The notes under the pieces were generated by a model. It was not told the origin of the DNA. It worked only from the letters and a program-made list of their open reading frames with translations, and searched no databases. The position numbers and the translations under genes were made by a program. From the NCBI GenBank assembly GCA_017629275.1, contig JAGBXM010000123.1, positions 1 to 33,249 on the forward strand: 33,249 nucleotides of DNA, written 5' to 3'. Shown piece by piece: positions 1 through 33,249 of this stretch. How positions within the stretch are numbered: position 1 is the stretch's first letter; each line of letters opens with the position of its first letter. This DNA comes from Clostridia bacterium (GTDB lineage: Bacteria; Bacillota; Clostridia; Oscillospirales; Acutalibacteraceae).

Positions 1-1
1 C

Positions 2-259
2 GACACCACCGCCGACGAGGTCTACAATGCTATTATTAGTTCAATGTATGACGGCAAGGTAATACTGATGCACCATAACGATTGCTCTGCCGAAGCACTT
101 GAAAGACTCTGCCCCGAGCTTTACGCTCAAGACTATCGCTTCTGCACACTTTCGCAGTTGTTCTCTCTTCAGGGTATCGACTATGAGGATATCCCCACCG
201 GTCAATATATCCAGGGTGTAACCGTGGAAAACGGCGAGGTTGTATACAACTTCAAATAA
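2..259 (+). CDS. Polysaccharide deacetylase (NodB-like), C-terminal fragment
   Basis: Open from the left edge of the window, so only the last 85 residues are seen. The visible part resembles the end of a NodB-type polysaccharide deacetylase domain: a helix, then a strand of the type DGKVILMHHN that corresponds to the family's GDIILLHD motif, then a helix and the closing RFCTLSQLF stretch that matches the usual YRFVTLSEL end of these domains. Known members remove N- or O-acetyl groups from peptidoglycan, chitin or xylan at the cell surface. The catalytic N-terminal motifs (TFDDG, HxxxH) lie outside the window, so substrate and activity cannot be judged. About 25 residues follow the domain. A strong terminator follows the stop, so the gene is not part of the glycogen operon downstream. 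Confidence 0.6.
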   Translation, partial: DTTADEVYNAIISSMYDGKVILMHHNDCSAEALERLCPELYAQDYRFCTLSQLFSLQGIDYEDIPTGQYIQGVTVENGEVVYNFK

Positions 260-289
260 ATAAACAATTAACTACCGCTCGTGGGTCAC

Positions 290-329
290 AAAAACACGGT
301 TGAGATTTTGAAATCTCAACCGTGTTTTT
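290..329 (+). terminator. Rho-independent terminator after deacetylase
   Basis: Two perfectly complementary 19-base arms (290-308 and 311-329), closed by a small loop, with A-rich start and T-rich end. It separates the deacetylase from the glg operon. The remaining 270 bases before glgB are AT-rich and hold no gene I can support; only a candidate promoter is seen there. Confidence 0.9.
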
Positions 330-499
330 TATTTGAACAGCAATAATTTAATGATTATATCCCATGTTTTCCTTACAATAATATAATTAGTGTATTTAGG
401 CAAACGGTCAGAATTGCGGCATTTTTGTATAACTTGCACAATATTTGTCGTAAAAATCTATCCGCATAAATGGAAAAATACTAAAATAGGTATTGAAAT

Positions 500-528
500 T
501 TGCACTTTACATTGTTAAAATAAATAAT
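500..528 (+). promoter_or_regulatory. Candidate sigma-A promoter of the glg operon
   Basis: TTGCAC (500-505), a 17-base spacer and AATAAT (523-528) lie about 70 bases before the glgB start. The region is very AT-rich and offers other TATAAT-like hexamers (one near 382), so the choice is tentative. Confidence 0.35.
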
Positions 529-598
529 AGGAAAATAAAACCATAATCGGGTTATTGTTTTTCAAGTTTGTTTTTCCTGTTATTTAAAAGGAGAAGCT

Positions 599-2494
599 AT
601 GGACTTGAAAAACCTTGAAAATTTTCTCAACGGCACCGAGACACGCGCCTACCAAATTTTGGGACACCATTTCGAAAACGGTAAATCGGTTTTCAGAGTG
701 TGGGCTCCCAACGCAAAAGAGGTACATTTAGTCGGCGACTTTTGCGATTGGCAACCGGGGCAGTTTAAGATGCTTCATATCGGCGGCGGAATTTTTGAAG
801 GCATCCTTAACACCTTACCCGAATATACCTTGTACAAATATCATATTGTATCAAAAGACGGTACAACTTGTTTTAAAAGCGACCCATTTGCCTACCACTT
901 TGAAACAGCACCTGGCAATGCCTCCAAAACCTATGATATTGAGGGTTACTTGTGGCACGACGAAAAATGGATGGCCGAAAAGTCAAACCCATTGTCCAAG
1001 CCTGTAAATATATACGAAGTCCATTTGGGCTCGTGGCGACGATATGCCGACGGCAACTGTTTTGACTACCGCAAGGCCGCAAACGAGCTTGTGTCTTACG
1101 TTAAATATATGGGCTACACCCATATTGAACTGTTACCCGTCACCGAATACCCGTTTGACGGCTCGTGGGGTTATCAGGTCACGGGCTACTTTGCACCGAC
1201 CTCACGCTTCGGCACCCCGAAAGACTTTATGGCCTTTGTCGACACGATGCACCAAAACGGTATCGGCGTTATTATGGATTGGGTTCCTGCCCACTTCCCC
1301 AAGGACGAATTCGGTCTTTACCGTTTCGACGGCACACACCTTTTCGAGTATGATGACCCAAGGGTCGGTGAGCATAAAGAATGGGGCACCGCCGTTTTCG
1401 ACTACGGTCGACCCGAAGTAAAAAGTTTTCTGATTTCAAGTGCTTTTCTTTGGCACGAAAAGTATCATATAGACGGTCTGCGTGTCGACGCGGTGGCATC
1501 AATGCTGTATCTCGACTACAACCGCCGCGACGGTGAATGGCGACCCAACGTTTTCGGCGGGAAAGAAAATTTAGAAGCCGTAAGCCTTATAAAACAGCTC
1601 AACACCGCCGTGTTCAAAAGTTTTCCCAATACGCTTATGATAGCCGAGGAGTCGACCGCGTGGCCGATGGTCACCGCACCTGCCGACCGTGATGGCTTAG
1701 GCTTTAATTTGAAATGGAATATGGGTTGGATGAACGATATGTTAAAATATATGTCGCTCGACCCCATCCACCGAAAGTATCACCACGGTGCATTGACCTT
1801 CTCGTTTTTCTATGCCTTTTCGGAAAACTTCCTGCTCCCGCTTTCGCACGACGATGTGGTGCACGGCAAATGTTCGATCTTTCGAAAAATGCCCGGCTAT
1901 ACGATAGACAAATTCAAAAGTGTCCGTTTGTTTTACAGTTTTATGATGGCACACCCCGGCAAAAAACTGACCTTTATGGGGTCGGAGTTTGCAACTTTAA
2001 ACGAGTGGGACTATAAAACCGAACTCGATTGGCAACTGTTGTCGCTTGAACAGCACCGAAAGACGCAGGATTTTGTGCGTGAACTCAACAAGTTTTATAA
2101 ACTGACCCCGCAACTTTTCGAAAACGACTTTTCGTGGCAAGGCTTTCGTTGGTTGTCCAACGACGACTGCAACAATAACGTCATCGCCTTTGAGCGTATG
2201 AACAAAGACGGCAAACCTCTCGTTTGCGTGTTTAACTTTTCACCCGTTTTGCAAACCGATTACCGAATAGGTCTTACGACCCACGGCGTTTATGAAATAG
2301 TCTTCGATTCCGATGAAAAGCGCTTCGGCGGTGACGGAATAATCACCGAAACCAAAATTAAGACCGAGCAAAAACCTATGCACGGACTCGGTCAATCGGC
2401 GGCCTTTACCCTGCCGCCTTTGTCGGGAATGTACCTTAAACTAAACCGTAAGCTAAAGTCCGAAAGGATTTCAACTGATAAAAAACTACCGTAA
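599..2494 (+). CDS. glgB: 1,4-alpha-glucan branching enzyme
   Basis: Cuts alpha-1,4 glucan chains and re-attaches them through alpha-1,6 bonds in cytoplasmic glycogen. The N-terminal CBM48 module lies at about residues 18-105 (motif VFRVWAPNAKEVHLVGDF). The GH13 barrel follows with all four conserved regions: DWVPAHFP near 227, GLRVDAVASM with nucleophile D297, MIAEEST with acid/base E350, and LPLSHDDVVHGK with the HD pair at 417-418. An all-beta C-terminal domain ends near 610. The 631-residue length is normal for bacterial GlgB with a short N-terminus. The ATG is preceded at proper distance by AAAAGGAG. First gene of glgB-C-D-A; the glgC ribosome binding site overlaps its stop codon, which points to one transcript. 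Confidence 0.97.
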   Translation: MDLKNLENFLNGTETRAYQILGHHFENGKSVFRVWAPNAKEVHLVGDFCDWQPGQFKMLHIGGGIFEGILNTLPEYTLYKYHIVSKDGTTCFKSDPFAYHFETAPGNASKTYDIEGYLWHDEKWMAEKSNPLSKPVNIYEVHLGSWRRYADGNCFDYRKAANELVSYVKYMGYTHIELLPVTEYPFDGSWGYQVTGYFAPTSRFGTPKDFMAFVDTMHQNGIGVIMDWVPAHFPKDEFGLYRFDGTHLFEYDDPRVGEHKEWGTAVFDYGRPEVKSFLISSAFLWHEKYHIDGLRVDAVASMLYLDYNRRDGEWRPNVFGGKENLEAVSLIKQLNTAVFKSFPNTLMIAEESTAWPMVTAPADRDGLGFNLKWNMGWMNDMLKYMSLDPIHRKYHHGALTFSFFYAFSENFLLPLSHDDVVHGKCSIFRKMPGYTIDKFKSVRLFYSFMMAHPGKKLTFMGSEFATLNEWDYKTELDWQLLSLEQHRKTQDFVRELNKFYKLTPQLFENDFSWQGFRWLSNDDCNNNVIAFERMNKDGKPLVCVFNFSPVLQTDYRIGLTTHGVYEIVFDSDEKRFGGDGIITETKIKTEQKPMHGLGQSAAFTLPPLSGMYLKLNRKLKSERISTDKKLP

Positions 2495-2507
2495 GGAGTG
2501 ACCCTAA

Positions 2508-3725
2508 TTGAAAAAGACAGAATGCGTAGCAATGCTGTTAGCAGGAGGTCAGGGCAGCCGTTTGGGTGTTCTCACACAGAACATTGCCAAACCCGCCGTT
2601 CCCTATGGCGGTAAATACCGCATTATCGACTTTCCGCTCTCCAACTGCACCAACTCGGGTATTGATACCGTCGGAGTGCTGACCCAGTATCAGCCGCTCG
2701 AGTTGAACGATTACATCGGTTCGGGTAAGCCGTGGGACCTTGACCGTTCCAACGGCGGTGTCCACATCCTGCCGCCCTATCAGAACAACAAGGGCGGAGA
2801 CTGGTATAAAGGTACCGCCAACGCAATTTATCAGAACATCCCCTTTATCAAGCGCTATGACCCCGAGTACGTGCTTATCCTCTCGGGCGACCACATCTAT
2901 AAGATGGACTACAGCCTGATGATCGAACAGCACAAGCAAACGAACGCCGACTGCACCATCGCCGTTATCGAGGTCCCGATGGAGGAAGCCTCGCGTTTCG
3001 GTATTATGAACTGCAACCCCGACGGCACCATTTACGAGTTTGAGGAGAAGCCCAAGAACCCCAAGTCTAACCTTGCTTCAATGGGTATCTACGTTTTCTC
3101 TTGGGACAAACTCAAAAAGTATCTTGAAGAAGACGAAGCCGACCCCAACTCCTCCAACGACTTCGGTAAGAACATCATCCCCAATATGTTGAACGACAAT
3201 CAGAAGATGATAGTCTACCGCTTTGCCGACTATTGGAAGGATGTCGGCACCATCGACTCTCTGTGGGAGGCCAACCTCGACCTGTTAGACCCCAAAATCA
3301 AGCTTGATCTTTCCGATCCCAAATGGAGGATCTATTCGAGAACCCCGAGTGCACCTCCGCAGTACATTTCAGACACCGCCAAGGTTCAGAACTCACTCAT
3401 TACCGAGGGTTGCGACGTTTACGGCACGGTCGATTTCTCGATTCTTTTTGACAATGTTATTGTTGAAGAAGGTGCCGTTGTTAAGGATTCTCTCGTAATG
3501 CCGGGCGCAGTTATCAAGAAGAACGCTTCGGTTCAGTATGCAATCATCGGTGAAAACGCCGTTATCGAAGAAAACGCTTCGGTCGGTGAACGTCCCGAGG
3601 ACGTAAGTGACCTTTCCAATTGGGGTGTTGCGGTCGTCGGTGCAGATCTCAACGTTGGCAAAAATGCCGACGTCAAGGCCGCCGTTATGATCAAAGAAAA
3701 CGTCAAGGAGGGTGACAAGCAATGA
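2508..3725 (+). CDS. glgC: Glucose-1-phosphate adenylyltransferase, catalytic subunit
   Basis: Makes ADP-glucose from glucose-1-phosphate and ATP, the committed step of glycogen synthesis. Residues 9-20 carry the nucleotidyltransferase loop [11 protein letters not shown], followed by the [19 protein letters not shown] block, the catalytic-site segment [10 protein letters not shown], the sugar-binding FEEKP and the DYWKDVGT motif. The C-terminal part shows the left-handed beta-helix hexapeptide pattern. The start is TTG: GTAAGGAG, overlapping the glgB stop, sits about nine bases before it, and the TTG gives the family's usual N-terminus. The end overlaps glgD by four bases (ATGA), which suggests translational coupling of the two subunits. 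Confidence 0.96.
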
Positions 3726-4840
3726 GAAAAAACAATGTTTTAGGTATCGTGTTCCCCAACGCACACGATGAACTTATGGGTGAAATGACCGAGCGCCGTT
3801 CAATGGGTTCACTTCCCTTCTGCGGACGTTACAGAATCATCGACTTCTCGCTTTCCAACCTTGTCAACGCAGGTGTTTCCAAGGTCGGTATCGTTACCAA
3901 GACCAACTACCAGTCACTTATGGACCACATCGGTTCGGCCAAGGCCTGGGACCTCGACCGTAAATCGGGCGGACTTTTCTTCCTCCCTCCCTATTCCAAT
4001 ACCGAGGCCAAGGTTTATAAGGGTCACGTGGACGGTCTTTTCGGCGCAATGAACTTTTTGAAGCATTCCTCCGAAAAATTTGTCGTTATGTGTGACTGCG
4101 ACGTTATCACCAACTTCGACCTTAACGATATGTTAAAGCGCCACATAAAGAGCGGTGCCGACATCACCATCGCTTACAAACGCGGTCTTATGCCGCTCAA
4201 CCGCCACGACGTTATGGCTTTTGAGCTTAACGGCGATAAGGTGACCGACATTAAATTCGCCGCTTCAGATTCCAAGGAGCGTTGCATCAGCCTCGACATC
4301 ACCATTATGTCGAAGGATCTTCTGACCGAAATCATTAAAGAAGGCTACGAGCGCAACCTTACAAGTATCGCACGTGACGTTTATCAGAAGAGTCTCACAA
4401 AATTGGATATCCGCGGCTATGAGATCACCGAATATGCCGCCATTATGGATAGTCCCGAGACCTATGCCAAGGTCACCAAAGAGGTCGTTTGCGACCCCGC
4501 AGTCCGTCGTGACCTGTTCTGCAAAACACGTCCCGTATTCACCAAAACCCGTGACGATATGCCGACCATCTACGGTCTCGACAGCGAGGTGAAAAACTGC
4601 CTTATTGCCGACGGTTGCGTTATCGACGGCACCGTCAAGAACTCGGTTCTGTTCAGAGGTGTAAAGGTCGAGAAGGGCGCCGTTATTGAGAACAGTATCG
4701 TTATGCAGGACGCAGTTATCGAAGCAGGTGCAGACATTCAGTTCGTCACCCTCGACAAGAAGGTCACGGTCGGCGCCAACAAGACGTTGCGCGGCACCGA
4801 AACCTATCCCATCTACGTCCGCAAAAACGCAGAGGTTTGA
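3722..4840 (+). CDS. glgD: GlgD, regulatory-type ADP-glucose pyrophosphorylase subunit
   Basis: Paralogue of GlgC that in Bacillota partners with GlgC and raises its activity. The fold is kept ([18 protein letters not shown], the WDLDRKSGG stretch, C-terminal beta-helix repeats), but the N-terminal nucleotide loop GGxGxRL of GlgC is replaced by [17 protein letters not shown], and the family's catalytic-site segment reads [10 protein letters not shown]. This fits a non-catalytic or weakly catalytic subunit, as known for GlgD. The ATG lies within the glgC stop region (ATGA overlap). A perfect 16-bp palindrome separates it from glgA. Confidence 0.93.
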
Positions 4841-4847
4841 TAACGTA

Positions 4848-4863
4848 TACCGCACGTGCGGTA
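4848..4863. repeat. 16-bp perfect palindrome between glgD and glgA
   Basis: TACCGCACGTGCGGTA is a perfect palindrome in the 37-bp glgD-glgA spacer, ending five bases before the glgA GGAG. As DNA it could be an operator; as RNA it would form a six-pair stem with an ACGU loop directly ahead of the ribosome binding site. No T-run follows, so it is not a standard terminator. Confidence 0.6.
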
Positions 4864-4877
4864 GAATGGAGTAATTT

Positions 4878-6299
4878 ATGAAAGTTTTATATGCCACAAG
4901 TGAAGCCTACCCGTTCGCTATGTCGGGTGGCCTGGCCGATGTAGCAGGCGCACTCCCCAAAGCACTGAGAAAGCGCCTCATCGGTTGCCGTGTCGTTCTT
5001 CCCTTGTACGACTCCATAAGCGAGGAGCTCAGACAGGAAATGCAGTTCATCACCAGCATTACCGTACCCGTCGCCTGGAGAAGACAGTATTGCGGCATTT
5101 TTGAAGCAAAAAAAGACGGTGTCATCTACTACTTTATCGACAATCAGTATTACTTCAAGCGCAACGGCCTTTACGGTCATTACGACGACGCCGAAAGATT
5201 TGCATTTTTCTCACGCGCCGTGCTTGAAATGATACCCCACATTGATTTTGTGCCCGACATCATCCACTGTAACGACTGGCAGACGGCACTCATCCCCGTT
5301 TTCCTGGATACCTTATACCGTATGGTCGACGTTTATAAGAACATAAAAACGGTATTCACCATTCATAACATTCAGTATCAGGGCAAATACGGCACCGAGC
5401 TTATCGAGGACGTTTTGGGACTTCCCAAAGAGTATTCACACCTTGTTGAATACGACCGCTGTGTCAACCTTATGAAGGGCGGTATCGAATGTGCCGACCG
5501 CGTCACCACCGTCAGCCCGACCTACGCCACCGAGATAAAAGACCCGTGGTTTGCCCACGGACTTGACAGCATCATCCGTGAGCGCGAGTTTAAACTCAAC
5601 GGCATCGTCAACGGTATCGACGTTGAGGTATACGACCCCGAAAAAGACAGTCACCTTTGGGCCAATTACACCGCCGACGATCTCAAAGGCAAGGCCATAA
5701 ACAAGGCCGAACTGCAAAAGCTTTGCGGTCTGCCCGAGCGTCCCGACGTTCCCATCATCGGTATGGTCACACGTCTTGTCACCCACAAAGGTCTCGACCT
5801 TGTCAAATTTGTCTTTGACAGTATCATTTCAAAGGACGTTCAGGTCGTTATTCTGGGTAGCGGCGAATGGGAGTTTGAAACCTACTTCCACTCACAGATG
5901 TCGGCTCACCCCGATAAGGTGGCCTTAAAGCTCGGCTTTATTCCCGACCTCGCCCATAAAATCTATGCAGGTGCCGATATGTTCCTCATGCCCTCCAAGA
6001 GTGAGCCTTGCGGATTGGCGCAGATGATCGCTTTGAGATACGGCACCATTCCGATAGTCCGTGAGACCGGCGGTCTTAAGGACACCGTCACCGACAGCGG
6101 TGATAATATGGGTAACGGCTTTACCTTCCAGGCCTACAACGCACACGATATGGCACGTGCCGTTGAACGAGCCGTTGAAGGCTACTCGGTAACCGACGGT
6201 TGGCAGACCTTGGTAAAACGTGCAATGGCCTGCGACAACAGTTGGGGCAAATCAGCCGGTGTTTATATTAAGATGTATAAAGAAATCTTAGGCAAATAA
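4878..6299 (+). CDS. glgA: Glycogen synthase (ADP-glucose type, GT5)
   Basis: Adds glucose from ADP-glucose to the non-reducing ends of glycogen. Recognised as GT5 by the N-terminal SGGLADVAGALPKAL block (residues 16-30), HCNDWQTALIP, TIHNIQYQGKYG, NGIDVEVYDP, the GMVTRLVTHKGLDL start of the second Rossmann domain, and the C-terminal KSEPCGLAQMIALRYGTIPIVRETGGL donor-site region. The 473-residue length is typical. One deviation: the lysine of the KTGGL/KSGGL motif is methionine (M15). Last gene of the glg operon; GGAG lies seven bases before the ATG and a strong terminator follows. Confidence 0.96.
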   Translation: MKVLYATSEAYPFAMSGGLADVAGALPKALRKRLIGCRVVLPLYDSISEELRQEMQFITSITVPVAWRRQYCGIFEAKKDGVIYYFIDNQYYFKRNGLYGHYDDAERFAFFSRAVLEMIPHIDFVPDIIHCNDWQTALIPVFLDTLYRMVDVYKNIKTVFTIHNIQYQGKYGTELIEDVLGLPKEYSHLVEYDRCVNLMKGGIECADRVTTVSPTYATEIKDPWFAHGLDSIIREREFKLNGIVNGIDVEVYDPEKDSHLWANYTADDLKGKAINKAELQKLCGLPERPDVPIIGMVTRLVTHKGLDLVKFVFDSIISKDVQVVILGSGEWEFETYFHSQMSAHPDKVALKLGFIPDLAHKIYAGADMFLMPSKSEPCGLAQMIALRYGTIPIVRETGGLKDTVTDSGDNMGNGFTFQAYNAHDMARAVERAVEGYSVTDGWQTLVKRAMACDNSWGKSAGVYIKMYKEILGK

Positions 6300-6312
6300 T
6301 AAACCAAACAGC

Positions 6313-6342
6313 AAAACCTCTGCGAAACTTCGCAGAGGTTTT
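6313..6342. terminator. Bidirectional terminator, glgA / small alarmone synthetase
   Basis: Thirteen-base perfect arms (6313-6325, 6330-6342) with a four-base loop. A-run on the left and T-run on the right let it serve glgA on the plus strand and the convergent alarmone synthetase on the minus strand. Confidence 0.88.
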
Positions 6343-6345
6343 TTG

Positions 6346-7035
6346 TTACTCACTCTTATTCTTTTGCTCATCAATATGCTGCCTTATAGCCAACATCTTT
6401 TCGTCGGTTTTGTTGATGGTGGCGGCGCACTCCCGCAGTTCCTCACCTATCTCCTTGGACCAATCAAGTTCCTTTTTATAACGCAGTTCGTGTTCAAGAC
6501 TCGCCCAGAAGTCCATCGCAATTGTTCTTATCTGAATTTCCACTCGCATATTCATCGTCTTGTCCGAAAAGAAAACGGGTATTTCGATTATCATATGATA
6601 ACTGCGGTATCCGTTTTCCTTAGGCTCCTTTATGTAGTCCTTGACCTTTAGAACCTTAACGTCGTTCTGACGGGCCAACATATGCGCGACCTCGTAAATA
6701 TCGTCAATAAACGAGCATACGACACGAACACCTGCAACGTCATTTAAATGGCGCACCATATTGCCGACCGAAATTTCAAGTCCGTTACGTTTTAACTTTT
6801 CGGCAATGCTTTTGGGACTTTTGATTCGGGTCTTTACAAACTCGATAGGATTTCGGCTGTGTCGCACCGACATATCATTGTTAAGCACCTGCAGCTTGGT
6901 CTGCACCTCCAAAATGGCACATTGATAGCGCATCATCATTTCACGGAATACTTCAAGCTGTTTGAAATACCCCTCGGCATCCTCGGGCAACATATCGTGC
7001 GGAAGCGCAAAGGTTTTCGGTTCAAAATTATTCAT
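6346..7035 (-). CDS. Small alarmone synthetase, (p)ppGpp synthesis domain (RelQ/YjbM type)
   Basis: Transfers pyrophosphate from ATP to GTP or GDP to make (p)ppGpp. A single RelA/SpoT synthetase domain fills the protein: FVKTRIKSPKSIAEKLKR (66-83), the NDVAGVRVVCSF strand (98-109), the KDYIKEPKENGYRSYH G-loop/substrate segment (132-147) and VEIQIRTIAMDFWASLEHELRYK (165-187). No HD hydrolase, TGS or ACT domain is present, and 229 residues match the short SAS class, nearer RelQ than RelP in my judgement. The ATG has GAGGAT eight bases upstream. It starts only 17 bp after the stop of the sugar oxidoreductase and has no obvious promoter of its own, so the two are probably co-transcribed. Confidence 0.9.
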   Translation of the reverse strand: MNNFEPKTFALPHDMLPEDAEGYFKQLEVFREMMMRYQCAILEVQTKLQVLNNDMSVRHSRNPIEFVKTRIKSPKSIAEKLKRNGLEISVGNMVRHLNDVAGVRVVCSFIDDIYEVAHMLARQNDVKVLKVKDYIKEPKENGYRSYHMIIEIPVFFSDKTMNMRVEIQIRTIAMDFWASLEHELRYKKELDWSKEIGEELRECAATINKTDEKMLAIRQHIDEQKNKSE

Positions 7036-7052
7036 AAATTACATCCTCAAAT

Positions 7053-8039
7053 TCAAATATCAAACTTGATGCCGCTTTGTTCACGGATTTTGAACATTAC
7101 GCGGCTGACGTCCAAAGCAAGACGGTTGGCAGCCCCCAACTCATCCTTAAATGCTTCGAAATTAGTAATATATCGGTAAAAATCATTGGCTTCATAGCGC
7201 ATAAGATGGAACTTGTCGGGTTGGTCGCTCAACACCGTTTCGGCACCGTCTTTATGTATCAACTTCATATCGGTCAATTTGGATATAGACGGAATAACCA
7301 AGGTGCCCTTTTCACCAATTATTTCAGAGCCTATACGGCTTTCCCCCGTTTTTGCCCAGCAAAGCTCAACCGTTTTATCAGAATAGCGCAGAACAGCACC
7401 ACCCGACCCGTCGATGCCGGTCGACATTTTGGTGCAATATGAATAAATGTCATCAGGCATTCCAAACCAGCCGAGTGCGGGATATATACAGTAAATGCCG
7501 AGGTCCATCAAAGCACCTGTGGCCATTTTCGGGTCAAATATATTCTGATGCTCACCCTTTAAGTGACCGTCTAATTTTGACGACCTCTGTGAAAAATCAA
7601 ACCTTGCGTGACTTATCGCACCGAGACGCTTTATACAGTCGGTCACCAATCTCCACTCAGGCATATGAGACCCCATGTGTGCCTCCATATAAACAAGAGC
7701 TTTTTCTCTTGCCAAGGTCTGCAACTCCTCCAATTCGTCAGGAGTTACGGTTATGGGCTTTTCACATATAACGTGTTTTCCGTGTGACAGCATCAGTTTG
7801 CTTTGAGAATAGTGAAAAGCGTTGGGACTCGCAACGTAAACCGCCTCGATATCCGAAGCCGCCAATTCTTCAAGATCGGTATAAACCGTCTCACAACCGA
7901 ATCGAGAACCAAATTCTTTACCTTTATTAAAATCTCTCGAATAAACGGCAGCAAGTTGAAACTTATCACCCAACAGCATACAACCTCTGATATAGGCTTC
8001 GGTTATCCAACTTGTACCGATGGTAGCGTATCTTATCAT
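7053..8039 (-). CDS. Gfo/Idh/MocA family NAD(P)-dependent sugar oxidoreductase
   Basis: The N-terminal Rossmann fold (IRYATIGTSWITEAYI, residues 2-17), the strand EAVYVASPNAFHY and the EKPITVTPDELEEL block (EKP at 93-95) identify a Gfo/Idh/MocA dehydrogenase; the C-terminal half is the family's open beta-sheet domain. Members oxidise or reduce sugars, inositols or dihydrodiols; the substrate cannot be deduced. An upstream in-frame codon would add nine residues, but the chosen ATG has GGGAGG five bases ahead and gives the standard N-terminus. 328 residues is usual. It is divergent from a sugar isomerase-like gene and leads into the alarmone synthetase, with a candidate extended -10 promoter in the divergent region. 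Confidence 0.9.
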   Translation of the reverse strand: MIRYATIGTSWITEAYIRGCMLLGDKFQLAAVYSRDFNKGKEFGSRFGCETVYTDLEELAASDIEAVYVASPNAFHYSQSKLMLSHGKHVICEKPITVTPDELEELQTLAREKALVYMEAHMGSHMPEWRLVTDCIKRLGAISHARFDFSQRSSKLDGHLKGEHQNIFDPKMATGALMDLGIYCIYPALGWFGMPDDIYSYCTKMSTGIDGSGGAVLRYSDKTVELCWAKTGESRIGSEIIGEKGTLVIPSISKLTDMKLIHKDGAETVLSDQPDKFHLMRYEANDFYRYITNFEAFKDELGAANRLALDVSRVMFKIREQSGIKFDI

Positions 8040-8078
8040 ATAGTCCTCCCAAAATCGAAATAACAAACCACTGTATAA

Positions 8079-8107
8079 ATAATACCATATCCTGCAAACT
8101 TTTACAA
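8079..8107 (-). promoter_or_regulatory. Candidate promoter of oxidoreductase-alarmone synthetase operon
   Basis: On the minus strand: TTGTAA (8107-8102), 17-base spacer, TATTAT (8084-8079), with TGG directly before the -10 giving an extended -10. Predicted transcription start is near 8072, about 33 bases before the ATG. Confidence 0.5.
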
Positions 8108-8154
8108 CATTAACGCTTTAAAGTACTTGCAAAATATTTGTAAATAAAGTATTA

Positions 8155-8160
8155 TATAAT
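8155..8160 (+). promoter_or_regulatory. Consensus -10 of sugar isomerase gene
   Basis: A perfect TATAAT with no good -35 at 17 bases (the best TTGCAA is at 22). It would start transcription near 8167, just before a palindrome, which suggests an activator-dependent or repressible promoter. Confidence 0.4.
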
Positions 8161-8171
8161 TGTCAACAAAT

Positions 8172-8186
8172 GTGAGTCTGACTCAC
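8172..8186. promoter_or_regulatory. Candidate operator palindrome, sugar isomerase leader
   Basis: GTGAGTC-T-GACTCAC, a perfect 7+1+7 inverted repeat between the -10 and the ribosome binding site, at about +5 to +19 from the predicted start. Position and symmetry fit a repressor site. The binding protein is not encoded next to it. Confidence 0.5.
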
Positions 8187-8210
8187 GAATTAAAACGGAG
8201 GCTGAAAATT

Positions 8211-9176
8211 ATGAAATTAGGCGTTTTCACCACACTTATGAGCGATATGCCCTTTGCAGATGCTTGCAAGTATTTTAAATCCATCGGTTGCGATATGATC
8301 GAGATCGGTTGCGGCGGTTACCCCGGTAACGCACACGCCGACCCCGAAAAGCTTCTCAATGACGAGAAGGCTTTCGCAGAGTTTATGGCAACCATTAAGG
8401 ACAACGGCCTTGAGGTCAGTGCTTTGTCCTGCCACGGCAACCCCGTCCATCCTCAGAAGGACCTTGCCGAGATGTATGACAAGACCATCCGCAACACAAT
8501 TCTTTTGGCCGAAAAAATGGGCCTTCATCAGATCAACACCTTCTCGGGTTGCCCCGGTGACTGTGCAGATTCCAAGTATCCCAACTGGGTCACCTGCCCC
8601 TGGCCTGAAGATTTCCTTAGCATCCTTGATTGGCAGTGGAACGAGGTTCTCATTCCTTATTGGAAAAATACGGTTGAATTCGCAAAGGCTCACGGCGTAA
8701 ACAAAATCGCATTCGAGCTGCATCCCGGCTTCTGCGTATACAATACCGATTCATTGAAAAAGATCCGCGAAGCTGTCGGTCCCGAGCTTGGCGCCAACTT
8801 CGACCCCAGCCACCTTGTATGGCAGGGTATGGATCCCGTTAAGGTCATCAACGAGATCGGTGACGCTATCTTCCACGTACACGCAAAGGATGCACGTATC
8901 GACAAGTACAACACCGCTACCACCGGTGTTCTCGACACCAAGAGCTACGGTGACATCAAGAACCGTTCCTGGTTGTTCAGAACGGTTGGCTACGGTAACG
9001 ACGAGGCTTATTGGAGAGACATTATCAGTGCTTTAAAGGCTAACGGCTACGACTATGCCATCAGCATCGAGCACGAGGATGCTTTGATGAGCAAGACCGA
9101 AGGTCTTGAGAAGGCCGCCGACTTCTTGAAGCCGCTTCTCATTGCTGAGACCGCAGGTAAAATGTGGTGGGCATAA
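8211..9176 (+). CDS. Sugar phosphate isomerase/epimerase-like TIM barrel
   Basis: AP_endonuc_2/xylose-isomerase-like TIM barrel protein. The family's metal-ligand strands are visible: IAFELHPG with E169, ANFDPSHL with D198/H201, FHVHAKDA with H224, and ISIEHEDA with E287. This fits a divalent-metal sugar isomerase, epimerase or related lyase of the IolE/IolI superfamily; the substrate is unknown. The reading frame is open 17 codons further upstream, but those codons include the operator palindrome, and the chosen ATG has CGGAGG nine bases ahead, giving 321 residues. It is divergent from a Gfo/Idh/MocA oxidoreductase, a common partner in oxidative sugar catabolism. A terminator follows. Confidence 0.88.
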   Translation: MKLGVFTTLMSDMPFADACKYFKSIGCDMIEIGCGGYPGNAHADPEKLLNDEKAFAEFMATIKDNGLEVSALSCHGNPVHPQKDLAEMYDKTIRNTILLAEKMGLHQINTFSGCPGDCADSKYPNWVTCPWPEDFLSILDWQWNEVLIPYWKNTVEFAKAHGVNKIAFELHPGFCVYNTDSLKKIREAVGPELGANFDPSHLVWQGMDPVKVINEIGDAIFHVHAKDARIDKYNTATTGVLDTKSYGDIKNRSWLFRTVGYGNDEAYWRDIISALKANGYDYAISIEHEDALMSKTEGLEKAADFLKPLLIAETAGKMWWA

Positions 9177-9209
9177 TTCACCGCAAACAACGCGTGAAAT
9201 AAACATCAG

Positions 9210-9236
9210 GCAGAACGGGTTTCTAACTCGTTCTGC
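9210..9236 (+). terminator. Terminator after sugar isomerase gene
   Basis: Twelve-pair stem with one G-T wobble (9210-9221 with 9225-9236), followed by a TATTGTTTTTTATT tail. Confidence 0.8.
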
Positions 9237-9238
9237 TA

Positions 9239-9267
9239 TTGTTTTTTATTGAGTAATTTGTTATAAT
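9239..9267 (+). promoter_or_regulatory. Candidate birA promoter
   Basis: TTGTTT (9239-9244), 17-base spacer, TATAAT (9262-9267). The -35 lies in the T-tract of the preceding terminator. A second option is TTGAGT (9249-9254) with TATAGT (9271-9276), but that would leave a very short leader. Confidence 0.4.
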
Positions 9268-9300
9268 TATTATAGTGGCATCTCAAAGGAGGGGGACAAA

Positions 9301-10074
9301 ATGTCGGAACAAAACGAAGTCTTAAAACTCAACAGCCAAACAATATGCGACCTTTTAAACGGAGCACCTTGTGAAGTCGAGGTGTTCGATATTATCGACT
9401 CCACCAACCTTGAAGCCAAACGCAGGGCCGCATCATTAAACAAAAGCCCAAAACTGATTTTGGCCGAGCAACAGACCGCAGGTAAAGGTCGAATGGGTAG
9501 ACAGTTTTATTCTCCCAGAGCCACAGGACTTTATATGTCCTACGTTTACACGCCTGAGACCGACTTTTCTGACAACGTCACCGTAACGGCCGCCGCCGCA
9601 GTGGCTGTTGTGAGAGCCATTGAACGCACCACCCAACTGAACCCACAGATAAAATGGGTCAACGATATCTATATAAACGGCAAAAAGGTCTGCGGTATCT
9701 TGACCGAAGCCGTCACGGGGCAAAAAACCGCCATAATCGTCGGCATCGGCATCAATATCACAACCGAGCATTTCCCCGAGGAAATAGTCAACACCGCCGA
9801 CTCTTTAAACACCGCCGTCGACCGCAACCGCCTTGCCGCCGAGATCGTACTTGAACTTCAGACCTTGATCAAAGAACTTCCCAACCGCACCTTTATTGAT
9901 GATTACCGTCAAAAGTCCTGCGTTTTGGGGCGCGAAGTCACCTTCATTAAAAACGGAACAGAACAAAACGGGACAGCCTGTGATATAGACCTTGACGGCG
10001 GACTTATCATTAAAACAATTGACGGAACCGTTACGCTCAACACGGGTGAAATATCATTAAGATTAAAAAGATGA
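9301..10074 (+). CDS. birA: Biotin-[acetyl-CoA-carboxylase] ligase, class I
   Basis: Makes biotinyl-5'-AMP and transfers biotin to the lysine of biotin carboxyl carrier proteins in the cytoplasm. Signature elements in order: the substrate strand DIIDSTNLEAKRRA (30-43), the biotinyl-AMP loop GKGRMGR (61-67), GLYMSYVY (76-83), KWVNDIYINGKKVCGILTE with K118, and VGIGINI (147-153). A small SH3-like C-terminal domain follows (GREVTF through NTGEISLR). The 257-residue protein has no N-terminal helix-turn-helix, so it should be a monofunctional ligase, not the biotin-operon repressor. AAAGGAGGGGG gives a very strong ribosome binding site. Confidence 0.94.
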   Translation: MSEQNEVLKLNSQTICDLLNGAPCEVEVFDIIDSTNLEAKRRAASLNKSPKLILAEQQTAGKGRMGRQFYSPRATGLYMSYVYTPETDFSDNVTVTAAAAVAVVRAIERTTQLNPQIKWVNDIYINGKKVCGILTEAVTGQKTAIIVGIGINITTEHFPEEIVNTADSLNTAVDRNRLAAEIVLELQTLIKELPNRTFIDDYRQKSCVLGREVTFIKNGTEQNGTACDIDLDGGLIIKTIDGTVTLNTGEISLRLKR

Positions 10075-10102
10075 CAAAACCGACTAAAAAGTTAACTTTT
10101 CC

Positions 10103-10128
10103 GAACCGCCTATTTACACAGGCGGTTC
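10103..10128 (+). terminator. Terminator after birA
   Basis: Nine-base GC-rich arms (10103-10111 with 10120-10128) and an eight-base loop, followed by a short T-rich TTTATGTT tail. The weak U-tract may allow some read-through into the GH16 gene. Confidence 0.65.
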
Positions 10129-10176
10129 TTTATGTTAATATAAATTTGTAATATTTCAAAATTTGGAGGAAACGTT

Positions 10177-11961
10177 ATGAAAAAAATACTGTCCCTTTTG
10201 TTAGTATTTGTTTTCGCCTTTACCCTGCTCTCGGTCTGCGGATGCGGTGACAAGAAAACAGACGGTGGCTCGGCATCAAACCCTTCAGCCTCGGGGGATT
10301 TCACCTTTACCAAAGACACCCTCAAATTGGCCGACGACAACGGCAAGGCCATTTTCAGAATCATACGTCCCGAAACAGCCGGAGGCGGCACCGTTTTCGA
10401 TGCATCGGGCAAGCTTTTTCGCGAAATCCGTGATAAATTAGGCTATACAATGCAGAACACTGCCGACTCGTCCGACGGTTCCGACAAATATGAAATTCTT
10501 GTCGGTCACACCAACCGCCCCGAAAGTAAGTTTGCACTTGACTATGTTCTCAAAAACCTCGGCGGACGTTACGACGACTACATCGTCTGCACCATAGGCA
10601 AAAAAATAGTTATCACCGGCACCAGCGAAGCTGCAATTGCCAATGCCGTTGATTACTTCATTGCCAATTATCTCGGCTCCCACACCATCAAAGGCGGTAT
10701 CGAATACACCCACAAAACCGATGGTACCTTTACCGATATCACAATTAACGGCAAGAACATTAAAGAATTTAAGATTGTCCGTCCCTCCTATAACGTTTCC
10801 TATCTCGCCCAGCGCGAAATGGAAGTTTTGTATGACTATATCCGCGGCACAACGGGTTACGAAGTAGAGATCGTCAAGGACGGTGAATTTGCCGAAAGTG
10901 AGTGCGAGATCATTGTCGGTGACTCCTCGCGTGCAGGTGTTACCAAGCACGACAAAAACGATATGGACGGTTTCTCGGTTAAGATTTCGGGCAACAAGGT
11001 CTACCTTAACGGCGGCTCGACCTATGCCACCACCGCCGCAGTAACCGAGTTCTGCTCAATGCTCAAAGACGGCAAAGCCGAGGATGCCGAATCGGTTCCC
11101 ACCGGAAGCTATACATCGGTCAAGGGCAAATACGACCTTGCGACCTACTACACCCCCGTTTGGCAGGAGGACTTCAAGACACACGAGCTCGACACCTCCA
11201 AATGGATGCACGTAAGCTGGAACGCTGATGGCCAGAACGGCAAGAAAAGCAAACGCTCGACCGAAACATACGGCTTTGACGGTGAATATTTCACCATAAC
11301 TCCGTATCAGACCGAAACCGAATACCACGGCGGTATGATCCGTACCCACCGAGCAATGAATTTTATGTACGGCTACGTTGAAGAAAGCGCCAAGCTTCCC
11401 ACCGCCAAGGGCTTCTGGTCCGCACTCTGGACGGGTGACTCTGTAACCTCGGGTGTCGGTGAAAACAAGGAAGCCGCCGCGACCCACCTTTTAGGCTGTG
11501 AAATAGACATCAACGAAAACTTCGGTGGAAACTACATCGCCGCCAACTGCCACTCCTGGCCGACCAAACTCGGAGAGGAACAAGGCTACAAGCACACCTC
11601 GTGCGACAACAACGAGATGTCCAACGACAAAAAATTCTCATTCCCCAAGGGTGTCGATATGCACAACGATTTCCACACCTACGGAATGCTGTGGACCCCC
11701 ACATATATGTCGTTCACCGTCGACGGTGAGATATTCTTCACCTATGACACAACCAAAACCGAACAGGATCAGAAAAGCTTCAATCAGCAGATGTTCCTCA
11801 CCTTGAGTCTGGCAGTCGGTCTCAAATCGGGCAGTTCATCAATAGGCCTCTCCACCGAGGAGGATTGGGCCAACCGCAGTACTTTGGTGGTTGACTACGT
11901 CCACCTCTATCAGCTGCAGGACGGCAAAAGCGAACTCGACCTTGTACCGAAGGTAAAATAA
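10177..11961 (+). CDS. Lipoprotein with tandem N-terminal modules and a GH16 glucanase domain
   Basis: The signal peptide MKKILSLLLVFVFAFTLL runs into VCGC, giving lipid attachment at C23. A G/S/D-rich linker follows to about 45. Residues about 60-166 and 197-296 are two related copies of one module, each of the pattern F-K/R-I-V/I-RP ... IR..(L)GY ... EI(L/I)VG..(N/S)R ... I.(G/S)(K/N)K(I/V)(V/Y). They recall the accessory N-terminal domains of GH67/GH20-type enzymes, but I cannot assign a family. From about 325 a GH16 domain follows: the catalytic signature EIDINE has nucleophile E442 and acid/base E447, and NDFHTYGMLWTPTYMSFTVDGE and VVDYVHLYQ are family hallmarks. Expected role is cell-surface cleavage of a beta-1,3- or mixed-linkage glucan or galactan; the linkage is not predictable. 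GGAGG precedes the ATG. Confidence 0.9.
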   Translation: MKKILSLLLVFVFAFTLLSVCGCGDKKTDGGSASNPSASGDFTFTKDTLKLADDNGKAIFRIIRPETAGGGTVFDASGKLFREIRDKLGYTMQNTADSSDGSDKYEILVGHTNRPESKFALDYVLKNLGGRYDDYIVCTIGKKIVITGTSEAAIANAVDYFIANYLGSHTIKGGIEYTHKTDGTFTDITINGKNIKEFKIVRPSYNVSYLAQREMEVLYDYIRGTTGYEVEIVKDGEFAESECEIIVGDSSRAGVTKHDKNDMDGFSVKISGNKVYLNGGSTYATTAAVTEFCSMLKDGKAEDAESVPTGSYTSVKGKYDLATYYTPVWQEDFKTHELDTSKWMHVSWNADGQNGKKSKRSTETYGFDGEYFTITPYQTETEYHGGMIRTHRAMNFMYGYVEESAKLPTAKGFWSALWTGDSVTSGVGENKEAAATHLLGCEIDINENFGGNYIAANCHSWPTKLGEEQGYKHTSCDNNEMSNDKKFSFPKGVDMHNDFHTYGMLWTPTYMSFTVDGEIFFTYDTTKTEQDQKSFNQQMFLTLSLAVGLKSGSSSIGLSTEEDWANRSTLVVDYVHLYQLQDGKSELDLVPKVK

Positions 11962-11974
11962 TTTCAATCACAAC

Positions 11975-12018
11975 AAAAAATCCCAACGGTGCATATCAAC
12001 ACTCCGTTGGGATTTTTT
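11975..12018. terminator. Bidirectional terminator, GH16 lipoprotein / mtaB
   Basis: Fifteen-base perfect arms (11975-11989, 12004-12018) with a 14-base loop, A-run before and T-run after. It serves the convergent GH16 gene and mtaB. Confidence 0.88.
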
Positions 12019-12022
12019 TTAT

Positions 12023-13303
12023 TTAAATTATCTCGCCGATACAATAATCCTCTTTGACCTCGGTAAGTCTTACGTTTATAATATCGTTTTCGGTGTTTTC
12101 GGGAGCCTTGACCTTAACACGGGTGTAGTTCTCGGTGTAGCCTTCCCACACTCCGTCGGTCTCGGTCTCAAGCAAAACACGGGCAACCGTGCCAATCTGT
12201 GAGCTCAAAAACTCCTGCTCGGTGGCCGCCGTCACGCTCTGCATAATGCGGCTTCTCTCCTGTTTAATGGCAGGGTCAACCTGATCGTGACGTTTTGCAG
12301 CAACGGTACCCTCACGCACCGAATACACAAACACGTGCGACCTTGCAAAGCCGATCTCCTTCATAAATTCAGAGGACTCTTTGAAATCCTCATCACTTTC
12401 ACCTGCAAATCCAACCATAATATCGGTCGTGATAGAAGGGTTGACGAATTTTTCTCTGATACGTCGCACAAGGTCTCGGTAAAATGCAGTATCATACTTA
12501 CGGTTCATTTCCTTTAAAGTGCGGTCGCAACCCGACTGCAAGGATAAATGAAACTGCGGACAAAACTTTTCATTGGCGGCAAGTCTCTCCAATGCGCGAT
12601 CGCTTATCTGATCACACTCGAGTGACCCTAAGCGCACCCGTTTGATACCTTCGACCGACGATACGGCCTCGACCGCGTCGCACAGCTCGTCACCCGTATC
12701 AAGTCCGAAGGCCGACAGATTGATACCGACCAAAACTATCTCTTTATATCCTGCCCGACTTAACGCCTCGGCCTCTTTTTTTATCGACTCCAGCGACCTT
12801 GAACGCACACGCCCACGGGCATACGGAATGATACAGTATGAGCAAAAACGGTTGCATCCGTCCTCAATTTTTATAAACCCGCGCGTATGCTCACTCATTT
12901 TGGTCACACCGATGTCGGTATACTTACTTTCGTGCGGCACGACAACACAGCGTTGCTTTTTTTCTCTCAAAGCCTCGATACACATATCGGGCAGCTTATC
13001 GTAATGTGTGTTACCGATTATCAAGTCGGCCTCGGCCACCGCCTCGGCCTCTTTGGGGAAGGCCTGTGCCATACAACCCGTCAGCACAATCAATGCATCG
13101 GGACTCAGACGTCTGAGCCTTCTCACCGTCTGCCGAGTTTTACGGTTGCTTTCGGCCGTAACGGTGCAGGAGTTGACGATAATAATATCGGCCGACTGCT
13201 CAGGCAACAAAACCTCAAAGCCTTTGGACTCAAAAATCTCGCCCAAAGCCTCTGACTCATACTGATTCACTTTACAACCCAAGGTAAAAAACGAAACGGT
13301 CAT
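12023..13303 (-). CDS. mtaB: tRNA t6A37 methylthiotransferase, MiaB-like (YqeV/MtaB)
   Basis: Radical SAM enzyme that adds a methylthio group to N6-threonylcarbamoyladenosine at tRNA position 37. The N-terminal UPF0004 domain has the cluster ligands C10 (LGCKVNQYES), C46 (NSCTVT) and C77 (TGCMAQ). The radical SAM CxxxCxxC is at 150/154/157 (GCNRFCSYC). A TRAM-like RNA-binding end starts near residue 365. The order and the GCKVNQYE start favour the MtaB/YqeV subfamily over MiaB. The frame extends 17 codons upstream, but the chosen ATG gives the family N-terminus and has GGGAG eight bases ahead. It follows the AraC gene on the same strand but has its own good promoter. Confidence 0.93.
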   Translation of the reverse strand: MTVSFFTLGCKVNQYESEALGEIFESKGFEVLLPEQSADIIIVNSCTVTAESNRKTRQTVRRLRRLSPDALIVLTGCMAQAFPKEAEAVAEADLIIGNTHYDKLPDMCIEALREKKQRCVVVPHESKYTDIGVTKMSEHTRGFIKIEDGCNRFCSYCIIPYARGRVRSRSLESIKKEAEALSRAGYKEIVLVGINLSAFGLDTGDELCDAVEAVSSVEGIKRVRLGSLECDQISDRALERLAANEKFCPQFHLSLQSGCDRTLKEMNRKYDTAFYRDLVRRIREKFVNPSITTDIMVGFAGESDEDFKESSEFMKEIGFARSHVFVYSVREGTVAAKRHDQVDPAIKQERSRIMQSVTAATEQEFLSSQIGTVARVLLETETDGVWEGYTENYTRVKVKAPENTENDIINVRLTEVKEDYCIGEII

Positions 13304-13330
13304 AAACTTACTCCCACTTGAAATATCAAT

Positions 13331-13359
13331 ATTATACACCAACCGACAGTCCAATTCAA
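13331..13359 (-). promoter_or_regulatory. mtaB promoter
   Basis: On the minus strand: TTGAAT (13359-13354), exactly 17 bases, TATAAT (13336-13331), about 28 bases before the mtaB ATG. Its -35 lies just after the AraC-gene stop codon. Confidence 0.55.
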
Positions 13360-13362
13360 CAT

Positions 13363-14235
13363 TTATCTCAACATACGTCTGAAATTGTTGGGCGAAATAT
13401 TTTTGTATTTTTTAAAGACGTGTATGTAGTAACTCGTCGACGAAAAGCCGCACAGCAACGCAATATCGGTAATACTCTGCTCGGTAGTGCTCAACAACTG
13501 CATCGAACGGTTGACCCTGATGAGATTTACGTAGTCGGGAAAACTCATCTTCATTGCTCCGTTGAAAACACGCGAAAAATGGCTGTAACTCAAGCTACAA
13601 ACCTTAGCCGCAGATGAAAGATCGGCTTCGGCAAAATGCTCGTCAACATACCGCCTTGCCTTAGAGATCACCGCCGCCGTTTCGGCATTTATCTGCAATT
13701 CGGCCTCGCCGCCCGACTCATACCAATACCTTATTACAAAAGAAAAAATCCTCAGAACCTCGGACCTTATGGCCAATTCATAGCCGAAACGCTTTTGCTC
13801 GTGTTCTTGCATAATACTGTCAAAGCTTTTAGGAATAAAGGTTTCACTCAAAAACTCTTTGAAAAACACCCTTTCTCTGCCTAAGTTCTCAAAAACGTAC
13901 GGAACAGAATACTCCATTTCGGTGACCGTCTGTTCAGAAGAATATAATACCTGTGGCAAAAATTTAATGCAAAACAATGCACGGTCATGCGATTTGGCAA
14001 AAGTAGCGTGCGGTTCACCTGCATTTATTATGAACATCGAATTCTCGGGCAGTTGATAAACCTCTCCGTTGAGATTAACCTCATAATCGCCCTTGACGGG
14101 ATATAAAAGTTCTATGTACTCGTGATAATGTAATCGGGGCCATCTATTCTGCGGTTCGGCTCCACTCATAAGCAAACATTGTACCGCCAACGGCAGATCG
14201 TTTATTCTTTTCCTTCCCTCGTCAAAGGCCTGCAT
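13363..14235 (-). CDS. AraC-family transcriptional regulator (cupin sensor)
   Basis: The N-terminal cupin-like effector domain (HYHEYIELLYPVKGDYEVNLNG, residues 36-57, then the NAGEPHATF strand) is joined to a C-terminal AraC DNA-binding domain. The latter has the first helix-turn-helix at about 205-224 (DLSSAAKVCSLSYSHFSRVF) and the second at about 255-276 (SITDIALLCGFSSTSYYIHVF), ending with the family's SPNNFRRM. 290 residues is standard for regulators of carbohydrate genes. It is divergent from the ThuA-like gene. The shared control region has 21-bp-spaced direct repeats, the usual site layout for this family, lying over its own predicted transcription start, which suggests autoregulation and control of the ThuA gene. 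Confidence 0.92.
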   Translation of the reverse strand: MQAFDEGRKRINDLPLAVQCLLMSGAEPQNRWPRLHYHEYIELLYPVKGDYEVNLNGEVYQLPENSMFIINAGEPHATFAKSHDRALFCIKFLPQVLYSSEQTVTEMEYSVPYVFENLGRERVFFKEFLSETFIPKSFDSIMQEHEQKRFGYELAIRSEVLRIFSFVIRYWYESGGEAELQINAETAAVISKARRYVDEHFAEADLSSAAKVCSLSYSHFSRVFNGAMKMSFPDYVNLIRVNRSMQLLSTTEQSITDIALLCGFSSTSYYIHVFKKYKNISPNNFRRMLR

Positions 14236-14254
14236 CCGAAAACCACCTCAAAAC

Positions 14255-14291
14255 AGCAAATTTTTGATATTTTTAAGCAAATTTATTATAT
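14255..14291. promoter_or_regulatory. 21-bp-spaced direct repeats, candidate AraC-type operator
   Basis: Two 16-base copies start at 14255 and 14276 and agree at 14 of 16 positions (AGCAAATTT, then T at position 11 and ATAT at 13-16). The 21-bp period places them on one face of the helix, the typical two-half-site arrangement of AraC-type regulators. A third, partial copy (TGCAAATTT) is at 14342-14350, next to the ThuA-gene ribosome binding site. Confidence 0.55.
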
Positions 14292-14317
14292 CACATCGCA
14301 AAATAATGTGATACAAT
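14285..14317. promoter_or_regulatory. Divergent extended -10 promoters inside one inverted repeat
   Basis: Leftward: TG-A-TATAAT on the minus strand (14293-14285) for the AraC gene. Rightward: TG-A-TACAAT (14309-14317) for the ThuA gene. Neither has a good -35. The inverted repeat TATCACAT-N9-ATGTGATA (14289-14313) contains the TG parts of both, so each -35 region overlaps the other promoter. Confidence 0.5.
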
Positions 14318-14330
14318 TTTTTTGAAAAAA

Positions 14331-14344
14331 GCAGAAATTTCTGC
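14331..14344. promoter_or_regulatory. 14-bp palindrome in ThuA-gene leader
   Basis: GCAGAAATTTCTGC, perfectly palindromic, at about +7 to +20 from the predicted ThuA-gene start and 15 bases before its GGAGG. It may be an operator or an RNA hairpin; no regulator is assigned. Confidence 0.4.
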
Positions 14345-14370
14345 AAATTTTATAAAACGGAGGCAGTTTT

Positions 14371-15084
14371 ATGATTCGAGTAACCATTTATAACGAATGT
14401 ATCCACGAAAAGAAGAACGAAAAAGCTATGGCCATTTATCCCGACGGTATACACAGCGTTATCGCCAACTTTTTGAAGGCTGACGATATCACCGTCAAAT
14501 GCTTCACCCTCGAAACTGTCGAGGAAATGACCGAAGAGGCTCTCAAAGAGACCGACGTTCTTATCTGGTGGGGTCACGTTGGTCACAAGCTCGTTCCCGA
14601 CGAGGTCGCCGAGCGTGTACGTGACGCAGTTCTTACCGGTATGGGCTTTATCGGTCTGCACTCGGCTCATCATTCCAAGCCGTTCAAGCTTCTTATGGGC
14701 ACAACCTGCCATCTCGGTTGGCGTGAAAACGGCGATATGGAGCGTATCTGGAACATCAATCCTGCCCATCCCATCACTCAGGGTATCGGCCGTTATTTTG
14801 AACTCCCCCACGTTGAGACCTATGCCGAGCCGTTTGGCATCCCCAACCCCGATGAGGTTATCCTTATGGGTTGGTATGAAGGCGGCGAACTCTTCCGTTC
14901 GGGTTGCACCTTCCACCGTGAAAACGGACGTATCTTCTACTTCCAACCCGGTCACGAGACCTTCCCCATCTTCTATGACGAAAACGTTCAGACCATCATC
15001 AAGAACGCTGTCCGTTGGGCCGCTCCCGTTTACCGTTCCAATGAGTTGGTTTGCCCCAACATCAAAAAAATCGGTCAAGAATAA
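14371..15084 (+). CDS. ThuA-like sugar utilisation protein
   Basis: Matches the ThuA family, whose fold resembles class I glutamine amidotransferases: VLIWWGHVGHKLVPDEV (about 63-79), GMGFIGLHSAHHSKPFK (90-106), NPAHPITQGI near 130, VILMGWYEGGELFRSG, and the C-terminal RIFYFQPGHETFPIFYDENVQTIIKNAVRWA. ThuA was named from trehalose utilisation in rhizobia; related proteins act on 3-keto or other modified sugars, but no reaction can be assigned here. The catalytic cysteine of amidotransferases is not evident. The ATG has GGAGG nine bases ahead. Single-gene transcript, closed by a strong terminator, divergent from and probably controlled by the AraC-type regulator. Confidence 0.88.
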   Translation: MIRVTIYNECIHEKKNEKAMAIYPDGIHSVIANFLKADDITVKCFTLETVEEMTEEALKETDVLIWWGHVGHKLVPDEVAERVRDAVLTGMGFIGLHSAHHSKPFKLLMGTTCHLGWRENGDMERIWNINPAHPITQGIGRYFELPHVETYAEPFGIPNPDEVILMGWYEGGELFRSGCTFHRENGRIFYFQPGHETFPIFYDENVQTIIKNAVRWAAPVYRSNELVCPNIKKIGQE

Positions 15085-15091
15085 TTCAACA

Positions 15092-15129
15092 AAAAAAGCC
15101 TTGCAATCAACCGATTGCAAGGCTTTTTT
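15092..15129. terminator. Bidirectional terminator, ThuA gene / Mrp gene
   Basis: Seventeen-base perfect arms (15092-15108, 15113-15129) with the loop AACC, A-run on one side and T-run on the other. It lies directly between two convergent stop codons. Confidence 0.92.
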
Positions 15130-15130
15130 A

Positions 15131-15979
15131 TTATTTCGTTGCGGTTTCGACCATATCGGCGGCAGGCTTTAAGTAATCCGCGTCAAAACGCTCAAACTCA
15201 CCGACGTTGCAAAGCTCGGTAAGTGATGTGTCGATCGGCATTTTGCCAAGCGGCATAATCTGCAGATCACTGCAAAGCTCTTCAAAGTGACTGTCACCGA
15301 AAATATTGAATTCCTTACCGCAGTCGGGACACTTGACATAGCTCATATTCTCGACCATACCGAGTACGGGAATGTTCATCATATTAGCCATATTGCAGGC
15401 CTTTTTAACGATCATCGAAACAAGGTCCTGCGGAGTGGTCACGATAACGGTGCCGGTAATCGGCAACGACTGATAAACAGTCAACGGAACATCACCCGTT
15501 CCGGGCGGCATATCAACAAACATATAGTCGACCTCGCCCCAATTAACGTCGGTCCAGAACTGTTTGACGGCACCTGCTAAAACGGGACCTCTCCACACAA
15601 CGGGAGCATCCGGGTTTTCAAGCAAAAGGTTGCAGGACATAATCTTGATACCGTTGGCGGTCTCAGCGGGAATAATGCCCTTATCATCCATCAAAGCACG
15701 GCAGGAAATGCCGAACATTTTAGGAATGGACGGACCCGTAATATCGGCATCCAATATGCCGACCTTATATCCTTTGCGGCTCATCAATACGGCCATCATA
15801 GCGGTGACCATTGATTTGCCGACACCGCCCTTACCGCTGACAACACCGATAACGTGCTTAACGCTCGAATGTTGATTGAGTTGAGCTAAAAAATCCTCAG
15901 GTTTGTGTTGCTTTGCACTTGCACAGTTACTGCAGTCCCCCGTGCAGCTTGTGTCATTGCATTTTCTTTCTTCTGCCAT
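15131..15979 (-). CDS. Mrp/Nbp35-family Fe-S cluster carrier ATPase
   Basis: P-loop NTPase of the Mrp/ApbC/Nbp35 group that binds and hands on Fe-S clusters in the cytoplasm. The deviant Walker A SGKGGVGKS (48-56), ILDADITGPSIPKMFG (75-90), FVDMPPGTGDVPL and TTPQDLVSMIVKKACNMA are family blocks. The cluster-binding CPDC pair is at C217/C220. The N-terminus has a cysteine-rich segment (C7, C12, C16, C19), which may bind a second cluster. There is no N-terminal MIP18/DUF59 domain. The frame is open 17 codons further up, but that stretch contains a hairpin; the chosen ATG has AAAGGAG at good distance, giving 282 residues. It lies downstream of the lipoprotein gene with a partial terminator between them. 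Confidence 0.92.
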   Translation of the reverse strand: MAEERKCNDTSCTGDCSNCASAKQHKPEDFLAQLNQHSSVKHVIGVVSGKGGVGKSMVTAMMAVLMSRKGYKVGILDADITGPSIPKMFGISCRALMDDKGIIPAETANGIKIMSCNLLLENPDAPVVWRGPVLAGAVKQFWTDVNWGEVDYMFVDMPPGTGDVPLTVYQSLPITGTVIVTTPQDLVSMIVKKACNMANMMNIPVLGMVENMSYVKCPDCGKEFNIFGDSHFEELCSDLQIMPLGKMPIDTSLTELCNVGEFERFDADYLKPAADMVETATK

Positions 15980-16006
15980 TTCAAATATCTCCTTTAAACC
16001 CAAAAC

Positions 16007-16028
16007 GAAACCGGCATCCGCCGGTTTC
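16007..16028 (-). terminator. Hairpin between lipoprotein and Mrp genes
   Basis: Nine-base GC-rich perfect arms (16007-16015, 16020-16028), four-base loop, followed on the minus strand by CGTTTTGGG. The short U-tract suggests partial termination that sets the ratio of the two genes. Confidence 0.6.
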
Positions 16029-16039
16029 AAAATTTACTG

Positions 16040-17047
16040 TTATTCTTCTTCGGAATCGTCGTCTTTAGTCGCCGACAGTTTCAAAAAGTCACTGATGGAA
16101 ATTTCAGAAGGCTTTTTGACTTCTTCGGTATCGCCGTCACCTTCGGCTTCACCGTCACCCTCGGTCTCGCCGCCTTCGGGCTCGGCTTCAACGTAAGATA
16201 TGCGGTCGGGAACCTTGATCTCGACAATATCATAATTGAAATTAAATTCAAAATTTATAGAGCATTCAAAGGTTTTCTTAACCTTTTCGGTTGTGACCGC
16301 ATCGGAATTATCGGGGTCAACGTCGGTCAACTGAACCTCGACCTCCTGCTCATAAGAGTAGGTGTAGGTCACCGATTCCGAAGTAAGACGTCCGTCGGCA
16401 TCAATGATACCGCTGACACGAAGTCCCTTGGGAGTAACGGTAATACCTGCCGCCTTTTCGGTGAACAGGTCGGTACCGATGGTCTTTTCGGGGTCGAAAT
16501 TAGCATCGTTGAAATCATATTCAAGCACGAAACCGTGGCCGCCTGCCGCCGTGTCAACAATGGTCGTATCAAGCACCTTTATGGCCGACGCGTCAAAGAA
16601 CTCAATATCCTTGAACATATCCTGAACGAATGCATCGGTGTCCTTATTGTCGGAAAGGATATATGTAGCACCTGCTTTAAATGCGTAAATATCCTTACCG
16701 TCATCATAAAACTGTGCCTCGTCGTTGTTCACACCGTCAGTGGCAACCACCTCTGCGGCGAACTTGCGACCGTCGTCGGTGTTCATATAATCAAAGTCAA
16801 AGCTCATTCTGAAAAGGGCTTCCTTATCGTCGACCTTAACCGATTTTACAGCATTACCGCTATAACCCAAAGCCGTTACGCCTGCAAGCTGCGTCTTGGT
16901 AGCGGCATAAGCGTTGTTGACGATCTCAAGTGTATTTTTGTCGACCGAAGGGCCTTCATTCGCACTGCCCTTATCCTTATCCTTGCCGCATGCGGCAAAA
17001 GAAAACAACATAATAAATATTAAAACTATCGCAAGTATCTTTTTCAT
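16040..17047 (-). CDS. Lipoprotein of unknown function with acidic tail
   Basis: I do not recognise the family. MKKILAIVLIFIMLFSFAAC is a clear lipoprotein signal with lipobox FAAC and lipid attachment at C20. Residues 20-290 are beta-rich and mostly without cysteine. They alternate polar strands (EAQFYDDGKDIYAFKAG, FEFNFNYDIVEIKV) and are loosely like the LolA/LppX-type or DUF-type lipoproteins common in Clostridia, but no motif allows assignment. Residues about 291-312 are a low-complexity E/G/D run (EGGETEGDGEAEGDGDTEE), followed by a short K-rich patch and a DDDSEEE end. GAGG lies just before the ATG. The mRNA should begin with a stem-loop (see the separate entry). Confidence 0.75.
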   Translation of the reverse strand: MKKILAIVLIFIMLFSFAACGKDKDKGSANEGPSVDKNTLEIVNNAYAATKTQLAGVTALGYSGNAVKSVKVDDKEALFRMSFDFDYMNTDDGRKFAAEVVATDGVNNDEAQFYDDGKDIYAFKAGATYILSDNKDTDAFVQDMFKDIEFFDASAIKVLDTTIVDTAAGGHGFVLEYDFNDANFDPEKTIGTDLFTEKAAGITVTPKGLRVSGIIDADGRLTSESVTYTYSYEQEVEVQLTDVDPDNSDAVTTEKVKKTFECSINFEFNFNYDIVEIKVPDRISYVEAEPEGGETEGDGEAEGDGDTEEVKKPSEISISDFLKLSATKDDDSEEE

Positions 17048-17080
17048 AAAAAACCTCTTTAATCAAATTTTACCGCTTTG

Positions 17081-17112
17081 ACAACGGCCTTGACCCTCAA
17101 TGTCGCCGTTGT
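17081..17112 (-). promoter_or_regulatory. 5'-end stem-loop of lipoprotein mRNA
   Basis: Arms ACAACGGC and GCCGTTGT (17081-17088, 17105-17112) around a 16-base loop. With the promoter placed at 17120-17148, the predicted transcript begins at about 17113, so the stem would form the very 5' end of the mRNA, either stabilising it or serving as an operator. Confidence 0.45.
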
Positions 17113-17119
17113 TTAATAA

Positions 17120-17148
17120 AGTATATCACAAATTTTCAAAAAAAACAA
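17120..17148 (-). promoter_or_regulatory. Lipoprotein gene promoter
   Basis: On the minus strand: TTGTTT (17148-17143), 17-base spacer, TATACT (17125-17120), with TGA before the -10 making it an extended -10. Confidence 0.5.
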
Positions 17149-17179
17149 CAATATAACCCAATATTTTTAAACTTTAGTG

Positions 17180-17208
17180 TTGTAATTATTTGTAAAATCT
17201 GCGATAAT
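17180..17208 (+). promoter_or_regulatory. gltX-glnS promoter
   Basis: TTGTAA (17180-17185), 17-base spacer, GATAAT (17203-17208). Predicted leader of about 47 bases, too short for a T-box riboswitch; no T-box stem or NCCA-pairing bulge is seen. Confidence 0.42.
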
Positions 17209-17261
17209 ATATAGGTGAATTTATACTTAAAATCATAAACACTATTTCGTGAGGTCTTATT

Positions 17262-18923
17262 ATGAATGACAATTTGAAGATGGCCGAGCTTTTGCTCCCC
17301 GACATTGATAAAGAGCCCGCCTTTTATGAGGACAAGTTCCCCCGCCGAAATTTAAGCGAAGGTGTCAGGGTCACCCGTGTCGCACCAAGTCCTACGGGTT
17401 ACCTTCATTTAGGTACACTTTTTGTATCTTTGATCAACCGACTTGTTGCTGACTCTACGGGCGGTATTTTCTTCACCCGAATTGAGGATACCGACAAAAA
17501 GCGTGAGGTAGAGGGCGGTATTGCCGATATCATAACCGGCATCAAGCATTTCGGCATCAACATTGACGAGGGCTTTGTCGAGCCCGAGCGTGAAGAAGGC
17601 GCCTACGGTCCCTACAAACAATCAATGCGCGGTGAGATATATCAATGCTACGCTAAAGAACTCATAAAACAAGGCTTGGCCTACCCCTGCTTCTGCACCG
17701 AGGAAGACCTTGCCGCCACCCGTGCCATTCAGGAGGCACAGAAGATACGCACAGGCTATCACGGTGAATTTGCGAAACACCGCAACATCACCCCCGACGA
17801 GGCCGAGGCGCTTATCAAAGAAGGAAAACCGTTTGTCGTGCGTCTTAAATCTCCCGGTTCGGAAGAAAACAAGGTGGTTTTCGACGACGGTATCAAGGGT
17901 AAGATTGAAATGCCCGAAAACGATGAAGATTTCGTTATTTTAAAGTCCGACGGCATCCCGACCTATCACTTCGCCCACGCCGTTGACGATCATCTGATGG
18001 GTACCACCCATGTCATCCGCGGCGACGAGTGGATATCATCTACTCCCAAGCATCTGCAGCTTTTCCGTTTGCTCGGCTTCAAGGCGCCCAAATACGTTCA
18101 CGTTTCCCCCATTATGAAGCTTGACAACGGCGCAAAACGTAAGATAAGCAAACGTAAAGACCCTGAAGCAGCGGTTCACTTCTTTGCCGAACAGGGTTAT
18201 CCTGCCGAGAGCGTTATCGAATATCTTATGACCATCGCCGCAAGTGACTTTGAGGATTGGCGCCGAGCCAACCCCTTGGAGGATTATAAGAAATTCAAGT
18301 TCAACATCAAGAAAATGAGTGCTTCGGGTGCTTTGTTTGATACCGACAAGCTCAATGACGTTTCCAAAACGGTCATCAGCCGTATGAAGGTCGACGAGGT
18401 GTTGGAACATCTCTTGACCTGGGCCAAGGAATACGACCCCGAGTTTTATGAAATTTTAAATAGCGACGTTGACCGTGCCAAGGCAATTTACAATATCGAC
18501 CGCGAAACTCCCAAGCCCCGTAAGGACATCATCAAGTGGAGTGACGCCAAAAATTATGCCGAGTATATGTTCAACGAGCTTTACAAGGCACAGTATGACC
18601 TTCCCGCTCACATTACTGCCGAGTCGGCGGTCAAGATATTGGAGGCTTACAAATCGGCCTATGACCCCGAGCACGATAACAGTCAATGGTTCGAGACCAT
18701 AAAGAGCATCTGCCCTGCCGCCAATTTTGCGACCGATACCAAAGCCTATAAGGCAGAACCCGAAAAGTATGCAGGCAGCCCGGGTGACGCTTCGACCATT
18801 ATCCGTGTAAGCATCACAGGTCGCACCAACACACCCGATCTTTGCAGCATTATGAAGGTTTTAGGCAAGGATGAGTGCATCGCCCGTATGAATGCTGCCA
18901 TTGAGCATTTCAAAAACATCTGA
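17262..18923 (+). CDS. gltX: Glutamyl-tRNA synthetase
   Basis: Charges tRNA with glutamate. Class I core: PSPTGYLHLGT (42-52, HIGH motif), TRIEDTDKKREVEGG, HAVDDHLMGTTHVIRGDEWISSTPKH (239-264) and a KMSKS-type loop KISKR (294-298). About 35 residues precede the HIGH region, longer than usual for GluRS. The C-terminal half diverges from ordinary bacterial GluRS. It is much closer to GluRS than GlnRS in the VDDHLMGTTHVIRGDE block. Whether it charges tRNA-Gln as well cannot be told; the presence of GlnRS just downstream suggests it need not. The ATG follows GTGAGG. The glnS start is 19 bp after its stop. Confidence 0.92.
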   Translation: MNDNLKMAELLLPDIDKEPAFYEDKFPRRNLSEGVRVTRVAPSPTGYLHLGTLFVSLINRLVADSTGGIFFTRIEDTDKKREVEGGIADIITGIKHFGINIDEGFVEPEREEGAYGPYKQSMRGEIYQCYAKELIKQGLAYPCFCTEEDLAATRAIQEAQKIRTGYHGEFAKHRNITPDEAEALIKEGKPFVVRLKSPGSEENKVVFDDGIKGKIEMPENDEDFVILKSDGIPTYHFAHAVDDHLMGTTHVIRGDEWISSTPKHLQLFRLLGFKAPKYVHVSPIMKLDNGAKRKISKRKDPEAAVHFFAEQGYPAESVIEYLMTIAASDFEDWRRANPLEDYKKFKFNIKKMSASGALFDTDKLNDVSKTVISRMKVDEVLEHLLTWAKEYDPEFYEILNSDVDRAKAIYNIDRETPKPRKDIIKWSDAKNYAEYMFNELYKAQYDLPAHITAESAVKILEAYKSAYDPEHDNSQWFETIKSICPAANFATDTKAYKAEPEKYAGSPGDASTIIRVSITGRTNTPDLCSIMKVLGKDECIARMNAAIEHFKNI

Positions 18924-18942
18924 TTGGAGAAGTTTAAAGTTT

Positions 18943-20625
18943 ATGGATAACAACAATATTTTAGAAAACGAGGGTCTTGCCTCCAACTTTATACACGATT
19001 TTATTGACGAGGATCTTGAAAAAGGTGTTTACTCACACGTTCAGACCCGTTTTCCGCCTGAGCCTAACGGATACCTGCACATCGGCCACGCCAAGGCTAT
19101 CTGCATTGACTTCGGTACTGCCGAAAAGTACGGCGGCAAATGCAATCTCCGTCTTGACGATACCAACCCCACCAAAGAGGACGTTGAATACGTCGATGCC
19201 ATTAAAGAGGACATCAATTGGCTCGGCTTTCAGTGGGATAACGTATATTTCGCTTCCGACTACTTCGATTTTATCTACGATTGCGCCTTAAAGCTTATTG
19301 ATTTAGGGTTAGCCTACGTCGACGAGTCGGATGCCGATACCATCCGTGAGATGCGCGGCACCTTGACCGAGGCAGGTGTCAACAGTCCCTACCGCGACCG
19401 TCCGATTGAAGAAACGAAGGACCTTTTCCGCAGAATGACCGAGGGCGAATTTGACAACGGCTCGATGGTGCTCCGCGCTAAAATTGATATGGCTTCGCCT
19501 AACCTCAATATGCGCGACCCCGTTATCTACCGTGTATTGAAAGCTCACCACCACCGCACGGGTGACAAGTGGTGCGTATACCCGATGTACGACTTTGCAC
19601 ATCCTCTGTCCGACTTCAGAGAGGGTGTTACCCATTCTCTGTGTTCATTGGAGTTTGAGAATCACAGACCGCTTTACAACTGGTTTTTGGAGGTTTTAAA
19701 GCTTCCCACTCCTCCCCGTCAGATCGAGTTTGCACGTATGAACGTCAACTACACCTTGACCAGTAAGCGTAAGTGCCTGAAATTGGTTGCCGACGGCATT
19801 GTCGACGGTTGGAATGACCCGAGAATGGCCACCATCAGCGGTATGCGCCGCCGCGGCTATCCTGCTGAGGCCATCCGCAATTTCTGCGAAAAGATTGGTG
19901 TTTCCAAGGCTTACAGCGTTATCGACTATGCCCTTTTGGAATCCTGCGTCAGAGACCATCTCAATATCAACGCCGAGCGCGCTATGACCGTTCTTCGTCC
20001 TTTAAAGGTCGTTATTGACAACTATCCCGAAGGCAAGGTCGAAGAAATCTCGGTTGAGATCAACCCAAATAAGCCCGAGCTTGGAAACCGTACCATTGAA
20101 TTTTCACGTGAGATCTACATCGAGCAGGACGACTTCGCACTCGTTCCTCCTCCGAAATATTTCCGTCTGTGCCCCGAAAAGGAAGTCCGTCTTAAAGGTG
20201 CTTATTTCGTAAAATACGCCTCGCACGAGTGCGATGATGACGGCAATATCACAGTAGTTCATTGCACCTATGACCCTGCCACCTTTGGTGGTGACGCTCC
20301 CGACGGACGTAAGGTTAAAGGCACCTTGCATTGGGTATCGGCCGCACATTCGGTCGATGCTGAAATCCGCCTTTATGACCGCCTCTTTAACGTTGAGAAC
20401 CCCTCGGATGAAGAAGGTGTTTCAAGTTTTCAGGACAACCTCAATCCCGATTCTCTCACCATTTTGAAGGGTGCCAAATGTGAGGCCTTTATGAAGGACG
20501 CCAAACCCGGTGACAAGTATCAGTTTATGCGTCAAGGCTACTTCTGTGTTGATACCTTAAGCACACCCGACCACCTTATTATCAACCGCACCGTAGCACT
20601 CAAAGACTCGTTCCAGAAAAAATAA
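18943..20625 (+). CDS. glnS: Glutaminyl-tRNA synthetase
   Basis: Charges tRNA-Gln directly with glutamine. Typical GlnRS: FPPEPNGYLHIGHAKAICID with HIGH at 46-49, LRLDDTNPTKED, YDFAHPLSDFREGVTHSLCSLEF, and DGWNDPRMATISGMRRRGYPAEAIRNFCEKIGVSK. The KMSKS-type loop reads LTSKRK where many homologues have MSKRK. The two-barrel anticodon domain fills the C-terminal third. The frame is open 17 codons upstream within gltX, but that stretch has no homology; the ATG chosen has GGAGA 12 bases ahead and gives 560 residues. GlnRS is uncommon in Bacillota, many of which make Gln-tRNA by transamidation, so this gene may descend from an old transfer. Confidence 0.94.
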   Translation: MDNNNILENEGLASNFIHDFIDEDLEKGVYSHVQTRFPPEPNGYLHIGHAKAICIDFGTAEKYGGKCNLRLDDTNPTKEDVEYVDAIKEDINWLGFQWDNVYFASDYFDFIYDCALKLIDLGLAYVDESDADTIREMRGTLTEAGVNSPYRDRPIEETKDLFRRMTEGEFDNGSMVLRAKIDMASPNLNMRDPVIYRVLKAHHHRTGDKWCVYPMYDFAHPLSDFREGVTHSLCSLEFENHRPLYNWFLEVLKLPTPPRQIEFARMNVNYTLTSKRKCLKLVADGIVDGWNDPRMATISGMRRRGYPAEAIRNFCEKIGVSKAYSVIDYALLESCVRDHLNINAERAMTVLRPLKVVIDNYPEGKVEEISVEINPNKPELGNRTIEFSREIYIEQDDFALVPPPKYFRLCPEKEVRLKGAYFVKYASHECDDDGNITVVHCTYDPATFGGDAPDGRKVKGTLHWVSAAHSVDAEIRLYDRLFNVENPSDEEGVSSFQDNLNPDSLTILKGAKCEAFMKDAKPGDKYQFMRQGYFCVDTLSTPDHLIINRTVALKDSFQKK

Positions 20626-20632
20626 TTACAAC

Positions 20633-20672
20633 AAAGCCCCTGCCAAAACACATTGTTTCGTACAGGGGCTTT
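20633..20672 (+). terminator. Hairpin between glnS and nif3-like gene
   Basis: Ten-base arms AAAGCCCCTG and CAGGGGCTTT (20633-20642, 20663-20672) plus an inner AAACA/TGTTT stem. Only three T's follow before an A-run, so termination is probably incomplete, allowing read-through to the next gene. Confidence 0.5.
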
Positions 20673-20692
20673 AAAAAAAGGAAGTGTTCACT

Positions 20693-21442
20693 ATGAAGGT
20701 CAAAGAAATGCTCAAATTCCTCTATACCGTAGCACCTAAAGAACTTGCCGAGGACTTCGATAACGTCGGTCTTCTGGTGGGTGATGAAGAGGCGGAAATC
20801 CGCGGTATTTTAGTATCTTTGGACTGCTTTGACGAGGTTATTGAACGCGCCGAGGACCTGGGCGCCAACCTCATCGTGACCCACCACCCCGTTATTTTCA
20901 CAGGGCTTAAAAGCGTTACCGCCGACAGTTTGGTGCACAAGCTTATAAGTAAAGGTATTTCGGTTATCTCAATGCACACCAACCTCGATCAGACCGACGG
21001 CGGTGTCAACGACGTACTGTGCGCAACGTTAGGTCTATATGACGTAGAACAAATCATATCTCAGGACGGATTTGCTTTGCGAAAAGGCTACCTCGACCAA
21101 CCCGAAGACCCATACTCCTTCGCCCGTCACATTAAAGAAACCTTGGGCGGTGCGGTAAAGTTCGTCGCAGGCAACCGCGACATCAACGTTGTTGCGGTAT
21201 GTTCAGGCTCGGGTGCCGACTTTTTAGACGATGCAATAAACAGCGGTGCCGACGCGCTGGTCACCGCCGATGTCAAGCACAACAAGTTCATTGAAGCAGG
21301 TCAGAAAGGTATCACCCTTTACGATGCAGGTCATTTCAACACCGAGGATGTTATCGTCTCAGCCTTGGCACGTGACATTGCGGGTGCCTTCCCCGAACTC
21401 GATATTTCCGAGTGCCACTTCTCTAAAATTGAATGTATATAA
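20693..21442 (+). CDS. Nif3-like dinuclear metal centre protein (YqfO/DUF34)
   Basis: Nif3/DUF34 family, homohexameric proteins with two metal ions per subunit, implicated in metal or cofactor metabolism; a GTP cyclohydrolase I type 2 label is often given without proof. Visible metal-site motifs: DNVGLLVGD (24-32), LIVTHHPVIF with the paired histidines near 62-63, SMHTNLDQTDGGVND (near 95-109), and the C-terminal ADVKHNKFIEA and DAGHFNTEDVIV blocks. This is the short form without the inserted CutA-like domain; 249 residues fits. The ATG has AAGGAAG ahead; a GTG three codons earlier leaves no room for a ribosome binding site. Confidence 0.9.
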   Translation: MKVKEMLKFLYTVAPKELAEDFDNVGLLVGDEEAEIRGILVSLDCFDEVIERAEDLGANLIVTHHPVIFTGLKSVTADSLVHKLISKGISVISMHTNLDQTDGGVNDVLCATLGLYDVEQIISQDGFALRKGYLDQPEDPYSFARHIKETLGGAVKFVAGNRDINVVAVCSGSGADFLDDAINSGADALVTADVKHNKFIEAGQKGITLYDAGHFNTEDVIVSALARDIAGAFPELDISECHFSKIECI

Positions 21443-21447
21443 ATATT

Positions 21448-21477
21448 AAGAGGTCGTCCGAAATTGGACGACCTCTT
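21448..21477. terminator. Bidirectional terminator, nif3-like / M23 peptidase
   Basis: Twelve-base perfect arms (21448-21459, 21466-21477) with a six-base loop between two convergent stop codons. Flanking T-tracts are modest on both sides. Confidence 0.8.
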
Positions 21478-21482
21478 CAATT

Positions 21483-22877
21483 TTACTTCAAACCGACCAT
21501 ACGTGCAGGGTCGACCATTGTACCGTTTACGGCAACCGCGAAATGCAGATGATTTCCCGTAGCGTTACCCGACGCACCGACCTTCGCGATAAACTGACCG
21601 GCAGTAACCGTCTCACCCTTCTTAACAAGGTTCTTGCTGTTATGCGAATAATAGGTCTGGGTCTTGCCGTCGGGATGGTCAACGATAATAAGATAACCGT
21701 AGTCCGAACGGTAGCCGACGTAAGAAACAACTCCGTCGGCGGCGGCATAGATTTCGGTACCTCTCGGTGCCGCAATGTCAAGACCCTTATGACCGCGTCC
21801 GTCGCCCCAGAAGGAACTGATATAGGTTTTGCCGTTGCAGTCAACAGGGAAAACCATTTCGGACGGCTCGTTGGTCATAATCTTGGTAGCCAGAACATAA
21901 CCGCTGTGATAAACAGGTTTTAACTTGGTACCCACCAAAGTAACCTTGTCCACCGCAGGAGTAATAACGGTACTTTCCATCTCAAAAGCCCCGTTTTTAA
22001 CACCGTTTACATATTGAACCTCGGCGGTAACGTTGCGAAGTCCGTTTTTACCCTTTTGGGTAACCTTTTTATAGGTGGAGTAATATTTACTGCTTTCCTT
22101 GGTAGTCTCTTGGAATAGGATTTCCTCGTCGTAATTTTCAACGCGTGACGTCACGAAGCCAAAGCCGTATTGACCGCCTATAAGCTTGTCCCAACACATT
22201 CTTTTTTCGGACAAAAAGCTGTGGGTCACATAAATATCACGGATAGTAACGACCTTATCAAAGCCTTTAAACTCAAATCCGTCGGCAGTATAATGCTTAA
22301 TTCCCTGATTTATAAGGTCTTGTGCTACAATATAATTGTCGGCAACCGCCACAAGGATACTGTCAACGTAAAGACCCGAAACCGAAACGACCGAATCAAC
22401 GCCTTCGATAATATTTCGAACGATGCTATCGTGACCTGTTATCATATTTTCGGCAACCGTCACGCTCTGCAACTTAAAGTTATCAATGTCAAACTTGCCG
22501 TGAACCGATTTCCTTACCGACTCACAAACCTCGTCAGCCACCTTCATATCACGGACAAAACCGTAAGAATTATTGCCATAATAAACCTGCACGGCCGACT
22601 TCTGCTCAACGGCATAAGCAATGACCGTAATGGTAAGACAGCAAACCGAAGCCATTACAACCGACAAAATTTTAACCTTCATACTGTCGGCGGTTTTAAG
22701 AAAGTTGACAACCAATTCACGAACAACGGGAGCCTTCTTTCTTGCTACGGCATAAGCACTTTTGACAAAAGCACAAGCCTCATAAAAAACTTTGACAACA
22801 AACGTTATGAATTTTACTGCAATACTTTTAACGGTTTTTAAAACCTTTTCCTTTTTAAAGGAATTCAACGTAAACAA
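21483..22877 (-). CDS. Membrane-anchored M23 peptidase with G5 domain
   Basis: Cell-wall endopeptidase of the lysostaphin type. From the TTG start: a basic cytoplasmic region to about 66, a membrane segment (about 69-90, ILSVVMASVCCLTITVIAY), a long extracellular region, a G5 domain at about 246-318 (KKVTQKGKNGLRNVTAEVQYVNG and the closing VTLVGTK), then the M23 domain from about 360. Zinc ligands H363 and D367 (HKGLD) and H445 (HLHF), and catalytic H412 (YYSHN), are all present, so it should be active. No ATG fits: the first in-frame ATG lies upstream of the promoter, while TTG at the chosen site has AAAGGTGAT six bases ahead. Transcribed from its own promoter with a WalR-like box. Start is inferred. 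Confidence 0.87.
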   Translation of the reverse strand: MFTLNSFKKEKVLKTVKSIAVKFITFVVKVFYEACAFVKSAYAVARKKAPVVRELVVNFLKTADSMKVKILSVVMASVCCLTITVIAYAVEQKSAVQVYYGNNSYGFVRDMKVADEVCESVRKSVHGKFDIDNFKLQSVTVAENMITGHDSIVRNIIEGVDSVVSVSGLYVDSILVAVADNYIVAQDLINQGIKHYTADGFEFKGFDKVVTIRDIYVTHSFLSEKRMCWDKLIGGQYGFGFVTSRVENYDEEILFQETTKESSKYYSTYKKVTQKGKNGLRNVTAEVQYVNGVKNGAFEMESTVITPAVDKVTLVGTKLKPVYHSGYVLATKIMTNEPSEMVFPVDCNGKTYISSFWGDGRGHKGLDIAAPRGTEIYAAADGVVSYVGYRSDYGYLIIVDHPDGKTQTYYSHNSKNLVKKGETVTAGQFIAKVGASGNATGNHLHFAVAVNGTMVDPARMVGLK

Positions 22878-22910
22878 ATAATCACCTTTCAATATATAAC
22901 ACCATAAATG

Positions 22911-22927
22911 GTTACAAAGTTGTAACA
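22911..22927 (-). promoter_or_regulatory. WalR-box-like site in M23 peptidase leader
   Basis: Reading the minus strand: TGTTAC-AACTT-TGTAAC, an exact match to the published WalR (YycF) consensus TGTWAH-N5-TGTWAH. It is also a 7+2+7 inverted repeat (22911-22926). It lies at about +8 to +24 from the predicted start, a position expected to repress. Confidence 0.45.
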
Positions 22928-22940
22928 AAACACAATGACT

Positions 22941-22968
22941 ATTATACATAAATATTACAAAATTGCAA
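22941..22968 (-). promoter_or_regulatory. M23 peptidase promoter
   Basis: On the minus strand: TTGCAA (22968-22963), 16-base spacer, TATAAT (22946-22941). Predicted start is near 22934, leaving a leader of about 57 bases. Confidence 0.6.
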
Positions 22969-23005
22969 CCTTTTTCTCAGATCTGGTGTCATTTTTGTAA
23001 ATTTT

Positions 23006-23038
23006 AAGCCTTATGACCAATAAAAAGTCATAAGGCTT
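23006..23038 (-). terminator. Hairpin after luxS
   Basis: Twelve-base perfect arms (23006-23017, 23027-23038) and a nine-base loop. The minus-strand tail AAAATTTAC is poor in U, so efficiency is uncertain, but it ends the long minus-strand run before the M23 promoter. Confidence 0.6.
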
Positions 23039-23079
23039 TAATTATTTGTGCAATTTTATGTCAACTAAGGTTGAATCCT

Positions 23080-23532
23080 TTAATAATCCAACATTTCCAC
23101 GGTATACCCATTAAGAACCGGCAGATATTGAGCCGCCTCACGTTTGGCATCCAAAAGGTCGTGTTCAAGATAGTTTCCGCATTCGATGGCCGAAACACCG
23201 GGAATCTCACCTTCGAAATCGCGCAGAAATTCGAAGGCCTCACGCACCAACACAATAACGTCACTTGGCTCAACGTTGCGGGTCAGAAGATAAAATCCCG
23301 TGCGGCAACCCATCGGTCCGAAGTAAATGATATTATCCTTAAACCGACTGTTTCTGACGTAGGTAGCCACAATATGCTCAACCGTATGCATTGCAGGGCT
23401 ATTGAGATATTTCCCCGAGTTTGGCAACTTCATTCTTATGTCATAGGTCGTCACGTCACCGTCAACACGCGAGGTGTAAAGTCCGCGTTGTAAAGTGTTA
23501 TGATTAACCGTAAAGCTTGCTATTTTTTCCAT
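23080..23532 (-). CDS. luxS: S-ribosylhomocysteine lyase
   Basis: Splits S-ribosylhomocysteine into homocysteine and DPD, the AI-2 precursor, within the activated methyl cycle. Metal ligands H49 and H53 (MHTVEH), general base E52, catalytic C76 (GPMGCRTGFY) and the third ligand C118 (ECGNYLEHDL) are all present. The 150-residue length is slightly below the common 155-160. The ATG chosen has GAGGTGA seven bases ahead; an in-frame GTG three codons earlier lies inside that ribosome binding site. It begins five bases after the stop of the acetyltransferase gene, so it is very likely co-transcribed with polC. No mtnN gene is seen in the window. Confidence 0.96.
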   Translation of the reverse strand: MEKIASFTVNHNTLQRGLYTSRVDGDVTTYDIRMKLPNSGKYLNSPAMHTVEHIVATYVRNSRFKDNIIYFGPMGCRTGFYLLTRNVEPSDVIVLVREAFEFLRDFEGEIPGVSAIECGNYLEHDLLDAKREAAQYLPVLNGYTVEMLDY

Positions 23533-23537
23533 TCGTT

Positions 23538-24104
23538 TCACCTCGCATTAAAGTAATCGTCATCGGTAATGCCGTAGATTCCGAGATCGCCGACACGTCC
23601 GTCAAAATAATAGCCCTTTCTCGCCGTGCCTTCATATTTAAGTCCAAGTTTCAAAAGAACCTTTATTGATGCAGTATTCTGCGGCAGAACCCTTGCAAAG
23701 ACGCGTTGAACCCCGATTCGGTTAAAGGCATACCCCATAAGCGCATCGGCCACCTCGGTGGCAAAACCGTTATTCCACACGTCACTTAAAATACTGTACC
23801 CTATTTCGGCTATTTTGAAATCGTCATCCATCGAAACGTAACTGCAGGTGCCCAAAACCCTGCCCGTCTGCTTTTCCTCAACCACAAAAAACATACATCT
23901 GCGCTTGCGGTAAAGCGACAACTGATAATTTATAAACTCCCTTGTTTCGGTCAACGAAGCATGGGGACTCCACAATGAAAACATTGACGTTTCGGGGCGT
24001 CGGCAAAGCTCGTACAGGTCCCTGTCATCCGACCGTCTGACCATACGGATGATAAGACGGTCGGTTTCAATTTTAGGGTACGGCACAAAAAATTCGTTAT
24101 ACAA
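23538..24104 (-). CDS. GNAT-family N-acetyltransferase (RimJ/RimL-like)
   Basis: Acetyl-CoA-dependent acetyltransferase of the RimJ/RimL-like Acetyltransf_3 group. The N-terminal IETDRLIIRMVRRSDDRDLYEL is the family's typical first strand-helix. VEEKQTGRVLGTCSYVSMD and IAEIGYSILSDVWNNGFATEVADAL form the central strands and the acetyl-CoA pyrophosphate loop, here NNGFAT. VQRVFARVLPQNTASIKVLLKLGLKYEG is the conserved end. Substrate is unknown: ribosomal protein N-termini or small molecules are possible. The start is TTG, with GAGGA nine bases ahead, needed to keep the conserved first strand. It lies 15 bp after polC and five bp before luxS. Confidence 0.88.
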   Translation of the reverse strand: MYNEFFVPYPKIETDRLIIRMVRRSDDRDLYELCRRPETSMFSLWSPHASLTETREFINYQLSLYRKRRCMFFVVEEKQTGRVLGTCSYVSMDDDFKIAEIGYSILSDVWNNGFATEVADALMGYAFNRIGVQRVFARVLPQNTASIKVLLKLGLKYEGTARKGYYFDGRVGDLGIYGITDDDYFNAR

Positions 24105-24119
24105 TCAAAATTCCTCACA

Positions 24120-27100
24120 TTAAAAGAGTGTCATTTGGTTGGTGTCGGGCAAAAAGCTTAAAGCACCGATGGCCTTGAGCTTTTCGATAACCGTTTTGGA
24201 AACGCCCGACTCAATACGCAGATCGTCAATCGACATAAAATTGCCCTCGTCGACGACCTTCTGAATATCGGCGGCGGCCTTTTCACCGACACCGGGCAGA
24301 ACTCCTATGGGCAAACGCATATTGCCGTCCTCAACCAAAAACTTTCTTGAGTGCGATTTTCGAAGGTCAATGGGCAGAACCTTAATGCCTCTCGACATCA
24401 TTTCGTTAAAGATAAGCAGGTTGTCAAGTACACCCTTGTCCTTAACACTTGCGGCGTTACCCAACAGCTTAATATCATTGATACGCTTCTGAACGGCGCT
24501 CTGGCCCTGCAACAAGGTATCAACCTCAATATCCTCCGCACGTACCGTAAAGTATGCACAGTAGAACTCGACGGGCCTATGAACCTTGTACCAGCCAAGC
24601 CTCAGCGCCGCGATCATATAAGCCGCCGCGTGAGCCTTCGGGAACATATACTTAATCTTATAGCAGGAATCAATATACCATTCAGGTACATTGTTGTCCT
24701 TCATTGCCTGAATATGCTCTTCGGTCAACTGCTTTTTAGCCTTACCCTTACGCACAATCTCCATTATCTTAAAGGCCATCTTCTTGGGGACGCCTTTATA
24801 AATAAGGTAGGTCATAATGTTGTCACGGGTTCCGATGACCTCAGAAATGGTACAGGTCTTGTTCTTGATAAGCTCCTGCGCATTACCGATCCAAACGTCG
24901 GTACCGTGCGACAGACCCGATATCTGCAAAAGGTCAGAGAAGGTCTTGGGCTTAGACTCGACCAACATATCACGGACAAACTTGGTACCCAATTCAGGCA
25001 ACGCATAGGTGCCCGTTTTGGAGAATATCTGCGCCTCGGTAACACCCAACGCATCGGGCGACAAAAAGAGGCTCATAACATCGGGGTCACTCATCGAAAC
25101 GTTAAGAACGGGAATGCCCGAATACTCCTCAAGATACTTGTAAATGGTCGGCACATCGTGTCCGAGTTCGTCAAGCTTCAGGATATTATCGTGAATCTTA
25201 TGGAAATCGAAATGGGTGGTAACCATATCAGAGTCGACCTTGTCGGCAGGGTGCTGAACGGGACAGAAGTCATAGACCTCTTTGTCTCGCGGAACAACGA
25301 CCATACCGCCGGGATGCTGACCCGTGGTACGCTTGACCGCTGCATTGTTTATGGCGGCAGCAAGACGCGCCTCCTCAGCCTTATTCATTGTAATGCCGTA
25401 ATCGTTGGCATAGCCCTTAACGTAACCGAAAGCCGTCTTTTCGGCAACGGTAGCGATAGTACCTGCCTTGAAAACGTTTTCGGGGCCAAACAGTTCTTCG
25501 GTATATTTATGGACAAAAGGCTGAACCTCGCCCGAGAAGTTCTGATCAATATCGGGAACCTTATCTCCGTCGAAGCCCAAGAAGGTTTCGAACGGAATAT
25601 CGTGTCCGTCGCGGTTATAATCCTCACCGCATTCGGGACACTTTTTAGGCGGCAGGTCAAATCCCGAACCGACGCTGCCGTCGGTAATAAACTCGGAATG
25701 CTTACACTTGGGGCAAACGTAATGCGGCACCAAGGGGTTAACCTCCGAAATACCGTTCATGGTTGCGGCAAATGACGAACCGACCGAACCACGGGAACCG
25801 ACTAAATATCCCTTACTTTCGGAATATTCAACCAGTTTCTGCGCCGTAACGTACATAACCGAGAAGCCGTGACGGATGATAGAATCCAACTCACGTTCTA
25901 GTCGTTCTTTAACAACGTCGGGCAACGGATCACCGTAAATTTCGTGCGCTCTGCGATAGCATTTTTCGGTCAGAATATCATCCGAGCCTTCAATTTTCGG
26001 CGGATAGTTTCCGCTGGGCACCGCACGGACGTTACTGTCAACCATATCGGCTATTCTTTGCGGGTTGCCGATAACAACATCGTAAGCGCGGTCACCGAGA
26101 TACGAAAACTCCTCCAACATCTCATTGGTGGTTTTAAGATACAAAGGTGCCTGAAGTTCGGCATCATCAAAGCCCTGACCTGCCATAAGAATGGTACGGA
26201 GTCTTGCATCTTCGGGATCAAGGAAGTGAACGTCACCTGTAGCCACTACCGGTTTGCCGAGTTCATCGGCCAAAGCCACGATTTTGCGGTTGATATCAAG
26301 AATCTGCTCCATCGAATTAAACAAAGCAGGCTCAACCTCACCCGTCTTCTTATTGACCTTTTCTCGCAACATAAACTCATTGTTTCCGCGAGGCTGAATT
26401 TCAAGATAATCGTAAAACGAAGCCAACTTCACAAGCTCATCGTGCGGCCTGTTTTCCAAAATAGCGCGGTAAATTTCACCCTGCTCACAGGCACTGCCGA
26501 TAATAAGACCTTCGCGGTACTGCTCAAGTACGCTTTTGGGAATAAGCGGTCTTGCGGGACGGGGTTTGGCAGGATTTTTCGCATTATACGTCTTAAGATA
26601 ATATTTAAGATTTGAATATGAAATAAGACGGTAAAGATTTTTAAGACCGGCCTGGTCTTTGACAAGAATAATCTGGTGATAACGGGTCAACGTTTCGGAA
26701 TTAACACCGCCGTCGATACCGCCCGAGAGCTCCTGGAAATCAATATCGTTGACAAAATAACTCTCAACACCATAGATAACCTTAAAATCGGCACCCTCGT
26801 TGTCACCCATAATTTCATCGTAGGCACTCATCGCATCGGGGAAGGCCTGAACAACACCGTGGTCGGTGATGGCAACCGCCTTGTGACCCCACTTAAACGC
26901 ACGTTTCACAACGTCCTGAACGGGTGCAACGGCGTCCATCTGTGACATACTTGTGTGCAGGTGCAGTTCTATTCTCTTTTCCTCGGCATCGTCGGTTTTA
27001 ACACCTTTTTTCTTGACGGTGGCGATTCCGTCGGGTTCGAGGCAGTAATCCTTTTCCCATTCGTCCATCTGATATTTGCCGTGAACAACAACGCACTTAC

Positions 27101-28034
27101 CCTTTTTCAGTTCGTCGTTCAACACGTCAAACATATGGTTGCCGACCATCATTTTTACGGTAATGGAATTGGTTCCGTCATATATCTGGAACTTGACTCG
27201 GTAACCGCGGCCGCTCTTGGTGGCAACGATCTCGGAAAAGAATATCTCACCCCATACAAGACTTTCATCCTCATCGGGCGAAATGTTTTCAAGCTTTGTC
27301 AAAGCGCCGTGAATCTTTCTCTGACCGTAGATCTGCAAAATACTGTCCTCAACGATAGGCACATTGTCGGGAATAAGCAGACCCGTAACCTTTTTAGGTT
27401 CGGGCGGTTTGGTCTCACGTCGTCTGAAACTGCCGCCATTGTTACCCCCGTCATAAGAATAGTTGGGTTTCGACTCCTGATAGGTCTGCTTGACCTCTTT
27501 TATCGGCTCCTGCTTGTATTCGGGAATAATACCTTCGGGTTCCTCAAGTTGTCCGTCAAACTGAACGTCGGTCACGATACCGAAACGGTAGTTTGCAATA
27601 CCACAAAATTCTCTTTCAAAATTGCATTCCTGAATGGTTTTATATCCGCCGTATTTTAACGTAATATACGTTGCGTATCTGTCCTGGTTCTCATCCACCA
27701 ACTGAACGTTAAATTCCGCACCGTTAAAATAACCGTTGAACATCGCATTGGTGGCGCGGAGCATCATTGCTATATCCTCAGCCGCCTCGGCGCAGTAACA
27801 TCTCTTCTGATACTTCGAATCAATATGTACGGCGTTCATTCGAAGTCCTTCGGCTATCGAAACACGTACTTTGTCGAGTTCCTCGCTTGACACGTATTCA
27901 CTGAATAAACAAGTTGCAAGTATCTCACGGGCATCACTGTCGATCTCGCAACGCTGCAAGATACAATTCTTAACAGCGTCGGGTGCATTTTCAATAAACC
28001 GTCCGAAAATATCATTTAATTTCGGCAATCCCAT
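24120..28034 (-). CDS. polC: DNA polymerase III alpha subunit, PolC type, lacking the exonuclease insert
   Basis: Replicative polymerase of Gram-positive bacteria. In order: N-terminal domain to about 170, an acidic/Q-rich linker, an OB fold at about 235-345, the first half of the PHP domain (LHLHTSMSQMDAV at about 357-369, ITDHGVVQAF, KVIYGVESYF ending near 427), its second half (RYHQIILVKDQAGLKNLYRL from about 451; TGDVHFLDPED), the polymerase core with zinc pairs CPKC/CPEC, catalytic PDID at about 827-830, THFDFHKIHDN and the LDELGHD aspartate, then SHGTDVWIGNAQELI and the C-terminal QMTLF. The DEDDh exonuclease normally inside PHP, with its FDxETTG motif, is absent and replaced by about 25 residues. 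Length is 1304 against about 1440 for B. subtilis. The ATG has AGGAGAG at good distance; a TTG two codons earlier is too close to it. Confidence 0.95.
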   Translation of the reverse strand: MGLPKLNDIFGRFIENAPDAVKNCILQRCEIDSDAREILATCLFSEYVSSEELDKVRVSIAEGLRMNAVHIDSKYQKRCYCAEAAEDIAMMLRATNAMFNGYFNGAEFNVQLVDENQDRYATYITLKYGGYKTIQECNFEREFCGIANYRFGIVTDVQFDGQLEEPEGIIPEYKQEPIKEVKQTYQESKPNYSYDGGNNGGSFRRRETKPPEPKKVTGLLIPDNVPIVEDSILQIYGQRKIHGALTKLENISPDEDESLVWGEIFFSEIVATKSGRGYRVKFQIYDGTNSITVKMMVGNHMFDVLNDELKKGKCVVVHGKYQMDEWEKDYCLEPDGIATVKKKGVKTDDAEEKRIELHLHTSMSQMDAVAPVQDVVKRAFKWGHKAVAITDHGVVQAFPDAMSAYDEIMGDNEGADFKVIYGVESYFVNDIDFQELSGGIDGGVNSETLTRYHQIILVKDQAGLKNLYRLISYSNLKYYLKTYNAKNPAKPRPARPLIPKSVLEQYREGLIIGSACEQGEIYRAILENRPHDELVKLASFYDYLEIQPRGNNEFMLREKVNKKTGEVEPALFNSMEQILDINRKIVALADELGKPVVATGDVHFLDPEDARLRTILMAGQGFDDAELQAPLYLKTTNEMLEEFSYLGDRAYDVVIGNPQRIADMVDSNVRAVPSGNYPPKIEGSDDILTEKCYRRAHEIYGDPLPDVVKERLERELDSIIRHGFSVMYVTAQKLVEYSESKGYLVGSRGSVGSSFAATMNGISEVNPLVPHYVCPKCKHSEFITDGSVGSGFDLPPKKCPECGEDYNRDGHDIPFETFLGFDGDKVPDIDQNFSGEVQPFVHKYTEELFGPENVFKAGTIATVAEKTAFGYVKGYANDYGITMNKAEEARLAAAINNAAVKRTTGQHPGGMVVVPRDKEVYDFCPVQHPADKVDSDMVTTHFDFHKIHDNILKLDELGHDVPTIYKYLEEYSGIPVLNVSMSDPDVMSLFLSPDALGVTEAQIFSKTGTYALPELGTKFVRDMLVESKPKTFSDLLQISGLSHGTDVWIGNAQELIKNKTCTISEVIGTRDNIMTYLIYKGVPKKMAFKIMEIVRKGKAKKQLTEEHIQAMKDNNVPEWYIDSCYKIKYMFPKAHAAAYMIAALRLGWYKVHRPVEFYCAYFTVRAEDIEVDTLLQGQSAVQKRINDIKLLGNAASVKDKGVLDNLLIFNEMMSRGIKVLPIDLRKSHSRKFLVEDGNMRLPIGVLPGVGEKAAADIQKVVDEGNFMSIDDLRIESGVSKTVIEKLKAIGALSFLPDTNQMTLF

Positions 28035-28056
28035 TTTCAACTCTCCTATTATTTTA

Positions 28057-29109
28057 CTAAAGCTTTTCTATTTCGGCCATCAGTTCATCCAACAGTTTTT
28101 CTTCGGGAACCTTACGGATTATTTCACCTTTTTTAAAGATGATTCCGCAACCGTCACCGCCTGCGATACCGATATCGGCCTCTTTAGCTTCGCCGGGTCC
28201 GTTGACCACACATCCCATTATAGCAACAGTAATGTTCTTGTTTTGGGACAGTAACATCTCTTCGGCCTTCTTTGCCAACTCAATTAAATTGATTCTTGTT
28301 CTTCCGCAGGTCGGGCAGGAAACTATTTTTACCCCGTCTTTGCGCAGACCGACCGCTTTGAGAATATCTTTTGCGGCTCTGACCTCTTTTACGGGGTCGT
28401 CGGTCAAAGATACGCGGACGGTGTCACCTATTCCGCGAAGCAAAAGACCTCCGATACCTGCCGCCGAGGCGATAACACCGCTACGCTCGGTACCTGCCTC
28501 GGTAACGCCGACGTGAAGCGGATAATTACACATTTCACTGGCCTTGACGTAGGCTTCATACATAGTCGATACCGTCGAAGATTTCATCGACAGCAAAATA
28601 TTGTCAAAATCAAACTTTTCCAAAAGTGACGCGTGATACAAGGCACTTTCTACCAACGCATCAGCGGTGGGAGCGCCGTACTTTTTAAGAATTTCCTTTT
28701 CAACCGAGCCCGAGTTTACGCCGATTCTTATCGGAATACCGTTCTGTCTGCAGGCATCGGCTACTGCTTTGACTCGCGAATCGTCACCGATATTACCGGG
28801 GTTTATACGGATTTTGTCGACCCCTGCGGCCACCGATTCAAGTGCCAAGCGATAATCAAAATGAATGTCGGCTACGATAGGAACGTTGACCGCCTCTTTG
28901 AGCGCAGGAATAAGGCGCACTGCATCTTTGTCGGGAATAGCGGCTCTTATTATCTCGCAACCCGCCTTTTCCAATGCAACCGCCTGAGCCACCGAAGCCT
29001 CTATATCATACGACGGTGTATTCAACATCGACTGTACCGAAACATCGGCACCGCCACCGACCGCGACCTTTCCAACGTATACTCTTTTGGTGCTTTCACG
29101 AGTATTCAT
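28057..29109 (-). CDS. ispG: 4-hydroxy-3-methylbut-2-en-1-yl diphosphate synthase
   Basis: Penultimate step of the MEP isoprenoid pathway: reductive ring opening of MEcPP to HMBPP with a 4Fe-4S cluster. The N-terminal TIM barrel starts with VYVGKVAVGGGADVSVQSM and contains VPIVADIHFDYRLAL and KIRINPGNIG. The C-terminal cluster domain has C265, C268 (SCPTCGRT) and C300 (MGCVVNGPGEA) with the following glutamate E307. The 350-residue length is the bacterial form without the plant insert. AAAGGAG precedes the ATG. It lies between rseP and polC as in many Clostridia. Confidence 0.97.
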   Translation of the reverse strand: MNTRESTKRVYVGKVAVGGGADVSVQSMLNTPSYDIEASVAQAVALEKAGCEIIRAAIPDKDAVRLIPALKEAVNVPIVADIHFDYRLALESVAAGVDKIRINPGNIGDDSRVKAVADACRQNGIPIRIGVNSGSVEKEILKKYGAPTADALVESALYHASLLEKFDFDNILLSMKSSTVSTMYEAYVKASEMCNYPLHVGVTEAGTERSGVIASAAGIGGLLLRGIGDTVRVSLTDDPVKEVRAAKDILKAVGLRKDGVKIVSCPTCGRTRINLIELAKKAEEMLLSQNKNITVAIMGCVVNGPGEAKEADIGIAGGDGCGIIFKKGEIIRKVPEEKLLDELMAEIEKL

Positions 29110-29180
29110 AGCCTGCTCCTTTAAGGTGACACGAGTAATCCTAACCTGTTTTTAAAAGGCGGATTTCCGCTCATCCATTA

Positions 29181-30245
29181 TTAAAAAAATCCTATAATAT
29201 CCTTAACCGTAATGACCGCGATAAGTCCAAGTAATAAAATCAGACCGACCGCGTGAACCGCACCCTCTAATCTTTGAGGGATGGGCCGTCTTATTATCAT
29301 TTCAACAACTGTGAAGAATGCGCGTCCTCCGTCGAGTGCCGGAACGGGCAACAGATTAAACACGCCGAGGTTTATGGTGATCAAGGCCAACATCGGCAGC
29401 AGATCACTCAAACCGCGTTTTGCCACCGTACCGATAGCGGCGGTCACACCCACGGGACCCGACATTGCACTTATGCCGTATTTACCTGTGATAAGGTCGA
29501 TCAGTGAAAACCACACGACCCGTCCGTACGACACGGTACGCGTAAACGATTGTCTCATAAACGAACCAAAGGTTTTGTCCTCGGTGTCGAGATAAAAGTC
29601 AATATCAACATAGTTGATGCCGTCCATAGTCTCAACGTTGAACTTAACGTCGAGATTCTTTTTATGGCCGTCGCGGATGACCTTCATTTGAAGCGTATCA
29701 CCCTTGACGTTGGTCAGACAATAACTCAAATCATTTACCGAATATATCGCCCGTCCGTTAATCTCAACTATTTTGTCTCCTGCCGTAAGTCCACTTTGCT
29801 GACTCATCACATTGTCCTCGTGGAACCCGTAAACGGTCGTGGTAATGTATCGGTCGGCAGGTGCTAAAGTGAGCATAACCAATATAAGTCCCAAAACAAG
29901 ATTCATAAAGGCACCTGCAACGATGATGGTCAGACGTTGCCACGCTTTTTTATTGCAAAATGCACGGTTATCCTCACTGGTCTCGTCCTCGCCCTCCATC
30001 GCACAGTAACCTCCGAAAGGCACGGCGCGAACGGCATAAAGCGTTTCTTTTCCCTGCTTTTTGAAAAGCGCAGGACCGAAACCGATGGCAAATTCATTGA
30101 CCTTGACACCGTTCAATTTTGCGGCAATGAAGTGACCGAATTCGTGTATAAAAATAACAAACAGAAAAACCAGAACGGCCACTAAATACGGCCATATAAG
30201 GCCCCAGATATCTCCCACTTTAGAGAAGAAGCTTAAAACTTGCAC
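29181..30245 (-). CDS. rseP: Site-2 intramembrane protease, RseP/RasP family (M50)
   Basis: Membrane zinc protease that makes the second cut in regulated intramembrane proteolysis, for example of anti-sigma factors or remnant signal peptides. The first membrane segment carries HEFGH (34-38). A PDZ domain covers about 135-205 (SGLTAGDKIVEINGRAI). The C-terminal membrane part holds NLLPVPALDGGR with the third ligand D305. 354 residues with about four membrane segments is normal. The start is GTG, with AGGTGA seven bases ahead and the expected short periplasm-facing N-terminus. It follows dxr by 13 bp. Confidence 0.95.
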   Translation of the reverse strand: MQVLSFFSKVGDIWGLIWPYLVAVLVFLFVIFIHEFGHFIAAKLNGVKVNEFAIGFGPALFKKQGKETLYAVRAVPFGGYCAMEGEDETSEDNRAFCNKKAWQRLTIIVAGAFMNLVLGLILVMLTLAPADRYITTTVYGFHEDNVMSQQSGLTAGDKIVEINGRAIYSVNDLSYCLTNVKGDTLQMKVIRDGHKKNLDVKFNVETMDGINYVDIDFYLDTEDKTFGSFMRQSFTRTVSYGRVVWFSLIDLITGKYGISAMSGPVGVTAAIGTVAKRGLSDLLPMLALITINLGVFNLLPVPALDGGRAFFTVVEMIIRRPIPQRLEGAVHAVGLILLLGLIAVITVKDIIGFF

Positions 30246-30258
30246 TAAATTTCACCTG

Positions 30259-31398
30259 TTAAATAAATTTTAAAGCTAAGTTTCTTGCGGCCTTGTCAGC
30301 CTCAAGAATATCATCGAGCGTAAAGTCTGAGACCTTCGGTTGATGCTCCAGAGCTGCCTCGACTATATCGCCGATCTGCAAGAATCCGATCCTGCCTTCC
30401 AAGAATAATTTGACCGCCATTTCATTGGCACCGTTTACGGCGGCAGGTTTAAGACCGCCTTCGCGAATGGCCTTGATACAGGCAGGCAAACATCTGAAGG
30501 TGTCGGTATCGGGCTTTTCAAAGGTCATACTGCCGACCTTGAAAAGATCAAGCCGCTCAGCCTGACAGTCCGACCGTTCAGGGTAGGTCAACGCATACTG
30601 AATAGGCAACCTCATATCGGGAGTGCCCAACTGTGCAATGACCGCACCGTCTCTGAACTCCACCGCCGAGTGAATAATACTCTGTCGGTGAACGACCACC
30701 GTAATATCATCCACGTCAACATCAAACAGATGCACCGCTTCGATAACCTCTAAGCCCTTGTTCATCAAAGAAGCCGAGTCAATGGTTATTTTGGCACCCA
30801 TCGACCAATTAGGATGCTTGAGAGCTTGGGCTACCGTAACGTTCTTTAATTCGTCCCTTGTTTTGCCGAAGAACGGGCCGCCCGAAGCGGTAAGCAATAT
30901 CGACTTTAACGACCCTTCGGGTGCGCCTTGCAAACACTGGAAAATGGCCGAATGCTCACTGTCGACCGGCAGCAGCTTAACGCCGTTTTCTTTGATGGCC
31001 TTTTTGACCAGTTCACCGCCTGTGACCAACGTTTCCTTGTTGGCCAAGGCAATATCCTTTTTAGCCTCAACAGCGGCCAAGGTCGGTTGTAACCCTGCAA
31101 TGCCGACAATGGCATTGATGACCGTGTCTGCATCGTTTTCGGCGGCAAGTTCCACCACCGCCTCGCGACCAAAGGTAACGACCGTATCGGTATCGGCAAC
31201 CGCCGTTTTCAAAGCCTTTCCCGCCGCCTTATCCATAACTGCGGCGGTTTTTGGCTTAAATTCTCTTATTTGTTCTTCAAGCAGTTTTACGTTGCTTCCT
31301 GCAACCAACGAGCAGACCTCGTAGCCGTGTTTTCTTGCAACGTCAAGGCTCTGCGTTCCGATTGAACCTGTCGAGCCTAAAATAGCAATTTTTTTCAT
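30259..31398 (-). CDS. dxr: 1-deoxy-D-xylulose 5-phosphate reductoisomerase
   Basis: NADPH-dependent conversion of DXP to MEP, the committed step of the MEP pathway. The Rossmann start KKIAILGSTGSIGTQSLDVA and the blocks ALANKETLVTGGELV, LLPVDSEHSAIFQCLQG, LTASGGPF, NWSMGAKITIDSASLMNKGLEVIEA and IIHSAVEFRDGAVIAQLGTPDM contain the metal- and substrate-binding residues of the family. 379 residues is usual. AAGGAT precedes the ATG. It is placed between cdsA and rseP with short gaps, so pathway enzymes dxr and ispG are co-transcribed with membrane-lipid genes. Confidence 0.97.
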   Translation of the reverse strand: MKKIAILGSTGSIGTQSLDVARKHGYEVCSLVAGSNVKLLEEQIREFKPKTAAVMDKAAGKALKTAVADTDTVVTFGREAVVELAAENDADTVINAIVGIAGLQPTLAAVEAKKDIALANKETLVTGGELVKKAIKENGVKLLPVDSEHSAIFQCLQGAPEGSLKSILLTASGGPFFGKTRDELKNVTVAQALKHPNWSMGAKITIDSASLMNKGLEVIEAVHLFDVDVDDITVVVHRQSIIHSAVEFRDGAVIAQLGTPDMRLPIQYALTYPERSDCQAERLDLFKVGSMTFEKPDTDTFRCLPACIKAIREGGLKPAAVNGANEMAVKLFLEGRIGFLQIGDIVEAALEHQPKVSDFTLDDILEADKAARNLALKFI

Positions 31399-31408
31399 TT
31401 TAATATCC

Positions 31409-32260
31409 TTATTTCACAAGCGGCAGATTAACGACCGCAACGTAAACGAGAGGTGCCACGACCAGAACACTGTCAAAACGGTCAAGCACACCGCCGTGTC
31501 CGGGCATTATCTTTCCATAATCCTTGATACCGCAGTCACGCTTGATGTATGAGAAAATGAGATCACCCATCATACCTGCAAAGGCAAGAACGGGGGTCAC
31601 CGCAATGATAATCCAGGTGTTGGCCTTAAAGCCCGAATATGCGTTATAGATAAGACAGGCCACCAGCATGATCAGCATATCGACTATAATTCCGCCAACA
31701 GCACCCTCGACCGTCTTTTTGGGACTGATTTCGGGGGCCATTTTATGTTTGCCGAAGAAATATCCGCTGAAATATGCGCCCGTATCACAACCCCAGGCCG
31801 CAATAATGACCAACAACAGATAGAAAAGTCCGTGTCCGTCCTCGGCACTGTAAAGACCTGCCAAGGTCCAGAAAGCGTAGGTAACCGCAACGGTTGCGGC
31901 AAAACCGAAAGCAACATCTTTGGGTTTGACCTCGTTGTGCTTGAACATCGCGTATGTGAACACCACAATGGCATAAACCACCATCAAAGCCGTGTGGTCA
32001 AGCCTTGTTTCGACCTTCAAAATATCGGCCATCATCTCAACACTGTATACAAACGGAGCCGCGGCGGCATATACCAAAGAGGCCACAAGAATGAACTTTG
32101 ACTTGACGATACCGGTCGACTTGACGGCCTCATAGACACCGATACAACCGATAACCGCCAATAAGACGTGCAAAATCACGGGGGTCAGATAAATGGATGC
32201 GAAAATCGCGGCTATCATTATTACTATGCCGACCGCGCCGCTTATTATGCGGGTTTTCAT
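31409..32260 (-). CDS. cdsA: Phosphatidate cytidylyltransferase
   Basis: Makes CDP-diacylglycerol from phosphatidate and CTP at the membrane, the branch point to all phospholipids. Many hydrophobic segments fill residues 1-220. The cytidylyltransferase signature is seen in SPKKTVEGAVGG, MMGDLIFSYIKRDCGIKDYG and PGHGGVLDRFDSV with the conserved aspartates. 283 residues is typical. The start overlaps the uppS stop by four bases (ATGA), indicating translational coupling. Confidence 0.95.
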   Translation of the reverse strand: MKTRIISGAVGIVIMIAAIFASIYLTPVILHVLLAVIGCIGVYEAVKSTGIVKSKFILVASLVYAAAAPFVYSVEMMADILKVETRLDHTALMVVYAIVVFTYAMFKHNEVKPKDVAFGFAATVAVTYAFWTLAGLYSAEDGHGLFYLLLVIIAAWGCDTGAYFSGYFFGKHKMAPEISPKKTVEGAVGGIIVDMLIMLVACLIYNAYSGFKANTWIIIAVTPVLAFAGMMGDLIFSYIKRDCGIKDYGKIMPGHGGVLDRFDSVLVVAPLVYVAVVNLPLVK

Positions 32261-33009
32261 TCGCTTTCCTCCTTTTCCTCTTTAACTCCGCCGAAACGAC
32301 GGTTGCGTTTATTGAAATCAAGTATCGCCTTGTCGAGGTCGTCGGGTGAAAAATCGGGCCACAAAACATCGGAATACCAAAATTCCGAATAGGCCGACTG
32401 CCACGGCAAGAAGTTGGAAAGTCGGTATTCTCCGCTCGGACGGATAATAAAATCGGGGTCGGGACAATCGGCATAAAGCCTTTCGGACACCGTTTCCTCG
32501 GTGATTTCCTCAATATTCAAAGCCCCCGACCTGACCTCTTCGGCAATACGCTTGACGGCGTGGACTATCTCATCTCGGCCGCCGTAATTGACCGCCATAT
32601 AGACCGTAAGTCCGGTAGCCTCGCTCGACTCGGCCTCAGCAGTCTTGATAAGCTCCCTTATATCCTCGGGCAAAACCGACAACTCACCGATAAAGCGCAA
32701 TTTGATATTTTCGGCCTTAAAATTGGTCGAATCCTTCAAATATTTGCGAAGCAGATTCATAATCCCGTCAACTTCCGCCTTGGGGCGCTTCCAGTTTTCG
32801 GTTGAAAATGCATAGACCGTGAGGTACTTCACACCTATTTTATTGCAATGACGGGCAATGGTCTTGAAATTTTCCGACCCTGCGACGTGACCTGCCGAGC
32901 GCGGCAACATACGTTTTTTTGCCCACCTGCCGTTACCGTCCATAATAATGCCGATGTGTGTCGGCACAACTACGTTGGCGGTTTCGGCATTTTTGTTGAA
33001 TAAAGCCAT
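32257..33009 (-). CDS. uppS: Isoprenyl transferase (undecaprenyl diphosphate synthase)
   Basis: Condenses isopentenyl diphosphate units in cis to give the C55 lipid carrier for peptidoglycan. HIGIIMDGNGRWAKKR (18-33) holds the catalytic D24. VYAFSTENWKRPKAEVDGIM, VNYGGRDEIVHAV and PDPDFIIRPSGEYRLSNFLPWQSAYSEF are the other conserved regions. 250 residues fits. A TTG-initiated extension of six codons is possible, but GGTGG sits properly before the chosen ATG and the extension would contain that site. It is separated from frr by a hairpin and overlaps cdsA by four bases. Confidence 0.96.
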   Translation of the reverse strand: MALFNKNAETANVVVPTHIGIIMDGNGRWAKKRMLPRSAGHVAGSENFKTIARHCNKIGVKYLTVYAFSTENWKRPKAEVDGIMNLLRKYLKDSTNFKAENIKLRFIGELSVLPEDIRELIKTAEAESSEATGLTVYMAVNYGGRDEIVHAVKRIAEEVRSGALNIEEITEETVSERLYADCPDPDFIIRPSGEYRLSNFLPWQSAYSEFWYSDVLWPDFSPDDLDKAILDFNKRNRRFGGVKEEKEESE

Positions 33010-33030
33010 AAATATCCACCGTTTCAAAAC

Positions 33031-33055
33031 CCCATCAAAGAAAGCCTTTGATGGG
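33031..33055 (-). terminator. Hairpin between frr and uppS
   Basis: Ten-base perfect arms (33031-33040, 33046-33055) with a five-base loop, followed on the minus strand by GTTTTGAAAC. The short U-run suggests partial termination or an RNA-processing site between ribosome-recycling and lipid genes. Confidence 0.6.
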
Positions 33056-33073
33056 ATTTTAATTTAGAATAGT

Positions 33074-33249
33074 TTAGATTTCCATTATTTCCTTTTCTTT
33101 AACACTGCAAGCATCGTCAACGTCCTTGCAGAACTTGTCGGTGAGGTTCTGAATCTTCTTCTCGCCATTGGTCTGATCGTCCTCGGTGATCTCGTTGGAC
33201 TTCTTCCTACTTTTAAGATTTTCAATTGCATCGCGGCGAATGGTACGGA
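33074..33249 (-). CDS. frr: Ribosome recycling factor, C-terminal fragment
   Basis: Cut by the right edge of the window; only the last 57 residues are seen. They read RTIRRDAIENLKSRKK, then NEITEDDQTNGEKKIQNLTDKF, ending KEKEIMEI, which matches the C-terminal helix of ribosome recycling factor (usual ending KEKEIM). The protein splits post-termination ribosomes with EF-G. The frame is missed by a simple ATG search because the start lies outside the window. It begins the frr-uppS-cdsA-dxr-rseP-ispG-polC order typical of Bacillota. Confidence 0.9.
   Translation of the reverse strand, partial: RTIRRDAIENLKSRKKSNEITEDDQTNGEKKIQNLTDKFCKDVDDACSVKEKEIMEI

Follow-up and report, generated by a model that had tools for sequence, protein, structure and literature searches.

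PolC enzymes without a proofreading exonuclease have been described. In the part of PMC3919608 available to us, 6% of PolCs are without Exo, all but one of them in Clostridia and Negativicutes, and the exo-less enzymes account for 16% of PolC plus DnaE1 systems. Most Clostridia have three active proofreaders according to the excerpt of PMC12926913 consulted, and bacteria with PolC plus DnaE3 typically rely on the DnaQ domain of PolC. Mycobacterial DnaE1 is among the enzymes with an active nine-residue PHP site; Geobacillus PolC, in which one PHP ligand is changed, has no PHP exonuclease activity (PMC5636811, in excerpt). The QMTLF-type motif of PolC is a clamp binder (PMC3919608).

Domain organization of the window PolC

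The stretch of DNA analyzed here, referred to as the window, comprises 33,249 nucleotides of a genome from a Clostridia bacterium and encodes a PolC whose features are collected in Table 1. The gene begins with TTG, an ATG lying two codons further in, and its product passes both PolC equivalog models, NF001688 at 1404 bits (cut-off 873) and TIGR01405 at 1286 bits (cut-off 1043). A Pfam scan recovers PHP as a single stretch (358-542) followed by DNA_pol3_alpha, finger, and HHH_6; the N-terminal region is assigned by alignment, with no domain model behind it. Two of the three catalytic aspartates of the polymerase, those of PDIDxN, are located in the protein, as are the zinc-module cysteines.

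Table 1 Features of the polC gene in the window
Feature	Position	Strand	Basis
polC, PolC-type DNA polymerase III without DEDDh exonuclease	24120..28040	-	ORF open for 1306 codons
N-terminal region and OB domain, residues 1-340, limits approximate	27021..28040	-	alignment with 3f2b from residue 248
PHP first half, residues 358-429; ligands H360, H362, D369, H394, E426	26754..26969	-	Pfam PHP, nine-site read-out
23-residue junction, residues 430-452, at the DEDDh site of exo+ PolCs	26685..26753	-	comparison with relatives
PHP second half, from residue 453; ligands H455, C518, D603, H605	26223..26684	-	Pfam PHP, nine-site read-out
Polymerase, DNA_pol3_alpha best stretch, residues 689-873; zinc-module cysteines and PDIDQN	25422..25976	-	Pfam
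Finger domain, residues 975-1116	24693..25118	-	Pfam
Helix-hairpin-helix domain, residues 1218-1298	24147..24389	-	Pfam (HHH_6)
Clamp-binding-like C-terminal motif QMTLF	24123..24137	-	sequence read-out

The two halves of the PHP domain are joined by a short linker. Between KVIYGVESYF (420-429) and RYHQIILVKDQAG (453-465) lie 23 residues, VNDIDFQELSGGIDGGVNSETLT (window 26685-26753), against a spacing of 207-208 residues in the four exonuclease-bearing (exo+) relatives compared. The initial annotation, which had described a missing exonuclease with about 25 residues in its place at 26680..26755, was accurate on both counts. It had also reported no DEDDh motif elsewhere in the protein; the whole protein indeed contains neither ETTG nor a D-x-E-[T/W] string, and the Pfam scan detects no RNase_T at E <= 0.001, the HMM search that the annotation had proposed. 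These two checks reject the idea of a DEDDh domain hidden in another part of the window PolC. The best stretch against NF001688 begins at profile position 599, and exonuclease-less (exo-) relatives match the profile from about 22 to 408 and then from about 604, so that some 190 profile positions are missing. The alignment of the window PolC with 3f2b is a single stretch that begins at residue 248 and runs to the C-terminal end; with the full-length PolC of 9qpc only two separate stretches align.

The same deletion point, which the annotation had suggested looking for in relatives, is common to three other records, L037, L038, and L040, with junctions of 23, 22, and 23 residues and best-segment identities to the window PolC of 79%, 70%, and 73%. 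Within the family sample, G004 and G139 belong to the window's genus; their PolCs are identical to L040 and L038, and they are not counted as extra witnesses. Because these records come from other assemblies, the missing domain is not an assembly error. The genome is in 154 contigs, which would leave room for an exonuclease segment dropped from the contig, but the shared junction, together with the many more relatives that lack the domain, each with its own junction, brings the probability of such an artefact close to nil. Comparison with L040 (dN 0.20, dS 2.3) and L038 (dN 0.23, dS 1.7), with dS near saturation, places dN far below dS, and the window polC is thus under purifying selection; with the frame open as well, decay of the gene is rejected. 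The absence of the DEDDh domain from the PolC of this gut bacterium is therefore confirmed as real and clean. The annotation's picture of a continuous frame with the rest of PolC intact, and of clean domain loss rather than decay, holds: PHP ligands, two polymerase aspartates, and zinc cysteines are all present, and the gene is under purifying selection.

Distribution and repeated loss of the exonuclease

In the family sample of 150 genomes, tallied by the pattern of NF001688 matches, 42 have an exo- PolC and 86 an exo+ PolC (10 of the latter on broken contigs), two carry a dead remnant, 18 are without PolC (10 of them less than 90% complete), and two are unclear. The class sample has PolC over the cut-off in 138 of 147 genomes, and the 27 with an exo- pattern are spread over 11 families, the window's included. 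Twelve of the class sequences were read: one has an exonuclease and 11 have none that is recognizable, three of these carrying an insert of 156-342 aa of unclear origin. Among 119 genomes of the phylum sample that are at least 95% complete, PolC exceeds the cut-off in 91, comprising 56 exo- (among them the window's own genome and G358, whose PolC is split over contigs) and 35 exo+, and 28 have none; all 17 phylum PolCs read individually are in line with their match pattern. Exo-less PolCs are thus common in the phylum and, in the available text of PMC3919608, already reported, which goes beyond what the initial annotation knew. Median genome size is 1.8 Mb for exo- and 2.2 Mb for exo+ genomes (36 and 57 genomes, all with a completeness of 90% or more; p 0.0012, uncorrected for kinship). 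Two genomes, G146 and G073, hold second, shorter PolC-like copies beside the main PolC (L160 and L161, frames of 843 and 794 aa).

The exonuclease site is not always empty. In two PolCs of one genus, L135 (G146) and L159 (G016), the PHP domain holds a remnant of 176-180 aa that matches the PolC exonuclease profile at 82 and 69 bits and is without FDxE and the third-motif histidine, a dead exonuclease retained in place. L357 and L358 of family f40 carry inserts of 342 and 322 aa at the same site, mutually 53% identical, and L353 of family f37 carries one of 156 aa, none with a recognizable exonuclease; to the exonuclease these inserts show a weak colinear match of 29 columns at its start only. 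Stand-alone proteins of 192 and 205 aa (L383 in G333, L384 in G366) score 193 and 198 bits against the PolC exonuclease profile. Both come from genomes of the phylum sample whose PolC is without the exonuclease domain, and they are possibly freed PolC exonucleases.

Trees of the polymerase and of its partner both scatter the exo- state. A PolC core tree of 117 rows was built without the exonuclease columns, the two second copies (L160, L161), and L187_3, which is short; the exo- label has to change 16 times on it, with 12 of these changes forced by starred branches. The DnaE1 tree has 74 rows (34 exo-, 30 exo+, two dead, and eight without PolC; G139, with its interrupted dnaE1, left out), taken from a DnaE search set of 80 family genomes, and gives 14 changes, 11 forced, or 13 changes with exo- against exo+ rows alone. 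A 40-row mixture-model PolC tree, its rows hand-picked from the larger PolC tree, gives 10 changes, eight forced, and rejects a single clade of exo- rows at p-AU 1.6e-51; the same value rejects a scenario in which the family lost the domain only once. Junctions of exo- PolCs vary in sequence and in length, from 13 to 34 residues (identical PolCs and L187_4 removed, 192 to 181 rows).

Counts of changes alone cannot separate gain from loss, and the polarity argument is limited to the family; the deep phylum polarity analysis leaves out L120_0. Among 61 exo+ rows, distances computed from the exonuclease track those from the core (Mantel r 0.77, 0 of 999), and this agreement, with the two dead remnants, speaks for loss and against gain inside the family. 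For the window's family, the exo- state is best read as the outcome of repeated loss. A single origin for the window genus and the neighboring exo- clade appears in 0% of 200 bootstrap trees for the PolC core (p-AU 0.073) and in 2% for DnaE1 (p-AU 0.28), which favors a loss in the window genus separate from that of its neighbor.

The PHP site, rival proofreaders, and the DnaE1 partner

With the DEDDh domain gone, the PHP domain would be the remaining candidate proofreader inside the window PolC. Its nine ligands are complete (H360, H362, D369, H394, E426, H455, C518, D603, and H605, or HHDHEHCDH) and agree with the nine-ligand pattern HHDHEH[C/H]DH; in the alignment with 3f2b the window PolC reads TGDVHF where Geobacillus PolC reads TGNVHY. 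A read-out over 238 distinct PolCs, five of them unreadable, finds the ligands complete in 73 of 73 exo- PolCs, in 5 of 5 with non-catalytic inserts, and in 151 of 155 exo+ PolCs; the readable family and named exo- rows keep them in 53 of 53 cases. Intact sites are therefore about equally conserved with and without the exonuclease (78/78 versus 151/155, Fisher p 0.30), and this conservation fits a takeover of proofreading by PHP without discriminating it.

The window's genome also encodes a DnaE with a 1167-aa frame that exceeds the TIGR00594 cut-off and co-occurs with the exo-less PolC. Its PHP ligands are complete as well, and on the PHP site and lineage the partner would be DnaE1 rather than DnaE3. 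For DnaE1, the full set of PHP ligands is seen in 31 of the 33 rows that could be read for exo- genomes and in 30 of 30 for exo+ genomes. Several partner genes depart from this form. In G139, of the same genus, dnaE1 is split by a group II intron (L345:1711-5121), identified from two Rfam matches (1765-2016, 5056-5151) and from an ORF at 2477-4342 for a reverse transcriptase of 621 aa. The DnaE of G022 (L344) evolves fast and its PHP site is broken (HHNDERYNY); the exo- PolC of that genome has a complete PHP site. In four of 80 genomes, G041, G067, G033, and G009 (93-99% complete), no DnaE exceeds the TIGR00594 cut-off, where assembly gaps are possible.

We propose that the PHP site of the window PolC excises mismatched primer ends, as PHP-proofreading DnaE1s do, and that the partner DnaE1 adds a second complete PHP site. 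Two intact PHP sites would make the DEDDh domain redundant in a PolC plus DnaE1 system, and this redundancy would account for its repeated loss. Taken as one explanation, it is probable that the window enzyme is a functional polymerase minus the DEDDh domain embedded in the PHP loop, and that its intact PHP site proofreads and renders that domain dispensable. The wider generalization is more tentative, and we put it somewhat short of an even prospect: that, wherever PolC and DnaE1 both have intact PHP sites, DEDDh serves as a second proofreader that the cell can do without, that one family lost it some ten or more times and in places passed through catalytically dead forms on the way, and that much of the phylum has PHP as the only proofreading site inside its replicases.

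The initial annotation had named a separate DnaQ-like protein, the PHP domain, and a higher mutation rate as ways in which the cell could manage. Surveys of RNase_T, MutS1, and KapD-like genes cover 80 of the 150 family genomes, 44 with an absent or dead exonuclease and 36 exo+. A separate DEDDh exonuclease that proofreads for PolC in trans would, in the window's own genome, have to be the 296-aa KapD-like protein L001, the single other RNase_T match of the genome-wide profile search, which the annotation had also suggested running. The D-x-E and H...D motifs of L001 seem present by eye, but it falls below the model cut-offs (26.5 versus 71.5 for TIGR00573, dnaQ; 60.5 versus 169 for KapD), and no RNase_T match of this genome exceeds either. 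KapD-like genes, with frames of 280-340 aa, occur in 32 of the 44 genomes lacking a working exonuclease, and so are missing from 12, and in 30 of the 36 exo+ genomes, where matches of about 300 aa reach 77 bits. Being as common in exo+ genomes, the gene does not track exonuclease loss, and it is rejected as a compensator that does.

Other DnaQ-like proteins, apart from Cas2 fusions, are of several types and occur in seven of the 44 genomes; the 36 exo+ genomes have one unread candidate that is not KapD-like, a 280-aa RNase_T match in G106. The difference, 7/44 against up to 1/36 (Fisher p 0.07, uncorrected for kinship), makes a separate proofreader possible in some lineages, as do the 192- and 205-aa proteins of the two phylum genomes with exo- PolC described above. 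At the survey's sensitivity, 11 of the 44 genomes have no RNase_T match at all, and across the 80 family genomes the RNase_T survey reveals no general replacement gene that tracks the loss. Proofreading of PolC in trans by such an exonuclease is, on balance, improbable. G148 has a weak RNase_T match in a frame of 532 aa, which a search with the PolC-exonuclease profile does not recover. Fusions of Cas2 to a DnaQ-like exonuclease occur in two further genomes of the 44, L258 (G047) and L260 (G146), and are taken as part of CRISPR, not as replication proofreaders.

MutS1 exceeds its cut-off in 77 of the 80 genomes, the window's own included, the exceptions being G006 (a partial match of 563 bits), G086, and G033. 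A cell without effective PolC proofreading could thus lean on mismatch repair and tolerate a raised mutation rate. MutS1 is just as present in exo+ genomes, however, and complete PHP ligands run contrary to relaxed proofreading, so that we regard this alternative as very improbable. Among the three ways named by the annotation, proofreading by PHP appears the best fit, given its complete metal site, a sole other RNase_T protein that does not track the loss, and the presence of MutS1.

A different account would demote PolC itself, with DnaE1 carrying out the bulk of replication and proofreading through its own PHP site, and PolC needing no proofreader and heading for loss. Two queries find no PolC in eight family genomes with a completeness of 90% or more, and seven of these genomes form one clade in the DnaE1 tree. 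The dxr-rseP-ispG genes and cdsA stand intact without a neighboring polC in six of six contexts (L360-L365, from G076, G043, G080, G044, G008, and G056; G108, with ispG at a contig end, and G037, with no ispG match, are left out), unlike the control G002, where polC sits beside ispG. These intact contexts support the view that DnaE1 could replicate alone in this family. The 28 phylum genomes without PolC over the cut-off point the same way, and the possibility is discussed in the available part of PMC3919608. Against it, the window PolC is under purifying selection and keeps its polymerase aspartates, its PHP ligands, and the C-terminal QMTLF, and the exo- state is not one of decay, with the PHP ligands kept in all 53 readable exo- rows. 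Demotion of PolC is therefore unlikely here, and proofreading by the PHP site remains the reading we prefer.

Comparison with described PolC and DnaE1 enzymes

Should PHP alone proofread, sister species with and without the exonuclease would form natural pairs for each proofreader's share of the mutation rate, and would offer a way into the division of work in the unstudied PolC plus DnaE1 replication system. The finding is relevant, too, to surveys in which PolC is recognized by its exonuclease. In the excerpt of PMC11963600, an ibezapolstat study, sequences had to have RNase_T inserted in PHP, and 620 of 1,158 were kept; such a filter would omit exo-less PolCs such as the one in the window. 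Within the open-licence literature, which leaves supplements and most subscription papers outside and is weak evidence of absence, we found no description of the PolC exonuclease being lost repeatedly or persisting as a dead remnant; the open-licence literature searched likewise yielded no exonuclease assay of a natural exo-less PolC.

The family and the order of the other domains of the window PolC are the same as in the Bacillus and Enterococcus enzymes (9qpc; PMC12592400, in part), which differ in having the DEDDh exonuclease inside PHP. In the Geobacillus kaustophilus construct 3f2b, PHP is joined across the exonuclease site, as it is here. There, however, the exonuclease was removed by engineering for crystallization and one PHP ligand is changed (PMC12592400 and PMC3656037, as far as available), whereas in the window PolC the absence is natural and all nine ligands are complete. 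The ligand set of five His, three acids, and one Cys is common to the window PolC and Mycobacterium DnaE1 (available text of PMC5636811); that enzyme is a DnaE1 with demonstrated PHP proofreading activity, and for the window PolC the activity is inferred. The closest match is the exo-less PolC of PMC3919608, which, in the portion of that paper available, is alike in having PHP uninterrupted by Exo, a DnaE1 partner, and a home in Clostridia. The host group fits this variant, the nearest named relatives being titled Clostridia and Oscillospiraceae bacteria, and we see no difference in kind, the exo- shares being higher in the present samples. The window PolC is a further example of this recorded form, and its interest lies mainly in the recurrence of the loss and in the PHP-only proofreading that it implies.
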